Translations under genes and position numbers: made by a program
The notes under the pieces: model-generated
What the model was told of the DNA's origin: nothing
What the model saw: the letters and a program-made list of their open reading frames with translations, nothing else
The model's database searches: none
Virus record (IMG/VR): IMGVR_UViG_3300044712_001160
Location: 1 to 64,000 of that record
Reading direction: 5' to 3' (one strand)
Length of the DNA: 64,000 nt
Source: a virus
Shown here: positions 1 through 64,000 of the stretch, piece after piece
How positions within the stretch are numbered: the first letter of the stretch is position 1
Layout: each line of letters starts with the position of its first letter

Positions 1-709
1 GTGTCGGGTAATCGTTCGGGTCTTGTCCTGCTTGCGTTATAGTGTCATAAACGACGGAGGGTAAACTGTCAATCTTTTTGACGCTGAAGGTACCATTCTG
101 AAGCAGTTGAGGGCGGGTGGGGGTCTTGCTAATCACCATGTCCCACAGAATGCCGTCAACATCGGGGTAGCCTAGTTCGCGCCCCGCCGTAATGTAGAGG
201 GCCGTCTGTATAGAACGCCAGCGGTCCTCCTCGCTCAGCATCTGCCTGCCCGATTTATGTTCAACCAGCCACTTAAGCTTGTTTTGCGACCGGGCGAAGG
301 CGTCCACTTTGCCGTTGACGATGAAGTCCTCACCCTTGGGTTCCCACAGGATCTCATGTTCGGCGAGCTGGCCGTTTACCTCAAGGTACCTCAGGTGATT
401 CTTGGGCCAGAACTCGTGGTACTCCCTCATGATGGTCCAGGCTTCCTCTTTCGTTTCCTGGAACATTTGGACTTCTTCGGTGAAGTACTTCCGCTTGTTG
501 ATCTCCGCCTCAGCCCACTTGTCGAGAGACTTGCGAATGTTCTTCACGCCTTCGATAGTGTCCTCGATCACCTTGTGGACAGCACTGCCGAACGTCAGCG
601 GCCTTGCGACACGACGACGACTCAGCTTAAGGTTGTATCGGTAGTTATAGCTGGCCTTGCAGGTATTCCAGCGGTTAGCCTTCGATTGGCTAATGGTCAT
701 CTTGGTCAT
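1..709 (-). CDS. PD-(D/E)XK (RecB/Cas4-like) nuclease, 3' end outside window
   Basis: The reading frame starts MTKMTISQSKANRWNTC and stays open to the left edge, so the C-terminus is missing. The core of the RecB/Cas4-type nuclease superfamily is visible: an N-terminal GSAVHKVIE segment (GxxxH), then GKVDAF, the catalytic VEHKSG strand, and a downstream QTALYI helix. Such proteins cut DNA exonucleolytically and in phages usually work beside the replicative polymerase in recombination or end processing. Its ATG overlaps the polymerase stop (ATGA at 706-709), implying translational coupling. The missing part prevents judging whether it carries the Cas4-type Fe-S cysteines. Family assignment is firm; the exact role is inferred. 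Confidence 0.85.
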   Translation of the reverse strand, partial: MTKMTISQSKANRWNTCKASYNYRYNLKLSRRRVARPLTFGSAVHKVIEDTIEGVKNIRKSLDKWAEAEINKRKYFTEEVQMFQETKEEAWTIMREYHEFWPKNHLRYLEVNGQLAEHEILWEPKGEDFIVNGKVDAFARSQNKLKWLVEHKSGRQMLSEEDRWRSIQTALYITAGRELGYPDVDGILWDMVISKTPTRPQLLQNGTFSVKKIDSLPSVVYDTITQAGQDPNDYPT

Positions 710-3492
710 CGTAGTCCAGCCTCCCTGAGCTGACGTCTGTAACGGGTTTTGTTTCGGGGTATCATGGGCATCCTCGGGAACGTTCGGCCTCGGCGTCGTT
801 GGGCTTCCTTCCACTTATCGAGTGAAACGCCTGCACCCCACGGGCCGATTGATGCCTCGGCCTCAATTGGAACGCCCAGGTGAATGCGGAATTTCTCGAA
901 CAGTGCGGGTTGAGCCATCACCTCAAGAATACGCTTGTAGACAACCTCGACCATGTCGTCCCGTACTTCGAAGAGAATGGCGTCATGAACAGTACCCACA
1001 ATGTGAAGTACGTCGGGGCCAAACTCTCGGCGAAGTTGAATTGCAGCCATCAAGTTAATTTCGTTGGCGAACGATTGGACTGGGCTGTTGATAGCTTGGC
1101 GTTCGGCGGCTTGAGCGTCAGGGGATTTGTCGTTTCGCATAGCCGCAGGAAGCCGGCGTTTGCGTCCCGACAGGCTTCGGACAAAACCCTCAAGCCTTGC
1201 ACGGCGTCGTTGACGGTTATGCCATTGAGGTAGATCAGCGTAGAGCTCAAAGTAGGCGATACGAGAGTCCTGTGCTTGCTCATCGGTAATGTCCACACCA
1301 TAGTTATCGCGGGCATATAGGCGAAACTTCTTCCACCACATTCCGTAGAGGTAGCCGAAGTTGATTGCTTTCGCTTTCTTTCGTACTTCCTTCCAGTTGA
1401 TGCCGAGTTCTTCGCTTGCGCCCTCGCACCTCTTCGGACCAATCTTCAGCAATGCTTCGATGGCATCGCCGTACTTCATTGTCTCGCCGGTGAAGTGCTT
1501 AACGGTGCGAATAACCTCTTCCTTCATCGCACCAGAACGACCGATCTCACGAATGGCGGTCAGCCAGTGAACGTCAATCCCGGTGCGGTACGCATGAAGA
1601 AGTGCCTTATCTCCCGATAGTTCGGCTGCAATTCGCATCTCAATCTGGGAAAGGTCCGCTTCGATGAGGGTCCATCCAGGGGGTGCAGTAATAAGCGTCC
1701 GTATCTTTTTGTCACGAGGTACCTGTTGTAGATTAGGATTCTCGCAGGAAAGTCGACCTGTAACTGTTCCATGTAGCTTGAACGACGGGTGAAGTCGACC
1801 GTTAACAAGGAAACGACGCCATCCGTCCACAAAGGCGGTGAGCTGTTTCTGGGCTGCCCGATAGTCGAGAAGTGCTTTGGCAATTTCATGGTCTGTTCGA
1901 AGCAGGACACTCTCCGACGTTGAAGGAGAGCCACCAGCTGTTTTTTCGATGATCGGCAAACCAAGGTGGTAGTAGAGAAACGTCGAGAGTTGTTGAGATG
2001 ACCCCCAGTTAAGATATTGGTACCGACCGCGCTTGTCTCCGATACGCTCGCCTGCGGGAACATCGGACTTCTCGACAAAGGTCTTGTCCTTTGTATCCCA
2101 TGCAACCTTTGACGAGTAACGGTCGAGTTTTTCTTGTGCCTCATCAATCTTCTCCTTCAGGTATTGCTCGACTTCATCAAGGCGCTTAGTGTCGATGAAC
2201 ACCCCGTGGTATTCAGCCTCAACGAAGAGGGCCACGCAAGGCATGAGAATCTCTTCAAAGACACGAAGCAACGCCGTATCCTTGTAGAGCATGGGGTAAA
2301 ATATCTTCTTGAGCTCGAGGGTATAGTAGGCATCCTTCGCACCGTACTTCAGGAATGCCTCGAGGTCGTCGCCCGTTCGCTTCGTCTCCACGTCGATATC
2401 GAAGGGCATGGCACCCAGGAACACCTGTGGAAGTACCTTCAGGCTGTGCTGAGCATTTTCGTCCAGCAGGTAGTGAGCGAGCATCGTGTCGAAGTCGGGA
2501 AACCACCTAACGCCGTAATGAACCAGCATCCACAGTGCATCGAACTTACCGTTGTGGGTGACGATGTAGCAACGCTTCAGTCGGTCATCAATCTGGTGAA
2601 TGATCTCAACTAGCTGACGCTTTGACCATGGCGAGGCCGGGTGATCCATGAGCAGAATGAACTGACCGCGCTTCGTGCCAAACTGAACCGAAACGATCTT
2701 CTTCTTTTCTTCGCCTGTACCCGGGACATCCCATGGATAGAGGCTGTTTGTCTCGATATCGTAGGACACGTCACCGCGAAGCGCTCGAAGCATTTCCTCG
2801 AGCTTTGCCCGACTATCCACAACGGTGATGTTCAGCCCTTCTTCTTCAGGCATACCGCCGCCGTCGATCAGCCGCTTGAAAAGGCGAAGGTCAGCCTCAA
2901 AGGGTGCCTTCGCTCGATCATCATGTAGAATGTAGCCAGGACTGTAGGTCGGCAGGTAAATGATGCCGTCAAGTTCAACGGGATTGCCCCGTGCTTTCTT
3001 AATGCCTTTGATGTGAAGCAGTGACTCGAGTGGGGTGTTGCCGAGTAGCAGTACATACTTCGGCTTGACCGCTTTAATCCGTTCCTGAACCCAATGGCGA
3101 CATTCGCGTAGCTGAGCAGCGGAGGGTGTCTTGTTGTCCGGCGGTCGACAACTAACGGCGTGGGTGAAGTAGACCTTGCTTAGGTCAATGCCGGCTTTGA
3201 TCAGCTCTTCGCGGATCATCGTGCCCATTCGACCCACGAAAGGTTCACCCGCTTCATCCTCCGTGGCGCCCGGCGCTTCGCCTATGACCATCACGTCACA
3301 TGGGATAGTGCCCCGACCTGGCAAGCAAACGGTTTTGCAGCCCATTTCGTGAAGTCGGCACCGGGTACAACCGCTGTCCGATAATGCTAAGGTTAGCTTA
3401 TCGAAGAAGTCAGTTTGCTTCGAGGACTTCTTGGGTTCTTTCGTTGACGAGGTACCCTGAGGGCGAGAGCCGGAAAACTTCAATTTGGGCAT
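706..3492 (-). CDS. Uracil-DNA glycosylase family 4 / DNA polymerase I (family A) fusion
   Basis: Replicative DNA polymerase of about 928 residues. Residues 40-205 form a family 4 UDG-like domain: cysteines 42, 45, 115 and 131 are candidate Fe-S ligands, and GEAPG (71-75) and EPFVG follow. The usual catalytic TYHP motif reads TYSP, with Ser184 in place of His, so glycosylase activity is doubtful. A proofreading exonuclease follows (DIET 245-248, NGKFD 314-318, YxxxD ending at D387). Polymerase motifs are A (DLSQIEMR, D613), B (KAINFGYLYG) and C (VHDA, D837), with about 50 extra residues between A and B. The ATG at 3492 overlaps the upstream deaminase by 83 bases; a TTG at 3507 is an alternative start. 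Phage SPO1 polymerase has a comparable UDG fusion. Confidence 0.95.
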   Translation of the reverse strand: MPKLKFSGSRPQGTSSTKEPKKSSKQTDFFDKLTLALSDSGCTRCRLHEMGCKTVCLPGRGTIPCDVMVIGEAPGATEDEAGEPFVGRMGTMIREELIKAGIDLSKVYFTHAVSCRPPDNKTPSAAQLRECRHWVQERIKAVKPKYVLLLGNTPLESLLHIKGIKKARGNPVELDGIIYLPTYSPGYILHDDRAKAPFEADLRLFKRLIDGGGMPEEEGLNITVVDSRAKLEEMLRALRGDVSYDIETNSLYPWDVPGTGEEKKKIVSVQFGTKRGQFILLMDHPASPWSKRQLVEIIHQIDDRLKRCYIVTHNGKFDALWMLVHYGVRWFPDFDTMLAHYLLDENAQHSLKVLPQVFLGAMPFDIDVETKRTGDDLEAFLKYGAKDAYYTLELKKIFYPMLYKDTALLRVFEEILMPCVALFVEAEYHGVFIDTKRLDEVEQYLKEKIDEAQEKLDRYSSKVAWDTKDKTFVEKSDVPAGERIGDKRGRYQYLNWGSSQQLSTFLYYHLGLPIIEKTAGGSPSTSESVLLRTDHEIAKALLDYRAAQKQLTAFVDGWRRFLVNGRLHPSFKLHGTVTGRLSCENPNLQQVPRDKKIRTLITAPPGWTLIEADLSQIEMRIAAELSGDKALLHAYRTGIDVHWLTAIREIGRSGAMKEEVIRTVKHFTGETMKYGDAIEALLKIGPKRCEGASEELGINWKEVRKKAKAINFGYLYGMWWKKFRLYARDNYGVDITDEQAQDSRIAYFELYADLPQWHNRQRRRARLEGFVRSLSGRKRRLPAAMRNDKSPDAQAAERQAINSPVQSFANEINLMAAIQLRREFGPDVLHIVGTVHDAILFEVRDDMVEVVYKRILEVMAQPALFEKFRIHLGVPIEAEASIGPWGAGVSLDKWKEAQRRRGRTFPRMPMIPRNKTRYRRQLREAGLR

Positions 3493-3883
3493 CGAGAAGC
3501 ACGCCAATCCCTGTTTTTATTCTGTAAGGAGATTGATAGTATACACGCTGAATGAGTCCCGAGTCAACGATGGCATTGGCACAATCCGGACATGGATTGC
3601 TCGTAACATACAGGTCAAATGGCCCCTGACCCACTCGAAGTTCCATTCGGTCGAGAGCATTGATTTCCGCATGGACCGAACGAACACAACCACCTGTGGG
3701 TCCCAACGAACAGCCGTTGCCTTGGCAGTGGGGTTCACCCGAAGGTGGGCCATTGTAGCCGATAGAAACTGGGTCTCGGTTGTTGCTGATGATGACCGCG
3801 CCGACGTTGCCTCGAAAGCAAGTTGATCTTCTAGCAGCCAACTCAGCAATCCCCATCCACAGTTGTGCTCGAGATATCCTCAT
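3410..3883 (-). CDS. dCMP deaminase (deoxycytidylate deaminase)
   Basis: A 157-residue zinc-dependent deaminase converting dCMP to dUMP, the precursor of dTMP. The zinc/catalytic signature is present: HAEINAL (His ligand and catalytic Glu) and NPCPDCANAI (the two Cys ligands). The family's early GNVGAVI strand and GYNGPP motif are also present. An extra Cys/His cluster (HCQGNGC) resembles the second metal site of phage-type enzymes. It sits between a 19-codon ORF (ATGA overlap at 3880-3883) and the polymerase, whose start lies inside this gene. In context it feeds the ThyX gene at 29 kb with dUMP and competes for dCMP with the hydroxymethylase-like protein at 4671-5528. Confidence 0.93.
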   Translation of the reverse strand: MRISRAQLWMGIAELAARRSTCFRGNVGAVIISNNRDPVSIGYNGPPSGEPHCQGNGCSLGPTGGCVRSVHAEINALDRMELRVGQGPFDLYVTSNPCPDCANAIVDSGLIQRVYYQSPYRIKTGIGVLLDAQIEVFRLSPSGYLVNERTQEVLEAN

Positions 3884-3939
3884 TTGGGCAGTACCTTTCT
3901 CCAGGCGAGTATCGCTTCTTTCAGCTCTTGTTCAGTCAT
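3880..3939 (-). CDS. 19-residue mini-ORF bridging two operon genes
   Basis: The frame MTEQELKEAILAWRKVLPK exactly fills the gap between the 161-residue gene and dCMP deaminase. Its ATG overlaps the upstream stop (ATGA 3936-3939) and its stop overlaps the next start (ATGA 3880-3883). The peptide is an amphipathic helix by composition. It may act as a peptide or may only carry terminating ribosomes across the gap. No family is recognised. Confidence 0.5.
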   Translation of the reverse strand: MTEQELKEAILAWRKVLPK

Positions 3940-4421
3940 GCCATCCCCGGTGATCTGATGCCCCAGTGAAGCAAGCCCTGACGTGTTGCTCGCTTGTAGT
4001 CCACGTCTTCATTGTCGCCTATTTCACGAAGCTTTCGCTGTTTGAACTTGACCCAACGACTGATCTGCCGATCATCGTCGGCGTGGCGTCGACCCATGTC
4101 ATAGCGGCAGTACCACTGAAACCAACCTCGCGGATCGTCGTCGTGCATCCAGCCACGTTGCTGCCAGTCATGTCGACTCAGCGATGCAAGAACACCGAAA
4201 TAATTGTCGTCGGGGTTTTCGGCTTCGTTGATGACGTGTCGTAGGTGTGGGAATTCACGGCCAAACTTCGGATAGCCGCGAAAGTATGCGCCGCCGAAAA
4301 TGCCCATTCGTAGACATTGCGCGGGCGTGAAGTCAGGCTTGAAATCTGGATCATACTCGCGATTAGGCGAGACGTGATATTCATAGCCGGGCTGCAACGG
4401 GTCAAGGGATTGGATTTTCAT
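3936..4421 (-). CDS. Conserved hypothetical protein with WFQWYCRYDMGRR motif
   Basis: A 161-residue soluble protein rich in aromatic and charged residues. It contains YDPDFKPDFTPAQCLRMGIF near residues 24-42 and a striking DDPRGWFQWYCRYDMGRRH block followed by DDRQISRW. I recall the same block in uncharacterised proteins of phages and bacteria, but know of no assigned reaction. The ATG at 4421 follows a possible promoter (4433-4462) and a hairpin (4471-4507), so this gene may begin its own transcription unit upstream of the deaminase and polymerase. No signal peptide or membrane segment is seen. Confidence 0.8.
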   Translation of the reverse strand: MKIQSLDPLQPGYEYHVSPNREYDPDFKPDFTPAQCLRMGIFGGAYFRGYPKFGREFPHLRHVINEAENPDDNYFGVLASLSRHDWQQRGWMHDDDPRGWFQWYCRYDMGRRHADDDRQISRWVKFKQRKLREIGDNEDVDYKRATRQGLLHWGIRSPGMA

Positions 4422-4432
4422 GTCGTCATTCT

Positions 4433-4462
4433 ATGATAACGCGATCTTGACGACAACGCCAA
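4433..4462 (-). promoter_or_regulatory. Possible sigma70-type promoter
   Basis: On the minus strand TTGGCG (4457-4462) and TATCAT (4433-4438) are separated by 18 bases, just downstream of a hairpin and just upstream of the gene starting at 4421. The -10 lies close to the ATG, leaving only a very short leader, so confidence is moderate. Confidence 0.4.
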
Positions 4463-4470
4463 TGTTGCCT

Positions 4471-4507
4471 AAAAGTTGGCGGGAGACACCGCGAAATGTC
4501 TCCCGCC
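4471..4507 (-). terminator. 11-bp hairpin with short T run
   Basis: GGCGGGAGACA (4478-4488) pairs perfectly with TGTCTCCCGCC (4497-4507) around an 8-base loop. On the minus strand the stem is followed by AACTTTTAGG. It separates the upstream nucleotide-metabolism genes from those starting at 4421. The T run is short, so termination is probably partial. Confidence 0.6.
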
Positions 4508-4557
4508 GAAAGATGATGACCAACCTTGGGGTGGGTGGGGCGTCTGCTAGTCGATCA

Positions 4558-4674
4558 TCACCTTTTCCGATATTTCCAACCACGTGTCGCATGATAATAG
4601 CGTTCTCGATCACCCTTGACAATAGTCCGGATGACCCTGCCATATGGCTGGCCTTTGGTGATCCTTTTCTTCAT
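4558..4674 (-). CDS. Small basic protein, 38 residues
   Basis: The frame begins MKKRITKGQPYGRVIRTI and ends GWKYRKR; roughly a third of the residues are Lys or Arg. The ATG overlaps the stop of the hydroxymethylase-like gene (ATGA at 4671-4674), as at most junctions in this operon. The composition suggests nucleic-acid binding. It is followed by the hairpin at 4471-4507. No family is recognised, but the coupling and basic bias make it a credible gene. Confidence 0.6.
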   Translation of the reverse strand: MKKRITKGQPYGRVIRTIVKGDRERYYHATRGWKYRKR

Positions 4675-5528
4675 CGACGGGGTCCTTTCCATTCAATGCC
4701 CATTGGGCGGGTGTCATTGATGAACATGTGGAGGCTGGTGATGTGCATGATGAAGAAGCCTGGTCGAACCCAGTCCCAGACCTTGGGCCGACGCTTCCGC
4801 AGCTGATGCATAATCCACAGGTGAAGCCTGATCGTGAGGTAGCAGTCATCCGCCCAGTGTCGGTAGAAGTCACACGACCTCATGTAGTAGGTGCAGTGGA
4901 AGTATCCGTGGCGGAGGATGAAGTGATAGCCGAGCGTGCAGGGCTTTCGGCCTTGAACGGTAACGTCCTCCGGGTAGTAGATCGGCAGATATGCTTGGCG
5001 AGTGTCGGGCTCTTCGGCCAGCGTGTTGACCAAGTCATTCAGGTCGCCATACTCTGCACGAATGCCCTGGTGAGCGATGGGCGTAAAGTCGCCCTCAATC
5101 TCTTGAGCATACTCTTCGGCCGTTTCCGTTGCGCGTTCAACCACTCCGGCAAACTTCGGCCAATACCTCTCCATGTAGTTATGGTTGAACCGTTCACCAT
5201 AAAGGTCCAGGTGGTCGGCGGCGCTATGACCCCAAGGCCACTTCTTCCACTGAACGCCCGGGTTGATCGGGTATCCACAGACGCGCTCCTCAAAATGGTC
5301 GTCAGCCCAAGGCAGGTTGGGCTTGATGTCCTCCCGCCAATGCTCGAGGTCTTCGCTGACCATCATGACCCGGAATGACTCGTGAAGCAGTTCGATCATC
5401 TTCGCTTCGGGTCGCTGCGAGATATCGACGCCCTGCCACTTCTGACCATGAATGGCTGGGGCCGTGATGAACTGCCGGGAAAGCGCCTCCCGGGCATGTT
5501 GGAAGTTATTGTAGATCATGAGGCTCAT
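4671..5528 (-). CDS. Thymidylate-synthase-superfamily enzyme, probably dCMP hydroxymethylase
   Basis: A 285-residue ThyA-fold protein. Alignment by eye gives the catalytic Cys197 in KPCT, the phosphate-binding MRSCD block (Arg217, Ser218, Asp220), EEPDTRQ for the substrate Arg loop, and SLHMF with His267. ThyA has Asn (N177 in E. coli) eleven residues after the MRS Arg; here it is Asp228. The same Asn-to-Asp change marks T4 dCMP hydroxymethylase, which also has CT after the catalytic Cys and SLH near the end. The predicted reaction is dCMP plus methylene-tetrahydrofolate to 5-hydroxymethyl-dCMP. The presence of ThyX elsewhere argues against a duplicate thymidylate synthase. It is coupled to the upstream TS-fold relative by ATGA. 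A dUMP hydroxymethylase is the main alternative. Confidence 0.75.
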   Translation of the reverse strand: MSLMIYNNFQHAREALSRQFITAPAIHGQKWQGVDISQRPEAKMIELLHESFRVMMVSEDLEHWREDIKPNLPWADDHFEERVCGYPINPGVQWKKWPWGHSAADHLDLYGERFNHNYMERYWPKFAGVVERATETAEEYAQEIEGDFTPIAHQGIRAEYGDLNDLVNTLAEEPDTRQAYLPIYYPEDVTVQGRKPCTLGYHFILRHGYFHCTYYMRSCDFYRHWADDCYLTIRLHLWIMHQLRKRRPKVWDWVRPGFFIMHITSLHMFINDTRPMGIEWKGPRR

Positions 5529-6274
5529 TCATCCGTGATGGCGTTGAGGATTAGATCACGTCGATCCTGTGGATACTTGTCCACAAACTTTTGAACTCGT
5601 GCAGCGGTTTGATAGGACTTATACCCTCCCTCCAGATGAATCTTTGTCCATCTGACAACCTGGTGATGAAACTTTGGGTTTTCCTTCTCCAGTCTTCGAA
5701 GGAGTCGTAATGGCTTAGAATGCTCAAGTAGCAGCATGATGTAGAACATCGGGTGAATGGTAGCATTAACGAAGCTAAAGGTAATGAAATCGGGAGGGGC
5801 TGTTTGGAGATCGAACTGTGGTAGGATGACGTCTCGCAGGAAAATGAGATCGGCTCTGTACCGGAATATGAGCTCGACCGTTCGGTATCGGATGAAGATG
5901 GACGTGTGCCCCTTGGGCGGGTAATACGCAATGACTCCGGCGGTAAGGCAATAATCTTGCTTAGTAGTCTTTTTTTCCACTCCTCGGAAATCCCAAACAC
6001 CCGAGCCATACTTTCGATCTCGGAGTCGGTCATCCAGGTCACGCTTTGCACGAGCTATCGTCTCCGGATTTTCGTAGTGAGTCTTGAGCATCCGTATCTT
6101 CGTCGGCGTGAAACCGATAGACTCCGGGGTCATCTCCGTGTCGTTGAGCAACAGTGACGCGGGTATCTGCCAAGTCAAGTCCTGATAGATCGACTGACTT
6201 CCGGCGATAATGTATGGCGGAACTCGGGACTGCTCGCCGACCCAATTACACCACTCCTTAGACAGTGTTGTCAC
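5525..6274 (-). CDS. Divergent second thymidylate-synthase-fold protein
   Basis: A 249-residue protein that at first looks unrelated but can be laid over its downstream neighbour. Cys109 (DYCLTAG) lies 22 residues before Arg131 of RYRTVE, against 20 from Cys197 to Arg217 in the neighbour. Asp142 (RADLIF) is 11 residues after Arg131, the same spacing as Arg217 to Asp228. A later PDF...TIHPMF block supplies a candidate His174. It may be a second base-modifying enzyme or an inactive partner forming a heterodimer. The stop overlaps the neighbour's ATG. A conserved family of unknown function remains possible if the alignment is coincidental. Confidence 0.5.
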   Translation of the reverse strand: MTTLSKEWCNWVGEQSRVPPYIIAGSQSIYQDLTWQIPASLLLNDTEMTPESIGFTPTKIRMLKTHYENPETIARAKRDLDDRLRDRKYGSGVWDFRGVEKKTTKQDYCLTAGVIAYYPPKGHTSIFIRYRTVELIFRYRADLIFLRDVILPQFDLQTAPPDFITFSFVNATIHPMFYIMLLLEHSKPLRLLRRLEKENPKFHHQVVRWTKIHLEGGYKSYQTAARVQKFVDKYPQDRRDLILNAITDE

Positions 6275-6767
6275 GAAGACTCTCCCGATGGATGTGATCC
6301 TCGACCAGGTCAGTGTGCGACGGCGGCTCCCAGCCCTTGGGCTTCACCACGTCATAGGTGGAACCACGTTTGGACTCGTCGGCGGATTGAGCTCGAACCT
6401 TAGCCATGTTGGCTCGGTGAACTCGAGACCAGGCTTCATTGAAATCGAATCCGTGAAGGTGGGCGGTTCCAAGGGCGACGTATACCAGATCCACCAGAGC
6501 ATCAAGCTGTAGCTCAAGAAGGTGAGTAACCTCGGCATCGTCCTCAAGGCCTCGAGCGAGAGATGCATGTAGTCGATTGGCCGCAGTCTCGTACTCATTC
6601 AGCTCCTCTCTCAGGAATTGAAGCCGGAACATCAGGATATCTTCGGGAAGCTGGCGGGGCTTTCCCTGATACAGCAGGTCGAACTTCGCATGGAAGCTCC
6701 AGATATCACCAACCATGTCTTCACTGTCGCCCGGATCAACGTGGCGAAATGGCTCGTCGTAAGTCAT
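6258..6767 (-). CDS. MazG-like all-alpha NTP pyrophosphohydrolase
   Basis: The protein has 169 residues from the ATG at 6767, which is preceded by GGAG six bases upstream and overlaps the kinase stop (ATGA); an in-frame ATG at 6779 is less likely. The metal-binding pattern of the all-alpha NTP-PPase superfamily is visible as REELNEYE (ExxxE) and LDALVDLVYV (DxxxD), and it ends with a conserved KPKGWEPPSH segment. These enzymes hydrolyse nucleoside triphosphates to monophosphates. T4 dCTPase gp56 belongs to the same superfamily. Next to a kinase and a hydroxymethylase, a plausible role is removing dCTP or dUTP so that modified precursors are used; the substrate is inferred. Confidence 0.88.
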   Translation of the reverse strand: MTYDEPFRHVDPGDSEDMVGDIWSFHAKFDLLYQGKPRQLPEDILMFRLQFLREELNEYETAANRLHASLARGLEDDAEVTHLLELQLDALVDLVYVALGTAHLHGFDFNEAWSRVHRANMAKVRAQSADESKRGSTYDVVKPKGWEPPSHTDLVEDHIHRESLRDNTV

Positions 6768-7255
6768 ACTCTTCTCCATGCTCGAATTAGGTCTTCGATC
6801 ACCCGCACATTGTCACCAATGCGGTAGATATGATGCGCGTTCCACACGGCCCAGCGATCATACCAGGTCATCAGCTTCTCGAAGCCGGCGTCAACCTTGG
6901 CCAGATACTCGGGCGTATCCCATTCCCCCGTGGCGGTGTGCGTAACCTTAGCCGGATCGGGGCGGCAGTAGATCAGCAGCGGCTTCATTCGATAGAAGTC
7001 GTTGACGAGCTCGACGTTGGGCTCTGTTTGGCTGTGGATCTGTCGGTATGCGATCTGAGACACGCAGGGGTGTCGGTCGAAGATCACGTCCTTTCGGTTG
7101 GTGTATTCGCGCGCATACCTTAGAATACGCGCGTCAATCTCACCGGGGAATTTCTCGGGGCCTTCGCTGAGACGAAGTTCATACCCAAGCGTTTGAGCCA
7201 GAAGCTGACCGAGCGTCGTCTTTCCACCGCCGTCAGGACCTTCGAGAACTACCAT
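6764..7255 (-). CDS. Deoxynucleoside monophosphate kinase (thymidylate-kinase-like)
   Basis: The protein has 163 residues from the ATG at 7255, whose first strand runs straight into the P-loop (EGPDGGGKTT). A DRHPCVSQIAY motif matches the DRx region of thymidylate and deoxynucleoside kinases, followed by a lid-like segment. The frame is open further upstream, but that extension overlaps the divergent promoter and HTH gene and is not used. As first gene of the leftward operon it probably phosphorylates dTMP, and possibly 5-hydroxymethyl-dCMP as T4 gp1 does. It is short for the family, so the specificity call is tentative. Confidence 0.85.
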   Translation of the reverse strand: MVVLEGPDGGGKTTLGQLLAQTLGYELRLSEGPEKFPGEIDARILRYAREYTNRKDVIFDRHPCVSQIAYRQIHSQTEPNVELVNDFYRMKPLLIYCRPDPAKVTHTATGEWDTPEYLAKVDAGFEKLMTWYDRWAVWNAHHIYRIGDNVRVIEDLIRAWRRV

Positions 7256-7275
7256 TCGGATACCATCGCTTTCAG

Positions 7276-7304
7276 TTGATTTAATCGAATTACCCTTGTA
7301 ATTT
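7276..7304 (+). promoter_or_regulatory. Rightward promoter for HTH and primase-helicase genes
   Basis: TTGATT (7276-7281), 17-base spacer, TAATTT (7299-7304). The -35 matches the TTGATT used repeatedly at 18-22 kb. It overlaps the leftward promoter. Confidence 0.6.
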
Positions 7305-7323
7305 GAAAAACTCACGGAGTCAA
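7295..7323 (-). promoter_or_regulatory. Leftward promoter of the nucleotide/replication operon
   Basis: Minus-strand TTGACT (7318-7323), 17-base spacer, TACAAG (7295-7300). It lies in the AT-rich gap between the kinase and HTH genes, and its -10 overlaps the -10 of the rightward promoter, so the two directions probably compete. Confidence 0.55.
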
Positions 7324-7336
7324 CAAAGGTGTGACC

Positions 7337-7552
7337 ATGACGATGGTGGTGAACCTGGCGGATTATGTCACGACCACCGAAGCAGCTAGGCTGTTGGGTA
7401 TCAACTACCCTGCACTGTGGGCGCGTATCGACCGCGGCCACGTGTCTACACTTCGCGTGGGTCGTTCCCACATGATCTCCAGAGAAGAAATCAAAAGACT
7501 GAGAGAAAACAGCAATGATCCTAATGAGGGTCTGGGCCAAGCAGCCCGGTAA
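7337..7552 (+). CDS. Excisionase/MerR-type HTH DNA-binding protein
   Basis: A 71-residue protein with the compact winged-helix pattern of the HTH_17/excisionase group: YVTTTEAARLLGINYPALWARIDRGHVSTLRVGRSHMI. The first part is the recognition HTH and VGRSHMI the wing. The ATG at 7337 is chosen because AAAGG lies seven bases upstream; GTG 7331 and ATG 7343 are alternatives. Its 3' end overlaps the primase-helicase start by 38 bases. It sits directly at the divergent promoter pair, so autoregulation or switching between the two operons is likely. An origin-binding role is also possible. Confidence 0.8.
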   Translation: MTMVVNLADYVTTTEAARLLGINYPALWARIDRGHVSTLRVGRSHMISREEIKRLRENSNDPNEGLGQAAR

Positions 7553-9527
7553 ATACTTCTTCATCTCATCGAAAGACCCGGAGGGAAACTGGCACGACGA
7601 AGCTTTCACTCGGAAGCAGTTCAGAACAATACCAGCTTACATCAATGAGCTGAAGACTCAAAATATGGATGTCTATTGGTGTCCGCATGGGTTCAGTAAG
7701 CCACGACGTCTTCGCCGATACGCCCTTATGCCATACCTGTTGTGGGCAGACCTTGATGAAGTAAGTCCACTAAGTGTTCCACTACGCCCAACAGTCGCTT
7801 GGGAATCCTCTCCGCATCGCTATGCGGCCCTGTGGTACCTCGATGAAATCCTTACTGATGAGCAGCTTAACCGTAGTTGGACTCACCTGATCGGCGCTGA
7901 CAAGGGCGGCTGGGATCTTACGCAAGTTCTTCGCGTACCCGGTACCCACAATCACAAGTACCCGTCAAAGCCACTTGTCAAGCTGATGTGGGATGACCCC
8001 GGTATCGTCTATAAAGAAGCCGACATTGCTGCGAAGCTACCCAATCAGGTCAAAAAGAAATCCCCCGATCAAGACGTTAAGTCGCTATTCTTCAAGTACA
8101 AGAAATACCTATCGCCTTGGGCGCGTCGGGAACTGTTGAACGGTCGGCCACAGAAGGGCAAGCGTTCTGAGGTTTTCTGGAAGCTCACCAATGAACTCAT
8201 CGAGGCCGGAGCTGATGAGGACGAAGCATTCCGCATTCTGTGGATGTCCCCCTGGAACAAGTTCTATGATCGGCGTGACGGTGAAGATCAGCTTCGCCGG
8301 GAGATCAACAAGGTCTTTGAGAATAAACTCGACGGCCCCGATCCAGTAAGCGACTTCAAGAAAGAGTCGTCCATTGAGCGTGAGGAGGCGGTTGAGCGAT
8401 CATCCGATATCCGAAATACGCTCATGGGTGCGGTCGAGAATGAAGTTGTCGACTGGATTCAGTACCCCTACTTCGCGCGCGGTCATATCACGACAATCGA
8501 GGGTCAGCCGGAAGTTGGTAAGTCCTGGTTATGTATGGCTGCCGGTGCCGCTATCTCTGAAGGGAAAACTGAGTTTCCACAAGATGGTTGGGTTGAAAAA
8601 ACTCAGAAGGGATTGGTGTTCTACTTCGACGCCGAGAACATGTCGGGCAACGTAGCACTTCGAATGCAGGACAGCGGCATGCTCACGAAGGTTACTAACC
8701 CCGATGACTCAGCACCCTTCTTCCATATTCCACCTGAAGTGTTCTCCCCATCGCTGGGTGATCCGCTCTGTCTCGAGGAGTTCATTACCTTTGTGGATGA
8801 GGTTCGAGAGGTATGGAAGAACAACAAGGGTTACCGTGATGACATAGCCATGATCGTCTTTGATACCCTTATCAACTACTCAGGCGTTACAGATACGAAC
8901 AAGCAGGGCGATGTGATCCAGGTGATGAACAACCTGAAAGAGCTTGCCGTCCACTTCAACTGTTCCGTCGTAGCGATCCGTCACCATTCAAAAGCAAGCC
9001 GTGACAAGGACCCGATGCATCGTGGTATTGGCTCAGCTCAGTTCGGCAACTCTGCTCGTATCGTCATCGGCGTCTACAAACACCCGGACGACGACTACAC
9101 TAGGATCGCTACACTTGGGAAGAACTCGCTCGCTCATACGGCTAGCATTCGAGCGCTGTCGTATTCGCTGGAGCGCGTGTTCCCGGGCAGCACTGACATT
9201 GCTAAGCGTGACCGAACCCGGATGGTGTGGAATGGCTACGTCGATATCACCGACGCCGACCTCACACTAAGCTTTAAGGAACGTGAGGAACGTCAGTCTG
9301 AGGTGAAGAAGGACAAGGAGATCCTCGCCGATATGATGAACGAGCTAGAGGATCGCTTCCGCACTAACGGTCACCCCGCGAAAATACCGCTGAGTGAGAT
9401 CCGTATCAAAGCTAATCAGACTAATATACCCGAGGTGAGCAACTGGTCAAGGGCCCTCGCTCCTCTCGGGTATGTATGTGAAGGACGTGGTAAAAACGTC
9501 TACTACACTCGTGTCACTCCACGATGA
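7515..9527 (+). CDS. Bifunctional primase (AEP type)-helicase (RepA/RecA fold)
   Basis: A 670-residue replication protein. The N-terminal 180 residues resemble RepB-type/prim-pol primases: WADLDE (metal-binding acidic residues near 79-82) and DLTQVLRVPGTHNHKYP, the typical RxPGTxNxK signature. A linker leads to a RecA-like ATPase with Walker A GQPEVGKS (330-337), Walker B IAMIVFDT, and VAIRHHSKASRDKDPMHRGIG, typical of RepA-like helicases. It should unwind DNA and prime synthesis for the polymerase at 0.7-3.5 kb. It starts within the HTH gene, and its last codons overlap, tail to tail, the gene ending at 9514. Confidence 0.9.
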   Translation: MILMRVWAKQPGKYFFISSKDPEGNWHDEAFTRKQFRTIPAYINELKTQNMDVYWCPHGFSKPRRLRRYALMPYLLWADLDEVSPLSVPLRPTVAWESSPHRYAALWYLDEILTDEQLNRSWTHLIGADKGGWDLTQVLRVPGTHNHKYPSKPLVKLMWDDPGIVYKEADIAAKLPNQVKKKSPDQDVKSLFFKYKKYLSPWARRELLNGRPQKGKRSEVFWKLTNELIEAGADEDEAFRILWMSPWNKFYDRRDGEDQLRREINKVFENKLDGPDPVSDFKKESSIEREEAVERSSDIRNTLMGAVENEVVDWIQYPYFARGHITTIEGQPEVGKSWLCMAAGAAISEGKTEFPQDGWVEKTQKGLVFYFDAENMSGNVALRMQDSGMLTKVTNPDDSAPFFHIPPEVFSPSLGDPLCLEEFITFVDEVREVWKNNKGYRDDIAMIVFDTLINYSGVTDTNKQGDVIQVMNNLKELAVHFNCSVVAIRHHSKASRDKDPMHRGIGSAQFGNSARIVIGVYKHPDDDYTRIATLGKNSLAHTASIRALSYSLERVFPGSTDIAKRDRTRMVWNGYVDITDADLTLSFKEREERQSEVKKDKEILADMMNELEDRFRTNGHPAKIPLSEIRIKANQTNIPEVSNWSRALAPLGYVCEGRGKNVYYTRVTPR

Positions 9528-10146
9528 TAGCATCACCGCGTGAGAGATGACGACGCAACATCCGACGTGTATAGCCATGACGTTGCATGTCGGAAAATTG
9601 AACCGCGTCGGGCGGATCACCGAACACCTTGAAAACTTTCTCGTAAACGACAGCTCGACTCGAACCCTTGTTCGCATCGCGTCGTATGTCATGAACGAAC
9701 AGAATCCTGGGATCGTTTGAGAGCGCCAAGGATTCGCGCCGCGGAATCGTTGCGTTATGTATCACATACAATCCCAGGACGCGACGACGGGCGCCGCGTT
9801 TTCGAGCGTTCACGTCAAGCGGGATGCCTCGATTTGACGCCAACACATGACCGTTGACGCGGATCAAGCAGACGTCGTTCTTCGTCACGGATAACGCCTG
9901 CTGCAACGTCATTGCGGTACGCATGTCATCAGTGTTGAAGGTCGGCTTGTATTGCGTGAGATCGGGCTTCGTATACTTTACGCGAAGGATCCGCATCGCT
10001 TCTTCGATGTGGTGAGGGAACATGCCCATATCGTCGCGGAAGCCTGCTGCGTAGCATGCCTCGATTATTTCGCCTTCATCACGATCCGGAAGAATTTGTC
10101 GGAACGCAACGAGACCGCAGTTATTTGGTATTTCGTCAATCGTCAC
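9514..10146 (-). CDS. Candidate papain-like-fold (C39-like) protein
   Basis: The protein has 210 residues starting at GTG 10146, chosen because AGGGGAG lies just upstream and a strong promoter (10177-10206) removes the upstream ATG from the transcript. Early NNCGLVAFRQI (Cys10) and a central RVNGHVLAS strand followed by IPLDVN resemble the Cys...His...Asp arrangement of C39-type peptidases. The rest is basic and shows no membrane or signal segment. It is transcribed alone, between a terminator on its right and the convergent helicase end on its left. An inactive structural relative cannot be excluded, and I cannot name a target. Confidence 0.55.
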   Translation of the reverse strand: MTIDEIPNNCGLVAFRQILPDRDEGEIIEACYAAGFRDDMGMFPHHIEEAMRILRVKYTKPDLTQYKPTFNTDDMRTAMTLQQALSVTKNDVCLIRVNGHVLASNRGIPLDVNARKRGARRRVLGLYVIHNATIPRRESLALSNDPRILFVHDIRRDANKGSSRAVVYEKVFKVFGDPPDAVQFSDMQRHGYTRRMLRRHLSRGDAIIVE

Positions 10147-10176
10147 AGCTGCTCCCCTTGTTTTTGGTGACGTTTC

Positions 10177-10206
10177 ATTGTATCGCGTGGGTAATTTGCT
10201 AAGCAA
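10177..10206 (-). promoter_or_regulatory. Strong sigma70-type promoter
   Basis: TTGCTT (10201-10206), 18-base spacer, TACAAT (10177-10182) on the minus strand, followed by AAGGGGAG and the GTG start at 10146. It fixes the start choice of that gene. Confidence 0.75.
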
Positions 10207-10221
10207 TATCTGAAATGACCC

Positions 10222-10248
10222 AAAAAAAGGCGAGCCACAAGGGCTCGC
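10222..10248 (-). terminator. Rho-independent terminator of the 10.3-16.7 kb leftward operon
   Basis: GCGAGCC (10230-10236) and GGCTCGC (10242-10248) form a 7-bp stem around a 5-base loop, followed on the minus strand by seven T residues (10222-10228). It ends the long leftward run of small genes. Confidence 0.88.
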
Positions 10249-10274
10249 AGAGTTGAACGACCGACTATGTTATG

Positions 10275-10544
10275 TTATCGTCTCGGGTTCTGTGTGTCAA
10301 CGATAACAAAAGGCGGAGCCCATGCACCGTCGATGGTGGTTCCGTAGGGCATGTAGGCGATCACTCGACCGCCCCGACGGATGAACAACTGCTCACACAC
10401 CGAGCATCTTGACCATACGCCGACGCTTAGTTCCTGGGTTGTCCGACACCTCGGGCATCTTACGCCACCAGGCGTCAAGTTCCCATCGGGCAGGTGGTAG
10501 CGCAACAAAGAGTACGTTCTTGGTGATCTCGAATACCGGATCAT
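10275..10544 (-). CDS. Zinc-ribbon-like small protein
   Basis: Up to 89 residues from ATG 10544, or 67 from TTG 10478, which has GGGAAC upstream and would shrink the 152-base overlap with the neighbour. Two CxxC pairs (RCPRC and RCSVC) about 16 residues apart form a likely zinc ribbon, followed by RRGGRVIAYMPYG. It is the last gene before the terminator at 10222-10248. DNA or RNA binding is likely but unproven. Confidence 0.6.
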   Translation of the reverse strand: MIRYSRSPRTYSLLRYHLPDGNLTPGGVRCPRCRTTQELSVGVWSRCSVCEQLFIRRGGRVIAYMPYGTTIDGAWAPPFVIVDTQNPRR

Positions 10545-10818
10545 GACGAGAATCCCGAACCGCCTTGTGGGAAGCTATCCGAAAGGTGCAGACCAACGGA
10601 TTAACATCCACCTTGTACTCACCTTCAAGGTCGAACTTGATGCCGATCCAACCCAAGTGATGACCCCGCCCGACCAATAGGAAGTATCGGTCGAACGGGA
10701 CAAGGTTTCTGCTAACCCGAAGTTCAAGGGGTCGGTTCAGCCTGGTTCGCCACTGGACGATTGGCGGACGTTTTCCGGGGACCTCCCTTGAGAGAAGGCC
10801 TCGTCGATTGTAGAACAT
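10393..10818 (-). CDS. Hypothetical protein, 141 residues at most
   Basis: The middle (FDRYFLLVGRGHHLGWIGIKFDLEG, then VCTFRIAS) has a mixed beta-rich, protein-like composition, and the C-terminus is basic (GTKRRRMVKM). No family is recognised. The ATG at 10818 lies 82 bases inside the upstream exonuclease; no better start is seen near the exonuclease stop. The 3' end overlaps the zinc-ribbon gene. Confidence 0.55.
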   Translation of the reverse strand: MFYNRRGLLSREVPGKRPPIVQWRTRLNRPLELRVSRNLVPFDRYFLLVGRGHHLGWIGIKFDLEGEYKVDVNPLVCTFRIASHKAVRDSRHDPVFEITKNVLFVALPPARWELDAWWRKMPEVSDNPGTKRRRMVKMLGV

Positions 10819-11327
10819 AGATGAATTACCTCCCGTGCTTGATGCACCGCATCCTCGATGGCGCTGTGGGGCATCAGGTTCTTCACCGGCGTTTCCACAT
10901 GGGGGCCGGCGATCAGCTTCAGCGTCCGAAGGTCATGGATATTTCTGAAACCCCACGGCTCCGGAAAGAGCTTCCTGAGGATCGGCAGGTCGAAATGGGT
11001 GCCTTTCGCCCACACCAACGTGTTCTCCGTCGCGAGGCCGTTCCAGCAGTCGGACATGTGCTTGACTACCTCGACCACTGACTTGCGTTCGGCCAGCTGC
11101 TGACGCTCATACGCCTCGGGTTGGGACAGCCACCACTGAAGAGTATCGGCTTCAACGCTGAATCCCATTTCAGCCTGTTCATTCAGGTCGGGAAACCATG
11201 ACCAAGACCAGATGGTGCGCCAGCGATCCTTGCGGTCGAAGAAGCACCAGCCAATCTCAAGGATCGACGCATTAGCCGTAGTGCCAAGCGTCTCCAGGTC
11301 GATCATCAGGTCGGTGTAGTTCTTCAT
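10737..11327 (-). CDS. DnaQ-fold 3'-5' exonuclease
   Basis: A 196-residue protein with the three exonuclease motifs of the DEDDh group: DLMIDLETLGT near the start (Exo I, DxE), THFDLPIL (Exo II) and PHSAIEDAVHQA (Exo III, His and Asp). The FSVEADTLQWWLSQ segment recalls the DUF5051 group that includes T4 DexA-like exonucleases. The polymerase already has its own proofreading domain, so this enzyme more likely degrades single strands, trims RNA, or helps host DNA turnover. It is ATGA-coupled to the upstream gene at 11324-11327. Confidence 0.88.
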   Translation of the reverse strand: MKNYTDLMIDLETLGTTANASILEIGWCFFDRKDRWRTIWSWSWFPDLNEQAEMGFSVEADTLQWWLSQPEAYERQQLAERKSVVEVVKHMSDCWNGLATENTLVWAKGTHFDLPILRKLFPEPWGFRNIHDLRTLKLIAGPHVETPVKNLMPHSAIEDAVHQAREVIHLCSTIDEAFSQGRSPENVRQSSSGEPG

Positions 11328-11506
11328 CCCTTGTACCCCAAGCTATTCTTGATAACCTTGGAGAGGGTCAGGCCGGTCGAAACCTCGTAGAGTACTCGGA
11401 TAACAATCCGAGCCTCATGCAAGTCTTGATCCGACAGTTCTCTCACCGAGTGGTGGTGACCCGTGTCATCCACGACGATGAAGACTTCTTCCATCTTGAC
11501 GCTCAT
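11324..11506 (-). CDS. Small acidic protein, 60 residues
   Basis: The frame begins MSVKMEEVFIVVDDTG and ends LSKVIKNSLGYKG. The ATG at 11506 has AAGGAG seven bases upstream and overlaps the stop of the 67-residue gene (ATGA). The frame is also the in-frame tail of a longer one from 11860, so the same residues may be made as a separate protein and as a C-terminal domain. The composition suggests a small alpha/beta fold. No family is recognised. Confidence 0.6.
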   Translation of the reverse strand: MSVKMEEVFIVVDDTGHHHSVRELSDQDLHEARIVIRVLYEVSTGLTLSKVIKNSLGYKG

Positions 11507-11860
11507 CCTTGTGCTCCTTGAATATACCACGCCCTCGGGCGCTCGTAGGGTTTCAGTCCGAAGTTTTCCATAAGCCACCTGGCGCGTTTCCGATCCTCTG
11601 GTGTCGTCAGGTGCTTGCCCTTCTTCGCCGCCGGCGGTTTGCGACGTCCCGCCTTCGCTGCGGTTGAACTCCGCGGGCCAGAGCTTTTCGTTGCGGGTTT
11701 TCCCATACTTCTCCTTACACTCCTTGCAAGTTTCCCAATCATAGACGCCGTGTTCGCACGGCGCCATCCCTCGAACCCAGCTCTCACGCTGAGCCTGTAA
11801 CTCCTCCTCCGTCATTTGACGAAGTGCCGCTTGCCTCAGTAGTTCCGCCAGTGTGGACAT
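11324..11860 (-). CDS. Long frame with CxHG/CxxC motif; overlaps two smaller genes
   Basis: The frame from ATG 11860 (GGAGAG eight bases upstream) starts MSTLAELLRQAALRQMTEEE and carries APCEHGVYDWETCKEC, a probable zinc site. It stays open for 178 residues. The middle part overlaps the nested basic gene, and the last 60 residues are the separately startable protein at 11324-11506. Either one long protein is made with internal starts, or only the first third is functional. I consider the N-terminal part real and the full length uncertain. Confidence 0.45.
   Translation of the reverse strand: MSTLAELLRQAALRQMTEEELQAQRESWVRGMAPCEHGVYDWETCKECKEKYGKTRNEKLWPAEFNRSEGGTSQTAGGEEGQAPDDTRGSETRQVAYGKLRTETLRAPEGVVYSRSTRMSVKMEEVFIVVDDTGHHHSVRELSDQDLHEARIVIRVLYEVSTGLTLSKVIKNSLGYKG
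11503..11706 (-). CDS. Basic small protein, 67 residues, nested in another frame
   Basis: The frame starts MGKPATKSSGPRSS, with an Ala/Lys/Arg-rich disordered N-terminus, then LTTPEDRKRARWLMENFG and an aromatic end. AAGGAG four bases before the ATG is one of the best ribosome sites here. The whole gene lies inside the longer open frame 11324-11860. The basic arm plus helix suggests nucleic-acid binding. Confidence 0.6.
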   Translation of the reverse strand: MGKPATKSSGPRSSTAAKAGRRKPPAAKKGKHLTTPEDRKRARWLMENFGLKPYERPRAWYIQGAQG

Positions 11861-12104
11861 TGACGTAGCTCTCCACCAAGATCCGCATGATATCGTCAAA
11901 CGGGTGACGCCCCTGAGTCTCCGACTCATGAAGCCAAAAACCCCTCAGCCCGAACAGCGGAATGAAGTAGTAGTGACTCGACTCCATCGACTTGCCAATG
12001 CCGATGACCTTCGGCGTGACACGAACCTCAGGTCTGAAGTTTTCGAGGAAACTTCCCGCCGCGGGGCCGCCCAGTGCTATTCCCCCGTACTTCGGCATAG
12101 ACAT
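11784..12104 (-). CDS. Hypothetical protein with SHYYFIPLFGLRGFWL core
   Basis: About 106 residues. The core HYYFIPLFGLRGFWLHESETQ is aromatic and strand-forming; the C-terminus is a Gly/Thr/Ser-rich tail. The ATG at 12104 is chosen over 12110 because GAAAGGA then lies eight bases upstream. It overlaps its neighbours on both sides by about 77 bases. No family recognised. Confidence 0.6.
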   Translation of the reverse strand: MSMPKYGGIALGGPAAGSFLENFRPEVRVTPKVIGIGKSMESSHYYFIPLFGLRGFWLHESETQGRHPFDDIMRILVESYVNVHTGGTTEASGTSSNDGGGVTGSA

Positions 12105-12270
12105 CGCCATGTTCCTTTCTTACCTGTTCCAGAACTTCTTCGCTGTAGACCTTCATCGAGTTGGGCACCGTTGGGTCTTGGGTTCGCTTTCGATGATAGC
12201 TAACCAAGTTTCGAAGACCCCAACGTGTAGCATTCGGATTGATGATTACCATGTTCTTCCCCTTCATCAT
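12028..12270 (-). CDS. Hypothetical basic protein, 80 residues
   Basis: Begins MMKGKNMVIINPNATRWGLR; a helix around SMKVYSEEVLEQVRKEHGDVY and a basic, Gly/Arg-rich tail (RGNSTGRPRGGKFPRK) follow. The start is three bases past the upstream stop. Its tail overlaps the next gene in another frame. Nucleic-acid binding is possible; no family recognised. Confidence 0.6.
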   Translation of the reverse strand: MMKGKNMVIINPNATRWGLRNLVSYHRKRTQDPTVPNSMKVYSEEVLEQVRKEHGDVYAEVRGNSTGRPRGGKFPRKLQT

Positions 12271-12273
12271 ACG

Positions 12274-12678
12274 TCAAGCGCGAAACCGCTGCAATGCCGC
12301 TTCGAGTTCTTGTTTAATGGCCAGCTGCCGCATCAGTTCTTCACCAGAGTAGGCACCCATACGGCTCAGCAGGTCCATGGCGTTGGTCAGATGCTGGCGC
12401 ATGTCATGAGATATCTGGCGCCAATGCATGGCCGCCTCATGCTCAGTCATGTCCAGTGTGCATGGCTTGTAGATATCATCGCCACGCTCGCAGGGCTCAC
12501 TACCCCGTGGATACCTCCGCGCATCCCACCAACGCCCACAGAACAAGCAGGATCGCTTAGGCTCGGCCGGCACCAGTCGAATGACGAAGGGGCTTTCTAC
12601 AGGTTCAACGAACCCCGGGTATTCGATGATGAGCCTTGGCTTGTTCGGCTCTCGACTGTCCAACCACATTCGCTTCAT
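12274..12678 (-). CDS. Zinc-binding hypothetical protein, 134 residues
   Basis: Residues 40-75 carry CLFCGRWWDARRYPRGSEPC plus a further Cys, a plausible four-Cys zinc site; the C-terminal half is helical (EHEAAMHWRQISHDMRQHL, then EELMRQLAIKQELEAALQRF). The ATG overlaps the stop of the 55-residue gene (ATGA). No family recognised. Confidence 0.7.
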   Translation of the reverse strand: MKRMWLDSREPNKPRLIIEYPGFVEPVESPFVIRLVPAEPKRSCLFCGRWWDARRYPRGSEPCERGDDIYKPCTLDMTEHEAAMHWRQISHDMRQHLTNAMDLLSRMGAYSGEELMRQLAIKQELEAALQRFRA

Positions 12679-12842
12679 TTGATGCTCCTGAGCCTCGTTG
12701 CAAGTTCATGTAGCCGCCGATAGTTCTTGGCGTCTATGTCGACTGACTGAAGCCCGGCTTGTATAACCTCGCCGAGCTCCTTCGCTTCTTCTTTGGCTTG
12801 AAGGTCGATCTGAACCTGGTGGCCCTTCAGCGTGGCGAACAT
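12675..12842 (-). CDS. Small helical protein, 55 residues
   Basis: Starts MFATLKGHQVQIDLQAKEEA and ends LATRLRSIK, mainly helical and charged. It begins 16 bases before the upstream stop and ends in an ATGA overlap with the next gene. The exact fit between neighbours supports it; no family recognised. Confidence 0.65.
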   Translation of the reverse strand: MFATLKGHQVQIDLQAKEEAKELGEVIQAGLQSVDIDAKNYRRLHELATRLRSIK

Positions 12843-13036
12843 TTACACTTGTCCCAATCGGGTCGCCACTGCTTGCACTGTGGGCATAGCCTGAGCTTCT
12901 TGCCAAAGTACCACTCGAGAGCTTCCTCTTTATTTTGCCTCGAGAGGACTACCTCCGCTTCCTGCATCGCTGTTTCCAGCTTCTGTGGATCCTGCAGCTT
13001 TACCGCTTGATGCAGCTTCGCCAAGACTGAGCGCAA
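12827..13036 (-). CDS. Small zinc-finger-like protein
   Basis: 69 residues from TTG 13036, which has GGGGAG eight bases upstream; ATG 12967 is the alternative. A helical N-terminal half is followed by a C-terminal RLCPQCKQWRPDWDKCKC cluster able to bind zinc. It overlaps the previous gene by about 107 bases if the TTG is used. Confidence 0.6.
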   Translation of the reverse strand: MRSVLAKLHQAVKLQDPQKLETAMQEAEVVLSRQNKEEALEWYFGKKLRLCPQCKQWRPDWDKCKCSPR

Positions 13037-13346
13037 TCCAGATACTCCCCGTTTTATCCAGGTGGATCAGCTTTCTCTCAGCCAGGCGATCCACCAAAGC
13101 CTTGGCATGACCCGGAATACCGATACGGCCGGTGTCGTTCACGGCGTCGAGCCACTCCTGCATCTCCGGCGTCATGCCGTAGATCAAGCGGAGCTGATAC
13201 AGCGGCAGCCCGACGTGCTCGTCCTTCACCTTCGTGATGAAGCGGTATTGGCTATCCTTGTGCTGGATTGGGTATTCGTCGCTCGACTTCGCCGCCCAGG
13301 CTCCTGCAAAGTTCTTTTCTTCATAGTAGTGCATACGACTCTCCAT
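12930..13346 (-). CDS. Hypothetical protein, 138 residues
   Basis: The central segment (YRFITKVKDEHVGLPLYQLRLIYGMTPEMQEWLDAV, from about residue 34) looks like a folded helical domain, followed by a winged-helix-like AKALVDRLAERKLIHLDKTGSIWI. The final 30 residues are low-complexity Ala/Gly/Ser and overlap the next gene. Start at ATG 13346, or 13334 (MHYYEEKNF). It may be a small regulator; no family recognised. Confidence 0.6.
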   Translation of the reverse strand: MESRMHYYEEKNFAGAWAAKSSDEYPIQHKDSQYRFITKVKDEHVGLPLYQLRLIYGMTPEMQEWLDAVNDTGRIGIPGHAKALVDRLAERKLIHLDKTGSIWIALSLGEAASSGKAAGSTEAGNSDAGSGGSPLEAK

Positions 13347-13891
13347 TGCACGGGGTTCAAGAAGTGCTCATGAACGTCACAGCTGAAGATCATGGGCATG
13401 TCAGTGATATTGGCCTCATCGAGCCAGAACGGCGGAGGTCTACGTGTCCACACGGGTTGCTTGGTATCGAACATCATCCGACAGCGGAGATAGTAACGAT
13501 ACGCAAGGTGAGTGTCTTCGATGAAAGTGAAGTCGATCCGTCGGCCGTCGTCCGTTGTTCGGGTGGTACGGGCGCCATTACGGAAGAACTTCGGCTTCGC
13601 GGGACCGTGACTACGCATCGCTTGACCGACGTCCACGAAGGATTTGTGGATCTTTCCGAAGCGGTAGAAGTACTCGGCAGCGAGGGCATGATGAAACTCC
13701 ACGAGCCAATTCAGGTTCTGCTTACACCAAGCAGTTGTCGGGTTGTTCTGGTGAACCGGCCGGTATGTGGGCGTGCCAGTGATCGTGCAATAGAGCTGCG
13801 CCGTTTCAAGGGTCATCTTGTTGACCCGCTTGTCATCCATAGCTACAGCGCTGAGCCACGGATCAGGGTGAGTGCACTGAATGTTGACCAT
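13226..13891 (-). CDS. Conserved phage protein with KRVNKMTLETAQLY motif
   Basis: 221 residues from ATG 13891, which overlaps the upstream stop as TAATG. The DDKRVNKMTLETAQLYCTI block, then YRPVHQNNPTTAWC and EYFYRFGKIHKS, match a family I recall from many phages, usually seen as CDKHVVKMILE.AQ with PYRPTHPNHP. That family has no function I can state with certainty. The last 40 residues are Arg/Ser/Thr-rich and overlap the next gene, so they may be dispensable. Confidence 0.75.
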   Translation of the reverse strand: MVNIQCTHPDPWLSAVAMDDKRVNKMTLETAQLYCTITGTPTYRPVHQNNPTTAWCKQNLNWLVEFHHALAAEYFYRFGKIHKSFVDVGQAMRSHGPAKPKFFRNGARTTRTTDDGRRIDFTFIEDTHLAYRYYLRCRMMFDTKQPVWTRRPPPFWLDEANITDMPMIFSCDVHEHFLNPVQWRVVCTTMKKRTLQEPGRRSRATNTQSSTRIANTASSRR

Positions 13892-14085
13892 TACTTCTGG
13901 TTCACCTTCACCTTTTCGGGTTTCGGAATCTCGATGGTGTAACCGATGATGTAGTCGCACGGCTTGCACTTACGCCGCCGCCAAATTGTTGGCCAGCCGT
14001 CGTATCGCGTGGTACCCGTGTCGATCACGCTTGATTTCTTGCCACAAATCGGGCAGGTGATCATGTCTCTTATCTGGTCAGCCAT
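13891..14085 (-). CDS. Zinc-ribbon protein, 64 residues
   Basis: Begins MADQIRDMITCPICGKKSS; CPICGK and RRRKCKPCDY supply two CxxC pairs about 30 residues apart in an NrdR-like zinc-ribbon arrangement with no ATP-cone. GGGGATT precedes the ATG at 14085. A small DNA- or RNA-binding regulator is the likely role. Confidence 0.7.
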   Translation of the reverse strand: MADQIRDMITCPICGKKSSVIDTGTTRYDGWPTIWRRRKCKPCDYIIGYTIEIPKPEKVKVNQK

Positions 14086-14216
14086 AGAATCCCCAATGCT
14101 ACAGCGCCGCCGAGCCAAGTGGAGCCGATGATGTACCGGTCACGGGTCGCCGCCGACACGATCATCAAGCTGACTATCCCCAGTGTCACCACTTCGTTCA
14201 CGGTCGAGTACTCCAT
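14070..14216 (-). CDS. Small membrane protein, 48 residues
   Basis: Starts MEYSTVNEVVTLGIVSLMIV with GGAGG six bases before ATG 14216. Two hydrophobic stretches (about residues 7-22 and 30-46) flank a short ATRDRY loop, suggesting a two-pass inner-membrane peptide. Role unknown; it overlaps both neighbours. Confidence 0.6.
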   Translation of the reverse strand: MEYSTVNEVVTLGIVSLMIVSAATRDRYIIGSTWLGGAVALGILWLTR

Positions 14217-14370
14217 GTAGTTCCTCCACTCGTCGTGTGAGTTGTTGGATCGCTGCATCATACGACGCAATGGCAGCAGCTGTAAACACCGGACATGGCG
14301 GCGCAGTTTTCTTAGCCTGCTTCCAATGCTGCATCGCAGTTGTTATGGTCTGTAATGCCAGGTCTGTCAT
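14140..14370 (-). CDS. Helical hypothetical protein, 76 residues
   Basis: MTDLALQTITTAMQHWKQAK, then SYDAAIQQLTRRVEELHGVLDRE, is coiled-coil-like. The last 20 residues overlap the small membrane gene in another frame. The start overlaps the upstream stop by four bases. No family recognised. Confidence 0.6.
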   Translation of the reverse strand: MTDLALQTITTAMQHWKQAKKTAPPCPVFTAAAIASYDAAIQQLTRRVEELHGVLDRERSGDTGDSQLDDRVGGDP

Positions 14371-14600
14371 GTGATGCTCAGTGTCTCGCCGGCTGTCATG
14401 TAGCCGGGGTTACAGACTGCGCTCAGTGACAGCTCACCCACAATGCGGCCGTCTTCTAGCATCACGATCCAGAATGCCAGGCCGCTGCCGGTGAGTGTAA
14501 CTGGGTCAATGACGAGCTGGCCTTTTTCGTTCAGCTCCCAGTGGGCATCCACCGGCGTACTAGTGCTGCCGTCGCTGTACTTCAAAGCTACCTGTTTCAT
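14367..14600 (-). CDS. Beta-rich hypothetical protein, 77 residues
   Basis: Begins MKQVALKYSDGSTSTPVDAH; alternating strands (GQLVIDPVTLTGS, FWIVMLEDGRIVGEL) suggest a small beta fold. The ATG at 14600 overlaps the upstream stop as TGATG. No signal peptide, no recognised family. Confidence 0.65.
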   Translation of the reverse strand: MKQVALKYSDGSTSTPVDAHWELNEKGQLVIDPVTLTGSGLAFWIVMLEDGRIVGELSLSAVCNPGYMTAGETLSIT

Positions 14601-14764
14601 CAGAGAAACCAATCCAAGATCCAGAACGCCCAGCCGCCGGCGACGAATGCCGTGCCGACTACAGCAATGATGCCGTTGGGTATTGCATCTTCAGCTGAGC
14701 TTAGATAAGCCCTAAGCCAGAGAAGAAAGGCGACGAAGGTAGCGATGAGAAGAAGTATGGTCAT
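14600..14764 (-). CDS. Two-pass membrane peptide, 54 residues
   Basis: MTILLLIATFVAFLLWLRAY is the first membrane helix and GIIAVVGTAFVAGGWAFWI the second, with a short charged loop between. It is ATGA-coupled to the 155-residue gene upstream. Size and topology recall small phage membrane-active proteins, but it is far from the lysis cassette. Confidence 0.65.
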   Translation of the reverse strand: MTILLLIATFVAFLLWLRAYLSSAEDAIPNGIIAVVGTAFVAGGWAFWILDWFL

Positions 14765-15228
14765 GTGTGATCCTCTATGAACTGATGGACGTTGCCGATG
14801 TAGGTCTGCATTTTCCAGCGCCACTTCCGTGTGCCCGGCCAGTACTGCAGCATACTGCCGTGAAGTAAGTATCCCCATGCCCATGGAGTATACTGATGCC
14901 AGGGCGGCGGGGGCTTGAATAGCTGGCACCTGATTTTTCTTTCAAACTCTTCGCCTTGTTCCCTGCCGGTTCTTAGCTTTCGATGGTTGACGTTGAGCTG
15001 TCGTGCTGCCTCTGCGATGCTCTTGTGCCCGTATGTTGGCACCGGCTTGCGGTGGTGAGCCAGCTGTAGCGTGAAGCTGCTGCCGTACCTCTTGTAGTGC
15101 CGGGTGATGACGCCCACACATACACCCAATGCTTTGGCTGCTGCGCCGCGGCTTGGGTAATGGACGCCATCAACCGTCACGCTGATGGTGTCAGGGTGTG
15201 TTGAGCGCCGCGTCAATGACCGCCTCAT
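14761..15228 (-). CDS. NUMOD-like tandem HTH DNA-binding protein
   Basis: 155 residues. Two segments look like NUMOD1-type HTH units: VTVDGVHYPSRGAAAKALGV followed by VITRHYKRYG, and TYGHKSIAEAARQLNVNHRK followed by LRTGREQGE. Such units bind DNA in the tails of phage homing endonucleases. Here they occur without a recognisable HNH or GIY-YIG nuclease. It may be a stand-alone regulator or a relic of a homing enzyme. It overlaps the upstream small gene by 38 bases. Confidence 0.65.
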   Translation of the reverse strand: MRRSLTRRSTHPDTISVTVDGVHYPSRGAAAKALGVCVGVITRHYKRYGSSFTLQLAHHRKPVPTYGHKSIAEAARQLNVNHRKLRTGREQGEEFERKIRCQLFKPPPPWHQYTPWAWGYLLHGSMLQYWPGTRKWRWKMQTYIGNVHQFIEDHT

Positions 15229-15364
15229 CCGCCGGCGTGAACCCCTTGGTGGTGATATCGTTGATCACCTCTTCGCTGGCTTTCTCGAGCAGCGCCTCTC
15301 GGTCGACTTCGCCCACCAGCTTGCGCAGGATGTAGGCACGGACCATGTCTCTAAGCTTTTGCAT
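15191..15364 (-). CDS. Small helical protein, 57 residues
   Basis: Begins MQKLRDMVRAYILRKLVGEV and ends DEAVIDAALNTP. Acidic and amphipathic helices dominate. It starts 14 bases inside the end of the preceding gene. No family recognised. Confidence 0.65.
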   Translation of the reverse strand: MQKLRDMVRAYILRKLVGEVDREALLEKASEEVINDITTKGFTPADEAVIDAALNTP

Positions 15365-15671
15365 TGATTCTCTCCATAAAGGCTCGCTTCTGATCTTCGT
15401 TCTTGTACTCGGTCAACTCGTACTTCACACGGTCTGGCGTGCGGTTCTCCTTGAGCTGGAGGAACAGTACGTCAGTCACATCGAGGAACGGCGCCGGATC
15501 GAACGGCGGTGAATTGTCGCCGAGGCTCTTGTAGATCTTCCTCAGCATGATCTGCTCCTTGAGGAGCTCACGCTTTATCTGCGTCGGAGTCGATAACTCG
15601 CCAACCGTCAGGTAGACGTTTACCTTTTCCCCCTGTTTTGGGATTGTCTTTGTGAAGCACGCCAAGATCAT
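15351..15671 (-). CDS. Hypothetical protein, 106 residues
   Basis: Starts MILACFTKTIPKQGEKVNVY; GGAG lies eight bases before ATG 15671. The central LLKEQIMLRKIYKSLGDNSP and the ending KNEDQKRAFMERINAKA are helical and charged. About 100 bases overlap the upstream gene in another frame. No family recognised. Confidence 0.65.
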   Translation of the reverse strand: MILACFTKTIPKQGEKVNVYLTVGELSTPTQIKRELLKEQIMLRKIYKSLGDNSPPFDPAPFLDVTDVLFLQLKENRTPDRVKYELTEYKNEDQKRAFMERINAKA

Positions 15672-15819
15672 GGAGTATCTCCTCATACTCTTGGATGATG
15701 TTCAGTAGGTAGTCCGTCGTCACGCCATAGCTCTTGCACCAGGGGCAGTAGTAAGTGTGGAGCTCTCGGGATTTGCTCGGCTGCCAGCGATGGCCGAATA
15801 TAGTGCAGAGAATGCTCAT
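15568..15819 (-). CDS. Cys/His small protein, 83 residues
   Basis: Begins MSILCTIFGHRWQPSKS and carries YYCPWCKSYG, a possible zinc site; a helical middle (LLNIIQEYEEILHDLGVLH) and a basic tail follow. The ATG overlaps the upstream stop by four bases. The tail overlaps the next gene. Confidence 0.65.
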   Translation of the reverse strand: MSILCTIFGHRWQPSKSRELHTYYCPWCKSYGVTTDYLLNIIQEYEEILHDLGVLHKDNPKTGGKGKRLPDGWRVIDSDADKA

Positions 15820-16013
15820 AGTTTGCCTCTTACTATGATCCGGTATTTGACGCTTTTTGTCGTGCGTCGACCATGGTGCCTGCTTTTCGGCCAGCCTTTA
15901 CGGCTACCCACATAGATGAGGCTGGGCCTGTTGTCGCTGAGCATGTTGAACACCAAACAATGGCCTGCTCTGACGAAATCTGCCAGGCTGCCTTTATTTA
16001 TCAGAGTCTTCAT
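15816..16013 (-). CDS. Small basic protein, 65 residues
   Basis: Starts MKTLINKGSLADFVRAGHCL; the second half is strongly basic (SRHHGRRTTKSVKYRIIVRG). ATGA overlaps bind it to both neighbours. Nucleic-acid binding is plausible. Confidence 0.65.
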   Translation of the reverse strand: MKTLINKGSLADFVRAGHCLVFNMLSDNRPSLIYVGSRKGWPKSRHHGRRTTKSVKYRIIVRGKL

Positions 16014-16300
16014 TCCGCTTCTCCCACAAGAGCTCTTGTTGCTACTGCCCAGTCGCGGTACGTCTTTGACGTGCCCGACGTAGCTATCTGGTCCAATTCA
16101 CTGATGAGCTCTTGGATGATCGTGTCAGTGTGACGCCTTGTACTCGCCCAGTCGGGGTGCTGCTGAGCGATGCTCCAAGTGCTGGCTGAGATATGCGCCA
16201 GCGCCGCCGCCTCATTGCTGGTGTAGAACATCCGGATCAGCTCAAGACGGCTTGGCGTTCTACGGCTTTTTCTTTTGCGTTTGGCTTCAACTTTCGCCAT
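16010..16300 (-). CDS. HTH-like protein, paralogue of the gene at 16466
   Basis: 96 residues from ATG 16300. After a Lys/Arg-rich arm (MAKVEAKRKRKSRR) comes RLELIRMFYTSNEAAALAHI followed by SASTWSIAQ, an HTH-like segment that matches the protein at 16466-16738 (LLELLYSTQELAVMARVSTPAWR). The C-terminal half is helical. The pair probably arose by duplication within this operon and may bind the same or related DNA sites. Confidence 0.6.
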   Translation of the reverse strand: MAKVEAKRKRKSRRTPSRLELIRMFYTSNEAAALAHISASTWSIAQQHPDWASTRRHTDTIIQELISELDQIATSGTSKTYRDWAVATRALVGEAE

Positions 16301-16476
16301 CTTTCTGCCCTTCTGTCGCATGGTTCGTCACCGCTGATGTACTTGGGCGTGTCCGTGCCATAGAACCCTTCGAGAACTAGGGGACTGTTGCCGCAAAACC
16401 CGCAGTTGTATTCCATCTGTATGTATTCGCCCACGGCTGGTTGCGCGTGATGAATTCTTATCCACTCACCCCACAT
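16237..16476 (-). CDS. Cysteine-containing hypothetical protein, 79 residues
   Basis: YNCGFCGNSPLVLEGFYGTD followed by DEPCDRRAERW supplies three Cys; the end is basic. It lies between the two HTH-like paralogues and overlaps both. No family recognised. Confidence 0.6.
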   Translation of the reverse strand: MWGEWIRIHHAQPAVGEYIQMEYNCGFCGNSPLVLEGFYGTDTPKYISGDEPCDRRAERWRKLKPNAKEKAVERQAVLS

Positions 16477-16738
16477 CGGTGTGCCTCGTTGGTAATGTGT
16501 CCAAAGCCTGAGCCATTGATAGCAGCAGTAGTTTAACGTCGTCGCGCTGCGCCTCGTTGTGGAGATGCATCAGTTCCCGCTGTGCCTGGAATGCAGCTCT
16601 CCGAATGACTGCTTCGCCACCACGGACGTGGCCAGAGTTGCGCCACGCAGGCGTTGAGACTCTCGCCATGACGGCTAGCTCTTGCGTGGAATACAGCAGC
16701 TCGAGCAAATCTTTTTTCGTGGGGGCACTGCCGATCAT
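16466..16738 (-). CDS. HTH-like protein, first gene of the leftward small-gene operon
   Basis: 90 residues; PTKKDLLELLYSTQELAVMA then RVSTPAWRNSGHVRGG forms an HTH-like unit related to the protein at 16010-16300. The remainder is helical (AFQAQRELMHLHNEAQRDD). It is the promoter-proximal gene of a roughly 6.5-kb leftward operon, which would suit a regulator of that operon; this is inference. Confidence 0.65.
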   Translation of the reverse strand: MIGSAPTKKDLLELLYSTQELAVMARVSTPAWRNSGHVRGGEAVIRRAAFQAQRELMHLHNEAQRDDVKLLLLSMAQALDTLPTRHTDVG

Positions 16739-16775
16739 TTTGGGCTTTACCTATTAGAGCTGTAGGGATATTCCT

Positions 16776-16805
16776 AACGTATCACGTCTTATGCGGGTAT
16801 GTCAA
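16776..16805 (-). promoter_or_regulatory. Strong leftward promoter of the 10.3-16.7 kb operon
   Basis: Minus-strand TTGACA (16800-16805), 18-base spacer, TACGTT (16776-16781). It lies just before the first gene (start 16738), and no other good promoter is seen within the operon. Confidence 0.7.
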
Positions 16806-17230
16806 ATACTTTTTGTGTCCAGACGGTGGCTCTATGTCTATAGGCGAAAACTGTATAGCGCTAGCATTTCACTCCTGTTTGGTATCTGGACGATTAGCGT
16901 TTGATTTCAAGTACTTATGCGAAATCGAGGGAGAAATTTCGGCAAAAATTACCTTGTATAGCAATGCAAATTTGCTATGAAATGGAGGGTGTTGGATTGT
17001 AAGTGCTTGATTTCATTGAGGGCATGCCATTACTAGCATCGCGTGATTACATGTATGAATATTTACAGGTTTTGAAGCGTTGATAGATTCAAAAAAGTCA
17101 AACGCCCTAGGTTTAGGCGAATGCTGTCGAAAAAGAATGAATAGTATCATGTAGTTATTACTATAACGCCATTCAAAACTGTAAAAAAGTGTGTAATACG
17201 CGCGAGGAAACTTTTGTAGCTGAGTGGAAT
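16806..17230. other. AT-rich gene-free region; possible origin or early control region
   Basis: About 420 bases with no convincing gene and clearly more A and T than the flanks. TTGATTTCA occurs twice (16899-16907 and 17008-17016), with nearby AAGTACTT and AAGTGCTT, and several A/T tracts. It separates the leftward small-gene operon from the rightward cassette region. AT-richness, repeats and a pivot position are typical of replication origins, but nothing here proves one. Confidence 0.4.
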
Positions 17231-17577
17231 GGCTCTGACCCCTAGGGTGGAACGGCTCCTATAGGTGGCCTCAAGTCTCTGGAATGGCCCGGCCCAGGCT
17301 CTGGTAGGGGACTGTACTCCCCACTACACTGGACCACTCTGGAACCGTAACTTTCCTACAACTAGACCCCAGAGGCCTCCGGCTGGTGGCCAGAAGCAAA
17401 AACTAGTTGCTAGAAAGATAGCTCTAGTAGCCAGCAAGCAAAAAGTAGTTGCTATCTTCTTGCCTACCTGTCTGCTCTATCTTACCCATCTATCTACTCC
17501 GTCTTGCCTACTAAGATGGACTAGTAGTTGCCCAGATAGAGGTTAAGAGACTAGTAGTTGCCAGTCTTTAGGGCAAG
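17231..17577. other. Gene-free repeat region
   Basis: About 350 bases without a credible gene. It begins with a copy of the CCCCTAG/GGAACGGC repeat (17239-17260), contains short shuffled TAGTTGC and CTAG-containing sequences, and ends with two CTAGTAGTTGCC copies (17521-17532 and 17551-17562). It looks like a zone of repeat expansion ahead of the cassette genes. Confidence 0.5.
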
Positions 17578-17598
17578 AGAAAGGGCGCCGGAGCGCCC
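17578..17598 (-). terminator. Hairpin terminator of the HTH gene at 17606
   Basis: GGGCGC (17583-17588) pairs with GCGCCC (17593-17598) around a 4-base loop; the minus strand continues TTTCTCTT. It immediately follows the stop of the leftward HTH gene. Confidence 0.65.
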
Positions 17599-17605
17599 AA
17601 TCCCG

Positions 17606-17863
17606 TTAGCCTTTGAGGAAGTCGGTGACCGCCTTGCGGTTGGCCGCGTTGTCGGGCCATTCGTACCGCGTGTTCTTGCGGCCGGGCGCCTTCACCGGGT
17701 CGGGAAGCTTCGTCGGCTTCTCCTTCGCCGCGTTCGCGCGGAACTTGCGACGGGCGAGTTTCGGGTCGGTCTTCAGCTCCCGGGCAAGCTGGGCGAGCGT
17801 GAAGGTTTTGGCCTTCGTCGATTTTTCGACGGGCGCTTCGGGGGTTTTGGGTTCGGTCGTCAT
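17606..17863 (-). CDS. Small HTH-like protein (paralogue family member 1)
   Basis: 85 residues. After an Ala/Lys/Pro N-terminus comes KTFTLAQLARELKTDPKLAR then RKFRANAA, a linker, and a terminal YEWPDNAANRKAVTDFLKG. The same layout, at the same total length, is found at 22697-22954, and in shorter form at 28176, 32347 and 62974. It reads as an HTH followed by a Lys/Arg-rich hinge and an aromatic wing. It has its own promoter (17909-17937) and terminator and is the only leftward gene in this region, suggesting a regulator of the cassette array. Confidence 0.75.
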   Translation of the reverse strand: MTTEPKTPEAPVEKSTKAKTFTLAQLARELKTDPKLARRKFRANAAKEKPTKLPDPVKAPGRKNTRYEWPDNAANRKAVTDFLKG

Positions 17864-17908
17864 CGTTTGTTGCTCCGTTCGGGTTAGTCACGTCGTCGTG
17901 ACACATTC

Positions 17909-17937
17909 AGCCTATCACGTTTCTTGCTCACTCTCAA
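17909..17937 (-). promoter_or_regulatory. Promoter of the leftward HTH gene
   Basis: Minus-strand TTGAGA (17932-17937), 17-base spacer, TAGGCT (17909-17914). The spacer end ACGTGA and downstream GCAACAAACG echo the rightward cassette promoters. Confidence 0.55.
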
Positions 17938-18053
17938 CGCCATTCTAACCAGGGACGGCAAGAAAAGTAGCCAGGGGTTACCTGTGGGGGCTGGGGAAAG
18001 GAGACTAGAGGTTGCCAGCAAAAGCCTTGGGCAATTTCCTAGCGAGATCGGCA

Positions 18054-18082
18054 TTGCACTGTGGATACTTAGACGATATTAT
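18054..18082 (+). promoter_or_regulatory. Cassette promoter 1
   Basis: TTGCAC (18054-18059), 17-base spacer, TATTAT (18077-18082). Upstream GCGAGATCGGC and the spacer start TGTGGAT match cassette promoter 7; the leader reads CTAAACGAATGGAGG. Confidence 0.75.
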
Positions 18083-18111
18083 GATCTTACGCTAAACGAA
18101 TGGAGGTTAGC

Positions 18112-18339
18112 ATGACGACTGAACCACCGAAGATGCTCAATGGCTACCCGGTCATCGAGCGTCAGCGACTTGACGATGAGACATGGGTGATCTGCTGCTG
18201 GCGCGAAGGCCACAGCGTGCACCCATACGTTGTGGCCAAGTGGTCCATCCACTCACCCACCGAATGGCTGCAAGGCTTCTACTACAGCCACCTTGTTGCC
18301 GCGGGCCGTAGCTTCTCAGATATGGTGGGTTCAGCATGA
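18112..18339 (+). CDS. Hypothetical cassette protein, 75 residues
   Basis: MTTEPPKMLNGYPVIERQRL begins at ATG 18112, after GGAGG. Aromatic strands (TWVICCWREGH, YVVAKWSIHS) suggest a small beta-rich fold. First of a two-gene unit; the stop overlaps the next ATG. Confidence 0.7.
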   Translation: MTTEPPKMLNGYPVIERQRLDDETWVICCWREGHSVHPYVVAKWSIHSPTEWLQGFYYSHLVAAGRSFSDMVGSA

Positions 18340-18491
18340 GGCCTGAGCAGCGGGTGAAGATGAGGAAGTACGAAGGAGACGATCAGTACTCCTGGGCTGT
18401 CTTTGTGGATGGCTGGCCGAAGTGGACCGGCATGAGCAGAGACGAAGCCACGTGGCGCCGCAAGAAAGAGATTGAAGCACTCAAAGCTTGA
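18336..18491 (+). CDS. Hypothetical basic protein, 51 residues
   Basis: Begins MRPEQRVKMRKYEGDDQYSW; WAVFVDGWPKWTGMSRDEAT looks like a short strand-helix unit. ATGA overlap with the upstream gene. It is followed immediately by a tandem R2 repeat, with no clear terminator. Confidence 0.6.
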   Translation: MRPEQRVKMRKYEGDDQYSWAVFVDGWPKWTGMSRDEATWRRKKEIEALKA

Positions 18492-18661
18492 ACTGGAACG
18501 GCCCCTAGACTGGAACGGCCCCCTGGACTGGTGACTTACCTCCCACTACTGGTTGCCAGCCTGGTCTGGAATCGGGCTACCAGTGGTTGCCTTGCTGTGG
18601 GCCAGTAGCTTGGCCACCAGTAGTTGCCAGCCTCTCCGGTTAGGAGTAAGCAAGATTCCGG

Positions 18662-18690
18662 TTGATTGATGGCTGCCCATGTGCGATTGT
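18662..18690 (+). promoter_or_regulatory. Cassette promoter 2
   Basis: TTGATT (18662-18667), 17-base spacer ending TGCCCATGTGC, GATTGT (18685-18690); leader GCATCAAACGAATGGAGG. Confidence 0.75.
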
Positions 18691-18719
18691 GTTCTTGCAT
18701 CAAACGAATGGAGGTGCTG

Positions 18720-19001
18720 ATGCCTACGATGAAAACTGCCCGCCCGGCTTCGAGCGCACCGAAGCACGGCGTCACTCTTGACTTCGACCGCCTGCGCGAG
18801 ATGGGCCTCACCGTCGAGCTTGACCCCGACGCCCGCTGGCTGAACATCAGCGGTGGCTCGATCCTCGACCGCGAAGCCGTCGAACACGCCGAAGCCTTCG
18901 GCGAAGCGCTGCGCCTGAACCCGGGCGAGATCGACCAGCTGATCGAAACCGGGATCACCATGTCCCTGTGGGCTCACATCCGCCGCGTGACTATGCCCTG
19001 A
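18720..19001 (+). CDS. Hypothetical cassette protein, 93 residues
   Basis: Starts MPTMKTARPASSAPKHGVTL; then an acidic helical body (DFDRLREMGLTVELDPDARW, AEAFGEALRLNPGEIDQLIE). It forms a single-gene unit with its own promoter and terminator. No family recognised. The base composition is rich in G and C at third positions compared with the 10-16 kb genes. Confidence 0.7.
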   Translation: MPTMKTARPASSAPKHGVTLDFDRLREMGLTVELDPDARWLNISGGSILDREAVEHAEAFGEALRLNPGEIDQLIETGITMSLWAHIRRVTMP

Positions 19002-19007
19002 CTGATT

Positions 19008-19030
19008 GAAGCCCTTCGGGGCTTCTTTCA
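19008..19030 (+). terminator. Hairpin terminator
   Basis: GAAGCCC (19008-19014), loop TTCG, GGGCTTC (19019-19025), then TTTC. A UUCG-type tetraloop and T run right after the stop codon. Confidence 0.75.
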
Positions 19031-19076
19031 GGGTAACATTTTGGCTACCAGTAGTTGCCCGCAAGCAAGATTGGCG

Positions 19077-19105
19077 TTGATTGCTGGTAGCCAATATGCG
19101 ATGAT
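19077..19105 (+). promoter_or_regulatory. Cassette promoter 3
   Basis: TTGATT (19077-19082), 17-base spacer, GATGAT (19100-19105); leader ATCGCAACGAATGGAG. A perfect R1 repeat lies at 19045-19059. Confidence 0.75.
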
Positions 19106-19132
19106 ATGCTATCGCAACGAATGGAGATACTC

Positions 19133-19339
19133 ATGCCTGATCCTCGACCCATGACCACTGAAGTCGCCTTGCTTCGCGCAGTCACCGCATTGCGTGAACG
19201 CTTTACCCGTCATGCCGACCAGCGTGATGCCGAAGCCATCGACAATATCCAGCGCATCATCGACCAGCGCGGGATGGATGAGCACGAACCCGGCTGTGAC
19301 TATCTCACCACGGCCATCGACGTCTGGGTATATGGGTGA
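19133..19339 (+). CDS. Helical cassette protein, 68 residues
   Basis: MPDPRPMTTEVALLRAVTAL, then a charged helix (QRDAEAIDNIQRIIDQRGMD) and a short CDYLTTAIDVWVYG end. Starts after GGAG. First of two genes sharing promoter 3. Confidence 0.65.
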   Translation: MPDPRPMTTEVALLRAVTALRERFTRHADQRDAEAIDNIQRIIDQRGMDEHEPGCDYLTTAIDVWVYG

Positions 19340-19342
19340 CTC

Positions 19343-19588
19343 ATGCTGACACTGTTCGCCAATGATCGTGACCTGCCCTTGCCGCAGACGATCGACCCCG
19401 ACACCTACGTTCTGCCTCCAGAACTCGAGGTTAACTATATCCTCGAATACTTCACCGACGAGGCCCACGTGTATGCCCGTGAGCACTACGATGCATATCT
19501 GGCTTTGATCGACAATGAGGATGCTGACCCCGATGAGGTTGCCCGCATCACCGACCTCGCAATCGTTGCTGCGTATGAAGCCACATAG
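19343..19588 (+). CDS. Acidic cassette protein, 81 residues
   Basis: Begins MLTLFANDRDLPLPQTIDPD; very acidic (YLALIDNEDADPDEVARITD). Three bases separate it from the previous stop. Strong acidity in a small phage protein can indicate a DNA mimic, but there is no specific support for that. Followed by a terminator. Confidence 0.65.
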   Translation: MLTLFANDRDLPLPQTIDPDTYVLPPELEVNYILEYFTDEAHVYAREHYDAYLALIDNEDADPDEVARITDLAIVAAYEAT

Positions 19589-19593
19589 GGGCT

Positions 19594-19614
19594 GGGGGCT
19601 AGCAACCCCCTTTT
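19594..19614 (+). terminator. Hairpin terminator
   Basis: GGGGG (19594-19598) and CCCCC (19606-19610) flank CTAGCAA, followed by TTTT. Confidence 0.65.
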
Positions 19615-19678
19615 AGGTTTCAGGATACCAGCGGTTGCCAGATGCCTAGCGCCCTTGCCACGTCTGGTTAATTGGATA

Positions 19679-19707
19679 TTGTGCATGGGTTGCCCATGTG
19701 CGAATAT
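19679..19707 (+). promoter_or_regulatory. Cassette promoter 4
   Basis: TTGTGC (19679-19684), 17-base spacer ending TGCCCATGTGC, GAATAT (19702-19707); leader GCAACGACGCAAACGAAAGG. Confidence 0.65.
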
Positions 19708-19742
19708 ATGCCTGCAACGACGCAAACGAAAGGCTTAGACCC

Positions 19743-19988
19743 ATGACCACCATCGACATGACCAACCCGCACGCTCGCGAGTACTTGCAGGTCTGCACTG
19801 TCAAGGCTCACCTGAAACTCGTGAAAGCCGGGCTGACTCCACCTCGCGGCGTGACACGCGCCCGACTGATGGAGCTCGCGCGTAAGCTGACCGGCCGACA
19901 TGATCTTCGGCCTCGTGACTACGACGAAGCTATCAAGGCGCTCGAGATCCGCCGCGATGTGCTGCTCGTCTACCGCAACACCGACTGA
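19743..19988 (+). CDS. Hypothetical cassette protein, 81 residues
   Basis: Starts MTTIDMTNPHAREYLQVCTV. Mainly helical and basic (RGVTRARLMELARKLTGRHD). Single-gene unit. An inverted repeat with a long loop (CGACTGAG/CTCAGTCG at about 19981-20014) follows the stop and may act as a terminator or RNA hairpin. Confidence 0.65.
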   Translation: MTTIDMTNPHAREYLQVCTVKAHLKLVKAGLTPPRGVTRARLMELARKLTGRHDLRPRDYDEAIKALEIRRDVLLVYRNTD

Positions 19989-20260
19989 GGTTTCTACCAT
20001 TCGTTTACTCAGTCGGCGAGCCGGGTCCTGTTGCGGCTGCGGTTGACTCTCTACTGCCTGGGGAGTTGATCGCGGTATGGACCCGGCTCACTAAACTCAA
20101 GAACGAACCCCTAGGCTGGAACGGCCTCTCTGGCGTGGCCTCGAGTTCCCTACCAGTAGTTGCCAGCTGGTCTGGATCTGAGCTACCAGTAGTTGCCCGC
20201 GTCCCCTCCGGTAAGTCTGGTCTGGCTACCTCTCCTGCAAGGTGGGAGGTCACATTGGCG
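19989..20260. other. Gene-free spacer with R1 and R2 repeats
   Basis: Holds the long-loop inverted repeat, one R2 copy (20107-20126) and two perfect R1 copies (20150-20164 and 20183-20197). No credible gene is seen. Confidence 0.6.
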
Positions 20261-20290
20261 TTGACAACCGGAAAACCCACATGTGATGAT
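20261..20290 (+). promoter_or_regulatory. Cassette promoter 5
   Basis: TTGACA (20261-20266), 18-base spacer, GATGAT (20285-20290); leader GCAACCAAACGAATGAGG. It has the best -35 of the set. Confidence 0.75.
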
Positions 20291-20320
20291 GTCTCGCAAC
20301 CAAACGAATGAGGCACTCCG

Positions 20321-20689
20321 ATGACCGACGATGAACTGATCCGCGCCTACCTCGCGACCAACACCGTCACCCGTGTGGAACCCGGCGCCCGCACGATGAC
20401 TTCGTCCCAAATGCGCCGCGCACTTGGCTGGGAGCCCGACGTAGTCATGAAGAAACCCCTGATCCACTTCCACGCCGTCATGCTCGACGAATGTGGCGAT
20501 GAGTTTGGCGCCGGCGTCGATGCGCCTGACCGCGAAACCGCACGGCGGATGCTCCGTGAGGAGTACCCCGAATCCCGCGGGATCGTGCAGATCGAGTCGC
20601 CCGACGACACGCGCGAGCGTGAGCAGCGCATGTATGCCCGCATCGAGGCCGAGATGAACGGTGAGTTCTACCCGGAGGATGAGTACTGA
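20321..20689 (+). CDS. Hypothetical cassette protein, 122 residues
   Basis: Begins MTDDELIRAYLATNTVTRVE. A strand-rich middle (KPLIHFHAVMLDECGDEFGA) followed by a helical, acidic C-terminus (REREQRMYARIEAEMNGEFY). First of a three-gene unit with two membrane peptides. No family recognised. Confidence 0.7.
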   Translation: MTDDELIRAYLATNTVTRVEPGARTMTSSQMRRALGWEPDVVMKKPLIHFHAVMLDECGDEFGAGVDAPDRETARRMLREEYPESRGIVQIESPDDTREREQRMYARIEAEMNGEFYPEDEY

Positions 20690-20757
20690 TGGAGCTTCTC
20701 GTTTCCGTCCTGCTGTTCCTAGCGCTGTTCTACTGCGTGGTGAGGTTGCTCGAATGA
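20689..20757 (+). CDS. 22-residue single-pass membrane peptide
   Basis: The frame MELLVSVLLFLALFYCVVRL plus LE is almost entirely a membrane helix. It starts on the last base of the preceding stop (TGATG) and overlaps the next ATG, which supports translation despite its size. Confidence 0.5.
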   Translation: MELLVSVLLFLALFYCVVRLLE

Positions 20758-20894
20758 CCCTGTTCCTGTGGATTATCGCGCTTGCGTTCGCCCTCGTCCA
20801 CCCGGGCATGCTCGTCTTCATGACGCCGGGAATCTGCATCACTATGGTAGGCCTTCGGGCCTACTTTAGTAGATCGGCAACTGCTGGTAGCTGA
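20754..20894 (+). CDS. Membrane peptide, up to 46 residues
   Basis: MTLFLWIIALAFALVHPGML followed by VFMTPGICITMVGLRAYF gives one or two membrane passes. The last residues are encoded by the terminator hairpin at 20847-20867, so the C-terminus may be incidental. ATGA-coupled to the 22-residue peptide. Confidence 0.55.
   Translation: MTLFLWIIALAFALVHPGMLVFMTPGICITMVGLRAYFSRSATAGS
20847..20867 (+). terminator. Hairpin terminator inside the end of the membrane-peptide gene
   Basis: GTAGGCC (20847-20853), loop TTCG, GGCCTAC (20858-20864), then TTT. Confidence 0.65.
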
Positions 20895-20946
20895 GGATCA
20901 AGCCTGTCTCGGCAACTACTCCTCCGTAGACCTGGTCAAATTGCGG

Positions 20947-20976
20947 TTGAGCGGTGGGACGCCCACGTGCGATGAT
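20947..20976 (+). promoter_or_regulatory. Cassette promoter 6
   Basis: TTGAGC (20947-20952), 18-base spacer ending CCCACGTGC, GATGAT (20971-20976); leader GCAACGCAATCGAATGGAG. An inverted R1 copy lies upstream. Confidence 0.75.
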
Positions 20977-21007
20977 GTTCAGGCAACGCAATCGAATGGA
21001 GACTACC

Positions 21008-21406
21008 ATGAATTACCCGATCCAGACCTACTTCTGCGACACGCCTTCCTGCGGCACTTTCCGGGCTGACCAGGCCGAGTTCGAGGACGGCCGCGTCTAC
21101 TGCCCGTACTGCGGCAACGACGAGGGCGTGACCGACAAGGGCCTGCGCGAGGCCGAATGGGCCACCGTCGCCGCCTACGAAACCGACCGCGTCTACGGCG
21201 GGCCCGAGGAGGGTGGTTGGTATTACACCGCGGGCGAACCGATGCGCGGGACCGCGCGTGAATTCCACGCCTGCGACTTCCCCGCGGCCAAGCAGTATGA
21301 GGAGCACCTGCGGATGCGCTACGCCGATCACCGCGACGTGATGGTGCGCGTGACGCCCGAACAAGTCGCCCGCGTGTTTCCGCGCCATCGACCCTCCTAT
21401 CGCTAA
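21008..21406 (+). CDS. Zinc-ribbon cassette protein, 132 residues
   Basis: MNYPIQTYFCDTPSCGTFRA and VYCPYCGNDEG supply two cysteine pairs about 22 residues apart, a zinc ribbon. An acidic body with YETDRVYGGPEEGGWYYTAG and a basic C-terminus follow. Single-gene unit. Nucleic-acid or protein binding is likely. Confidence 0.7.
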   Translation: MNYPIQTYFCDTPSCGTFRADQAEFEDGRVYCPYCGNDEGVTDKGLREAEWATVAAYETDRVYGGPEEGGWYYTAGEPMRGTAREFHACDFPAAKQYEEHLRMRYADHRDVMVRVTPEQVARVFPRHRPSYR

Positions 21407-21409
21407 GGC

Positions 21410-21430
21410 GAGGCCTTCAGGCCTCCTCTA
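21410..21430 (+). terminator. Weak hairpin terminator
   Basis: GAGGCC (21410-21415), loop TTCA, GGCCTC (21420-21425), then CTCTAT. The T run is poor. Confidence 0.45.
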
Positions 21431-21529
21431 TAGGTTCAGCTACCAGTAGTTGCCAGGGGCCAGGGGCTGGCATTAGGGAAATGGGTTTCGGGGTTGCCCC
21501 TGGTTCCTAAATGCCTGGCGAGATTGGCG

Positions 21530-21558
21530 TTGATCTGTGGATGCCCATGTGCGATGAT
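21530..21558 (+). promoter_or_regulatory. Cassette promoter 7
   Basis: TTGATC (21530-21535), 17-base spacer TGTGGATGCCCATGTGC, GATGAT (21553-21558); leader GCAACGCAAACGAAAGG. Closest to the consensus of the set. Confidence 0.8.
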
Positions 21559-21588
21559 ATGCTGCAACGCAAACGAAAGGTACTCACT

Positions 21589-21873
21589 ATGCTCGACCTC
21601 ACCTTCAACACCTCGCGCATGTATGCCCGCGACGGCCAAGTCATCCGGGCGACCTACGATCCCGCTACGCTCGAGCTTCGCTTCGATGACTTCAGCCGCA
21701 TGATCTCCGGCGTGTTCCGCGACGTGTCGACCTCGCCCGATCAGCTCGCCCGCTGGGAGCGCTTCCCGGAGATCTTCGCCCGCGCGGTTATGCATCGCTA
21801 CGACGCCGGCGGCTATGATTGGGCCCCGTCGCGTATGGCCGTCGACTTCGAACCGCGCGTCTTCCGCCTCTGA
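21589..21873 (+). CDS. Hypothetical cassette protein, 94 residues
   Basis: Starts MLDLTFNTSRMYARDGQVIR; strands (TLELRFDDFSRMISGVF) and a helix (SPDQLARWERFPEIFARAVM) suggest an alpha/beta fold. Promoter 7 and a strong terminator enclose it as a single-gene unit. No family recognised. Confidence 0.7.
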   Translation: MLDLTFNTSRMYARDGQVIRATYDPATLELRFDDFSRMISGVFRDVSTSPDQLARWERFPEIFARAVMHRYDAGGYDWAPSRMAVDFEPRVFRL

Positions 21874-21885
21874 CACTGCCCAACT

Positions 21886-21912
21886 GAGCGCCTCACGTAG
21901 GCGCTCTTTTTT
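21886..21912 (+). terminator. Strong Rho-independent terminator
   Basis: GAGCGCCT (21886-21893), loop CACGT, AGGCGCTC (21899-21906), then six T residues. Confidence 0.88.
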
Positions 21913-22580
21913 CGGCCTCAGCAGGACGGACCAGTAGTTGCCTTCCTGTGGGAACCCTGGCAAGAACGAACTCACTCAAACCCCTAGAGTGGAACGGCGC
22001 CTTATGGCTGGCCTCTAGTGGCCCACCGCTGGTCGCCCCGACCCCCCTCCACCTGTTGCCCGTCCGCAACACCCCCCTGTGTCCTTCCGGTCACTGTGAC
22101 CCGCGGAGCACACCTCCGGTTGCCAGCCCCCGTTGCCGAAAGGTCACAGTTGCCCATCCGCAACAGGCCGTGTCCCGGCCGCAACACCCGTCCGTTCTCG
22201 TTTTGTCGGGCGGCCTGATCTCGCCCCGTATGCTAGCTACACGGTTTCCGACCCGCCGTGTAGCCTGCCCTACAAGGCGTCAGCCGACGCCCGATGTTCT
22301 CATTATGTCCAGCGGGCTACAGAGGTTTTGCACATCCCCCTCGCATGGATACCTGCGGAGCTCCCAACCCGCCGTGTAGCCCCGGTCCACGGGCGTCCAA
22401 TCCGTCAACCCCCTTTTTTGACGCCCCCTGGTCAGCAGCCAGCGGTTGCCAGCCTCCCCTTCGAGGGCGGGGCGACCTCTCCCCCTCCCGTCGAGGACGA
22501 GGTCGAACCCCTTGCGAGGTCGACGCGCACCCCCTTGCGAGGAGGAGGCAAAATAATTTCGTGTTCTCGTTTTGGACGGA
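21913..22580. other. Long gene-free, C-rich repeat region
   Basis: About 670 bases whose open frames are Pro/Arg-rich and unconvincing. It holds R1 (21929), R2 (21981), a final R1-like copy (22438), paired GTTGC/GCAAC inverted repeats near 22060-22070 and 22148-22160, and two direct copies of ACCCGCCGTGTAGCC near 22252 and 22368. The composition is strongly C-rich on the plus strand. The function is unknown; it could be a structured leader, an attachment or packaging element, or repeat debris. Confidence 0.5.
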
Positions 22581-22609
22581 TTGAATGTCGTCTCGCCCAT
22601 CCTTACATT
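22581..22609 (+). promoter_or_regulatory. Cassette promoter 8
   Basis: TTGAAT (22581-22586), 17-base spacer, TACATT (22604-22609); a longer leader ends GCACAAACGAAGGA. Confidence 0.55.
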
Positions 22610-22696
22610 GTATGCATGACGACGACGCAACACACCCCGCCCGCCTCACGCGCCCCCGTCGTCACGCGCGCCCGGGCACAAACGAAGGATACGATC

Positions 22697-22954
22697 ATGA
22701 CCTACGATATCGACGCCCTCCTCGCCTCCCTCAAAACGGCGAACGACAAAACGTTCACCGTCGCTGCCCTCGCCCGCGCGATGAAGGTGAACGAAAAAAT
22801 CGCGCGTCGTCGTATGCGCGCGAACGCAGCGCGCGCGTCGAAGGATCAGCAGAAGGTTGCGAAGCGCGTTGACGCGACCTCGCGCGCGAACGTGAAATAC
22901 GAATACGCGCTCACGAAGGCGAACCTCGAAATGATCGTTGCGATCATCAAATGA
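22697..22954 (+). CDS. Small HTH-like protein (paralogue family member 2)
   Basis: 85 residues, the same length as the protein at 17606-17863 and alignable throughout: DKTFTVAALARAMKVNEKIAR and RRMRANAA correspond to KTFTLAQLARELKTDPKLAR and RKFRANAA, and KYEYALTKANLEMIVAIIK to its YEW end. Start ATG 22697 follows GAAGGA. The open frame extends far upstream into the C-rich region, but promoter and leader support the short form. Probably a DNA-binding regulator with cassette control. Confidence 0.75.
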   Translation: MTYDIDALLASLKTANDKTFTVAALARAMKVNEKIARRRMRANAARASKDQQKVAKRVDATSRANVKYEYALTKANLEMIVAIIK

Positions 22955-22962
22955 CGCGACAC

Positions 22963-22988
22963 GCGCGCCCCCTCCCTCGGGGGCGCGC
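22963..22988 (+). other. Perfect 10-bp GC-rich hairpin
   Basis: GCGCGCCCCC (22963-22972) pairs with GGGGGCGCGC (22979-22988) around TCCCTC. There is no T run; it may pause transcription or protect the 3' end of the HTH mRNA ahead of the terminator at 23004. Confidence 0.6.
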
Positions 22989-23003
22989 ATCACCCAACGT
23001 CCC

Positions 23004-23036
23004 GGGCGAGGGTTGAAAAACTCTCGCCCTTTCTTT
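23004..23036 (+). terminator. Hairpin terminator of the HTH gene
   Basis: GGGCGAG (23004-23010) pairs with CTCGCCC (23023-23029), followed by TTTCTTT. Confidence 0.7.
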
Positions 23037-23167
23037 GCCTCATCGCGTCGGCTGGGCACTGCAGAGATACGCAGACTCTCCCCAACAAGGGCATGGCTTG
23101 GGCCTTATTAAATTCCCACCATACCCCATAGAGGACAAATAATTTTCGCTACATGGCCCAGCCAGTG

Positions 23168-23196
23168 TTGACGCGCATAATGCCCACGTGATATCG
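23168..23196 (+). promoter_or_regulatory. Cassette-type promoter 9, start of the 23-25 kb operon
   Basis: TTGACG (23168-23173), 17-base spacer ending TGCCCACGTG, ATATCG (23191-23196) or TATCGT one base on. The spacer matches the other cassette promoters; the leader ends AACAAGGAG. Confidence 0.65.
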
Positions 23197-23226
23197 TAGA
23201 TTATCGCCATAACAAGGAGAAGAGCG

Positions 23227-23445
23227 ATGAAGTACACTTTAGTAGCGTCAGACCACCGCGGTAACTATAGCCGCAAGTTCAAATCACACCACCACATCTC
23301 AGTAGGCGATCACGTTATCCTGCCCTTCTCGGGTAACGCCTACGAAGTCCTCGAGAAATCCGTCGAGGGCGACGATTGCTACCTCAAAGTCAACCCACCC
23401 GGCAGCGAAAGCGCCCACATGGATGGGTGGAATGAGCCCAGGTGA
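23227..23445 (+). CDS. Hypothetical protein, 72 residues
   Basis: MKYTLVASDHRGNYSRKFKS, then ISVGDHVILPFSGNAYEVLE, resembles a small SH3/KOW-like beta barrel in pattern. AAGGAG precedes the ATG. First gene of a compact rightward operon. Confidence 0.7.
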   Translation: MKYTLVASDHRGNYSRKFKSHHHISVGDHVILPFSGNAYEVLEKSVEGDDCYLKVNPPGSESAHMDGWNEPR

Positions 23446-23623
23446 TCGGGTCATCATCAAGCCGCACCTAGCACAACAGGTGCACCCCCGTGTCCCGCCG
23501 GAAAGGCGGGGCACTATCACCGCAATCACCCGAGCGAAGCAAGCGATGGTCCTGTGGGATGGTAGACGAGACCCCGAAGCCTATCACAAGTCACTTCTCA
23601 CCGTGGTCACTAGCGATGGTTGA
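23432..23623 (+). CDS. Small SH3/KOW-like protein, 63 residues
   Basis: MSPGDRVIIKPHLAQQVHPR and RRGTITAITRAKQAMVLWDG have the GDxV...GxI pattern of KOW or similar beta-barrel domains. Overlaps the previous gene by 14 bases. ATG 23423 is an alternative start. Confidence 0.65.
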   Translation: MSPGDRVIIKPHLAQQVHPRVPPERRGTITAITRAKQAMVLWDGRRDPEAYHKSLLTVVTSDG

Positions 23624-23810
23624 CCCCGAAGAGCTCCAAGCGGTATTCGAGGCCGCCAAGGAATGGAAACGAAAGCTCGAAGCAAACAACCTCACCCGAG
23701 CTAAAGCAACATGCCCGGTGTGCAAGACCAAGAACAGTGTCAAGATCCTGAAATCCGGCACCCACATGAAGGCATCCTGCATCATGTGCTCTCTCACCTA
23801 CAAGGAATAG
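23616..23810 (+). CDS. Zinc-ribbon protein, 64 residues
   Basis: A helix (MVDPEELQAVFEAAKEWKRK) is followed by TCPVCKTKNSVKILKSGTHM and SCIMCSLTY, a classic two-CxxC ribbon. Overlaps the preceding stop. Probable nucleic-acid binding. Confidence 0.7.
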   Translation: MVDPEELQAVFEAAKEWKRKLEANNLTRAKATCPVCKTKNSVKILKSGTHMKASCIMCSLTYKE

Positions 23811-23811
23811 C

Positions 23812-24069
23812 ATGGGACTCTATCTCAACTTCCCGAACATCCCCAAGGAAACTTGGCTGATGCATAACGCCACGCCAATCGGCTATACGCCGACCAGCTA
23901 CAAGAACGACGACGGTGAACTCGTCGCAGTGTGGGTGAACAACGGCGCATTCACTGCAGTGGCGCTCGCCTACTGCCAAGAAGAGCTCGAGGTGTTCACC
24001 AATCCGAACGACACGAGACAAAAGGCCTACTTTTGGATACGGCCCGAGCACAAGGAGCTGTTCAAGTGA
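23812..24069 (+). CDS. Hypothetical protein, 85 residues
   Basis: MGLYLNFPNIPKETWLMHNA, then LVAVWVNNGAFTAVALAYCQ, suggests a small alpha/beta fold. The stop shares bases with the next GTG start (GTGA). Confidence 0.7.
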   Translation: MGLYLNFPNIPKETWLMHNATPIGYTPTSYKNDDGELVAVWVNNGAFTAVALAYCQEELEVFTNPNDTRQKAYFWIRPEHKELFK

Positions 24070-24299
24070 AGGTCTGGGTACTCACCTGTGAGCACAACAG
24101 CCACGACGACTTCGGCCAGATCTTCTTGGCGGTCTTTAAGGATTTACCCGATCCCGAAGCTCTGGCTGACTTCATCATGCCGCCGCCCGGCGCTACGCTG
24201 AACAGCCTTCTGAAGCTTATCCTCCACGTTCAGAAAGGTGGCGGCCGTATCGCTGACGAGGACACGTGGTATTATCTCAAGCAAGTGGAGCTGAAATGA
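24066..24299 (+). CDS. Hypothetical protein, GTG start, 77 residues
   Basis: GTG at 24066 overlaps the previous stop; the protein reads MKVWVLTCEHNSHDDFGQIF, then LADFIMPPPGATLNSLLKLI. No family recognised. The ATG-less frame fits exactly between neighbours. Confidence 0.65.
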   Translation: MKVWVLTCEHNSHDDFGQIFLAVFKDLPDPEALADFIMPPPGATLNSLLKLILHVQKGGGRIADEDTWYYLKQVELK

Positions 24300-24484
24300 G
24301 ACTCGTCCGACTCATCACCTACCAGACCCGCATCCCGCTCTACATCAACCCAGACCAGGTGACGATGGTGTTCCCCAGCATCAGCGGCGAAAACACCTTT
24401 GTCTACACCACTGACGGTAAGGAGTCGACAGTTGTGGGTGAAGTCACTCAGGTTGTTCAACAGCTAGCTCAGGAGAGAACATGA
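24296..24484 (+). CDS. Hypothetical protein, 62 residues
   Basis: MRLVRLITYQTRIPLYINPD, then TFVYTTDGKESTVVGEVTQV, is a strand-rich small domain. ATGA overlaps at both ends. Confidence 0.65.
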   Translation: MRLVRLITYQTRIPLYINPDQVTMVFPSISGENTFVYTTDGKESTVVGEVTQVVQQLAQERT

Positions 24485-24969
24485 ACCTCGAGAACATGAA
24501 GAAGGTGCGTGACGCCATCGCAGCTTCTGATCACTTCGACATGAGCAACTGGTGCGGTACTTCTTGCTGCATCGCTGGTCATGCCACCATACTTGCCACA
24601 GGCAAGGATACGGAGTTCATGAGCTCCAGCCAGGTTTCATCTATTGCTCAGGAGTTTCTCGACCTCAGCAGCAAAGAAGCCAGCACACTATTCATCCACG
24701 GGTGGGGCAGTTTCAGATCACTCGATCAGGTGTCGAAGGCCGAGGTGCTTCCCAAACTCGACGGGCTCATCAATGGTACACTCAAGCTTCCCGCCAAGGA
24801 CGACAGGGATATCCGCCGTGAGGTGCTGAACAGCAACGAGCGTATAAGCTACGAGGAAGCGGTCGACAAAGCCGTCGAGCTGATGGAGGCTGACAACTGG
24901 GGTAGCTGGTACCACAAGGAAACTCTTTACGAACGGGCTCGGTACCTTCTCTCGGGGTTGCTGCCATGA
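24481..24969 (+). CDS. Conserved-type hypothetical protein with CGTSCCIAGHA motif
   Basis: 162 residues. NWCGTSCCIAGHATILATGK near the start resembles the CGT..C.AG motif of a protein group I recall from phages and bacteria, function unknown to me. A helical body with EEAVDKAVELMEADNWGSWY follows. ATGA-coupled to both neighbours. Confidence 0.7.
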   Translation: MNLENMKKVRDAIAASDHFDMSNWCGTSCCIAGHATILATGKDTEFMSSSQVSSIAQEFLDLSSKEASTLFIHGWGSFRSLDQVSKAEVLPKLDGLINGTLKLPAKDDRDIRREVLNSNERISYEEAVDKAVELMEADNWGSWYHKETLYERARYLLSGLLP

Positions 24970-25250
24970 CCAAGGATCAGTATACGGCGCTCTTCTGCGT
25001 CCAGCTTCAGGGCATCATGGCTGAGGGTCTGATCATAGCGAACCGGGGCGAAGCTGAGACACGATCCAAGATGGCATGGATCCAGAATGCCCCCAATCTT
25101 AGCCTACGCCAGATCGCCGACTACTTCTTTGAGCTCGACATGGAGGTACCCCGATTTGAATTCCGATCTACAAAGACTGCGGGACGACCGGTTAATAACC
25201 CAGAAGCAGTACCAGCGAGCAGCCCTGGGAACCAACCCGCGGGTGACTAG
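24966..25250 (+). CDS. Hypothetical protein, 94 residues
   Basis: MTKDQYTALFCVQLQGIMAE, then SLRQIADYFFELDMEVP, is helical, with a disordered Pro/Ala tail that overlaps the next gene. No family recognised. Confidence 0.65.
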   Translation: MTKDQYTALFCVQLQGIMAEGLIIANRGEAETRSKMAWIQNAPNLSLRQIADYFFELDMEVPRFEFRSTKTAGRPVNNPEAVPASSPGNQPAGD

Positions 25251-25347
25251 CGACAAGAACCTGTGGGTAACGCTCACCAACAACCGGCGGGTCTTGATTG
25301 ATCCGTCGGGCAAGGTCATTTTCGATGGAAAGCAGATCGTGCGATGA
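25156..25347 (+). CDS. Hypothetical protein, TTG start, 63 residues
   Basis: TTG at 25156 lies nine bases after GGAGG; LQRLRDDRLITQKQYQRAAL is helical and LWVTLTNNRRVLIDPSGKVI is strand-rich. It overlaps the previous gene by 95 bases and the next by ATGA. The ribosome site supports the unusual start. Confidence 0.6.
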   Translation: MNSDLQRLRDDRLITQKQYQRAALGTNPRVTSDKNLWVTLTNNRRVLIDPSGKVIFDGKQIVR

Positions 25348-25493
25348 TCAAGTGGGCGTGGGACGAGAACCTATACCAGTGGCGCCGCTACACTATCGAG
25401 GGCAATCACATCACCAGCATCCATTACCTGCCTGTGGTCGAGGGCAAGACGAACATCCCGGCCGTGAGGCGAGATAATCGCTCACGTGGGTAA
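25344..25493 (+). CDS. Hypothetical protein, 49 residues
   Basis: MIKWAWDENLYQWRRYTIEG, then HITSIHYLPVVEGKTNIPAV, ends with a basic tail. ATGA overlap with the upstream gene; last of the 23.2-25.5 kb unit. Confidence 0.6.
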   Translation: MIKWAWDENLYQWRRYTIEGNHITSIHYLPVVEGKTNIPAVRRDNRSRG

Positions 25494-25501
25494 CATTGGA
25501 A

Positions 25502-25530
25502 TTGTCCCGTGGCAATATCCACGATAAAGT
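25502..25530 (+). promoter_or_regulatory. Promoter 10 (weaker match to cassette template)
   Basis: TTGTCC (25502-25507), 17-base spacer, TAAAGT (25525-25530); leader ATCGAAACGGATGGAG resembles the cassette leaders. Confidence 0.5.
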
Positions 25531-25558
25531 GAATCCATCGAAACGGATGGAGTTCACC

Positions 25559-25918
25559 ATGCAATCCAACACCTACGTCATCGAACACCTTCCACAGGAT
25601 GACCCCCTGTGGCGTCTCGTCACGTTCGAGTACACCCATCCCGACATGCCCAGCGTGAGGTCGGTTCACTCGCTTCTCGAATTTGATGGCTTCGATGAGC
25701 TTGCCAAGCACGTCGAGGACTTTACCCGCGTCGAGGGCTGGAATTGCACCGCGGATGACGTGCCGATCAGCCACCGTCATTTCATGAAGCTTCATACGCT
25801 TCAGCTCCATGCCCAATACGTCCGCGATTGTATCCGTGCAGTCGCCGACGCTGAAGCTGATCTCCAAGCGAGACGTGATGAGCTCGCTCAAGCACTCGAG
25901 GATTTGGCCAATGTCTGA
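25559..25918 (+). CDS. Hypothetical protein, 119 residues
   Basis: MQSNTYVIEHLPQDDPLWRL, then strands resembling an antibiotic-monooxygenase-like small fold, and a C-terminal helix (RDCIRAVADAEADLQARRDE) that could form a coiled coil. ATG 25547 is an alternative start. No family assigned. Confidence 0.7.
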   Translation: MQSNTYVIEHLPQDDPLWRLVTFEYTHPDMPSVRSVHSLLEFDGFDELAKHVEDFTRVEGWNCTADDVPISHRHFMKLHTLQLHAQYVRDCIRAVADAEADLQARRDELAQALEDLANV

Positions 25919-26561
25919 CATCCACGAAAAGATTATCAACCTTCTGGCGCTCGCAACCAACAACCCGAGCGAGGAGGAAGCGGCAACAGCTGCGGCCATG
26001 GCGCGCAAGCTGATGCTCAAGCACAACATCGACGAGCGCGACCTGGGCGTGAAGTCCAGCGTCGAGTACTCGGGCGGTGGTAAGCTCGACCGCGATTACT
26101 GGCAGCTGTTGATGGGCGGTATTCAGGTGCTGATCCCCGTAAAGGGTCTGCTCTACGGAACCGAGGCATTCCGATGGGTCGGCACCAAGCTCAACGCGCA
26201 GGTCGCTGATCAACTGCTCGAGTTCTGGGCCAAGCAGGTTGAGCATCAGTACAAGGTGCACCTGCCGCCCGGCATGTCGAAAGCCGAGCGCGCACAGTAC
26301 CGCCGCGACTTCAAGCGTAGCTGCGCGCTGAGGATCATTCACCGCGCGCGTGAGCTCAAAGCCACACAGGACGCGGACAAATCGACCGGCACGGCGCTCG
26401 TCGTGATCCAGTCTCAGCTCGAGCGTGAGATCGAGGAATTTCTCGCCGACAAGAACATCACTCGGCGCAAGCCGCTGACTGTCAAAACCACTACCCGCGG
26501 CGGGCGTGACGGCTACGCAGCGGGCAACAACGTCCACATCAACACGGGGATTAGCAAATGA
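25911..26561 (+). CDS. DUF2786 domain protein
   Basis: 216 residues. The N-terminal HEKIINLLALATNNPSEEEA followed by MARKLMLKHNID fits DUF2786, a short helical domain common in phage and bacterial proteins of unknown function. The remainder is helical and basic (GMSKAERAQYRRDFKRSCAL) with a Gly-rich end. Start ATG 25911 overlaps the previous stop. Confidence 0.8.
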   Translation: MSDIHEKIINLLALATNNPSEEEAATAAAMARKLMLKHNIDERDLGVKSSVEYSGGGKLDRDYWQLLMGGIQVLIPVKGLLYGTEAFRWVGTKLNAQVADQLLEFWAKQVEHQYKVHLPPGMSKAERAQYRRDFKRSCALRIIHRARELKATQDADKSTGTALVVIQSQLEREIEEFLADKNITRRKPLTVKTTTRGGRDGYAAGNNVHINTGISK

Positions 26562-26782
26562 CACTTACGGCCGACCAAAAAGCCGCGCTCCAGCATGTCT
26601 ATTCTCAGATAGCGCCGGACATTCCTGAGGACTACGAGCCTGAGGAGATCGCTGAGCTGATCATCGACGCGAACCGGCTCACCCTCTACGGCTACCCAGC
26701 TGTGGATGAGCAGATGCGCGAGTTCACCCGCAAGGACTATGGTGAGACGCTCGCCATGATCGTGCGGGAGCTTCATCTGTGA
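26558..26782 (+). CDS. Acidic helical protein, 74 residues
   Basis: MTLTADQKAALQHVYSQIAP, then EDYEPEEIAELIIDANRLTL. Strongly acidic. ATGA/GTGA overlaps at both ends. No family recognised. Confidence 0.65.
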   Translation: MTLTADQKAALQHVYSQIAPDIPEDYEPEEIAELIIDANRLTLYGYPAVDEQMREFTRKDYGETLAMIVRELHL

Positions 26783-26979
26783 GGCTCACGATCAAGATAG
26801 AGGGTAAGTATCACCTTCTTAATGACGTCCACGTCACGCGGCCTGGGGACGGTCGCGTGTACCTTCGTGGAGTAACCGACGTATCGGGTTCTAGGCGAAA
26901 GCCTCGACCCGTGGTCATCAGCATGACATACGACATAGCGGAGTTGCTGAATGCTAATGCGAAGATTGATCGGCCGTGA
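26779..26979 (+). CDS. Hypothetical protein, GTG start, 66 residues
   Basis: GTG at 26779 overlaps the previous TGA. MRLTIKIEGKYHLLNDVHVT, then GRVYLRGVTDVSGSRRKPRP, is beta-rich and basic. Confidence 0.6.
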   Translation: MRLTIKIEGKYHLLNDVHVTRPGDGRVYLRGVTDVSGSRRKPRPVVISMTYDIAELLNANAKIDRP

Positions 26980-27166
26980 GGGCTTTCTCGATCACCCGGC
27001 CTGGAAGCGTGGCGCAGAGATCAGTGTCGTAGAGATCTATCACTACAACGGGAATTGGATGGCCACCGACTCTCAGGGGTTCCGACACTTTCTTCACCAG
27101 CTCGAGCCGGTCAACAAGACCGACACGATCATTCCTGAGGTGGGCGATGCCCGCGCCGCTGTATAG
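26951..27166 (+). CDS. Hypothetical protein, 71 residues
   Basis: MLMRRLIGREGFLDHPAWKR, then ISVVEIYHYNGNWMATDSQG. Beta-rich small domain overlapping both neighbours by about 20-30 bases. Confidence 0.6.
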   Translation: MLMRRLIGREGFLDHPAWKRGAEISVVEIYHYNGNWMATDSQGFRHFLHQLEPVNKTDTIIPEVGDARAAV

Positions 27167-28091
27167 CCGTTGGCGGCGAAACTTCGAAAAGGTATTCAAG
27201 AAGGCGGGCTTATCACCCGCCGGATACCTTCACCTGAAAAACAAGCTGACCGTTTACAGCCTTAGCGAAGACGTGACGCGAGAGCTCGGAAAGCAATCGC
27301 TCGAGATCGGTCGTATCAACTGGCTCGAGGTAGCGAAGCAGCGGCTGCCCCATAAGGCCTACTTTGTGGAAATGCCCTGGAGGGCGTTCATGACTAACCT
27401 CATGACCGTTGATGACGAGAATACCCGACCGTCAAGGTGTGCCTTTATCTTTCTTCAGGACCCGGGTGGCTGGGGTATGATGTACCTGCTGAACTACCCC
27501 AACGGCGGATTTTATCTGCTGCCCTTCTTGACGGTGTTTCGATATGAGCCCAGAGATCAAGCGCTCACCTCTGTAGTTATGGGCATCCATTACCCACCTG
27601 ATCCCGTACTTCAGCATATGTACTTGGATGGGCCCGACATTCCACACGAAAAGATACAGGGGATCATCGTGGAGATGGCTGGCTGGGTTCGTATGGGTCT
27701 TACAATGCTTCATGCCACGCAAGTCGTCACGCGCCCGCGATACCAGCCTAACCTCGACGCCGAGCCACAGCAGAAGCGAGCCGACCGGGAAGTGATCGAC
27801 GTGGACGAAGTCGACATGTTCCTGACGCCGCGGACCTACTACGGCGACAAGCGCTACGAGCCGAACGAAACGCCGCGACACGTCAGCCGGCATAATGTTC
27901 GTGGACATTGGATGTATCGCCGCGACCGGGATGATCCATACAGCTGCGACATACCCAGCGGACAACACGACTGGGAAGGTGATGATCAACGCCAAACCTG
28001 CATCAACTGCGGACAGCGTCGTTGGTTCCGTGAAGAGTGTACCCGGGGTAGCGGAGACGAAAAGGTCAAGATACGCAATGTGAGGCTATGA
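27147..28091 (+). CDS. Conserved phage-type protein with C-terminal zinc motif
   Basis: 314 residues. The N-terminal domain contains AYFVEMPWRAFMTNLM and LQDPGGWGMMYLLNYPNGGF; the C-terminal part reads HNVRGHWMYRRDRDD, then HDWEGDD...CINCGQRRWFREEC, a Cys/His cluster likely to bind metal. I recall similar RGHWR-ending proteins in phages without an assigned activity. It is the last gene before promoter 11. Confidence 0.7.
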   Translation: MPAPLYSRWRRNFEKVFKKAGLSPAGYLHLKNKLTVYSLSEDVTRELGKQSLEIGRINWLEVAKQRLPHKAYFVEMPWRAFMTNLMTVDDENTRPSRCAFIFLQDPGGWGMMYLLNYPNGGFYLLPFLTVFRYEPRDQALTSVVMGIHYPPDPVLQHMYLDGPDIPHEKIQGIIVEMAGWVRMGLTMLHATQVVTRPRYQPNLDAEPQQKRADREVIDVDEVDMFLTPRTYYGDKRYEPNETPRHVSRHNVRGHWMYRRDRDDPYSCDIPSGQHDWEGDDQRQTCINCGQRRWFREECTRGSGDEKVKIRNVRL

Positions 28092-28112
28092 GCAATCGAG
28101 TGCCATTGATCG

Positions 28113-28141
28113 TTGACAGGTAGTGCCATTGTTGATACGAT
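28113..28141 (+). promoter_or_regulatory. Promoter 11
   Basis: TTGACA (28113-28118), 17-base spacer, TACGAT (28136-28141), near consensus. Drives the HTH, DUF1653 and ThyX genes. Confidence 0.75.
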
Positions 28142-28175
28142 CAACTGGTCAAGTCTGAACGGGGAACAATAATCC

Positions 28176-28544
28176 ATGAAGCTGAATCGTGCCGACACGA
28201 GGGTCGTATTGCAGGGGGACGACTTCCAAGTTCTACATAACACTTGGAACGAGTACTCCAACGACCAACCCTTGCCAACTGATGACAAGGAACAACTGAT
28301 CGACCGAATACTTGACCTGATGGAACAAGCCGGCGATCTACTCCACGAAAATCGCGAGACGTTCAAGCTCTCAGAGCTAGCCCGCGACCTCGGCGTTGAT
28401 CCGAAGGTTGCGCGCGACAAGTTCCGTCGTGCAGCGCTCAAAGCGAAGGTCCCCGAAAGTTTAAAGCCGACCGGGTGGATTTTCCATCTCCGCGACCGCG
28501 AGGCTGTGCAGGAAATCATTCGACCCAAGAGGGCGCGTTCATGA
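28176..28544 (+). CDS. HTH-like protein (paralogue family member 3) with N-terminal extension
   Basis: 122 residues. The C-terminal half (ETFKLSELARDLGVDPKVAR, DKFRRAALKAK, then GWIFHLRDREAVQEIIRPK) matches the small proteins at 17606 and 22697. An extra N-terminal 58 residues are acidic and helical (DDKEQLIDRILDLMEQAGDL), possibly for dimerisation. First gene after promoter 11, so it may regulate the operon. Confidence 0.7.
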   Translation: MKLNRADTRVVLQGDDFQVLHNTWNEYSNDQPLPTDDKEQLIDRILDLMEQAGDLLHENRETFKLSELARDLGVDPKVARDKFRRAALKAKVPESLKPTGWIFHLRDREAVQEIIRPKRARS

Positions 28545-28957
28545 AGAGCTATAAATCCGTTGCTATCGAGGGTTGCCCCTCGAGTCTTGTTGACGACGCG
28601 GTCAGCGAAATCCAAGACCTCGTGCAAGAGATCACCGACTGGAAATCGGGCATGGAAGGTACCAATCTCGAGAACAGCGAGAAGTACCAGTTGCTCGACA
28701 ACGCCGAGAGCGAACTCTCCTCTGTGGAGAACGACATTGACGAGTGGCCGAACGACGAAGTTCGGATCACCTGCTATATCACCATGCCCAAGCGGGTAAA
28801 GCGTTCGCCGAGTCGCGCGGTTCGTCTGGAGAACGCCAACGCCAAGATAGGCGCTGTCAAGGACTTCTATGAAAGCCTCGATGGTGACTATTCGGAGATC
28901 ATCGACAAGCTCGATGGTATGATCAAGGAAGTGGAATTTCCGAGGATGTATGGATGA
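28541..28957 (+). CDS. Acidic coiled-coil protein, 138 residues
   Basis: MKSYKSVAIEGCPSSLVDDA, then long acidic helices (SEIQDLVQEITDWKSGMEG, ENANAKIGAVKDFYESLDGD). ATGA overlaps both neighbours. No family recognised; a partner of the preceding HTH protein is possible. Confidence 0.65.
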   Translation: MKSYKSVAIEGCPSSLVDDAVSEIQDLVQEITDWKSGMEGTNLENSEKYQLLDNAESELSSVENDIDEWPNDEVRITCYITMPKRVKRSPSRAVRLENANAKIGAVKDFYESLDGDYSEIIDKLDGMIKEVEFPRMYG

Positions 28958-29154
28958 ACTACAGGCACCTGAAGTCTGGCGGTGAATACGAACTGCTGCT
29001 AGTCGGTCATGACGAGGCCACGCTTAACCCGATGGTCATCTACCGTTCGCTAGATGATGAGGAGATCTGGTGTCGGCCGGCAAAGGAATTCTTCGACGGC
29101 CGGTTTGTACCCATCAATGAGAGACTTGAACCCAGGAGCGACTATGAGAACTGA
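28954..29154 (+). CDS. DUF1653 domain protein
   Basis: 66 residues; MNYRHLKSGGEYELLLVGHD, EATLNPMVIYRSLDDEEIWC, RPAKEFF, then VPINERL follow the YRHxKGxxYxV...VVYxxL...WxRPxxxF pattern of DUF1653, a small beta domain of unknown function found in phages and bacteria. Confidence 0.85.
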   Translation: MNYRHLKSGGEYELLLVGHDEATLNPMVIYRSLDDEEIWCRPAKEFFDGRFVPINERLEPRSDYEN

Positions 29155-29965
29155 AATCGGAAATCACGGCGTGGTGAAGCTCATTGACTTCATGGGCAGG
29201 GACGATGATATCGTCCACGCGGCGAGAGTCAGCTATGACCCGGCGAGCACCACGATCAAGCGCGACGGCCGTGGGCTCATTCGGTACCTGTACCGGAACA
29301 AGCACACTACGCCCTTCGAAATGTGTGAGCTGAAGTTCTATATCAAGATGCCCATCTTTGTAGCTCGCCAGTGGATCCGTCACCGGACGGCCAACATCAA
29401 TGAGTACTCCGGCCGGTACTCCGTGATGAAGAACGAGTTCTACATTCCCAATGAGGTGAGAGTTCAGTCCAAGTCGAACAAGCAGGGCAGCGATGGTCGT
29501 ATGACCCTGGACGAAATGATGAAGTTCGCTTGGGACGATACAGCAGCCGACGCATTCGAGATCTACAACACCCTCGTGAGCGAAGAGGTTGGCGTAGCTC
29601 GTGAGCTGGCGAGGATTCACCTGCCGCTCAGCACCTACACCGAGGTTTACTGGAAGATCGACCTGCACAACCTGCTTCATTTCCTGAAGCTTCGGACGGA
29701 CCCCCACGCCCAGCTAGAAATTCGGCAGTATGCCGACGCCATGGAACAAATGGTGTCTGTGTTGTATCCGCTCGCGTATGAGGCCTGGGTCGACTATTCC
29801 AAGGAGGCCTACAATATGAGCCGGATGGAGCTGGTGCTTCTGCGGTCTCTGGCTAGCTCGCGCGATCCGTCGATTCTTCGGGGTCATCTTGAACCTCATG
29901 CCAAAGAGCTGGGCATGACGGATCGAGAAATCGCCGACTTCCTCAAGGTACTTGGGGTCGAATAG
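29144..29965 (+). CDS. thyX: Flavin-dependent thymidylate synthase ThyX
   Basis: 273 residues. The ThyX signature RHRTANINEYSGRYS (79-93) is complete, and FYIPNEVR and KLRTDPHAQLEIR blocks fit the family. ThyX methylates dUMP to dTMP using methylene-tetrahydrofolate, NADPH and FAD. Start ATG 29144 overlaps the DUF1653 gene. Its presence means the thymidylate-synthase-fold proteins at 4.7-6.3 kb are not needed for dTMP. Confidence 0.96.
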   Translation: MRTEIGNHGVVKLIDFMGRDDDIVHAARVSYDPASTTIKRDGRGLIRYLYRNKHTTPFEMCELKFYIKMPIFVARQWIRHRTANINEYSGRYSVMKNEFYIPNEVRVQSKSNKQGSDGRMTLDEMMKFAWDDTAADAFEIYNTLVSEEVGVARELARIHLPLSTYTEVYWKIDLHNLLHFLKLRTDPHAQLEIRQYADAMEQMVSVLYPLAYEAWVDYSKEAYNMSRMELVLLRSLASSRDPSILRGHLEPHAKELGMTDREIADFLKVLGVE

Positions 29966-29968
29966 TTG

Positions 29969-29998
29969 TTGCGGGGTGGGTCATTTCCATCGTAAGAT
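29969..29998 (+). promoter_or_regulatory. Promoter 12 (cassette type)
   Basis: TTGCGG (29969-29974), 18-base spacer, TAAGAT (29993-29998); leader TTGCGACACACGAATGGA clearly belongs to the cassette family. Confidence 0.65.
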
Positions 29999-30027
29999 GT
30001 CTTGCGACACACGAATGGAAATGGCCC

Positions 30028-30240
30028 ATGACAATCGTCTACATCAACCCGCCCAAGACGTGTAACCTTTGCTCACGTCCCATCTCCGATAAGTTCTATG
30101 ACGCCCGCACATCATCCGGTGTGTGGGCGAACATGTGCTTCACCTGCTTTCATTCTCACACGGATGGGCAGCTGGGCACCGGTCGGGGTCAGAAGTACAA
30201 GCGTAATGATCATGGCCACTTTGAAAAGGTAAAAGGATGA
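30028..30240 (+). CDS. Zinc-binding protein, 70 residues
   Basis: TCNLCSRPISDKFYDART and NMCFTCFHSH provide two CxxC pairs in a treble-clef or ribbon arrangement. A basic tail follows. Starts behind promoter 12. Confidence 0.7.
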   Translation: MTIVYINPPKTCNLCSRPISDKFYDARTSSGVWANMCFTCFHSHTDGQLGTGRGQKYKRNDHGHFEKVKG

Positions 30241-30554
30241 TGAGCTTCGAACAGCGAATAGCCAATATCAAGGCTCTTCCACTACGCGACCGCCCGCGCG
30301 AGCAGATCGAGCATGCTGTGCGTGTACTCGACAGCATCAGCTACCATAACGCCAGCGAAATGACCGGCGAATGGGCATTGAGCAATCGACTACTCACCGA
30401 GCTTTGCGAATGGTTCGTCAAGAACCGTTGGAAGTACGGTGAGGTCTACTACCTGCTCGATCAGGGCGGGCCGTTTCTCTGTGATCGTTACTCAGTTTTC
30501 CACAGGTTTGTGGCAACCCTATATAAGGCTATACCCGATGACCGCAACAGCTAA
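30237..30554 (+). CDS. Hypothetical protein, 105 residues
   Basis: Begins MMSFEQRIANIKALPLRDRP; helical with LLTELCEWFVKNRWKYGEVY. ATGA overlap upstream. No family recognised. Confidence 0.65.
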   Translation: MMSFEQRIANIKALPLRDRPREQIEHAVRVLDSISYHNASEMTGEWALSNRLLTELCEWFVKNRWKYGEVYYLLDQGGPFLCDRYSVFHRFVATLYKAIPDDRNS

Positions 30555-30804
30555 CGTCATTCAACTCTCGGCCAATGGCGACATTGACGAAGATTCCCGT
30601 GCGGAGATCATGCAAACCGTGCGCGATGAGCTCTACAGCTATGATAAAGACGGGCTCGAAAGCATCGCCCTGTGGATCGGCAAATCAACGTCGACTCTCT
30701 ACGCGATACGAAGCGGCCGCACATTGTGGCCCCGTCACTCGACACTCTTTCCCCTCCTTCGCCGACTTGGGTTTCGGCTTGTTCTCACGAGGACCACGCG
30801 ATGA
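30538..30804 (+). CDS. HTH-like regulator, 88 residues
   Basis: The C-terminal half (DGLESIALWIGKSTSTLYAI, RSGRTLWPRHSTLFPLLRRL) looks like an XRE-type HTH followed by a short strand (GFRLVLT). Start ATG 30538 overlaps the previous gene. DNA binding is likely; the target is unknown. Confidence 0.6.
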   Translation: MTATANVIQLSANGDIDEDSRAEIMQTVRDELYSYDKDGLESIALWIGKSTSTLYAIRSGRTLWPRHSTLFPLLRRLGFRLVLTRTTR

Positions 30805-31118
30805 CACTTGACCAACTCATTGAAGACTTGAGCAACCTTTCTGCGGCCGGTCACGGTGAAGCGCAGATACGACTTGCTCATCAGCCGAGTTACCCGCATG
30901 AATACAACTTCGGTGGTATGAAGCTTGTGAACCCCAACGAAAGGGAGATGAGCGAAATTACCGAGTTTCTCAACGGCGGTGAGGGTAACGCTGAGGAACG
31001 GTACGAGGCACAGACGAAACTCGAGGAGCTGACTGAGCTCAACGAGCACATCATCTACTTCCTTGAGGGCTCCTACATCGGCTACGCTAGCAAGGACTTG
31101 TGGGATGAGGACAACTGA
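30801..31118 (+). CDS. Acidic hypothetical protein, 105 residues
   Basis: MTLDQLIEDLSNLSAAGHGE, then AQIRLAHQPSYPHEYNF; this opening resembles small phage proteins annotated only as hypothetical. ATGA overlap with the HTH gene. Confidence 0.65.
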   Translation: MTLDQLIEDLSNLSAAGHGEAQIRLAHQPSYPHEYNFGGMKLVNPNEREMSEITEFLNGGEGNAEERYEAQTKLEELTELNEHIIYFLEGSYIGYASKDLWDEDN

Positions 31119-31296
31119 ACGAGTAGCCTTTCGGCTGTTCGACATGCCCTGTTGCGGCATGCTGCTATGTTGGCCTAATCACCGATACCCGTCGTACTGC
31201 CCTAACTGCGGTAAGTACGTCTTCGACCGTATCAAGGGGTGCGTTCTCGTCGCGGATGAGGACGCCCGCTTGGTTTATGATGACGGTCAAAAATAA
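31105..31296 (+). CDS. Zinc-ribbon-like protein, 63 residues
   Basis: MRTTERVAFRLFDMPCCGML, LCWPNHRYPSYCPNCGKYVF: a CC pair and CPNC pair about 20 residues apart. Last gene of the rightward early block. Confidence 0.65.
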   Translation: MRTTERVAFRLFDMPCCGMLLCWPNHRYPSYCPNCGKYVFDRIKGCVLVADEDARLVYDDGQK

Positions 31297-31485
31297 CGAT
31301 GCCTGGGCGTCGTCTTCATTTCAACGTATCATGACGCATGGGAAACGCCAGTCACGATGCCTGGGCGCCTACGTGACGTCCGTGGATATGCGGGCGTCAT
31401 GTCGCGTCGAAAGGGCGCGATTTTTCGATGCCTGGGCATTGTTCCGGGTTTTGATGCGTCATGATGCGTCGAAACGCGAAGGCGC
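31297..31485. repeat. Three-copy CGATGCCTGGGC repeat with shared flanking motifs
   Basis: CGATGCCTGGGCG occurs at 31297-31309 and 31355-31367, and CGATGCCTGGGC at 31426-31437. Between and after the copies, a GCGTCATG, GCGTCGAAA, GCG-rich block appears twice (around 31394 and 31451). It lies between convergent gene ends, about 1.7 kb before the terminase genes. No gene is seen in 31297-31554. Confidence 0.75.
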
Positions 31486-31554
31486 GTGTCCCGGGCGCCA
31501 ATTTTACGCCCTTTTCACGCCTCTTGTTGCATGTCGTGCAACGATGCGCGAGCG

Positions 31555-31821
31555 TCACCGATAATTGGTGCACCCGTAGCTATATCGGACAACATCATCC
31601 GACACGTCGCGGATATACGCGCGATCCCATCCGCAGTTGGTGGGTAGACCGCTCGGTTGAACGGTCGTATCCACGTGGTATTGGGGATCTAGTCGAAAGT
31701 CGACTGGCTCGGCATAGTATTGACCGCAGCCGAATAGAAACCCACATAATGCAAGAAGCCGTAGATTGCGAACGCCCACACCGAGATGGTGAAGACGATC
31801 AGCACTATCCAGGTTAGACAT
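31555..31821 (-). CDS. Possible lipoprotein overlapping a membrane-protein gene
   Basis: 88 residues from ATG 31821, or fewer from GTG 31779. LRLLALCGFLFGCGQYYAEP looks like a signal peptide with lipobox ending at Cys, followed by a soluble domain with NCGWDRAYIRDVS and a terminal Cys. The first part overlaps the membrane gene 31689-31835 in a shifted frame, the arrangement seen in Rz/Rz1 pairs. A superinfection-exclusion lipoprotein is another possibility. Confidence 0.5.
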   Translation of the reverse strand: MSNLDSADRLHHLGVGVRNLRLLALCGFLFGCGQYYAEPVDFRLDPQYHVDTTVQPSGLPTNCGWDRAYIRDVSDDVVRYSYGCTNYR

Positions 31822-31835
31822 TCAAATAACCCCAT
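31689..31835 (-). CDS. Small membrane protein, 48 residues
   Basis: MGLFECLTWIVLIVFTISVW, AFAIYGFLHYVGFYSA: one or two membrane helices. ATG 31835 lies inside the end of the upstream gene, next to GAGG. It overlaps the candidate lipoprotein. Confidence 0.55.
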   Translation of the reverse strand: MGLFECLTWIVLIVFTISVWAFAIYGFLHYVGFYSAAVNTMPSQSTFD

Positions 31836-32103
31836 CCTCGATGAGTTGAACGGTGATCTCATGTAGTCCTCGTGTAAGAGCTTCTTTTGCCTTGTCACTT
31901 TGCTTGAACTCCTCAGTCTTGATCATGGCTCGTATGGTGTGGACAATGCTAACCGTCAAAAAGCCCATGTAGTTGTTCGGTATGCCGATCAGCTCAAGAG
32001 CTTGGCTGTTTCGAGCGGCGGCCTCGGTTACTTCTCGGGACGTTTTTCTTACGAGGTCTTCGACTGCGTCTTTTGCGTACTCGGGCTGAGGATTTGACGA
32101 CAT
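31822..32103 (-). CDS. Helical hypothetical protein, 93 residues
   Basis: Starts MSSNPQPEYAKDAVEDLVRK; soluble helices (SREVTEAAARNSQALELI, DKAKEALTRGLHEITVQLIE). The gene overlaps its upstream neighbour by about 110 bases. No family recognised. Confidence 0.6.
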   Translation of the reverse strand: MSSNPQPEYAKDAVEDLVRKTSREVTEAAARNSQALELIGIPNNYMGFLTVSIVHTIRAMIKTEEFKQSDKAKEALTRGLHEITVQLIEDGVI

Positions 32104-32350
32104 TGGCTAGATGCTCCAGTGATTTCTGTTGGTCGACTCGGTTTTCGAAGAGAAAGATGCGCTTGCCGATTTCCCACAGCGGTATCAATTCAACAAGGCC
32201 CTGTAGCGGCGGTAAATCCGACAACTCATAAAGTGAGCCGTCGGGGTACCGAAGCTCGAACTTCATTGTGGACTTCGCATGGAAGTAGAGCAGCATCTTG
32301 CGCTCGAAGGCAGTTTGACCGTGCCTGCATATGTCTGGAAGTGGTCTCAT
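31994..32350 (-). CDS. Hypothetical protein, 118 residues, basic tail
   Basis: TMKFELRYPDGSLYELSDLP, then ELIPLWEIGKRIFLFENRVD, is a plausible folded core; the last 30 residues are Arg/Lys/Ser-rich and overlap the next gene in another frame. ATGA-coupled to the HTH gene. Confidence 0.6.
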   Translation of the reverse strand: MRPLPDICRHGQTAFERKMLLYFHAKSTMKFELRYPDGSLYELSDLPPLQGLVELIPLWEIGKRIFLFENRVDQQKSLEHLANVVKSSARVRKRRSRRPRKKNVPRSNRGRRSKQPSS

Positions 32351-32949
32351 GCTTTCAGGATCTTCTTGATTGCTTCAGCTTCCTTGGGAGTCCACGCCCA
32401 GCCGGCGTCGGGTTTTTCAACCTTGTTCCGAAGTATCTTGCGCGCGTCACGCGGGTTCATGCCGAGCTCGTCACAGATATCGCCGATGCTCACGAGACCA
32501 TCGCGCGATACGGGCGCGCGTGTCTTCGTTCGAGTTCGGTTCCTTTCACGAACCTCGTTGTCAAGCGGCTTGTGTGGCGTGTCGGGTGTTTTCACGAGGC
32601 CCGCCGCTTGGCGAAGCTGAGAAAGCATCGGCTCGGGCGGAACCCAATCGCGCCGCGGTTGTTCTTCGAGCAGATCCTCAACATCGCCCATCAGCCGAAA
32701 GCGAAGCAGCTCGTCCTCGGTTTCATACCAACCCATGTCCTTGTCAACAAGCTTATACTCACGGTCGTTGATGGCGATGAGTAGCGCTTCATACGTGGCC
32801 CATCGAGTGCAGAATCCATGGATCTGCATTCGATCAAGACCCTCGCCGAACTTGAGCCATATGTTGGCTATCGGCGGACGTGAAGGCGACGACGGGATGG
32901 GGTCATCGCCATTAATCCCCCGGGAACGCTTGGTGTTCGTTTTGGCCAT
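32347..32949 (-). CDS. Larger protein with C-terminal HTH-like domain (paralogue family member 4)
   Basis: 200 residues. The last 50 (VSIGDICDELGMNPRDARKI, LRNKVEKPDAGWAWTPKEAE, AIKKIL) match the small HTH-like family at 17606, 22697, 28176 and 62974. The N-terminal 100 residues contain IANIWLKFGEGLDRMQIHGF and a helical region; a basic linker RERNRTRTKTR precedes the HTH. First gene of the leftward 31.5-32.9 kb operon, divergent from the terminase genes. Confidence 0.7.
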   Translation of the reverse strand: MAKTNTKRSRGINGDDPIPSSPSRPPIANIWLKFGEGLDRMQIHGFCTRWATYEALLIAINDREYKLVDKDMGWYETEDELLRFRLMGDVEDLLEEQPRRDWVPPEPMLSQLRQAAGLVKTPDTPHKPLDNEVRERNRTRTKTRAPVSRDGLVSIGDICDELGMNPRDARKILRNKVEKPDAGWAWTPKEAEAIKKILKA

Positions 32950-32977
32950 TTCACATCCTCGCTGTGGTAGATAGATA

Positions 32978-33006
32978 ATGATATCAATGAGTTATTGCCA
33001 GTGCAA
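32978..33006 (-). promoter_or_regulatory. Leftward promoter of the HTH/membrane operon
   Basis: Minus-strand TTGCAC (33001-33006), 17-base spacer, TATCAT (32978-32983). Confidence 0.65.
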
Positions 33007-33057
33007 CGTCTACATTGCCCCTGAACAATGGTCGAAACTACCCCTTTCGATACCGGG

Positions 33058-33086
33058 TTGACTTCAAACGAAATTTTAGCCATATT
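33058..33086 (+). promoter_or_regulatory. Candidate late promoter directly before the small terminase gene
   Basis: TTGACT (33058-33063), 17-base spacer, CATATT (33081-33086), only six bases before ATG 33093. If used, the mRNA would be nearly leaderless; no Shine-Dalgarno sequence is visible. Another unseen late promoter may exist. Confidence 0.45.
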
Positions 33087-33092
33087 TCTGGC

Positions 33093-33497
33093 ATGGCAAA
33101 ACACGCGAAAAAACGAGTACCGATCTCCGAGCTGAAGAAGCTCATGCAGCTGCATCCTTCCCATGAGGAAATCGCGGCTTACTTCGGTATTTCTGTGGAG
33201 TCCTGGAAGCGTCTGCTAAAGAAGGACCCCGCCGTTGCTGCCGCATATGAAGCCGGTCAGGGGCTTGGCAAGATCGGACTTCGCCGCAAGCAATTCGCGT
33301 TGGCAAGCTACAGCGCGCCGATGGCAATCCACCTCGGCAAGATTTATCTCGGTCAGGAGGATCGCTCGAAGCTCGAACTCAGCGGACCCGACGGGAACCC
33401 CATTCAGAACGAGACGGTCTTCGACTTTAGCAAGCTGAACGATGCCGAGAGAAATACCCTCCGAGCTACGCTTGAGAAAGCGGTCGGCCGAAGCTGA
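33093..33497 (+). CDS. Terminase small subunit
   Basis: 134 residues. An N-terminal HTH (LMQLHPSHEEIAAYFGISVE, SWKRLLKKDP) is followed by AYEAGQGLGKIGLRRKQFAL and MAIHLGKIYLGQEDRSK, the usual phage small-terminase layout. It recognises the packaging site and recruits the large subunit. The ATG at 33093 is taken because it starts the basic arm before the HTH; an open extension upstream has no family similarity. Confidence 0.85.
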   Translation: MAKHAKKRVPISELKKLMQLHPSHEEIAAYFGISVESWKRLLKKDPAVAAAYEAGQGLGKIGLRRKQFALASYSAPMAIHLGKIYLGQEDRSKLELSGPDGNPIQNETVFDFSKLNDAERNTLRATLEKAVGRS

Positions 33498-34989
33498 TCC
33501 TTTCAAGACGCTAGCTGAGTTAGACCGATACGAGTCGGAGGGTTCACTCAAGGGTTTCATCAACGCCGCCTGGCACGTTGTGGAACCAGGCCGAAAGTTT
33601 AGCAGTGGCTGGCACATCGACGCTATCTGCGATCACCTTGAGGCAGTAACGGATGGTCACATCAACCGACTGCTCATCAATGTTCCGCCCGGCTTCATGA
33701 AATCGCTGACTACCAACGTCTTCTGGCCAGCGTGGGAGTGGGGACCGAAGAACCGACCAGGTCATCGCTATGTGTCTGGTGCCTACTCGGAAACCCTGAC
33801 CGTTCGTGACAACCGCCGCGCGCGAAGCCTCATTCGGGATCGGTGGTATCAGGAACTGTGGGGTGATCGCTTCAAGATCGTTTCCGATCAGGACTCGAAG
33901 ATCAAGTTCGAGAATGATAAGAAGGGTTTCAAGCTTGCTACGTCCGTTCGTGGTGTTGGTACCGGTGAACGAGGCGACCGGATCATCGTTGACGACCCGC
34001 ATAACGTGAAGGACGGTGAGTCCGATGCCTACCGGGAAGAGGCGGTTTCGTGGTTTACGGAAGTGCTTCCCACTCGTATGAGCGACCCTGAAAAGTCGGC
34101 CATCGTCGTCATCATGCAGCGAGTTCACCAGGACGATGTGTCCGGCCATATCATCGCCAATGATCTTGGCTATGAGCACCTGATTCTACCGATGGAGTTT
34201 GAACCTGAGCGTCGGTGCTACACTAGCATTGGCTTCAAGGACCCCAGAACCGAAGACGGAGAGCTGCTGTGGCCGGAGCGATTTACACCTGCAGTGCTCG
34301 AACGAGACAAGAAAGTTATGGGCGCTTACGCAACGGCTGGTCAATTCCAGCAGCGTCCTACGCCTCGCGGCGGTGGTATGTTCCATCGAGACTGGTTCCA
34401 GAAGGTTGATCGTGCACCCATCGGCGGTAAGATCGTTCGTGCATGGGACCTTGCAGCAACTGAAGCAGCGAAGGCTCGATCCGGTACTGCCTACACCGCT
34501 GGGCTGCTGATGAAGATGGTTAATGAGCAGTACTACATCATGGACGTTCGCCGCGGCAGGTGGAGTGAACTCCAGGTTGACGAAGAACTTTTGGGCTGTG
34601 CGCAGGAAGACGGATACGGTGTTCGTATATCGCTACCTCAAGACCCCGGTCAAGCGGGCAAGGTTCAAGTTAAGCGGTTTGTCAAGCTCCTTAAAGGCTA
34701 TGACGTCCGGTACTCAGTTGAATCCGGAAACAAAGAAGTTCGCGCAACGGGCCTCAGTGCCCAAGCCGAAGCGGGGAACGTCTTCATCGTGAGAGGCCAG
34801 TGGAACTCAGCGTTCCTTGATGAGATCTCGAACTTCCCTATGGCATCAATCAAAGACCAGGTCGATGCGGCCTCCCGTGCATTCGGTGAGCTGATCGGAA
34901 TGGAAAACCGTCAACAGGAGTCTGCTCCGCCGCAGGCTGTGGACCCAGAGGAGCTAGTTGATGACTTCGACCTTGCCCAAGCTTACTGA
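33442..34989 (+). CDS. Terminase large subunit (ATPase-nuclease)
   Basis: 515 residues. The motor domain has a Walker A variant VPPGFMKS (81-88), Walker B IIVDDPHN (181-188) and a coupling-motif candidate near IVVIMQRVH. The RNase H-like nuclease shows VRAWDLAAT (Asp336), LPQDPG (Asp401) and IKDQVDA (Asp472/475). It translocates and cuts DNA at the portal. It overlaps the small-subunit gene by 56 bases; its end overlaps the portal start. Confidence 0.96.
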   Translation: MPREIPSELRLRKRSAEADPFKTLAELDRYESEGSLKGFINAAWHVVEPGRKFSSGWHIDAICDHLEAVTDGHINRLLINVPPGFMKSLTTNVFWPAWEWGPKNRPGHRYVSGAYSETLTVRDNRRARSLIRDRWYQELWGDRFKIVSDQDSKIKFENDKKGFKLATSVRGVGTGERGDRIIVDDPHNVKDGESDAYREEAVSWFTEVLPTRMSDPEKSAIVVIMQRVHQDDVSGHIIANDLGYEHLILPMEFEPERRCYTSIGFKDPRTEDGELLWPERFTPAVLERDKKVMGAYATAGQFQQRPTPRGGGMFHRDWFQKVDRAPIGGKIVRAWDLAATEAAKARSGTAYTAGLLMKMVNEQYYIMDVRRGRWSELQVDEELLGCAQEDGYGVRISLPQDPGQAGKVQVKRFVKLLKGYDVRYSVESGNKEVRATGLSAQAEAGNVFIVRGQWNSAFLDEISNFPMASIKDQVDAASRAFGELIGMENRQQESAPPQAVDPEELVDDFDLAQAY

Positions 34990-36457
34990 GGAAATCCCCG
35001 AAGCGGGCTCCGTAATCGAGATTGGCGTCGCCGGTACTAAGCATACCGGCGGCTATTTGGTTGAGGAAGAGAAAGACTCCTCACTAGTAGGTTCCGAGAA
35101 GTATCGCACCTTCTCCAACCTGCTGCTCAACACGTCCGTCGTTGCGGCTTCGGTTCGATATTATCTAAACCTTGTCACCAAGGCCGGTTGGAGATTTACT
35201 CCCGCTGAGGATGACAAGGACAGCTTCTATGCCGACCTCGTGAATGAGATCATGAACGACATGATGACCCCCTTCCACAGGGTTGTTCGTCGTGCAGCGA
35301 TGTTCCGCTTCTACGGCTACAGCATCCACGAGTGGACGGCGAAGCAGCGTGAGGACGGGAACTACGGCTTCTTCGATATCGCTGTCCGCCCTCAACGCAC
35401 CATCGAGAAGTGGGAGATTGACGACAAGGGTCGGATGGTTGGTGCATACCAAACCGATCCAAACACCGGCGTCGAGACCTACATTCCTCGTTGGAAGCTA
35501 CTCTATGTCGTGGACGACAGCTTGAACGACAACCCCGAAGGTGTTGGTCTGTTCCGTCATCTGGTTTACCCGGCTCGTCGGCTTGAGCGTTATGAGCAGC
35601 TCGAGGGCTACGGCTTTGAGTCTGACCTTCGGGGTGTACCCATTGGTCGTGCACCACTGGCCGAGATGAACCGGAAACTCGAGAACGGCGATATCGACCA
35701 GGCCACCTACGACCGGTACCTGGCGCCGGTCATGCGTTTCCTCAAGGCACATGTGAAATCGCCTAGGCTGGGTATGCTGCTCGACAGCGCCACCTACTCA
35801 GCAAAGGATGACGCCGCCACACCCTCGCCGAACCTTCAGTGGAATATCGAACTGCTTCGTGGTTCACCTACGTCGCTGATGGAGAACGCCGCGGCCATTG
35901 AGCGCATCAACCTCGAGATGGCTCGGATGATGGGTACCGAACACCTGCTGATCGGCGGTGACGGTAAAGGCTCCATGGCGCTGTCTACGGACAAGTCGCA
36001 CAACTTCGCGCTCATCGTCGAGAGCTCGCTGAAGGAAATCGCGGAATCCGTTCAGAAGGACATCCTGCCCGTCCTGTGGGTACTGAACGGCTGGCCGATT
36101 GAGATGATGCCCATTACGGAGCCTGAGCCCATTCGGTTCCGTAACCCCGAGCAGATTACCTCGGCTATTCTCGACATGGCTCGCGCCGGTGCCGTCATCA
36201 CTCCCGAGGACCCGGTCGTCAACGCGATCCGTGACGTGCTTAACCTGCCCCGTACTACACCCGAAACGCTGCCCGATGATCAGGTACTCGGCGGTGGTAA
36301 GCCGATGCTTGACGAAAACGGTGACCCTATCCTTGATGAGAATGGCCAGCCCGTTCTTGAACAGGGTGGGTCCTTTGGTGAAGAGGATGGCCAACCCGAC
36401 AGCGATACCATCGAGGGCGCTGTGGCCAACATCAACGAAGACCTCGAGGATAAATAG
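34961..36457 (+). CDS. Portal protein (DUF935/Mu gp29-like)
   Basis: 498 residues. EKYRTFSNLLLNTSVVAASV, RYYLNLVTKAGWRF, the EGVGLFRHLVYPARRLERYE region and the MMGTEHLLIGGDG loop fit the portal family related to Mu gp29 (DUF935-like). It forms the dodecameric DNA channel. The C-terminal 60 residues are acidic and contain two DENGxPxLDENGxPVL-type repeats, likely disordered. TTG 34958 is an alternative start. Confidence 0.88.
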   Translation: MTSTLPKLTEEIPEAGSVIEIGVAGTKHTGGYLVEEEKDSSLVGSEKYRTFSNLLLNTSVVAASVRYYLNLVTKAGWRFTPAEDDKDSFYADLVNEIMNDMMTPFHRVVRRAAMFRFYGYSIHEWTAKQREDGNYGFFDIAVRPQRTIEKWEIDDKGRMVGAYQTDPNTGVETYIPRWKLLYVVDDSLNDNPEGVGLFRHLVYPARRLERYEQLEGYGFESDLRGVPIGRAPLAEMNRKLENGDIDQATYDRYLAPVMRFLKAHVKSPRLGMLLDSATYSAKDDAATPSPNLQWNIELLRGSPTSLMENAAAIERINLEMARMMGTEHLLIGGDGKGSMALSTDKSHNFALIVESSLKEIAESVQKDILPVLWVLNGWPIEMMPITEPEPIRFRNPEQITSAILDMARAGAVITPEDPVVNAIRDVLNLPRTTPETLPDDQVLGGGKPMLDENGDPILDENGQPVLEQGGSFGEEDGQPDSDTIEGAVANINEDLEDK

Positions 36458-36469
36458 AAAGGAAGTAAC

Positions 36470-36871
36470 GTGGCACTTCAATACTCCACCGTTGTGAACA
36501 ACGCGCGGCTGGATGCCATCGAAACTGCGATTGGCACAGCGGCTATTCTTCGTATCCGAACTGGTGCACCGCCGGCTAACTGTGCTGCGGCTGACTCGGG
36601 TACAATTCTTGCTGAACTGACGCTGCCGTCCGACTGGATGGCCGCTGCTTCTGGCGGGAGCAAAGCTAAGTCCGGTACTTGGCAAGACTTGACGGCCAAC
36701 AACTCGGGTACTGCAGCTCACTGGCGTATCTACGATAGCACCGGTGCTATCTGCCACATGCAGGGTACCTATGGTACGTCGGGTGCTGACATGATTGGCG
36801 ACAGCACGAACTTCACCGCTGGCCAGGCCTTCACGGTCAACACCTTCACTATCACTGCAGCCAACACGTAA
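36470..36871 (+). CDS. Conserved phage virion-associated protein, 133 residues
   Basis: GTG start after GGAAG. NARLDAIETAIGTAAILRIR, TGAPPANCAAADSGTILAEL and TLPSDWMAAASGGSKAKSGT match a widespread phage family usually listed as a putative structural protein. Beta-rich and small; it may decorate the head or neck. Function not established. Confidence 0.75.
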   Translation: MALQYSTVVNNARLDAIETAIGTAAILRIRTGAPPANCAAADSGTILAELTLPSDWMAAASGGSKAKSGTWQDLTANNSGTAAHWRIYDSTGAICHMQGTYGTSGADMIGDSTNFTAGQAFTVNTFTITAANT

Positions 36872-36882
36872 AGGAAACACGA

Positions 36883-37308
36883 ATGGCTATTCAGTCACAA
36901 GGCGCAAGAACTTCCGGCGTCACCGTCGCCAACGCCAACTTCGGCATCTATACTCCGGCTACCGTTCGTGCCGCGCTGCTCGAGTTTGGCCTGATCCAAG
37001 TCACTGGTACTGCCCAGTCGATCGGCCTTGGACGTCCCGCCACCGCGGGTACTCCCACTGGTCCGGTGTTGTTCCAGCAGGATGACCCAGCGGATGCACC
37101 GGCGGTGGTCAACGGCCACATTACCTGGTCTGCGCAACCCACTGCCCCCACTGTCTTCCACCGTCGCTGGAACTCGGCGGCCACAATTGGCGTCGGCGTG
37201 ATCTGGACCTTCCCGCGTGGCTTCATCATTCCGGTTTCGAGTTCCCTCGTTTCGTGGAACATCACCACCGCAGTCGCCATGGATATCAACGCAGTCTTGG
37301 ATGCCTAA
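36883..37308 (+). CDS. Beta-rich virion-associated hypothetical protein, 141 residues
   Basis: Begins MAIQSQGARTSGVTVANANF; strand-rich with few charges (NGHITWSAQPTAPTVFHRRW, IGVGVIWTFPRGFIIPVSSS). Its position with other small beta-rich proteins suggests a head or fibre accessory. Confidence 0.65.
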   Translation: MAIQSQGARTSGVTVANANFGIYTPATVRAALLEFGLIQVTGTAQSIGLGRPATAGTPTGPVLFQQDDPADAPAVVNGHITWSAQPTAPTVFHRRWNSAATIGVGVIWTFPRGFIIPVSSSLVSWNITTAVAMDINAVLDA

Positions 37309-37310
37309 TC

Positions 37311-37568
37311 ATGAGTGTAGACGAGGATCGTTTCCTGAAGATGCAGCGGGACGCGGAGAATGCGCCCCGCTACTTCGCCACAGTCAAGATTGTGGTCAAC
37401 TTCGACGGGACCATGGGCATGGACGGCCCGTTTGGCGACAAGGAACTGTTTCTGAAAATCCTTGAACAGGCAACTGACTGCGTCAAGGCGAACGCCAAGG
37501 ACCGTGGGACACTGCTCGTGCCCGCGGAGTACGGCGACGCCAAGGCGCGACCGGAGGGGTACTTCTGA
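37311..37568 (+). CDS. Hypothetical protein, 85 residues
   Basis: MSVDEDRFLKMQRDAENAPR, then ATVKIVVNFDGTMGMDGPFG and a helix. Its stop overlaps the next ATG (TGATG). No family recognised. Confidence 0.65.
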   Translation: MSVDEDRFLKMQRDAENAPRYFATVKIVVNFDGTMGMDGPFGDKELFLKILEQATDCVKANAKDRGTLLVPAEYGDAKARPEGYF

Positions 37569-38062
37569 TGAGCCAGCTTGTCGGGGGTGCACTGCCGCAG
37601 TTCATTCTTCAGCGAAAGGATCGTCGGCTAGTTCCCACCTACGGCGTGATCCGGCGTGAGCGCGACCGGATCGTAGATCGGGATTTGCCCACGGCTTACC
37701 CAGGTGGATACTCCACTGCCTTCTGGCCAGGTGGCCGCGGGTTCATCGGTGATCAAGGTGCGGATGTTGGTCTTCAAGAGGCGGTGTATAGCCGCCCGAT
37801 GGCTCGACTAGCTTGGGGTAATGCCTCCCGTGTGGGCTTCGTGGGTACCACTCGAGATGCCTATGGTACGCCCATCGGTGGTGTTACGTGCTCGCTGTTC
37901 CGGACTGCTGACAGACTGTTCATCATGGACATAGTTTCCGACGCTAATGGGGACTTTCTTCTTCAGTCCTGGTACTCGCCGGATACCCACTTCATCGTGT
38001 TCTACAAAGCTGGAGCTCCCAGCATCTATGGTACAACCGACCAGACTTTGATCGGGGCATAG
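37568..38062 (+). CDS. Putative structural protein with carboxypeptidase-regulatory-like domain
   Basis: 164 residues. The C-terminal half (VGFVGTTRDAYGTPIGGVTC, SLFRTADRLFIMDIVSDANG, DFLLQSW) has the G...D..G.P..G..V...SDANG.F pattern of carboxypeptidase-D regulatory (Ig-like) domains. Such domains are common in virion surface proteins. The N-terminal part may bind the particle. Confidence 0.65.
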   Translation: MSQLVGGALPQFILQRKDRRLVPTYGVIRRERDRIVDRDLPTAYPGGYSTAFWPGGRGFIGDQGADVGLQEAVYSRPMARLAWGNASRVGFVGTTRDAYGTPIGGVTCSLFRTADRLFIMDIVSDANGDFLLQSWYSPDTHFIVFYKAGAPSIYGTTDQTLIGA

Positions 38063-38065
38063 TTC

Positions 38066-39271
38066 ATGTCCATCCTGGGCACTCTCAGACCAGCTAACCC
38101 CAACGAGTACTACCTCGTTACTGAGAGACCCCAGGAGAATATCGAAGCTTGGCTTCTTGGCGGCGATGGCTATCACCTTCGTGGAAAAGGGCCAATCGCC
38201 GCTCCGGCTTTGGAGCCTGGTGCGCCAGTTGTAGCTGATGGCGCCGCCGTTGAAGAGCCTGACACTCTTGAAAGCCAATCGGCGTTGGGTCTTCCGATCC
38301 TCGCCGATCTGTCAGTAACTGAAGACAGCGACTCTATATTCGCCGACGCAACCCTGACAATCCTCTCATCCGCTGCGATGACAGAAGCTGCGGATACGAT
38401 TGTCACCTCAGCTACTCTTGACCTTCGAGCTTCCGCTTCAATATCGGAAGCTGCGGATACGCTCTCGAGTTCCGCTGCCGTTGCTATAGTATCTTCTCTC
38501 GCCATCACCGAGGGCAGCGACAGCATCTCTGCTTCGGCCACACTAAGTATTCTTGCAAGCGCTACCCTAACGGAAACCGCCGATACACTAACCTCGGCTG
38601 TATCGTTGGCGATCATCGCCACACTGGGCGGCGTTGAGCAGCCAGACGTCGTTTCGTCCACAGCTTCGCTGAGCGCTTCCCCGATAGCTGCTGACGCCGC
38701 CCTTACGGAAGGCGCCGATAGCTTTGCCTCGACTGCCACACTAGCCGTAACGGCCAACGTTGGCCTAACCGAAGCTGCCGACAGTATTACCTCGACCGCC
38801 TCCGTTTCGATCTCCGCTTCGACCACCATTACTGAAGCCGCCGACGTAATCTCCACCGATGCTCGACTGGCCGTCAACGCTTCGCTCTCCATTGTGGAAT
38901 TGGGCGACGTTGTTCAAGCTGAAGCGCGCGTAGAGATCAACGTAGATGCCCTCCTGCTAGAGGCCGGCGACACAGTTATTGCCATCGGCGAGTTTGCTCT
39001 TGGGGCTTCCGTTGTAGTTACAGAAGGCAATGATAGTCTACTTGCTTTCGGCCGCATTATCTTCCTGCCTACGCCTGACGTGCTTGAGGGCGACGGTGAA
39101 GCGGCTACGGTAATCGGTCGACTAGGTACCTTGCCCGTTACAGTTCAAGGTTCAGCTAAAAATGCCACGCTCTCGGGTCGACTTTCCGGCATTCCTGTAG
39201 TATACGGTGCTAACAATGCCCCGCCAGCGCTTATCGGACGTGCATCCAACAACACCCTAATCGGGCTCTAA
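38066..39271 (+). CDS. Repetitive beta protein, about 14 imperfect 22-23 residue repeats
   Basis: 401 residues. From about residue 60 to 350 a unit of the form LTEAADTIxSxAxLxIxASA repeats, each marked by E..D(S/T) (for example VTEDSDS, MTEAADT, ISEAADT, ITEGSDS, LTETADT, LTEGADS, LTEAADS, ITEAADV). The regular acidic-Ser/Ala beta pattern suggests a stacked or solenoid-like strand structure on the virion surface. Codon usage differs among repeats, so expansion is old rather than recent. Function (decoration, adhesion) is inferred from position. Confidence 0.7.
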   Translation: MSILGTLRPANPNEYYLVTERPQENIEAWLLGGDGYHLRGKGPIAAPALEPGAPVVADGAAVEEPDTLESQSALGLPILADLSVTEDSDSIFADATLTILSSAAMTEAADTIVTSATLDLRASASISEAADTLSSSAAVAIVSSLAITEGSDSISASATLSILASATLTETADTLTSAVSLAIIATLGGVEQPDVVSSTASLSASPIAADAALTEGADSFASTATLAVTANVGLTEAADSITSTASVSISASTTITEAADVISTDARLAVNASLSIVELGDVVQAEARVEINVDALLLEAGDTVIAIGEFALGASVVVTEGNDSLLAFGRIIFLPTPDVLEGDGEAATVIGRLGTLPVTVQGSAKNATLSGRLSGIPVVYGANNAPPALIGRASNNTLIGL

Positions 39272-39284
39272 CGAGGGTCACCAA

Positions 39285-39635
39285 ATGGAAGACCAAGACC
39301 TGATAACCAACTTCTTCAAAGGTGAGTCCATCGAGCTCACGGTGTTGGCGAAGAACAATGACGGTACTACGCTCACTGATCCAGCTGACTACAGCCTTCT
39401 CCTTACTGTGGGCGTGAATGCCGGTGCAGTGCCGTTCGTCGAGTTCAACTCCCACTATACTCTGATCGACCCGCCAACCGCCACCTTCAATATCACCGTG
39501 CCCAACGCAGAGTTAACAGACCTTCTCGAGGGCAAGACGTACTACTATAATATCTGGTCTCAAGGGCTTTCCGGTGACCCCCGACTTCAGTGTAAGGGGA
39601 AGATTGTGCTCAACAAGTCCATCGCTCCAACCTGA
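39285..39635 (+). CDS. Putative structural protein, 116 residues
   Basis: Begins MEDQDLITNFFKGESIELTV; strands such as GESIELTVLAKNNDGTTL, ADYSLLLTVGV and KTYYYNIWSQGLSGDPRLQC resemble small Ig-like or BppU-type baseplate/fibre domains. Likely a virion accessory. Confidence 0.65.
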   Translation: MEDQDLITNFFKGESIELTVLAKNNDGTTLTDPADYSLLLTVGVNAGAVPFVEFNSHYTLIDPPTATFNITVPNAELTDLLEGKTYYYNIWSQGLSGDPRLQCKGKIVLNKSIAPT

Positions 39636-39646
39636 GGTACTGACCA

Positions 39647-40201
39647 ATGGCTACAGTTAGCGTCAACGGATTGGACTTCAACGTTCTTGCCAGCGTGGAT
39701 GACGCACTCATCTACATCACTGGTTCCACGTCCGAGTCCGCTACTACCTGGCTTGCTTCAGACGAGGACTTTCAGGGTCGAACGCTGGTGAGCGCCAACC
39801 GTATCATGAACCGGCTACGATGGATCGGTGAAGTAGCGGTACCCAATCAGCCGAATGCCTGGCCGAGAATTGGCGAAGGCATTACACCGACGCCGCCGCT
39901 CGACAGCCCCATCGCCATCTACAATGGATTCTACGAACTGGCACTGCTCCTTGTGGAAAACCCCGAGCTGGCCAATTCGCCTTCGTCCGGCTCGAACGTT
40001 CAGCGAGCTAAGGGTGGTGATGCTGAGGTGTGGTTCTTCCGGTCGACGCTCGATGGTGCACCCCCGTTGCCCACAGCTGCCTACGCCTGGTTCAAGCCCT
40101 ACCTTCTGAGCGGCGTGGGTATCCTTTCGCAGGACTCAGGTACTTTCCAAGGCGAGTTCACTTCGGTGTTTGACAATGATCCTGAAGGTGAGGTCTACTG
40201 A
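39647..40201 (+). CDS. Head-tail connector (adaptor) protein
   Basis: 184 residues. MATVSVNGLDFNVLASVDDA, LIYITGSTSESATTWLASDE and the helical ANRIMNRLRWIGE and YNGFYELALLLVENPE segments match the DnaT-like/gp6-type adaptor group, which forms the ring under the portal. Its stop overlaps the next gene's ATG. Confidence 0.7.
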   Translation: MATVSVNGLDFNVLASVDDALIYITGSTSESATTWLASDEDFQGRTLVSANRIMNRLRWIGEVAVPNQPNAWPRIGEGITPTPPLDSPIAIYNGFYELALLLVENPELANSPSSGSNVQRAKGGDAEVWFFRSTLDGAPPLPTAAYAWFKPYLLSGVGILSQDSGTFQGEFTSVFDNDPEGEVY

Positions 40202-40581
40202 TGCCCAAACTCTTCGGCCTCGCAATCGACCAGATCATTCACCGGGAACTCTCTCCCGGTCTTCTCAAGGGAACCCTTTATCGGGATATTAATGGAGTAA
40301 GAAATGCAAACGACCCAACCGCTGGCCCTGTTGGTGGTTCAACGACTGCCCATTCCTTCAAGGGCATCATCCAGTACTACCGGGACAACGAAGTAGACAA
40401 CGAGCTTGTCCTGAAGGAGGATCGAAAGATCCTCATCATCGCCAAATCCATCAAGCCGGCAATCGTGCCCGAAATAGGCATGAGGGTTCAGATGAGCGAC
40501 AACCCCGGAAACACCTTCCAGGTTGTTCGCGTCAATCGAGACCCAGCCAGCGCCACCTATCTCTGTCAAGGTCGACTCTGA
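40201..40581 (+). CDS. Head-closure (neck) protein
   Basis: 126 residues; a beta-barrel pattern (SFKGIIQYYRDNEVDNELVL, DRKILIIAKSIKPAIVPEIG, MRVQM, NTFQVVRVNRDPASATYLCQ) matches head-completion proteins of the SPP1 gp16/lambda FII type. It sits between adaptor and MuF-like gene as expected. Confidence 0.7.
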   Translation: MPKLFGLAIDQIIHRELSPGLLKGTLYRDINGVRNANDPTAGPVGGSTTAHSFKGIIQYYRDNEVDNELVLKEDRKILIIAKSIKPAIVPEIGMRVQMSDNPGNTFQVVRVNRDPASATYLCQGRL

Positions 40582-41321
40582 TGACACCCGAACGGACAGA
40601 GAAACTACTTCGCCGCTTCCGTCGTGCAATACGACAGCAATGGCTTCGTGCTGTTTCCGCTGTTGATGCTTCTCAAGACGCGCGGGTTGCGGCGGAGCGT
40701 TTCGCAGACTTGGTGATACGGCAGGCTATTCTGGCGGGGTATGCCGAAGCCAATCACCTTAAAGGCGTCTTCGACCCAACGTCTTCTGCGGAACGCTTTC
40801 GCGTCGAGAGAGCTGGAATCGTGTCACGGTTTCTCGCTGACGCTCAGAGGGGACGAGGCGGGTTCTCCTCTGGGCTTAGCGCACGTCAGCTGAGAGACCT
40901 CCGCGCATATGCCGCAACACTGGAGGCCGCTACTCTCGACGCGATTGACTTCAATGCTCGACCGACCTTCACGACCCTCGAGTCTCGTCGGATGCTACGT
41001 CGAGTTGAGCAGGCTATGGTTCGTCAGCGAGCCGAGGTGATCTCGCGCACTCAGGCCATGACTGCGCTTCATCTTGGCCTCGATGTTGCGGTCGAACAGA
41101 CCCAGACTGTGGAAGGCAAGCGTATCGCCCGTAAGTGGGTGACCGCTCAGGATGAGAAAGTTCGTTCGTCCCACGCTTCCCTTAACGGTCAGGTCAAGTT
41201 CTTCAACGAGCCGTTTGTCTCGGGCAACGGCAATTGGCTTATGAGACCCGGGGACCCATCAGCACCTGCATCCGAAACCGTCAACTGCCGGTGCATGCTA
41301 ATCACGGAGCAAGTCGAATGA
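40581..41321 (+). CDS. Mu F-like/SPP1 gp7-like minor head protein
   Basis: 246 residues. An N-terminal helical region precedes the conserved C-terminal module: VISRTQAMTALHLG, WVTAQDEKVRSSHASLNGQV, ending in NCRCMLI. These proteins associate with the portal and may be injected or help assembly. The stop overlaps the protease start. Confidence 0.88.
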   Translation: MTPERTEKLLRRFRRAIRQQWLRAVSAVDASQDARVAAERFADLVIRQAILAGYAEANHLKGVFDPTSSAERFRVERAGIVSRFLADAQRGRGGFSSGLSARQLRDLRAYAATLEAATLDAIDFNARPTFTTLESRRMLRRVEQAMVRQRAEVISRTQAMTALHLGLDVAVEQTQTVEGKRIARKWVTAQDEKVRSSHASLNGQVKFFNEPFVSGNGNWLMRPGDPSAPASETVNCRCMLITEQVE

Positions 41322-42205
41322 GCGATTTCTCTTCTCTCTACGCTTACCGCCATCTCGAATGGGAAGACGCCCAAGCCATCATCGCTTGGGCTCATGAGCA
41401 AGGCATCGAGACAACGATCCCCGCCTACGACCTTCACGTCACCGTCATGTACTCCGAGGCGGCCTTCGGATGGTCGCATGACGACGCCGACCGCGAGAAT
41501 CTGATGATCCGTGGCGGCGAAAGGCGGATCAGTAAATTTGGTGAGGATGGCAATGTACTTGTCCTTGAGCTGGAATCCGATTACCTTCAAAGACGCCATC
41601 AAGAGTTGATCAACCGGGGTGCAATGCCATCTCACACGCCCTATCGCCCTCATATCACGATCACCTACAACGGCGAAGGGGTTGACGAAAGCCAGATAAC
41701 GCCATATAGTGGCGACATTCGTCTTAGTGGCGAGTGGATGCAGCCGGTCACCGGCAACCCCTACGGAAAGAGCTTCAAGCTGATGTCTGGCTTCCAATCT
41801 TTCGGCAAAGCGCAAGTGCTTAAGGTTCATTCGAAGCTTGGGTTGGTGGTCGGCTACGCCATCGTGTCGAAGATCAACGGTGAAGATTACTTCGACCACC
41901 ACGGCGATCATATCCCCGAGGACTCGATGCTCGAGGCTACTGTGGATTTTATGAAGTCGAGCCGTATCTCGACTGACATGCATACGTGGAAGAATGGAGA
42001 ACCCACGCCTGATGGTGAAGTGGTTTTCGCTTTCCCGATGACCACGGATATTGCCAAGAGCCTGAACATCCAGGTCGAGAAAACTGGCCTGCTTGTGGGC
42101 ATCATGCCGTCGAAAGACGTGCTGGCTAAGTTTGAAAGCGGCGAGTACACCGGCTTCTCAATCGGTGGTCGTCGGATTGAAGATGAGGAGGTGACGGATG
42201 CCTAA
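41318..42205 (+). CDS. 2H phosphoesterase-like domain fused to XkdF-type prohead protease
   Basis: 295 residues. Residues 1-140 contain the two HxT motifs of 2H phosphoesterases (LHVTVMYS, 40-42, and RPHITITYNG, 112-114) with about 70 residues between. Residues 175-285 (LVVGYAIVSKINGEDYFDHH, GDHIPEDSM, then GLLVGIMPSKDVLAKFESGE, YTGFSIGGR) match the XkdF phage serine protease family, with Ser281 in GFSIGG a candidate active-site residue. The EIALVDxPA segment that normally closes such proteases is instead at the start of the next gene. Protease cleavage of head proteins is likely; the 2H domain could hydrolyse cyclic oligonucleotides or RNA ends. Confidence 0.8.
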   Translation: MSDFSSLYAYRHLEWEDAQAIIAWAHEQGIETTIPAYDLHVTVMYSEAAFGWSHDDADRENLMIRGGERRISKFGEDGNVLVLELESDYLQRRHQELINRGAMPSHTPYRPHITITYNGEGVDESQITPYSGDIRLSGEWMQPVTGNPYGKSFKLMSGFQSFGKAQVLKVHSKLGLVVGYAIVSKINGEDYFDHHGDHIPEDSMLEATVDFMKSSRISTDMHTWKNGEPTPDGEVVFAFPMTTDIAKSLNIQVEKTGLLVGIMPSKDVLAKFESGEYTGFSIGGRRIEDEEVTDA

Positions 42206-43088
42206 CGGACGTCGCATCATGCGGAGGTTTTCCATGGCCGAGATTGCGGCTGTGGACGAACCCGCTCAGGCCGGTGCACTCATGTCTATCATGAAGGCTC
42301 GAGGCCCTGGCGGAAAAGAGCCGGAGAGCCCGGCAACGGTCAAAGCAAAGGAGGACTGTATGTCCAAGACCGCAGAAGAGCTGCAGGCCGAGCTCACGAA
42401 ATCGGCTGATGAGCTGGCGAAGGCGAATGCCCGAGCCGAGCGTGCGGAAAAGCTCGGTGAACTCACCGATGCCGAGCGCTCGCACTACAAGTCGCTCAAG
42501 GGCAAAGCTCAGGATGAGTTCCTGGCGAAGTCCGCCGACGAGCGCAAGGCCATTGTGGATGAGGCCATCGCGAAGTCCCGTGAAGCTGACCCCGTGATCT
42601 ACAAGTCGAAGGTCACCGGCGCCGAGTACCGGAAGTCGGACGATCCCCGCCTGATCGACATGGCGAAGCGTGACGACGAGCGCGAAGAGGACCTTCGCAA
42701 GATGCGCGAAGAAGCCGCCAACGCTGTCTTCGAGAAGCGTGCTTCCACAGAGTTCGCCAAGTTCAAGGGTGACCTGACCGCGAAGACCACCCTCGTGAAG
42801 GCCGTCGCCGGCATCAAGGACGACGCGCTCCGCGCTGGTGTAGAGGAAATGCTGAAGGCCGCTCACGGCGCCGTCCAGCTGACCCTCAAGGAAGTCGGCA
42901 GCAAGAAGGACGACTTCACCGCCGACGACATGAACGACGACACCAAGAAGTCGGCTGAAGCGAAACTCGATCAACTGGCGAAAGCCCGTTCGGCCGAGAA
43001 GAACGAGCCCTACATCAAGGCGTACCAGGCCGTTCTGAACAGCGACGAAGGCAAGGCTCTCTACGCCAAGTCTGTCGGCGCCGCGTAA
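42198..43088 (+). CDS. Protease-tail segment plus scaffolding protein
   Basis: 296 residues. The first 54 (RRIMRRFSMAEIAAVDEPAQ, AGALMSIMKA) look like the usual C-terminal tail of a prohead protease. From Met55 (ATG 42360, with AAGGAGG five bases upstream) a Lys/Glu/Ala-rich coiled-coil protein follows (SKTAEELQAELTKSADELAK, ARAERAEKLGELTDAER), typical of scaffolding proteins. Two starts in one frame would give a long form and a 242-residue scaffold, as in lambda C/Nu3. It overlaps the protease gene by 8 bases in the +1 frame. Scaffold identity rests on composition and position before decoration and capsid genes. Confidence 0.8.
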   Translation: MPNGRRIMRRFSMAEIAAVDEPAQAGALMSIMKARGPGGKEPESPATVKAKEDCMSKTAEELQAELTKSADELAKANARAERAEKLGELTDAERSHYKSLKGKAQDEFLAKSADERKAIVDEAIAKSREADPVIYKSKVTGAEYRKSDDPRLIDMAKRDDEREEDLRKMREEAANAVFEKRASTEFAKFKGDLTAKTTLVKAVAGIKDDALRAGVEEMLKAAHGAVQLTLKEVGSKKDDFTADDMNDDTKKSAEAKLDQLAKARSAEKNEPYIKAYQAVLNSDEGKALYAKSVGAA

Positions 43089-43113
43089 CCCACAGCCAGA
43101 AGGAGACACTCTC

Positions 43114-43488
43114 ATGGCAACCATGGAAGCAGTCACCGTTCAGTCCTTCGAGGCTGGCGGTGATCTTTCGGCGCACCAGTTCAAGTTCGTGCTGGTCGCC
43201 GCTGATGGGCAAGTCGACCTGAATACCACGGCCAACGACCGTGTGACGGGCGTTCTGCTCAATGACCCTGCCGCTGCCGGGCGCGCCGCTGAAGTAGCGG
43301 TTGCCGGTCGCGTCAAGGTTATCACCGGCGCCGGTGGTCTTACCGCTGGTCAGCTGGTGGCTTCGACCAACGCCGGTCTTGCGGTTCTTGCCGCTGGTGC
43401 TGGTACCGACATCCTCGGTCGTGCCCTCACGACTGCGGCTGCCGGCGAGCTTGTCGAGATCCAACTCGGGTACCTCGGCATCATCTAA
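43114..43488 (+). CDS. Head decoration protein (DUF2190-like)
   Basis: 124 residues, Ala/Gly/Val-rich beta protein: HQFKFVLVAADGQVDLNTTA, NDRVTGVLLNDPAAAGRAAE, VAVAGRVKVITGAGGLTAGQ. This is the common decoration/stabilisation family found directly before the major capsid gene. AAGGAGA precedes the ATG. Confidence 0.85.
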   Translation: MATMEAVTVQSFEAGGDLSAHQFKFVLVAADGQVDLNTTANDRVTGVLLNDPAAAGRAAEVAVAGRVKVITGAGGLTAGQLVASTNAGLAVLAAGAGTDILGRALTTAAAGELVEIQLGYLGII

Positions 43489-43534
43489 CGCTGGGCATCA
43501 CCCAGCTGAACGCTGAGAAGAAAGGAGAACTTCA

Positions 43535-44527
43535 ATGTCTCAGCCCACTGCAGGTGATGTTCACGTCAACCGGCCGTTGACCAACATCGCCATCGCGTAC
43601 TTCCAGGATGCGTCCAACTTCATCGCTGGAAGCGTGTTCCCCAACATCCCCGTGTCCAAACAGTCCGACGCTTACTGGACGATTCCGCGGGATTCCTTCA
43701 ACCGGGACGAGATGAAAATCCGCGCCCCCGGTACTGAGTCCGCCGGTGGCGGCTACACGGTGAACCCGGACAACACCTACTACTGCCACGTCCGGGCTTA
43801 CCACCACGACATCCCCGACCAGGTCCGTGCCAACACGGATAGCCCGCTGGACGCCGACAATCAGGCTTCCACGCTGGTTACCCACAAGGCGCTGATCAAC
43901 CGCGAGAAGAACTTCGCCTCGAAGTACTTCACGACAGGTGTGTGGGGTACCGACGTTGCCGGTGTGGCCGCTGGCCCCACGGGTAGCCAGGTGCTTCGCT
44001 GGTCCGACGCCGCGTCCAACCCCATCGAGGACATCCGCCGTTACAAGCGGACCATGATGGAAGCGACCGGCTTCGAACCCAACACGCTTCTGCTCGGTCA
44101 GGATGTGCTCGACGCTCTCTACGACCACCCGGATATCATCGACCGTGTCAAGTACGGTCAGACCCCCGGGCGGCCGGCGGATATCGACGTGTCCGATCTG
44201 GCCCAGCTGTTCAAGATTCCGCGTATCCTCGTCGGTCGCGGTATCGAGAACACGGCGAAGGAGGGTGCCACCGAAGTCTCGCGCTTCATCATGAAGAACG
44301 GTGCGCTTCTCTGCCACTCGGCTCCGAACCCGGGTATCATGGTTCCGTCTGCGGGTTATACCTTCAGCTGGACTGGCTTCCTGGCTGCGGGCCCGATGGG
44401 CATCCGTCTCAAGCGGTTCCGCATGGAACACCTGGAGTCGGATCGTGTGGAGATCCAGTCGGCCTACGACCAGAAAGTCGTCGCCGCCGACCTCGGCATC
44501 TTCTTCTCGACCATCGTGTCGGCGTAA
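43535..44527 (+). CDS. Major capsid protein
   Basis: 330 residues. Position between decoration and connector genes, AAAGGAG ribosome site, and features such as FIAGSVFPNIPVSKQSDAYW, INREKNFASKYFTTGVWG, and NTLLLGQDVLDALYDHPDII in the middle fit HK97-fold capsid proteins of Gram-negative siphophages. It forms the icosahedral shell. Confidence 0.88.
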   Translation: MSQPTAGDVHVNRPLTNIAIAYFQDASNFIAGSVFPNIPVSKQSDAYWTIPRDSFNRDEMKIRAPGTESAGGGYTVNPDNTYYCHVRAYHHDIPDQVRANTDSPLDADNQASTLVTHKALINREKNFASKYFTTGVWGTDVAGVAAGPTGSQVLRWSDAASNPIEDIRRYKRTMMEATGFEPNTLLLGQDVLDALYDHPDIIDRVKYGQTPGRPADIDVSDLAQLFKIPRILVGRGIENTAKEGATEVSRFIMKNGALLCHSAPNPGIMVPSAGYTFSWTGFLAAGPMGIRLKRFRMEHLESDRVEIQSAYDQKVVAADLGIFFSTIVSA

Positions 44528-44543
44528 CCTGGAGGGCAGCTAA

Positions 44544-45149
44544 ATGGCTAAATCAGCTGAACGGCTGCCCTTCAGTCATCGGGGCCCATTCGTGGTGTCT
44601 CGCCGGTTCTCATGGACCGGTAAGATCTACGAACCGGGCTCCGTCTTCCCGCATCGCCACCTTGCTGTGGACCATCGCAAGCTTCGGCTGCTTTGGGATG
44701 CGAAGAAGATTGACATGGAGGGAACACCCGAAGAACCCGAAGTGATGCTTCTTGGCTCCAATGTTCAGCCCAATGAGGTGATGATCGGCGGGGAGCTCAA
44801 GCTCCTCGGCTTTGCTGTGGAAGCAGCCTTCACCGATAGCGGACTGACCGCTGAGGAGTGGAACGAACTACCCGATGACGACCGCGAGGCACGGATTGCC
44901 GCAGTCATTGACCTGGTGGCTGGTGACGGCGAGTTCGTGTTCGATCCCGAGAAGCACAACATCGAGCGTGAAGGTAAAGAGTACTGGATCGCCGATGACG
45001 AGAACTTGCTTGTTCGGGTGAAGGCCAAGGCCGGCAAGAACCTCGACGTGGCTACAGCGAAGACGCTTGTGACCGCTGAGGAGATCCTGGCTTGGGCTGA
45101 AGACGACAATGCGTCCGACGTTCCGGACGATACCGAGGAGTCGGAGTAA
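44544..45149 (+). CDS. Virion-associated hypothetical protein, 201 residues
   Basis: An N-terminal PFVVSRRFSWTGKIYEPGSV domain is followed by a long acidic C-terminal region (LTAEEWNELPDDDREARIAA and the DNASDVPDDTEESE end). It lies between capsid and tail-joining genes, so a head-tail connector or head fibre role is likely. No family named. Confidence 0.65.
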   Translation: MAKSAERLPFSHRGPFVVSRRFSWTGKIYEPGSVFPHRHLAVDHRKLRLLWDAKKIDMEGTPEEPEVMLLGSNVQPNEVMIGGELKLLGFAVEAAFTDSGLTAEEWNELPDDDREARIAAVIDLVAGDGEFVFDPEKHNIEREGKEYWIADDENLLVRVKAKAGKNLDVATAKTLVTAEEILAWAEDDNASDVPDDTEESE

Positions 45150-45535
45150 TGGGACGGGCCATCGACGTGGTAAATGAACTCGAAAGGTTCACGAGCCGGT
45201 CGGTGGCCGTTCTCACTCGGCGGATGGTTCGTAACCTTGTCGCTGTAACTCCGAAGAAAACTGGCTGGGCCGCATCGAATTGGCTGCCGTCTCTAGGTGG
45301 TACTCTTCGCGGCCCAGTCGGTTCTAAACAAGCTGTAACGTTCGGTCCCCAAATAGCGGGCATGGCTGAGGTCGGTGAATACCGCATCACCCGAACGTAC
45401 CCGCCCATCATCGTGAATGACGTTCCCTACATCGAGATACTTAACTACGGTAGCTCCATTCAAGCCCCGCCCATGTTCATCGAGAATGCGGTGGCTCTGT
45501 CTATCCAAGAGTCTCGAGGGGTTACCGCACGATGA
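45149..45535 (+). CDS. HK97 gp10-like tail-completion protein
   Basis: 128 residues. LTRRMVRNLVAVTPKKTGWA followed by ASNWLPS is the diagnostic N-terminal pattern (VxxTPKxTGxAxxNW) of the HK97 gp10-like family at the head-tail joint. The ATG overlaps the previous stop. Confidence 0.82.
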   Translation: MGRAIDVVNELERFTSRSVAVLTRRMVRNLVAVTPKKTGWAASNWLPSLGGTLRGPVGSKQAVTFGPQIAGMAEVGEYRITRTYPPIIVNDVPYIEILNYGSSIQAPPMFIENAVALSIQESRGVTAR

Positions 45536-45963
45536 CCCGAAATGAGTTTCGAGATTTGGTCTACAAAACCTTCATCGCTGGATGGGGGTCTGAGACTATT
45601 TATACCTTCGAGAATGAGCAGTTCGTTCCGCCTGAGCCCGCTACACCCGGGTCACCCCGCGCTGGCACACCTTGGGTTCGGCTTAGCGTTCGTCACAGCG
45701 AATCTCGACAAAAGACACTCGGCCCTGTGGGTCGTAGGAAATTCGAGCACAAGGTGAGGCTGGTTCTCCAAATCTTCACCGTGCCGAATACCGGGCTTAA
45801 GCGCTCGGATCAACTGGCCCAAAAGTTCTTTGAGATCTTCGATGAGGACCTGGGTCGCGCAACTGTTTTCGGTGGCGAGACCGCCTACCGCGAACGTGGA
45901 ACCGCTGAGGGCTGGCAAATGTCCGAAGCTTGGGTTGATTATACCTACGATGAGACCCGATAA
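45532..45963 (+). CDS. Tail terminator protein
   Basis: 143 residues; RVxLxVRHSESRQKTL-type and KFEHKVRLVLQIFTVPNTGL strands, then DQLAQKFFEIFDEDLG helix and a beta finish match tail-terminator proteins (DUF4128-like). ATGA-coupled to the gp10-like gene. It caps the polymerising tail tube. Confidence 0.78.
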   Translation: MTRNEFRDLVYKTFIAGWGSETIYTFENEQFVPPEPATPGSPRAGTPWVRLSVRHSESRQKTLGPVGRRKFEHKVRLVLQIFTVPNTGLKRSDQLAQKFFEIFDEDLGRATVFGGETAYRERGTAEGWQMSEAWVDYTYDETR

Positions 45964-45978
45964 AGGAGGACATGTCCC

Positions 45979-47484
45979 ATGGGTCAGACTAAAACCAACA
46001 ACTTCAGCATTGCATACGCTGAGGAGACAAGCCCGGGTGTTCTTGGCGGTTCGCCCGTCTGGAAGACACTCGAGCCGAACAACATCACTGAGTGGGGCGG
46101 CGAATACGAGACTGTAGCTCGCACGCCCATCTCGAAGCGTCGTCAACGCCGCAAGGGGAAAACGACTGACAAGTCATCGGCTGTGGGCATCGAGCATGAC
46201 ACCACGATGGACCCGATGGACGACTTCCTGTCGGCTTTCGTAGTTGCTCGCTGGCAGGGCACCCCGGCTCAGCGTGTTCTTTCCTGCGACACCAACAGCT
46301 TCACCGTTGCGGACGTGAACGTTCTCTTCCCCGTCAACACCTTCGTCCACGTTCGTGGCATGGTTAATGCGGTGAACAACGGCGTCCACCTGGTCAACGG
46401 TACGCCCAGTGACACGGATATTCCCGTAAGCACTGTGCTAGTTGCTGAGGGCGCTCCTCCGGCGAACGCAGTAGTCGAACGTGCCGGCGTCCGGGGCGCT
46501 GCTGGCGACCTCAGGATTGACGCTGCCGGCGACCTGATCTCGACGGTACTCAACTTCACGACGCTGCCCCTTTACCCGGGTCAGACTATCTGGATCGGTG
46601 GCGCCGTTGCCGCTAACCAGTTCTTCCAGCAGGCCAACGCCGACACTAACTACGGCTTCGCTCGTATCGTGTCTGTGGCAGCCAACAAGCTGACGCTTGA
46701 CAAGACGACTTCGCCGTTCGTTCTCGACGATGGTACCAGCACCGGCGCCGGCGGCACTGCTCGGCAGATCGACCTCTTCTTCGGTCGCTTCCTTCGGAAC
46801 GTGGACGTAGACAACGTCGACTATATCGAACGCACCTACCACTTCGAAGGCGCCTTCGACAACCTGTGGACCGCTGGTGCTACTGCCTACGAGTACGCCA
46901 TCGGTAACTACGCCAACGAACTGTCGCTGTCGCTTCCGGAAACGGACAAGTCCACAGTGACGTTCGGCTTCATCGGCATCGACACCGAGGAGATTACCAA
47001 CGTCCGCAAAGCCGGCGCTTCCACGGCTCTCGAGCCGGTTCGCACCGACAGCTTCAGCACTTCCACCGACATTGCTCGGCTTCGAGTGCAGAAGGTTGAC
47101 GAGAGTGGTCTGACGACCTGCTTCAAGAGCTTGACGCTCACACTGCAGAACAACGTGGAACCCGAGAAGTGCCTCGGCACCCTGGGCTCTCCGTTCATCA
47201 ACCTCGGCAACTTCTTCGTGAACATGGAAACGACCGTCCTGTTCACGGACGCGGGTGTGATCAACGCCATCCGCAACAACGAGACTATCGGACTGGACTT
47301 CGTCATCGACAACGACGACGGTGCTCTTGCCTTCGATATTCCCGCAATGACTTTGGGTGGCGGTACTCGCGAACTTCCGCAGAACCAGTCCATCCGAGTG
47401 AGCTTGACCGGCGAAGCGTTTGGGGATCCGACCTACAGTGCGTCACTTCTCGTGTCGCACTTCCCCTTCATTCCGGCGGTCTAA
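45979..47484 (+). CDS. Major tail tube protein
   Basis: 501 residues, larger than a minimal tube protein. The start (NFSIAYAEETSPGVLGGSPV, WKTLEPNNITEWGGEYETVA) matches the Phage_tube-type family; inserted beta domains (for example HVRGMVNAVNNGVHLVNGTP) probably project outward. AAAGGAGG precedes the ATG. It lies between terminator and chaperone genes as expected. Confidence 0.85.
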   Translation: MGQTKTNNFSIAYAEETSPGVLGGSPVWKTLEPNNITEWGGEYETVARTPISKRRQRRKGKTTDKSSAVGIEHDTTMDPMDDFLSAFVVARWQGTPAQRVLSCDTNSFTVADVNVLFPVNTFVHVRGMVNAVNNGVHLVNGTPSDTDIPVSTVLVAEGAPPANAVVERAGVRGAAGDLRIDAAGDLISTVLNFTTLPLYPGQTIWIGGAVAANQFFQQANADTNYGFARIVSVAANKLTLDKTTSPFVLDDGTSTGAGGTARQIDLFFGRFLRNVDVDNVDYIERTYHFEGAFDNLWTAGATAYEYAIGNYANELSLSLPETDKSTVTFGFIGIDTEEITNVRKAGASTALEPVRTDSFSTSTDIARLRVQKVDESGLTTCFKSLTLTLQNNVEPEKCLGTLGSPFINLGNFFVNMETTVLFTDAGVINAIRNNETIGLDFVIDNDDGALAFDIPAMTLGGGTRELPQNQSIRVSLTGEAFGDPTYSASLLVSHFPFIPAV

Positions 47485-47513
47485 CGAGCGGTCGCGCGGC
47501 CGAGGGGGCGGTG

Positions 47514-47539
47514 TAGTTATCGGGTTCTGCATCGCCCCC
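47514..47539 (+). other. Intergenic hairpin after tail tube gene
   Basis: GGGGGCG (47514-47520) pairs with CGCCCCC (47533-47539). No T run. It may attenuate transcription so that the abundant tube protein is made in excess over the chaperones and tape measure. Confidence 0.45.
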
Positions 47540-47572
47540 ACCCAACCCGATTAACCCGAAGGAGCTAACCCA

Positions 47573-48007
47573 ATGTCCAAGTTCAGTAACCTTCAGAAGT
47601 ATGAGATCGCCGCTGACAAGGCGGTGAAGTATGATCTGGTCGACATCCAGATGAACGGCAAGACGCCGTTCGTCATGGTGAAGCCGGCCACCGAGGCCAA
47701 CAAGCCCTTCGCCAAGGCTCAACTGGCTCGAAGCAACAAGCGCATCAAAGCCGCTTCTGCCCGCGGCGTTTCTCTCGAGACGCTCGAAGCTAGCCGAGAT
47801 GATGATCGTGACCTTTACCCGAAGCACATCATCACCGGCTGGGGCAACGTCTTCGACAACGATGGCGGCGAAGTCGCTTTTTCTGTGGAGAACTGCAAGG
47901 AGTTTCTTGACGCCCTTCCTGGGTGGATCTTCGACGCTCTGCGCGTGTTCTGCACTACACCCTCGAACTTTGCTGGTGTCGTTGATGGAGAAGAGCTGGG
48001 AAACTAA
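47573..48007 (+). CDS. Tail assembly chaperone (short, G-type form)
   Basis: 144 residues; helical with a conserved-looking AADKAVKYDLVDIQMNGKTP, FVMVKPATEANKPF opening. It lies just before the tape measure gene, the standard place. Its last codons contain the slippery heptamer GGGAAAC (47998-48004), one codon before the stop, allowing a -1 shift into the following frame. It holds the tape measure protein during tail assembly. Confidence 0.85.
   Translation: MSKFSNLQKYEIAADKAVKYDLVDIQMNGKTPFVMVKPATEANKPFAKAQLARSNKRIKAASARGVSLETLEASRDDDRDLYPKHIITGWGNVFDNDGGEVAFSVENCKEFLDALPGWIFDALRVFCTTPSNFAGVVDGEELGN
47998..48004 (+). promoter_or_regulatory. -1 programmed ribosomal frameshift site GGGAAAC
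   Basis: Read in the zero frame as G GGA AAC, then TAA. Slipping back one base gives GGG AAA CTA ATC and enters a frame open to 48351. This is the canonical X XXY YYZ arrangement used for G/GT chaperones in lambda-like tails. Confidence 0.85.
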
Positions 48008-48351
48008 TCCTTGCCCGGTTTCAGTGGGAGCTTCGCTTTTCCACAGAGGGGTTTGCGGTCAACGCAATGCTCGAACGGAAACGCGAAGCCCCCGACTGGT
48101 TCTACGACCGGCCAGAATTGTTTCCTGGGCAAGAGTTCTACATCGACGCCTTCGACCAACTCACGACCTGCCGGCTAGTCACCGGCGGGTCAGTCGGCAG
48201 AATACCCTGGACAGCAGTTCATCAGTATGCCGAAGTGATGGAGATGGACTACTACGAGTTTCTTGTGTTCCAACAAGTTATCGCCAAGCTCGATAGCTTC
48301 TACGTTTCGTGGGTCTATGACCAGATGAAGAGGGAAGCCCCTGATGCCTGA
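48004..48351 (+). CDS. T part of the frameshifted tail chaperone (GT form)
   Basis: The -1 frame encodes LILARFQWELRFSTEGFAVN and AMLERKREAPDWFYDRPELF, continuing to KREAPDA; it has no ribosome site of its own and is entered by frameshift, giving a fusion of about 259 residues. An ATG at 48067 exists but lacks a good ribosome site and would discard conserved-looking sequence. The end overlaps the tape measure start by 8 bases. Confidence 0.85.
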   Translation, partial: LILARFQWELRFSTEGFAVNAMLERKREAPDWFYDRPELFPGQEFYIDAFDQLTTCRLVTGGSVGRIPWTAVHQYAEVMEMDYYEFLVFQQVIAKLDSFYVSWVYDQMKREAPDA

Positions 48352-51175
48352 TTTTGACATTACACTAGTCATCAAGGATGGCCAAGCGATTGGCAAGATC
48401 AGGCAAGTCCGAAGCGAGCTCGACAACGTTGAGCGATCTGCTACTCGGGTAAGTGGGGTATTCCGAAACCTATTTGCGGGGATTGGTGTGGGGTTCGCAG
48501 TTCGGGAGTTTATCAACCTCTCGAACGCTTCTGTGGGTATCGAAAACCGACTGAAGTTGGTAAGCGATACCATTGGTGACACGGAGGTAGCCTTTCAACG
48601 GTTGAGGGACATTTCCCGGGCTACACGGTCGCCACTCGAAGAAAACGTTGCCCTGTTCCAAAGGGCAGCTCAAGCACAGAGAGAACTAGGAGCAACAAAT
48701 GAAGACCTCTACAAGTTCGTTCAGGCAACGGGTACTGCTCTCGCAATTCAGGGTGGTTCTACAAACACAGCACGCGGTGCGCTTATCCAGCTGTCACAAT
48801 CAATTGGAGCTACGATTGTTCGAGCAGAAGAATTCAACTCGATCTTGGAAGGGGCTTTACCTCTGGCTCAAGCTGCTGCTCGGGGTATCGACGAGGCCGG
48901 AGGTTCAGTCTCTCGGCTGAGACAACTAGTGTTGGCAGGTGAAATCTCCTCGAAAGAATTCTTCCAGGCCATCGTCGAGCAGCAAGCATTTCTTGAGGAG
49001 GCCTTCGCGAAAACTACACCCACCATCGCGCAGGCCTTTCAAGTTCTGAAGAACGAAGCCATCGCGACGTTCCGCTCGTTTGACGAGGGTACCGGCATCA
49101 CGCTGATCCTGTCCAATGCGATGCTGTTCCTGGCGGACAATCTAGATACCATTGCCCGAGTTCTGGCTGCCGGTGCGATTGTCGCCGGTATCTATGCGAT
49201 CTACCAGGGCCTGATGCTTATTCCCGTGGCTATCAAGGCGATTACGCTAGCCATGGCAACGAACCCCATTGGCCTATTCCTTATCGCTGTCACTACGGGT
49301 ATCTCGCTTCTCATCACCTTCGCTGACAAGATGAAGCTCTTTGGCGAAGGTGCGGCAACTGTTGCCGATCTGCTGGGAGTAGTCTTCAATCGTTCTGTGG
49401 AGGCTATCAAGGCCCTGTTCGCTGGGCTATTTGCCTTCATTCCAGACGGCTGGGCGAAGATGATACCGAAGATCAGCTTTGCGGATGCGCTATTCTTCAT
49501 CGCTCGCCAGCTTGACAAGCTTGTTGCGATTTGGAATGGTATCATCGCCGCGATCAGCGCTGCTTGGGACGCCGGCTGGCGTGGGCTTGTCCAGATCGTT
49601 ATCAAGTATATCGGCTTCATCATCGACCAGTTCGACAACATGGTGAACCTGATCATCAAGGGGCTTAACGCTCTCGGCGGTAACATCGCAGCTATCGACC
49701 TCAGCGGATCATTCGACAAGTCCTTCGGTGCAGCCGCTGGTACCGAGGTTGGCGATGCCTTCAGCGCTGCCTACAACGGCTCCCTTGAACGCGGCGCTGC
49801 AACAGCAGCTGTGGAGTCCTCGCTTGTTGAGGCGGCGAACAACGCCCGTATTCGAGAAACGGCCGACGCCCTTGGAGAAGTACCACCTGCTGCTGATGCT
49901 GCAGCTGCTAGCCTTGGTAATGCTGGCGGTGCTGCAGGTGGCGCATCGAAGAGCTTCGCTGATCTGTATGCTGAGCTTGAGCTTCAGGCTGAAGCACTCA
50001 CGAAGCTCGGTCAAGAGCAAGATATCTACAATGAGCAGATGCGAATTGCTGAAGCTATCGGCCGTAACCTCAGCGCCGCTGAAGCCGAAGCTGTTGCACA
50101 GATGGTCAAGAAAATCGAGGTGCTGCAAACGGCATCCGATATCTACGACGAGATCAACGGCCGAGTTCGAGACTACATCAACACCCAGGGTGCTCTTCAG
50201 TCTCTGCTCGACAGCGGCGCCATCAGTCAGGTTGAAGCTGACTTTGCTTTGGCTCAATCCAGCCTCGTTCAGGACCTGAGATCCACAGATGAGTCGCTAG
50301 GTTTCCAGTTCGGTTTTCAAGCGCAAATAGACGCTATCCGGGAGTACGTCAACGAACGCACGATAATCCTCCAGCAGGCCCGAGACGTCGACCTCATCAA
50401 CGAAGAACAATACCAAGCGCGCCTTCGCGCGTTGACGCTCGCGAGCCAGCGTGAGATCCTCGACGCTGAACTCGGTCGATGGGACCTGGCCATCAGCTCA
50501 GCACAGGAGAGTGTCGATGTTCTGCTTAAGACGGCGGAAGATTATGCGGGTAAGCAAAGCGGCATCTACAAGGGTATCTTCGTTGCTCAGAAAGCGCTCG
50601 CCATCGCAGAAGCTACGGTTAACACCTTCCGTGCCATCTCGAATGCATTGGCTGCGCCTTTCCCGCCACCGATCCCGCAGACATTGGCTGCTGCAGCCGC
50701 TGTTGCTGGCGGTGCACAAGTAGCCGCCATTGTGGCTTCAACTATCACCGGTCTTGCGAATGGCGGTCGAGTCACCGGCCCGGGCGGTCCGCGTGATGAT
50801 GCAGCTGGCCTGTTCGCTTTGTCCAACGGCGAGTTCGTCGTCAATGCAGAAGCCACGAAAGCAAACTTGCCGTTGCTTGAGGCGATGAATAATGGTATAA
50901 AAATCGGGCGCATGAGAGACGGCGGCCGAGTGACCAATTCTGTGGGCTCTCTCCAAAACGCCGGCAGAGCAGAGGTTGCAAATGCCCAACGATCCGCACC
51001 CAGCAAGCTGCCCGATCTCAAGACCGACGTTCAAGTTCCGGTCAATGTCATCACTGTTCGAAGCCAAGACGAAGCCCTGGCTGCACTCGGCTCTCGCGAA
51101 GGCAAGAACATTCTCATCCAGACTGTGGAACAGGACCGCCGAGTGTTCCGCAGCATCCTAGGCTTGGAGAACTAA
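48344..51175 (+). CDS. Tape measure protein
   Basis: 943 residues. The N-terminus (DITLVIKDGQAIGKIRQVRS, ELDNVERSATRV) and SNASVGIENRLKLVSDTIGD match the tape-measure N-terminal family of lambda-like tails. Hydrophobic segments around residues 270-330 and 395-440 may insert in the host membrane during DNA entry. Long helical stretches dominate. A Gly-rich GGRVTGPGGPRDDAAGLFAL segment, common near the C-terminus of such proteins, is present. By the usual 1.5 angstrom per residue rule the tail would be about 140 nm. Confidence 0.94.
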   Translation: MPDFDITLVIKDGQAIGKIRQVRSELDNVERSATRVSGVFRNLFAGIGVGFAVREFINLSNASVGIENRLKLVSDTIGDTEVAFQRLRDISRATRSPLEENVALFQRAAQAQRELGATNEDLYKFVQATGTALAIQGGSTNTARGALIQLSQSIGATIVRAEEFNSILEGALPLAQAAARGIDEAGGSVSRLRQLVLAGEISSKEFFQAIVEQQAFLEEAFAKTTPTIAQAFQVLKNEAIATFRSFDEGTGITLILSNAMLFLADNLDTIARVLAAGAIVAGIYAIYQGLMLIPVAIKAITLAMATNPIGLFLIAVTTGISLLITFADKMKLFGEGAATVADLLGVVFNRSVEAIKALFAGLFAFIPDGWAKMIPKISFADALFFIARQLDKLVAIWNGIIAAISAAWDAGWRGLVQIVIKYIGFIIDQFDNMVNLIIKGLNALGGNIAAIDLSGSFDKSFGAAAGTEVGDAFSAAYNGSLERGAATAAVESSLVEAANNARIRETADALGEVPPAADAAAASLGNAGGAAGGASKSFADLYAELELQAEALTKLGQEQDIYNEQMRIAEAIGRNLSAAEAEAVAQMVKKIEVLQTASDIYDEINGRVRDYINTQGALQSLLDSGAISQVEADFALAQSSLVQDLRSTDESLGFQFGFQAQIDAIREYVNERTIILQQARDVDLINEEQYQARLRALTLASQREILDAELGRWDLAISSAQESVDVLLKTAEDYAGKQSGIYKGIFVAQKALAIAEATVNTFRAISNALAAPFPPPIPQTLAAAAAVAGGAQVAAIVASTITGLANGGRVTGPGGPRDDAAGLFALSNGEFVVNAEATKANLPLLEAMNNGIKIGRMRDGGRVTNSVGSLQNAGRAEVANAQRSAPSKLPDLKTDVQVPVNVITVRSQDEALAALGSREGKNILIQTVEQDRRVFRSILGLEN

Positions 51176-51176
51176 C

Positions 51177-52637
51177 ATGCCTTTCACCTCAGGTAGCGTC
51201 AAGACACTTAATCAGGTCTTCAGCGCTATGACCACCTTCGCCGCAGCGAACGGCTGGACGATCCTCGACGGCGCTCAGCATAATGGTGCGGTCAACACCT
51301 TTCCGCTGAACTACCGTTACTATCGACTTGTTCTTCGAAATCCGTTGAGCGGTAGCATACTTCAAATCTCGAAGCTTAAACTTAGGGCTACAGCCGGGGG
51401 CTCCAACCTGACGCTAACCCCCGCCATGCTCACCTTTACGCCGGATGACCTACTTACGGATCTTCCCGCCAACCTTCTCGATGATAGTTTTCTCACCCAA
51501 GTTGACCTCGAGCCTGACGACGCCGGCCCAATCAACGTGACCTTTGGCGCTAACCAGCTTCTTCGCCAAATCGTGATCGGAGTCACCACTGCAACCTACG
51601 GGCCTACCTCTGTGGAGGTTTATGCCTCACATGATGGGACGGCCAACAGCTGGATGCTTGCCCATATCTTTACTGGTCTCGTGTGGTCGGCGAACGAAGA
51701 AAAGCTGCTGACGCTTCCAGCCGACGGCAACTACTTCGCGTCGTCAACGCCCACAGGTGGCCCTCGTTTTCCCTGTGAGTATCGACTTCGTGGCCCCGGT
51801 TACGACGCGGCTCGTCGGGTGTATGTGAACTTTCGTCTGTGGCTTGATCTTACCTCAGGTAACTCCGGCTGCTACATGAACGGTGCTACGGACTACAATG
51901 CACTTATCCCCGAGATGCATCTACAGCAACAGGCATTGATCGTCACCAAGGAACCGGTTTTCGTTGTGGAGGCCGAGAGCGATGACATGGACTATTGGGT
52001 CTACGTCAATAGCTTACGTATTATCCTTGTGGTTCGATCAGCGACCGGTGACTACGCCTCTATGTATGCTGGCTTCGTGTCGGCCTTCGCAAACCCAGAT
52101 CAGCACCCCAGCCCCCTGTATCTCGCGGGGACCTCGCCTAACACTTTCTATAACTGGGATGTGGCTAACGCTTCCAACTCCTCATTCTTCGACCCGGGTA
52201 CAGCTGGTGGTCAGATTCTTGAATGGGACGGACTTTGGAATGACGTAAGTAATAACCAGGTTGTTTCCCTTGCCGGTCACCAGCCCGCCTCTGAACCCCT
52301 TTACTGGGTCTATCCGTGGCACTTGGGCCTTGCGTTAAGTAGCTCCGCCTCTGCGCCACTCGGATTTCCCATGTCTGGCTGGTCCAACCAAGCCAACGGC
52401 TTTCACTGGCTGAAGAACTTTGTCGCCACACTTCAGGATGAGCTACCGGTACTCGATGCCATCATCTACGGCCGGGAGTATGGCGCTGTTGGTAAGCTCC
52501 AGGGCGTTGTAGCCATACCCGGTAGCGCAAGCCTTGTGCCCGAACAAGTTTTGGTCATAGGCGGTCAGAACTACCGAGTCTTCCCCAAACGAGTCATCAG
52601 AGAGGACAGCCAGTGGTTTGCTGTCCAGGAGCTGTAA
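51177..52637 (+). CDS. Tail-tip/adhesin candidate A, 486 residues
   Basis: Begins LNQVFSAMTTFAAANGWTIL. An N-terminal discoidin-like beta region (NYRYYRLVLRNPLSGSILQI, ...VEVYASHDGTANSWM) is followed by a large aromatic, Gly/Asn-rich domain and an end reading VLVIGGQNYRVFPKRV. Its layout and both ends match the next gene, so the two are divergent paralogues. Position after the tape measure suggests distal-tail or receptor-binding proteins. Confidence 0.7.
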   Translation: MPFTSGSVKTLNQVFSAMTTFAAANGWTILDGAQHNGAVNTFPLNYRYYRLVLRNPLSGSILQISKLKLRATAGGSNLTLTPAMLTFTPDDLLTDLPANLLDDSFLTQVDLEPDDAGPINVTFGANQLLRQIVIGVTTATYGPTSVEVYASHDGTANSWMLAHIFTGLVWSANEEKLLTLPADGNYFASSTPTGGPRFPCEYRLRGPGYDAARRVYVNFRLWLDLTSGNSGCYMNGATDYNALIPEMHLQQQALIVTKEPVFVVEAESDDMDYWVYVNSLRIILVVRSATGDYASMYAGFVSAFANPDQHPSPLYLAGTSPNTFYNWDVANASNSSFFDPGTAGGQILEWDGLWNDVSNNQVVSLAGHQPASEPLYWVYPWHLGLALSSSASAPLGFPMSGWSNQANGFHWLKNFVATLQDELPVLDAIIYGREYGAVGKLQGVVAIPGSASLVPEQVLVIGGQNYRVFPKRVIREDSQWFAVQEL

Positions 52638-52640
52638 GAA

Positions 52641-54116
52641 ATGGCATACTCAACTGGCACCGGTACCCTTTCCGCAATGGTCGCCGCACTTGGCACCTTT
52701 GCTTTAGCAAATGGCTGGTCCCCGCCTACACCCGGTGCTCACCGCTGGTGGAGAATCTGCACTAACAGTACAGACTTTTCCTCCACGGGTAGCTACCAGC
52801 TTACCCTTGAATGGGTAGACTTCAAGAATAACGCCGGAGTTAGTGTTGGTACTCCCGGTACAATCATCGTTAGCGGTGCCCCCAGTACCGCAGCTAACGC
52901 CTTCGTCAATGACAACACCACCTGGACCCCCACTGTTGCCACCAGTGGCGAGGAAAACTATTTTATCGGCGGTGATTGGGGTTCACCTGTGGACGTTCGT
53001 CGTGTCACTATCCGAGCACCATTTGACCAAGCTGCACCCCGTTTAGTCTCCCTAGAATTCTCCGACGACGGCATCAACTGGTCGCCCCTTCACTGCTTTC
53101 ACCACGTGATCTACCCAGTGGATACAGATCAGACCTACACCTGGTCGAGTCTTACCTGGCCACTTTCCCCTGATGGTGAGCACTACTACGGAATGGGTGG
53201 GGACTACTCACCCACAACAAACTGGGTTTCATACTCGGATTACATCGCAGCCAATACAGCTTCATCCATTCGAGCCTGTAATTTTCAGATCACCATGGGC
53301 AAGAGTGGTTTGGGCTTTGCAGGTACTGCCCTTGATACTCTTCTCTACCCCGTGGGTGATACGGATATTGCGGAGTGGCACTTTTTTGCCGACACTACAG
53401 TAAGTAAGTACATCAATGTGGCCTTCAAGTATCAGTACAAGGGCGAGCCGCGTTGGTCCCACTGGATGATGGGCGAAATTGACAAGAAGGGTCTTGGCCA
53501 CAATGGTGTGTGTCACCTCAATGTGGACAACATGTACTTTTTCCCCAACAGCGATAGCAGTACCTCCAACCTGAGTGTTCACTTTAAGTGGAGATGCCCC
53601 TTTATCCCCTACAATGTCTATAGTGCAGCAAGTGACAGGGTGGGCTCCTGGCGATTTAAGTCGGGGGGCGCCTACCCCGTTCCAAATGACGGTGCCTGGC
53701 CCAATAGAACAGATGTCCACAATAACTCCAGGATTGCCCCTACCCTTCTCATAACGCCAGGTGCTAACGTATGGAATTCTGCCCTTCAATGGGGCGGGGC
53801 CTCCAATGGCAATACCTCATGGCCTGGTGCAAACGGATGGGGCAGTGAAGTTAACCCGGTCTCGGGGTTTGTAACGCTGGGCACCATACCATTCATCGTG
53901 AACGCCGGTAACGACTACGATGATCTCTTCTCCTACCTTGGTGAGTTTGCTGACGTTCGGTCGGTGAACATCCGCTCGATGGCCGAGGGTGAGGAGATCA
54001 CTGTGGGCACTGACACCTGGAAGTGTTTCCCAAGGCTTCGTCGCCTTACCTCTTATGTAACTCAATTCCAACCTGGTAGCGGATGGGCCGGCTGGGCGTA
54101 TAGAAAGGTTGTCTGA
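52641..54116 (+). CDS. Tail-tip/adhesin candidate B, 491 residues
   Basis: SAMVAALGTFALANGWSPPT at the start and EEITVGTDTWKCFPRLRRL near the end parallel the previous protein, while the middle (aromatic, Asn/Gly-rich, YYGMGGDYSPTTNWVSYSDY) is unrelated in detail. This is the pattern of a duplicated receptor-binding protein whose exposed domain has diversified. The start is three bases after the previous stop. Confidence 0.7.
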   Translation: MAYSTGTGTLSAMVAALGTFALANGWSPPTPGAHRWWRICTNSTDFSSTGSYQLTLEWVDFKNNAGVSVGTPGTIIVSGAPSTAANAFVNDNTTWTPTVATSGEENYFIGGDWGSPVDVRRVTIRAPFDQAAPRLVSLEFSDDGINWSPLHCFHHVIYPVDTDQTYTWSSLTWPLSPDGEHYYGMGGDYSPTTNWVSYSDYIAANTASSIRACNFQITMGKSGLGFAGTALDTLLYPVGDTDIAEWHFFADTTVSKYINVAFKYQYKGEPRWSHWMMGEIDKKGLGHNGVCHLNVDNMYFFPNSDSSTSNLSVHFKWRCPFIPYNVYSAASDRVGSWRFKSGGAYPVPNDGAWPNRTDVHNNSRIAPTLLITPGANVWNSALQWGGASNGNTSWPGANGWGSEVNPVSGFVTLGTIPFIVNAGNDYDDLFSYLGEFADVRSVNIRSMAEGEEITVGTDTWKCFPRLRRLTSYVTQFQPGSGWAGWAYRKVV

Positions 54117-55804
54117 TGCCGACATTCTTCAACACCCTCGAGGAAGTCATAGCCGGCTATCACGACCATGGCACTAACTTTGATGCCTTGATGACCTGGC
54201 ATGAGTACGCCACCGACGGTGCTCTTGATGCTGGTCGTAAGGTTATCTATACTTCACCCGGTTCAAACCCCGACCTTGTGCCTATCCGAACCCACTTTAT
54301 GCGGATTGACGACAGTAACCCGCACCGGGAATTCCACTATCGGTTCATTCCAGTCCCTGATCCGCTGCTTCTCAATAACCCGCCCTTCAACACCAATATC
54401 CCATGGCGTCTGTGGAATACCTTCCCAGAGGGTGACACCTCTACAGTCGCCACCCTTACAGGCATTGGTGCTGGGTTCGTGATCGCCGACTATGCTGTAT
54501 CTCAACTAATTCGTGATTTTGAGTGGAAGCTCTACAACATTCAGGTGTTCCCGGGCATCAACACCATTGACGTTGATCTCTTCGGCGACTACACCCAGGG
54601 CGACTTCACTCTGGACATTATCGGCCGCATTGTTCTTGATATTGCTCTCTTTCCCGAAGATGACACCGTTGAAGAGAAGTGGAAGTGGGGCACTCGGGTG
54701 ATGGTCGCTTGGGATTCCACAGAACAACGGGTTCGATATGCACCGGCTCCTCACCGTAAGGTATCTATGGAGTACGTGCTCGACGAGCCCGAGGTAGTTG
54801 ATCAGCTTTACCGGCTGTATCAATCCATCACCAGTGCGGTGACCGTGCCGTTCTTCCAGCACATGACCTACATAACGGCTGAGTCGCTAGCACTTACGGA
54901 TCGGGTTTACTTCGACCCAACCCGAACTAATCTTCGAGCCGGTGATCAGATTTACATTGTGGATGAGCTGTTCAATTTCAACGCCATCATCCTGACCATT
55001 CTTCAGATGGAAATTGATGGCTGCACCACGGATACCCTGCTAGCTCAGCCCATTCAACCAGGGTGGATCATCTGTCCGTCCAACGCAATTTACCTTGACC
55101 GGCCTCAGGTTGAGATTGACAAGGTCACCGGCGCCCTTCGTGTAACTGGCGAGGTGATCAACCGTAATCGAGTGGTGAGCCGCGAGAGTGCCGGCATCAC
55201 GCTGCCGACCTTTAACTCGCTTCTGGTACTAGATCGTAAGGTGCGGGCTGGTATCACTCGAGCTCAAGAAGTTATCTTTGAAGAGCAGTCCACTGAGTTC
55301 GGCCCTCGTGATCGTGCTCCGATCTGGGCTCAACCCAAACTTCTTCAATCCGCTAGCTTTACAGCTCGGCTTCAGGGTGACATGTCCGAGTACGATTGGG
55401 CTACCACCTTCTTTGATGCAGTGGCTGGTCAGCTTAAAGCTTTCTACATGGCCTCGAAGACAAACGACCTGGCCCTTTACGTTCCACCCACTGATGGCTC
55501 TTCGGCCATCAACGTTCGTGGTACTGACTACGTAATCTACATTCAGGACGAGATTTACAAGCAACTCGAAATCGAGTATGCTGATGGTACATACACCTGG
55601 CACAACACGAACACCGCAACACCGCAACCCGATGGCACCACCATTATCTCGTTGCTTGAACCCCTGCCACTCGACGTTACCTCAAGGCCCATCGTTCGAG
55701 TTAGCTATCTATACCGAGTTCGGCTAGCCACCGATGAGGTAACAGTTAAGTATCGGAACAACCGCGCTGTCTTCTCGTTCTCAGTACTAGGAACCCGTCA
55801 ATGA
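54116..55804 (+). CDS. Distal tail-type structural protein, 562 residues
   Basis: A beta-rich protein (MPTFFNTLEEVIAGYHDHGT, then FRYRFIPVPDP-like strands, GEVINRNRVVSRESAGITLP). It lies between adhesin candidates and the DUF2163-like hub gene, where GTA-like and Yuavirus-like tails encode DUF2460-type distal tail proteins; I see the position but only weak sequence support for that family. ATGA-type overlaps at both ends. Confidence 0.65.
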   Translation: MPTFFNTLEEVIAGYHDHGTNFDALMTWHEYATDGALDAGRKVIYTSPGSNPDLVPIRTHFMRIDDSNPHREFHYRFIPVPDPLLLNNPPFNTNIPWRLWNTFPEGDTSTVATLTGIGAGFVIADYAVSQLIRDFEWKLYNIQVFPGINTIDVDLFGDYTQGDFTLDIIGRIVLDIALFPEDDTVEEKWKWGTRVMVAWDSTEQRVRYAPAPHRKVSMEYVLDEPEVVDQLYRLYQSITSAVTVPFFQHMTYITAESLALTDRVYFDPTRTNLRAGDQIYIVDELFNFNAIILTILQMEIDGCTTDTLLAQPIQPGWIICPSNAIYLDRPQVEIDKVTGALRVTGEVINRNRVVSRESAGITLPTFNSLLVLDRKVRAGITRAQEVIFEEQSTEFGPRDRAPIWAQPKLLQSASFTARLQGDMSEYDWATTFFDAVAGQLKAFYMASKTNDLALYVPPTDGSSAINVRGTDYVIYIQDEIYKQLEIEYADGTYTWHNTNTATPQPDGTTIISLLEPLPLDVTSRPIVRVSYLYRVRLATDEVTVKYRNNRAVFSFSVLGTRQ

Positions 55805-56619
55805 CCTATGAGACTTTCGAAGAATCCGACGACGACGGCTTTGCAGTTGAGCTGTATCTCTTTGAAGGTAGCTTTGAGGACTTTGCGCTTACAAGCTACC
55901 CGACGTCCTACCCGTATCTTCTTCGGACCTACGTGCCGACGCCTGGCCTAAAACGCCGGAACATCAAGATCGACGCTGCCGGCGGCTCATCATCGGGCGC
56001 CCTTGAAGTGGAGATCCCATACGATCACCCACTTGCCAGCGCCTATGCCTTTACGAACACCCCACCGGACCTCACGTTGACGCTTTACCGCGGTCACGCC
56101 AGTGACCCCGACGGCGAGTTTCGTGTCCTGTGGACAGGGCCCGTCACCAGCTGGGCAGTTCAAGGTCGAGTGGCTAAGCTCCGGATACCCAGCTCCTTTG
56201 ACGAAGCGCTTGAACGTCCAATTCCGGGTATCCGTTGGCAAGGTCCCTGTAACCATCTTCTGTATGACTCACGCTGTGGTGTAAGCCGGCTGCTTCATCA
56301 GCATACGGCAGTCATAGTGGCGGTGTCGGGTGTCAACGTCACTCTCGCTAGCTTACCGTGGACCGGTACTGATGGAGATGGTGGTGAGATGGTGAACAGC
56401 GTCACTGGCGAACGTCGCACCATCGTGAGCCATGCCGGCGCTGTCGTGACGCTGAAGCTGCCCTTCTCCCGAGCTGAAGACGGTGACCTTGTAACTGTCT
56501 ATAAAGGTTGCGACCACACCTTCGCCACCTGCCAATCCAAGTTCAGCAACGGCAATAACTTCCTCGGCTTTCCGCTCGTGCCGGGGATCAACCCGTTCTC
56601 CACAGGTAGAATCCGATGA
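55801..56619 (+). CDS. DUF2163/BR0599-like tail hub protein
   Basis: 272 residues. The Cys-bearing C-terminal motif (CNHLLYDSRCGVSRLLHQHT, later GCDHTFATCQSKFSNGNNFL, GFPLVPG) is characteristic of the BR0599/DUF2163 group, the hub protein in gene-transfer-agent-like tails. The Cys clusters may bind an Fe-S centre or metal, as proposed for related hubs. ATGA-coupled to both neighbours. Confidence 0.85.
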   Translation: MTYETFEESDDDGFAVELYLFEGSFEDFALTSYPTSYPYLLRTYVPTPGLKRRNIKIDAAGGSSSGALEVEIPYDHPLASAYAFTNTPPDLTLTLYRGHASDPDGEFRVLWTGPVTSWAVQGRVAKLRIPSSFDEALERPIPGIRWQGPCNHLLYDSRCGVSRLLHQHTAVIVAVSGVNVTLASLPWTGTDGDGGEMVNSVTGERRTIVSHAGAVVTLKLPFSRAEDGDLVTVYKGCDHTFATCQSKFSNGNNFLGFPLVPGINPFSTGRIR

Positions 56620-59345
56620 TCCTTCCCTACATATTCCTCTTCATCGCTTCCGCGATCATCTTCAGCTTGCTGATCCCCAAGCCCAAGATCGAGGACGCGA
56701 AGGCGCAGGAGTTTGACGAGAACGGCTTTCCCAAGGCCACCGAGAATTCGCCGATTCCGTACCTCATAGGTAAGACTAGGCTTGAGTCTCCGAACACCCT
56801 CTACGCCGGTGACTATCGGTTTGAGGAGGTAACTGAAAAAGTCAAGACCGGCTTGTTCAGCTCCAAGAAGGTTGTTGTCGGCTACAAGTACTATCTCACA
56901 TTTGACCTGGGTCTCTGCTTGGGTGACAGCAACGGCTGCACCCTTCATGAGATCTGGATGGACGACAAGCTTATCTGGACCGGAACTGTCACGAATGACA
57001 CGCCTTTCGCCGTAGGTGATCTGGAGCTGTTTGGTGGCGAGGGTAACGGCGGCGGCTTTCAAGCAACGTGTCGCTTCTTTCCAGGCAACTTCACCCAGCT
57101 GCCCGGGATCGTTGGGCACCCGGCCTATCGAGGCGTTGCTCACATCGTCTTCTACGATGCCTACCTGGGCGAACAGCCTCAGCTTCGTAAGGTCTCCTTC
57201 GTTGTGTCCCGATTCACGAACCGACTGGGTCTCTCGGGCGGTGAACAACTAATTGGAACTGAGTCAACTAATCTTGCTGAAGCAGCTTACGAGCTGATCA
57301 ACTCCCAGTGGGGCGGCATGGGCCTCCACCTTGACTACATCGACGGCCCCAACTTCATCTCTCGTGCCGGTCTTTTCTTTGATGAAGGTCAGGGTGTTGC
57401 GGGTGCCGTTCAGAATGGGACCGAGGGTCGGTCAGTTATTCAGGAGTTCATGAAGCAGGCCGACTCAATCCTTTCTGTGGATCCAGCCACCAACAAGCTG
57501 ATCATCGTTCCGCTTCGAGCTGATTATGACGTGGGTACCCTGCCGATCTACAATGAGACTAACATAGAGGGTGTTGAGAACTTCACTCAAACGATGTGGG
57601 CTGAGCTTGTGAGTCAAGTCAAGGTTGGCTTCAAGGATCCAAGTAATAACTACCAGGACTCCACCGCTATCGCCCAGGACTTAGCGGTGGCAAACATCAC
57701 CGGTAATCTCAAAACGGTGAGCATCTCGCTACCCTTCTGTAAAGACGCTAACATAGCGAACACCGTTGCCGCTCGAGAGCTTAACCAGCTTTCGCAGATT
57801 GCCACGTTCGCTAAGTTCCGAATGAACCGCAAGGGCTTCCGCCTTCGCCCGGGTTCAGTGTTCAAGTTTAGCTGGGCAGACTACAACCTTCAAGAGATGG
57901 TGATGCGAGTTCGTAGCTTCGAGGAGGGCGATGATCAGGATCCCTTCCTCGTTGTAGACTGCGCGCGTGACACCTTCGACAATCGTAATACCGCCATCTC
58001 CGCACCGTCCTCCGGTGTGTCGGCTCCACTAACCCAAGCGCCGCTGCCCATCACTGTCTATGACTACTTCGATGCCCCTCAGTTCCTTGTGGATGAAGCC
58101 GGCAGTTCAGTGTTCGGCGCTGCCACCGCTTCATTCATCATGATGCTGCCTCAGAAGGCCGACAATATATCGGTTAGCGTGTCAGCTACGATTGACGACT
58201 TCACAATGTTTTCCGCGGCGCCCTTCCCTGTGGTGGGCTTCGCTAACACCGTGGTCGCCATTGACGACTATGCCGATACGATGATCATCCCGTCCTTTAC
58301 CATCACGGGTCTTACGGATCTCGAGATTGATCAATTTGCTAATGCCACCGTTACTCAGGTTCGCCAGGGCTTCAACCTTCTGTGGATTAACGGTGAACTG
58401 CTGTCCTATCAGTCTTTTGTGGATAACCTCAACGGCTCTGTTACACTGTCCAATGTCCACAGGGCACTGCTGAATACCCGCCAGCAAGACATTGGCATCG
58501 GTGACGCGGTCTACCTTATTGATCTGTCCACACTCTCGACCATCGAGATCGACGCCGCCACCACTCCAGCATCCGTTCGCATGATGCCCTCGTCCGGTGC
58601 TGTAACCCTCAGCCCAGGCAGCGTGGCGCCGATTAACATCCCGCTTCAGAATGCTTACTATCGTCCCGACCCGCCGGACTACACCACTGTAAATGGGCTT
58701 CGAGTTCAGACGGGTTTCATCGACGATTGGGCCACAATTAACGTTTCCTGGCGACCTCGGGATAAGTCACTACCCAGTGTTCGACTTGCACCCGATGCCG
58801 CGGACACTGCACCCGCAGGTACTACATACGACCTTTATGCCTTCAACGTTACCGATGGTGGGCCGGCAATTTACAGTTCGCTAGGCATCGTGGGTACTTC
58901 CCATAGCTTTGCCTTCACCGACTTCTACCCCGGGGACACCATTGAGATTAGGGTCTACGCTAAGAAGGACGGTCTCACCAGCATCGAGTATGACCCTATC
59001 TGGTTTGAGGTTAATCCGGTAAACCCGACCCAGCGGGTAGCGGCACTCGAGCGGTTTACCCTGATCAGCCGACAGGCCGAACAGCAAGTGGCCGCACTTA
59101 GCCGCTACACCCTTATCTCAATGGGCGGTGGCGAACAGCGGGTAGCGGCACTAGATCGCTTCACCCTCATCAAGCAACCACTTAACCTGCAGCAAGTGGC
59201 CTCACTAGAACGCTTCACCCTTATTGAGCAAGTACTCGAGTTACAGCAGGTAGCTGCCCTAAACCGCTACACCATCGTCGAGCAACCCGTTGAAATGCAG
59301 CAGGTAGCTGCGCTAGAACGCTTCACCATCGTAAGGATGCCGTAA
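56616..59345 (+). CDS. Central tail-tip protein (J-like) with C-terminal repeats
   Basis: 909 residues. An N-terminal hydrophobic segment (MILPYIFLFIASAIIFSLLI) precedes SPIPYLIGKTRLESPNTLYA and later YELINSQWGGMGLHLDYIDG, FMKQADSILSV, typical of large central tail-hub proteins related to lambda J. Residues about 808-909 are six copies of a 16-18 residue unit QQVAALxRFTLI. The hub bridges tail tube and receptor-binding parts. The membrane-like N-terminus is unusual for a virion protein but occurs in relatives with this module. Confidence 0.85.
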   Translation: MILPYIFLFIASAIIFSLLIPKPKIEDAKAQEFDENGFPKATENSPIPYLIGKTRLESPNTLYAGDYRFEEVTEKVKTGLFSSKKVVVGYKYYLTFDLGLCLGDSNGCTLHEIWMDDKLIWTGTVTNDTPFAVGDLELFGGEGNGGGFQATCRFFPGNFTQLPGIVGHPAYRGVAHIVFYDAYLGEQPQLRKVSFVVSRFTNRLGLSGGEQLIGTESTNLAEAAYELINSQWGGMGLHLDYIDGPNFISRAGLFFDEGQGVAGAVQNGTEGRSVIQEFMKQADSILSVDPATNKLIIVPLRADYDVGTLPIYNETNIEGVENFTQTMWAELVSQVKVGFKDPSNNYQDSTAIAQDLAVANITGNLKTVSISLPFCKDANIANTVAARELNQLSQIATFAKFRMNRKGFRLRPGSVFKFSWADYNLQEMVMRVRSFEEGDDQDPFLVVDCARDTFDNRNTAISAPSSGVSAPLTQAPLPITVYDYFDAPQFLVDEAGSSVFGAATASFIMMLPQKADNISVSVSATIDDFTMFSAAPFPVVGFANTVVAIDDYADTMIIPSFTITGLTDLEIDQFANATVTQVRQGFNLLWINGELLSYQSFVDNLNGSVTLSNVHRALLNTRQQDIGIGDAVYLIDLSTLSTIEIDAATTPASVRMMPSSGAVTLSPGSVAPINIPLQNAYYRPDPPDYTTVNGLRVQTGFIDDWATINVSWRPRDKSLPSVRLAPDAADTAPAGTTYDLYAFNVTDGGPAIYSSLGIVGTSHSFAFTDFYPGDTIEIRVYAKKDGLTSIEYDPIWFEVNPVNPTQRVAALERFTLISRQAEQQVAALSRYTLISMGGGEQRVAALDRFTLIKQPLNLQQVASLERFTLIEQVLELQQVAALNRYTIVEQPVEMQQVAALERFTIVRMP
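59030..59342 (+). repeat. Six coding repeats at the end of the tail-tip gene
   Basis: Units beginning QRVAALERFTLI, QQVAALSRYTLI, QRVAALDRFTLI, QQVASLERFTLI, QQVAALNRYTIV and QQVAALERFTIV, separated by 4-6 variable residues. The DNA varies at many third positions, so the repeats are maintained by selection. Confidence 0.9.
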
Positions 59346-59346
59346 A

Positions 59347-60372
59347 ATGCCCATGCCAGACTTCTTCTTTCTCTCCGACAGTGCCGGGACTGTCACCACG
59401 CCTGCTCAGGTAGGCTCATCTTCTAACACTTCCCTGGTGACCGCCGTTCTTGACTACGTTAGAAGCCACATGGAGCTAACGGGTGGTACTACCCGACCCT
59501 CCGTATCCTTTAACATTGCCTCGGGCTCCTACAGCTCCGGATGGCTTCGATTCTCGTTCGGTGGTAACAATACCATTCTAGTCAATAACGACCCCATTCT
59601 TATACTTAGGGGTGCCACATCAGATCTATTCCGGTTTGTGGCCAAAACCTCACCGGCTAATTCCTGGGCAGCTGAGTATTGGAACGGCTCGGCGTGGGTT
59701 CAGATTGGTGCCATTCAGTCGTCGCCGAGCTTCACTGCGGATAAGGTCTGTAACGTTCGGTGGGTTATCGCCGACTCCGGCGGCGAGTTCCGAGTCTACA
59801 TCAACGGGTCCGAAGTGATTACGCTTACGGGGGACACAAGGTTTACAGCTGACACCACCATCAATACCGTCGAGTTTAGGCCGCCATACAACACAGGCGG
59901 TAATGCCATGAGGGTCTACTATGGCGTCATAGTGGACGACGCCGACACCCGTGGTCTCTACATAGATGAGTCTCAGACACTGGCCAACGGCGCGGAAACT
60001 GGCTTCCTTAACGCAGAAGTAGACATCGACGAGTTCTTGGGTTCCTTTGTTGCCACGGACTTCATCATCGCCAACGCCGCTAACCAGCGAGAAACTTACA
60101 CCTTCAACAGCATTAACGCCGGCCTAGCGGGCGGTACTGTTGAGGCCGTGATGGTGGGTATTACCGCACGGTCTGTCACTGATCCAGGCCTACTTCTCAA
60201 AGGTACTGCAAGGGTCGGCGGAACGAACTATGACACCGCATCGGGTACTAGACCCACCGCTGTGGACTGGGGCGACTATCGGTTCGTGTTCGAGAATAAC
60301 CCGGCCACCTCCTCACCATGGACACAAGCTGAGGTAAACGCTGCTGAATTTGGCCTGAAATCGGAAGCCTGA
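59347..60372 (+). CDS. Tail fibre-like protein with lectin-type beta domain
   Basis: 341 residues. The middle (YSSGWLRFSFGGNNTILVNN, FRFVAKTSPANSWAAEYWNG, SAWVQIGAIQ, then EFRVYINGSEVITLTGD) has the pattern of concanavalin-A/LamG-like jelly-roll domains in phage fibres. The C-terminal part (DEFLGSFVATDFIIANAANQ, RETYTFNSINAGLAGGTVEA) recurs in phage proteins of this class. Last gene of the rightward late operon. Confidence 0.75.
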   Translation: MPMPDFFFLSDSAGTVTTPAQVGSSSNTSLVTAVLDYVRSHMELTGGTTRPSVSFNIASGSYSSGWLRFSFGGNNTILVNNDPILILRGATSDLFRFVAKTSPANSWAAEYWNGSAWVQIGAIQSSPSFTADKVCNVRWVIADSGGEFRVYINGSEVITLTGDTRFTADTTINTVEFRPPYNTGGNAMRVYYGVIVDDADTRGLYIDESQTLANGAETGFLNAEVDIDEFLGSFVATDFIIANAANQRETYTFNSINAGLAGGTVEAVMVGITARSVTDPGLLLKGTARVGGTNYDTASGTRPTAVDWGDYRFVFENNPATSSPWTQAEVNAAEFGLKSEA

Positions 60373-60378
60373 GACGCT

Positions 60379-60426
60379 ATCCGGGTCGTGCGCGGGTACC
60401 CTACGTATCACATGCACGACCCGGAT
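60379..60426. terminator. Convergent inverted repeat between late and lysis operons
   Basis: ATCCGGGTCGTGC (60379-60391) is perfectly complementary to GCACGACCCGGAT (60414-60426), loop 22 bases. It lies between the ends of two convergent operons and could stop transcription both ways or mark 3' ends. No long T run. Confidence 0.6.
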
Positions 60427-60460
60427 TCCTGGGCGAAAATTCACGCCTCCTTGACACGCT

Positions 60461-60670
60461 TCAAGGACGCCAGTTACACCGACGTTCACCTAACGTGTTA
60501 TGGGCTAGAACGTCACCCGCAAACTGTGGCTCGTTATCAAACAACCAATCCACAGAAGAATCACTCGCCAGCCGTAGCGGCTTGGCGGCGTCGCAGAACT
60601 CGGGCTTAACGCACCCAGCGACGAAGAGCGTCCCGACGATCAGCGGGAGACATGCGGCGGATATCCTCAT
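60461..60670 (-). CDS. Outer-membrane spanin subunit (Rz1-like lipoprotein)
   Basis: 69 residues from ATG 60670. MRISAACLPLIVGTLFVAGC is a lipoprotein signal with lipobox FVAGC; the mature part is short, beginning VKPEFCDAAKP. It starts inside the Rz-like gene in another frame, the classic Rz/Rz1 arrangement. It links the outer membrane to the inner-membrane spanin for the last step of lysis. Confidence 0.85.
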   Translation of the reverse strand: MRISAACLPLIVGTLFVAGCVKPEFCDAAKPLRLASDSSVDWLFDNEPQFAGDVLAHNTLGERRCNWRP

Positions 60671-60863
60671 CGACCTTGATCCTTTCACGAAGTGTCTCGA
60701 GCCGTTGAAGTGTTCGATCAAGCTTCTCATCCTTACGGCCCTTTCTATAGATGAGAGCCACGACCACCAGAGCGATAGCTACAAGGATCGCCAGCAATGT
60801 CAACCGGCGACCCCAAGCACTGCCCATTAGTGTTCCAGCAAGCCAAGTCATTAACGTTTCCAC
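60606..60863 (-). CDS. Inner-membrane spanin subunit (Rz-like)
   Basis: 85 residues: an N-terminal membrane helix (RLTLLAILVAIALVVVALIY) followed by a charged coiled coil (KDEKLDRTLQRLETLRERIK). It overlaps the endolysin gene by 13 bases and contains the start of the Rz1-like gene. Topology fits an inner-membrane spanin. Confidence 0.85.
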   Translation of the reverse strand: METLMTWLAGTLMGSAWGRRLTLLAILVAIALVVVALIYRKGRKDEKLDRTLQRLETLRERIKVDEDIRRMSPADRRDALRRWVR

Positions 60864-61873
60864 AGCTTGTCATAGAGGATGTAGAGGACGAGCAGCGCCA
60901 GCGCTGTGGGCAGAATATAGTCCGGCAGCGACAGGCCGTCGAACAATCCCTCCGCAACTGTGCGAATCTCATCCGCCTGACGAACGGCCTCGCCGACCAC
61001 TGCGACGGCGCCAACGCCGATGCCTGCGGTACCCACAGTGTCCTTGCGGGTGCGGGCTTTTTCCTGAGCTTTCTCGAGCAGGTCCTTGTCGAGTTCTTCC
61101 CAGGTCATAGGTCCGGCAATGCCGTCAGCGACGAGTCCGTTAGCGGTTTGATACGCCTTCAATGCCGCCTTTGTAGCCGGGCCGTTTACGCCATCGACTT
61201 TACCCGGCTCGTAGCCTAGTATCGTGAGCGATTCCTGCAGCTCGTGAATTGATCGACCGGCCGGCTGCTGGCCGTTTTCAGCAATCGCCCAATTCTGGAT
61301 CAGCTTCTTGGCGTAATCATTCTCACGCCACTTCGGGCCGTTGTAGGCTAGGGCAACCTTTTCGGCTGCAGTACGATTGGGAAGATCGTTCAGGTACGGC
61401 GTCACGCCGAAGCGATCCAGGTACCGAGCAACGAGTTCGGTCTGACCGGCCACACCCGAGGATGCGGTCATCGCAACCTCTTCAGCGCTTTCATAGCCAA
61501 GCTTCTCCCAATGAAAACCCATGACCTGACCCCAGCCCCACGAGGTTGCAGCATAGGCTGCTTCACTGTGGATCTTGGTCATCCGGTCGAAGAACTGCCA
61601 GCGGCCGGCATACGACTTCGGCAGCGTCACGCCATTCCGTTTGGGGTGAGCGAGCCCCTCGTTTACCGCCTTCCGCTGGAGATCGGGAAAGGGCTTAAGG
61701 AACTCATAGAACTTATGAACTTCCGGGCGAATAGGTGGAACCCGTGCACCCTGTACCATCCAGTAGACAGTACCGCTGCTCTCGGTAAGGCCCAGTGCGA
61801 TCATGCACCGAGCTTTGATGCCGAGTTGTTCGGCAGCGCCTTCGATATCTAGGCGCTCTTGTGAGCTGAACAT
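60851..61873 (-). CDS. Endolysin: N-acetylmuramidase + PG-binding domain + C-terminal membrane segment
   Basis: 340 residues from ATG 61873 (TAATG overlap, AAGGAAG upstream). Residues 1-200 match the N-acetylmuramidase family (IALGLTESSG with candidate catalytic Glu31; SYAGRWQFFDR; TSWGWGQVMGFHW). Residues 210-262 are a peptidoglycan-binding domain (LQESLTILGYEPGKVDGVNG, PATKAALKAYQTANGL). Two hydrophobic segments follow (about 280-297 and 319-335), the last near the C-terminus. It cleaves peptidoglycan; the membrane segments suggest it is tethered until release. Confidence 0.92.
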   Translation of the reverse strand: MFSSQERLDIEGAAEQLGIKARCMIALGLTESSGTVYWMVQGARVPPIRPEVHKFYEFLKPFPDLQRKAVNEGLAHPKRNGVTLPKSYAGRWQFFDRMTKIHSEAAYAATSWGWGQVMGFHWEKLGYESAEEVAMTASSGVAGQTELVARYLDRFGVTPYLNDLPNRTAAEKVALAYNGPKWRENDYAKKLIQNWAIAENGQQPAGRSIHELQESLTILGYEPGKVDGVNGPATKAALKAYQTANGLVADGIAGPMTWEELDKDLLEKAQEKARTRKDTVGTAGIGVGAVAVVGEAVRQADEIRTVAEGLFDGLSLPDYILPTALALLVLYILYDKLWKR

Positions 61874-62319
61874 TATGTCTTCCTTCTCCACAGTGCCACG
61901 TATAGTCGATGGATTGTCCGGATCGCTAGGTTATGATTGGGGTAGAAAGCTATCGTAACCCAGTTCCAGTCTCGCTGCTCGCTCTTCGTAAGGTTCAGAT
62001 ATGCGGCGAACAAGTGGCAGAAAGCTGCCCATGTTAGAGCAAGTGCCAACACTAGTCCGTCGAAAAGCAGGCCGTATTGCACATACTCGAACTCAGTCTC
62101 TCGACCGTAGTTCAAAATCCGGAATCCGACCTTCCACACGAAAGCGTTGACTGCCGCCATAAGGAAGGCGATGACAACACCGTGGGCAAACCACACTTCC
62201 GGAAGCTTTCTGCTCTCCTTATCTAACACCCGCCAGCCAGTTTGCCAGTAAAGCTTGACAACCAGCAAAGCATAGAAGATGATGATCAGACCCCCGATTA
62301 GGCCTATGAAGTGGACCAT
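61873..62319 (-). CDS. Three-pass membrane protein, holin candidate
   Basis: 148 residues with three membrane helices (about residues 3-24, 42-62 and 82-108) and a basic C-terminus. Position between a small membrane protein and the endolysin supports a holin or antiholin role, although it is longer than most class I holins. Confidence 0.7.
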   Translation of the reverse strand: MVHFIGLIGGLIIIFYALLVVKLYWQTGWRVLDKESRKLPEVWFAHGVVIAFLMAAVNAFVWKVGFRILNYGRETEFEYVQYGLLFDGLVLALALTWAAFCHLFAAYLNLTKSEQRDWNWVTIAFYPNHNLAIRTIHRLYVALWRRKT

Positions 62320-62325
62320 TTCCCA

Positions 62326-62502
62326 TTAACCCTTCTTCGTTTTCATGTTCTCTTCGCTTGTTCGGCGAAGTAAGGCATACAGTTTTTCTTCGGCATTCTG
62401 CGCTGCCTTGGCGTTTTCTTCAACAGCTATTTTCAAACGCTCTCGGGTTTTATGGTCTTCATCATCTAGCCCCCCCAGACCCATGAGTCTCCAGATATTC
62501 AT
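62326..62502 (-). CDS. Small coiled-coil protein in lysis cassette, 58 residues
   Basis: MNIWRLMGLGGLDDEDHKTR, then a charged coiled coil (ERLKIAVEENAKAAQNAEEK). ATGA-coupled to the membrane protein upstream. No family; a lysis regulator is possible. Confidence 0.6.
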   Translation of the reverse strand: MNIWRLMGLGGLDDEDHKTRERLKIAVEENAKAAQNAEEKLYALLRRTSEENMKTKKG

Positions 62503-62738
62503 TCCCGGTTCTCCAATCGCAGCTGGCTTATAAGTGCCACCTTCTCCAGGGTGGCCGTATTCTTTTCGATAGCCTGTATACTGCTCTGGAGATCCTCGCG
62601 GGTTTGCTTGCGCCACTCTTGTTGATCCTTTCGGTAGTAGTAAAGCACGATCATCAAGAGGATGGTACTTATGACCGGAACGGCCTGTACCCCTTGTTGG
62701 ATCAATGCCTCGATGATCCGAACCATTCCGGTTTCCAC
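62499..62738 (-). CDS. Holin-like protein (BhlA/UviB type)
   Basis: 79 residues from GTG 62738 (GGGGAG nine bases upstream) or ATG 62726. One membrane helix (VPVISTILLMIVLYYYRKDQ) followed by a charged coiled coil (REDLQSSIQAIEKNTATLEK) is the layout of BhlA/UviB-like small holins. First gene of the lysis operon. Confidence 0.7.
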   Translation of the reverse strand: METGMVRIIEALIQQGVQAVPVISTILLMIVLYYYRKDQQEWRKQTREDLQSSIQAIEKNTATLEKVALISQLRLENRE

Positions 62739-62772
62739 GTTTCAAGACTCCCCAAGTCATGATACGTCCGGC

Positions 62773-62801
62773 ATTGTATTGATTGGATTAACATTGGTCA
62801 A
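62773..62801 (-). promoter_or_regulatory. Lysis operon promoter
   Basis: Minus-strand TTGACC (62796-62801), 17-base spacer, TACAAT (62773-62778). Near consensus, right after the terminator at 62812-62843. Confidence 0.8.
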
Positions 62802-62811
62802 CCTGGAGACG

Positions 62812-62843
62812 AAAAAGCCACCGACGCCGAAACGCCGGTGGCT
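62812..62843 (-). terminator. Rho-independent terminator before the lysis promoter
   Basis: AGCCACCG and CGGTGGCT (62816-62843 overall) form the stem, with TTTTT (62812-62816) following on the minus strand. Confidence 0.85.
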
Positions 62844-62877
62844 CAAGTCCAACAGGGAGGTGTGTCTCTGAAACACC
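62812..62877 (-). ncRNA. Candidate phage small RNA of about 65 nt
   Basis: A promoter (62883-62910) fires into a gap with no coding frame and meets a terminator (62812-62843) about 65 bases later. The predicted RNA has a 5' hairpin (GGTGT/ACACC) and a 3' terminator stem ending in five T residues. An independent promoter and terminator around non-coding sequence are the usual marks of a small RNA. It could instead be a short leader remnant. Confidence 0.4.
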
Positions 62878-62882
62878 TTTAC

Positions 62883-62910
62883 ACTGTATCACAAGACGCC
62901 GGACTGTCAA
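62883..62910 (-). promoter_or_regulatory. Promoter between two terminators
   Basis: Minus-strand TTGACA (62905-62910), 16-base spacer, TACAGT (62883-62888). It drives only the 65-nt non-coding interval. Confidence 0.6.
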
Positions 62911-62911
62911 C

Positions 62912-62946
62912 CCAAAAGAAAAGGGCCGCATGGCGAACATGCGACC
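62912..62946 (-). terminator. Terminator of the HTH gene at 62974
   Basis: GGCCGCATG (62924-62932) pairs (one G-U) with CATGCGACC (62938-62946) around a 5-base loop; the minus strand then reads CTTTTCTTTT. Confidence 0.85.
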
Positions 62947-62973
62947 CTCTTGTCCGGAAACGGCGGAAGAAAA

Positions 62974-63300
62974 TCAGGCGGCGGCTTTCGCCTTGCCCTT
63001 TTTCGCCTTCTTCGACTTGGGCGCTTCGTCCTCGTCGTCCTCGTCGTCGGCGTCGGCTTTGCCCTTCGGAGCAGCGGCGGCGTCGGCCTTGCACTGCTTC
63101 ACAACCTCGTCGAGTTCCTTCTTCGTGTTCCAGCCGTAGGACCGGCCCGATTTCTCGACGCCGAGCTTACGCAGTTTCACGCGAACGGACGCGGGTTCGA
63201 TGCCGAGCGCCTCGGCCAGGTCGCTCACGCCGTACTTCGGTGCGTCGGCGGCGGCTTCCTTCGTCGTCGCTTCGGGCTTTTCCTTCGTCTTCGTAGCCAT
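62974..63300 (-). CDS. HTH-like protein (paralogue family member 5) with charged tail
   Basis: 108 residues. Lys/Glu/Thr-rich N-terminus, then PKYGVSDLAEALGIEPASVR, VKLRKLGVEKSGRSYGWNTK, KELDEVVKQC, which matches the HTH/wing layout of the proteins at 17606, 22697, 28176 and 32347. The C-terminal 35 residues are alternating acidic and basic low-complexity (ADADDEDDEDEAPKSKKAKK). GGAGAC precedes the ATG. It overlaps the helicase end by 134 bases. Likely an abundant DNA-binding or nucleoid-type protein. Confidence 0.75.
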   Translation of the reverse strand: MATKTKEKPEATTKEAAADAPKYGVSDLAEALGIEPASVRVKLRKLGVEKSGRSYGWNTKKELDEVVKQCKADAAAAPKGKADADDEDDEDEAPKSKKAKKGKAKAAA

Positions 63301-64000
63301 CGGGTTGTCTCCTTTTCAACCGGGTTTGCATCCGTCGGAGAATTGATTTCGAGACGGAACGTTTCTCTTTTAATGCAAGTTGGATGTCCTCGTCAATAGA
63401 ATTTTTTACCACTATATAGTAGTATACCACCTCTTCCGTCTGACCCCGGCGATAGACTCTAGCTTTCGACTGTTGAAAGTCAATGGAAGAATGCCCGGTA
63501 GAGTAGAAAATTGCCACATGGCTTTTGTATAGGTCGATGCCGATACCCGACCGTATCTGACAGATTACCACGTCATACTTGCCCGCCTGGAAGTCCCGTT
63601 GCACCTGTGGGCGGATCTTCTTGAATTTCCGTCCGCCACGAATGAACGCATAGCTCAGTTTCATGCGACGACATAGGGACGCCAATGAGCGCATTTCCGG
63701 GACATACTTGCAGAATATCACGACGGGATCGCCACGGTGTTTCTCGAGCAAACTTTCGCACCGCCTAGTCCTGAACCCGCTGATCCTGTGAACGTTGTGC
63801 TCTTCGTCGTAAATGAACCCCGACACCAGCTGTTGAAGCTTAACCGTTTTGGTCACTGGTAGCTGAGCTGCTAAGATCTGATCCTTGAGTTCAACCACAA
63901 GGTGTTCTTCCATCTGGTCGTATTTCTTACGAACGTGAGCGGGCATGTCCACAGCGATACGAACATGACGGGGCTCCTTGAGGTCCAGTACCTCATTAGA
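63167..64000 (-). CDS. SF2 (SNF2-like) DNA helicase, C-terminal part; 5' end outside window
   Basis: The frame is open to the right edge (SNEVLDLKEPRHVRIAVDMP...). RRCESLLEKHRGDPVVIFCK (motif IV region), FQAGKYDVVICQIRSGIGID (motif V) and SSIDFQQSKARVYRRGQTEE (motif VI, QxxxRxxRxGQ) are those of SF2/SNF2-type phage helicases. The final 45 residues are Arg-rich and are encoded by DNA that also starts the HTH gene in another frame. Expected roles are replication or recombination remodelling together with the polymerase and nuclease to its left on a circular map. Confidence 0.9.
   Translation of the reverse strand, partial: SNEVLDLKEPRHVRIAVDMPAHVRKKYDQMEEHLVVELKDQILAAQLPVTKTVKLQQLVSGFIYDEEHNVHRISGFRTRRCESLLEKHRGDPVVIFCKYVPEMRSLASLCRRMKLSYAFIRGGRKFKKIRPQVQRDFQAGKYDVVICQIRSGIGIDLYKSHVAIFYSTGHSSIDFQQSKARVYRRGQTEEVVYYYIVVKNSIDEDIQLALKEKRSVSKSILRRMQTRLKRRQPDGYEDEGKARSDDEGSRRRRTEVRRERPGRGARHRTRVRSRETA

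Follow-up and report, generated by a model that had tools for sequence, protein, structure and literature searches.

The window analysed here, a stretch of 64,000 nucleotides, belongs to an IMG/VR viral record of 67,168 bases (IMGVR_UViG_3300044712_001160) and carries, among its head genes, a single open frame in which a nuclease domain of the Acb1 (anti-CBASS) kind precedes a head maturation protease of the XkdF type. The features of the locus are the following.

40581..41321, + strand: MuF head morphogenesis protein, the upstream neighbour (PF04233, E 1.4e-13; 4-base overlap with the fusion gene)
41318..42205, + strand: Acb1-XkdF fusion gene, 295 aa, single open frame
41333..41752, + strand: Acb1 (anti-CBASS, 2H phosphoesterase) domain, residues 6-145 (PF23474, E 1.1e-30; model matches 7t26/7t27)
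41435..41443, + strand: HxT motif 1, H40-V-T42, aligned with T4 Acb1 H44/T46
41651..41659, + strand: HxT motif 2, H112-I-T114, aligned with T4 Acb1 H113/T115
41753..41815, + strand: flexible linker, residues 146-166, disordered in the model (pLDDT <50 at 150-164)
41816..42190, + strand: XkdF-type head maturation protease domain (Peptidase_S78_2), residues 167-291 (PF14550 and alignments)
41981..41983, + strand: putative catalytic His222 of the protease, invariant in alignments
42158..42160, + strand: putative catalytic Ser281 of the protease, in GFSIGG, invariant in alignments
42198..43088, + strand: scaffold-like coiled-coil gene, overlapping the fusion gene at its 3' end (PHROG 24785; same place in most relatives)
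42240..42269, + strand: EIAAVDEPAQ segment at the start of the scaffold-like frame, resembling a segment inside the protease polypeptide of S78 enzymes

Genomic context of the fusion gene

The head genes of the window run in the order TerL, portal (Portal_Mu), connector proteins, MuF, the Acb1-XkdF fusion, the scaffold-like gene, cement and major capsid protein, and the start codon of the fusion gene overlaps the MuF stop by four bases (ATGA). This place, between portal/MuF and scaffold/capsid, is the one expected for an XkdF-type protease, and the nearest counterparts of the protease and the adjacent genes are in the Roseobacter phages RDJL Phi1 and Phi2. The window also shows the arrangement typical of head-packaged effectors and polyvalent proteins, an effector domain on a protein of the head interior, with its gene lying among the late head genes.

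The boundary with the downstream gene has a peculiarity of its own. A segment of the form EISxVDxPAQ lies near the beginning of the scaffold-like frame in the window (42198-42269) and in nearly all of the relatives inspected (L002, L003, L012, L017-L034 and others), while in HK97-type S78 proteases it lies within the protease polypeptide (compare L168). The protease may therefore be split over two genes; the scaffold protein may complete the protease in trans, or the segment may mark an old gene split.

Elsewhere in the window, a 401-residue protein encoded between head genes (38066-39271, +) contains numerous imperfect repeats, each about 20 residues long (TEAADTLTSxAxLxI...), and has no Pfam match. 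A uracil-DNA glycosylase domain is joined to a family A DNA polymerase with 3'-5' exonuclease at 706-3507 (-), and the genome holds both a ThyA-like thymidylate synthase (4671-5528, -) and ThyX (29054-29965, +), a pair that is possibly linked to modified thymine bases.

Identity of the two domains

An initial sequence-only reading had assigned two motifs of this protein, LHVTVMYS (H40, T42) and RPHITITYNG (H112, T114), to the 2H superfamily and had described the domain as joined to an XkdF-type protease. Both assignments hold, the first more narrowly than proposed. The motifs belong to a complete domain rather than a lone motif match: the Acb1 model PF23474 covers residues 6-145 with 106.7 bits (cut-off 27, E 1.1e-30), whereas the generic 2H models 2_5_RNA_ligase2 and LigT reach 23.5 and 15.6 bits, both below their cut-offs. 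That the N-terminal domain is of the Acb1 type is nearly certain. In the C-terminal half of the same frame, PF14550 (Peptidase_S78_2, XkdF) matches residues 176-285 with 27.4 bits (cut-off 24, E 3.7e-6), and PHROG 1530 matches at E 3.9e-18. The latter family is labelled 'DNA methyltransferase', and it is to its protease-like part that the window protein aligns; the PHROG match for the 2H half is an 'RNA ligase' family, an old label common for phage 2H proteins.

Predicted structure and active sites

An AlphaFold2 model built from 72 related sequences, taken from the window and the fetched viral loci, has a mean pLDDT of 89.1 and a pTM of 0.63, and consists of two confident domains with a disordered linker between them. 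Residues 1-140 are mostly above a pLDDT of 90, and confidence is low only at 150-164 (pLDDT <50) and, more mildly, at the C terminus. The sequence-only reading had named structure prediction as a check, and the predicted 2H fold is indeed of the Acb1 type: the best matches in the PDB are those to FBB1 Acb1 in its apo (7t26, E 1.6e-9, TM by target 0.73) and cGAMP-bound (7t27, E 7.0e-9) forms, followed by the BCSR5 phage phosphodiesterase, named Acb1, with open and closed lid (9q2y, 9q2g), and then by E. coli LigT.

In T4 Acb1 the catalytic tetrad comprises H44, T46, H113 and T115, with Y12, W74, F107 and W147 stacking on the bases and E141 contacting adenine (PMC9117128). The tetrad aligns with H40, T42, H112 and T114 of the window protein and Y12 with Y8, while H106 stands in the place of F107 and the alignment at W74 is ambiguous. 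The lid residue W147 has no equivalent in the window protein or its two nearest relatives, which carry NPYGK there instead, and E141 corresponds to Q142 in the window protein, a position that is Q, K, R, A or E across the fusions. E141 is a specificity residue of the T4 enzyme and not a family-defining one; the position varies widely in other fusions that score above the Pfam cut-off. With Y8 and the whole tetrad in place, catalysis is likely, and we consider the domain very probably active; the variable E141 position and the missing lid tryptophan suggest that its substrate range may differ from that of T4. In the protease, H222 and S281 (GFSIGG) are invariant among homologues, and their putative catalytic role follows from the family.

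Relatives carrying the same fusion

IMG/VR was scanned with alignment-based protease motifs and, separately, with Acb1 motifs, yielding 157 loci. Acb1 and XkdF occur in one open frame in 13 distinct proteins including that of the window, i.e., in 12 further distinct viral contigs, and most of these fusions occupy the same slot between the MuF and scaffold genes. A ChaB match precedes the fusion in five of the scanned proteins; in three it exceeds the Pfam cut-off and in two it falls just short. Because the Acb1 scan searched for the HxT motifs themselves, conservation of these motifs in the loci that it retrieved was left out of the evidence. Eleven fusion proteins (window included) were retrieved solely through protease motifs, a selection that is blind to the 2H motif, and are 39-58% identical to the window protein; H40, T42, H112, E139, H222 and S281 are invariant in all of them, with Thr or Ser at position 114. 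The chance of finding three of the four tetrad positions among the 17 invariant columns is 0.006. In the close pair L022/L033, the Acb1 part has a dN/dS of 0.18 and the protease part one of 0.22, showing purifying selection on both halves. As one open frame recurs in independent contigs and is constrained in this way, the fusion is no sequencing or frame artefact, and its reality is as good as certain.

Single-sequence pattern scans of viral and genome contigs, with patterns that proved too specific, returned no relative, and a scan of the genome contigs with the fusion alignment found protease relatives only, all lacking Acb1. Among deposited phages, tblastn revealed the fusion in none, and no record covered 80% or more of the window protein or the fusion proteins of L024, L097 or L168.

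Several related observations concern annotation and the N-terminal slot. In L003, L055, L058, L082 and L085 this slot of XkdF is occupied by a ParB-like domain with a DGHHR motif, a possible reason why databases carry the label 'DNA methyltransferase/prohead protease'. Acb1-domain genes have been deposited as 'prohead protease' in KT870145.1, MH015255.1 and OM621816.1; the two inspected, from DSS3P8 and Edwardsiella ZHS, are Acb1 genes with no protease match and are wrongly labelled. Gp24 of Caulobacter phage Sansa (L176, 11832-13022) has an XkdF-like protease (profile comparison, E 1.4e-12) behind an N terminus that resembles Acb1 and lacks the HxT motifs; neither Pfam nor the profile supports this N terminus as Acb1. 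Gp24 may be a decayed fusion and, if it is homologous, the domain may persist without catalysis in some lineages.

Acb1 on other head proteins

The XkdF protease is one of several fusion partners. In one prophage (L168) Acb1 lies ahead of an HK97-type S78 protease (PF04586, E 1.8e-28); it forms the C terminus of Portal_3 (L113) and Portal_Mu (L124) proteins, is placed between portal (Phage_portal) and MuF in one protein (L127), and stands ahead of MuF in L099, L101 and L129, where the MuF matches are weak and below the cut-off. It also occurs in polyvalent-type proteins, in L105 with ART-PolyVal and in the long multi-domain proteins of L098 and L112. In L035 the portal carries Acb1 and the protease does not. 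No Acb1 fusion to a major capsid, terminase or tail protein was noticed in the loci examined, which were Pfam-scanned in part. The property common to the partners is a place inside the head, which for the polyvalent proteins is a proposed one.

In an Acb1 tree from a quick search, with several long branches, the portal fusions form a nearly pure group and the protease fusions are scattered. A single origin of the protease fusions, modelled as one clade, is rejected by the AU test (p 0.013; 0.017 without L021). Together with L035, this scatter indicates that Acb1 has become attached to head proteins on several occasions or is passed between them. That relatives carry it on several head proteins suggests a use of the head in producing or transporting an immune antidote.

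Proposed mechanism

The explanation that we prefer as a whole, with a probability of roughly 0.5, is that an Acb1-type nuclease is carried by the XkdF protease and delivered by the particle. The 2H domain would cleave cyclic di- or trinucleotide alarms; the protease, as carrier, would bring it into the prohead, and part of it would remain in the mature head. The nuclease would then enter the next cell with the DNA and blunt cyclic-nucleotide signalling, through CBASS or similar systems, ahead of new phage proteins. Considered separately, an action on immune cyclic nucleotides is probable, and an action through the particle, with presumed virion location and injection, is about an even bet. The sequence-only reading had already proposed a place for the domain inside the prohead; the head-operon position and the recurrence of the domain on portal and MuF proteins and on both protease families are compatible with it.

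As a rule, HK97-type maturation proteases do not persist in mature heads, being degraded or lost, which makes retention of the protease uncertain and would argue against delivery by this route. Release by self-cleavage had also been suggested for the window protein and found no backing in the sequences: the linker is disordered, ranges from 13 to 75 residues across the fusions, and showed no shared motif among them when one was looked for. That the nuclease is set free in this manner is possible, though we doubt it.

A second use of the fusion can be envisaged, in which the nuclease is produced in step with the CBASS trigger, because a prohead protease can itself act as that trigger. For phage Bas13, an interaction between the prohead protease and a CBASS sensor is reported (Richmond-Buccola et al. 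2024, reference 49 of PMC12409349), so that an antidote borne by the protease would be made at the time and place of its trigger. Extending this idea, phages may repeatedly tie an enzyme that destroys cyclic nucleotides to an assembly protein that triggers CBASS, making trigger and antidote one molecule, with the head also bringing the antidote to the next cell as a pre-loaded evasion device on the maturation protease; this broader view is speculative and we regard it as unlikely at present.

In one alternative, the domain acts late in the producing cell, without staying in the virion or being injected. Its attachment to the protease would then set the dose, time and place of an antidote made alongside the assembly proteins that CBASS senses. 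The prohead protease as a CBASS trigger (Richmond-Buccola et al. 2024, cited in PMC12409349) fits this view, as do the escape of acb2-deleted phage from CBASS with the help of major capsid mutations (PMC10419184) and the existence of stand-alone Acb1 genes, such as T4 57B and those of a 146-150 kb roseophage group. However, the partners seen in the partly Pfam-scanned loci are head-interior or polyvalent proteins, with none noticed on major capsid, terminase or tail, and polyvalent partners are not expected from capsid-triggered sensing alone. We therefore favour delivery by the particle over mere late expression, since what the partners share is a place inside the head, and consider late action alone rather unlikely.

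The two remaining alternatives concern the chemistry of the domain. It could be an inherited N-terminal module for docking or assembly in which catalysis is unnecessary, in keeping with an XkdF N-terminal slot that may hold nothing, a ChaB-like, a ParB-like or another small domain, and with the possible decay in Sansa gp24. Such a role is improbable in view of the HxT...HxT/S residues and E139 kept in all 11 unbiased fusions at their level of divergence, the chance of 0.006 for three of the four tetrad positions, and the dN/dS of 0.18 in the Acb1 part. Alternatively the domain could work on RNA, as a nuclease or 2',3'-cyclic phosphodiesterase, instead of on immune cyclic nucleotides. A Usb1-like RNase was one of the options proposed for 2H domains in PMC5512222, the adenine-contact residue of T4 is unconserved in the fusions, and structures of the LigT type do match, if more weakly. 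Against this, Acb1 structures are the top matches, the Acb1 Pfam model outscores the sub-threshold RNA-ligase and LigT models by a wide interval (106.7 against 23.5 and 15.6 bits), and these 2H versions never accompany RNA ligases (PMC5512222), which leaves an RNA target slightly more improbable still.

Work on anti-CBASS nucleases deals with free proteins of the cytosol. Should the head-linked forms be functional, the particle would bring its own antidote, and a prediction made in 2017 would become directly testable in simple two-domain proteins. The link to the prohead protease additionally raises the question of whether trigger and antidote are merged in one molecule.

Comparison with known systems

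The general idea is already known, and the architecture described here is a variant of a theme, that of enzyme domains on head proteins. Iyer et al. described 2H domains on MuF and portal proteins in 2017 (PMC5512222) and 2022 (PMC9503650), and proposed that they are packaged, injected and destroy nucleotide alarms, including in action against nucleotide-activated immunity. The sequence-only reading did not know the fusion as a described evasion strategy; for 2H domains on MuF and portal the same proposal is thus in print, while for the 2H-protease fusion, its S78 version and the evidence of several origins no description was found in open-licence papers, most subscription papers lying outside the search.

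One of the closest known systems is Acb1 itself (T4 gp57B, FBB1 Acb1; PF23474), with which the window domain shares the fold, the HxT/HxT tetrad, the tyrosine equivalent to T4 Y12 and the conserved glutamate (E139). T4 gp57B is about 27% identical over the tblastn match and is a stand-alone protein, whereas the window domain is fused to a head protease, has Q142 at the place of E141 and lacks the lid tryptophan. The 2H-portal and 2H-MuF fusions (the Pam3 portal 8hds, Pseudomonas phiPSA1, Rhizobium portals) likewise put the same Acb1-type domain on a head-interior protein, with the same proposed purpose; in the portals the domain is C-terminal, while in the window it is N-terminal and its partner is the maturation protease. 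The XkdF-type proteases (PF14550) of RDJL Phi1 and Phi2 are 51-55% identical to the protease part and share the order MuF-protease-scaffold-cement-capsid, but are only 132 aa long and have no N-terminal Acb1 domain. Finally, the Nudix domains joined to a capsid-processing serine peptidase (PMC9503650) and the polyvalent proteins with a C-terminal assemblin-like peptidase (PMC5512222) also combine an enzyme with a head-processing protease, for which packaging and injection have been proposed, although the enzyme domain is a different one.
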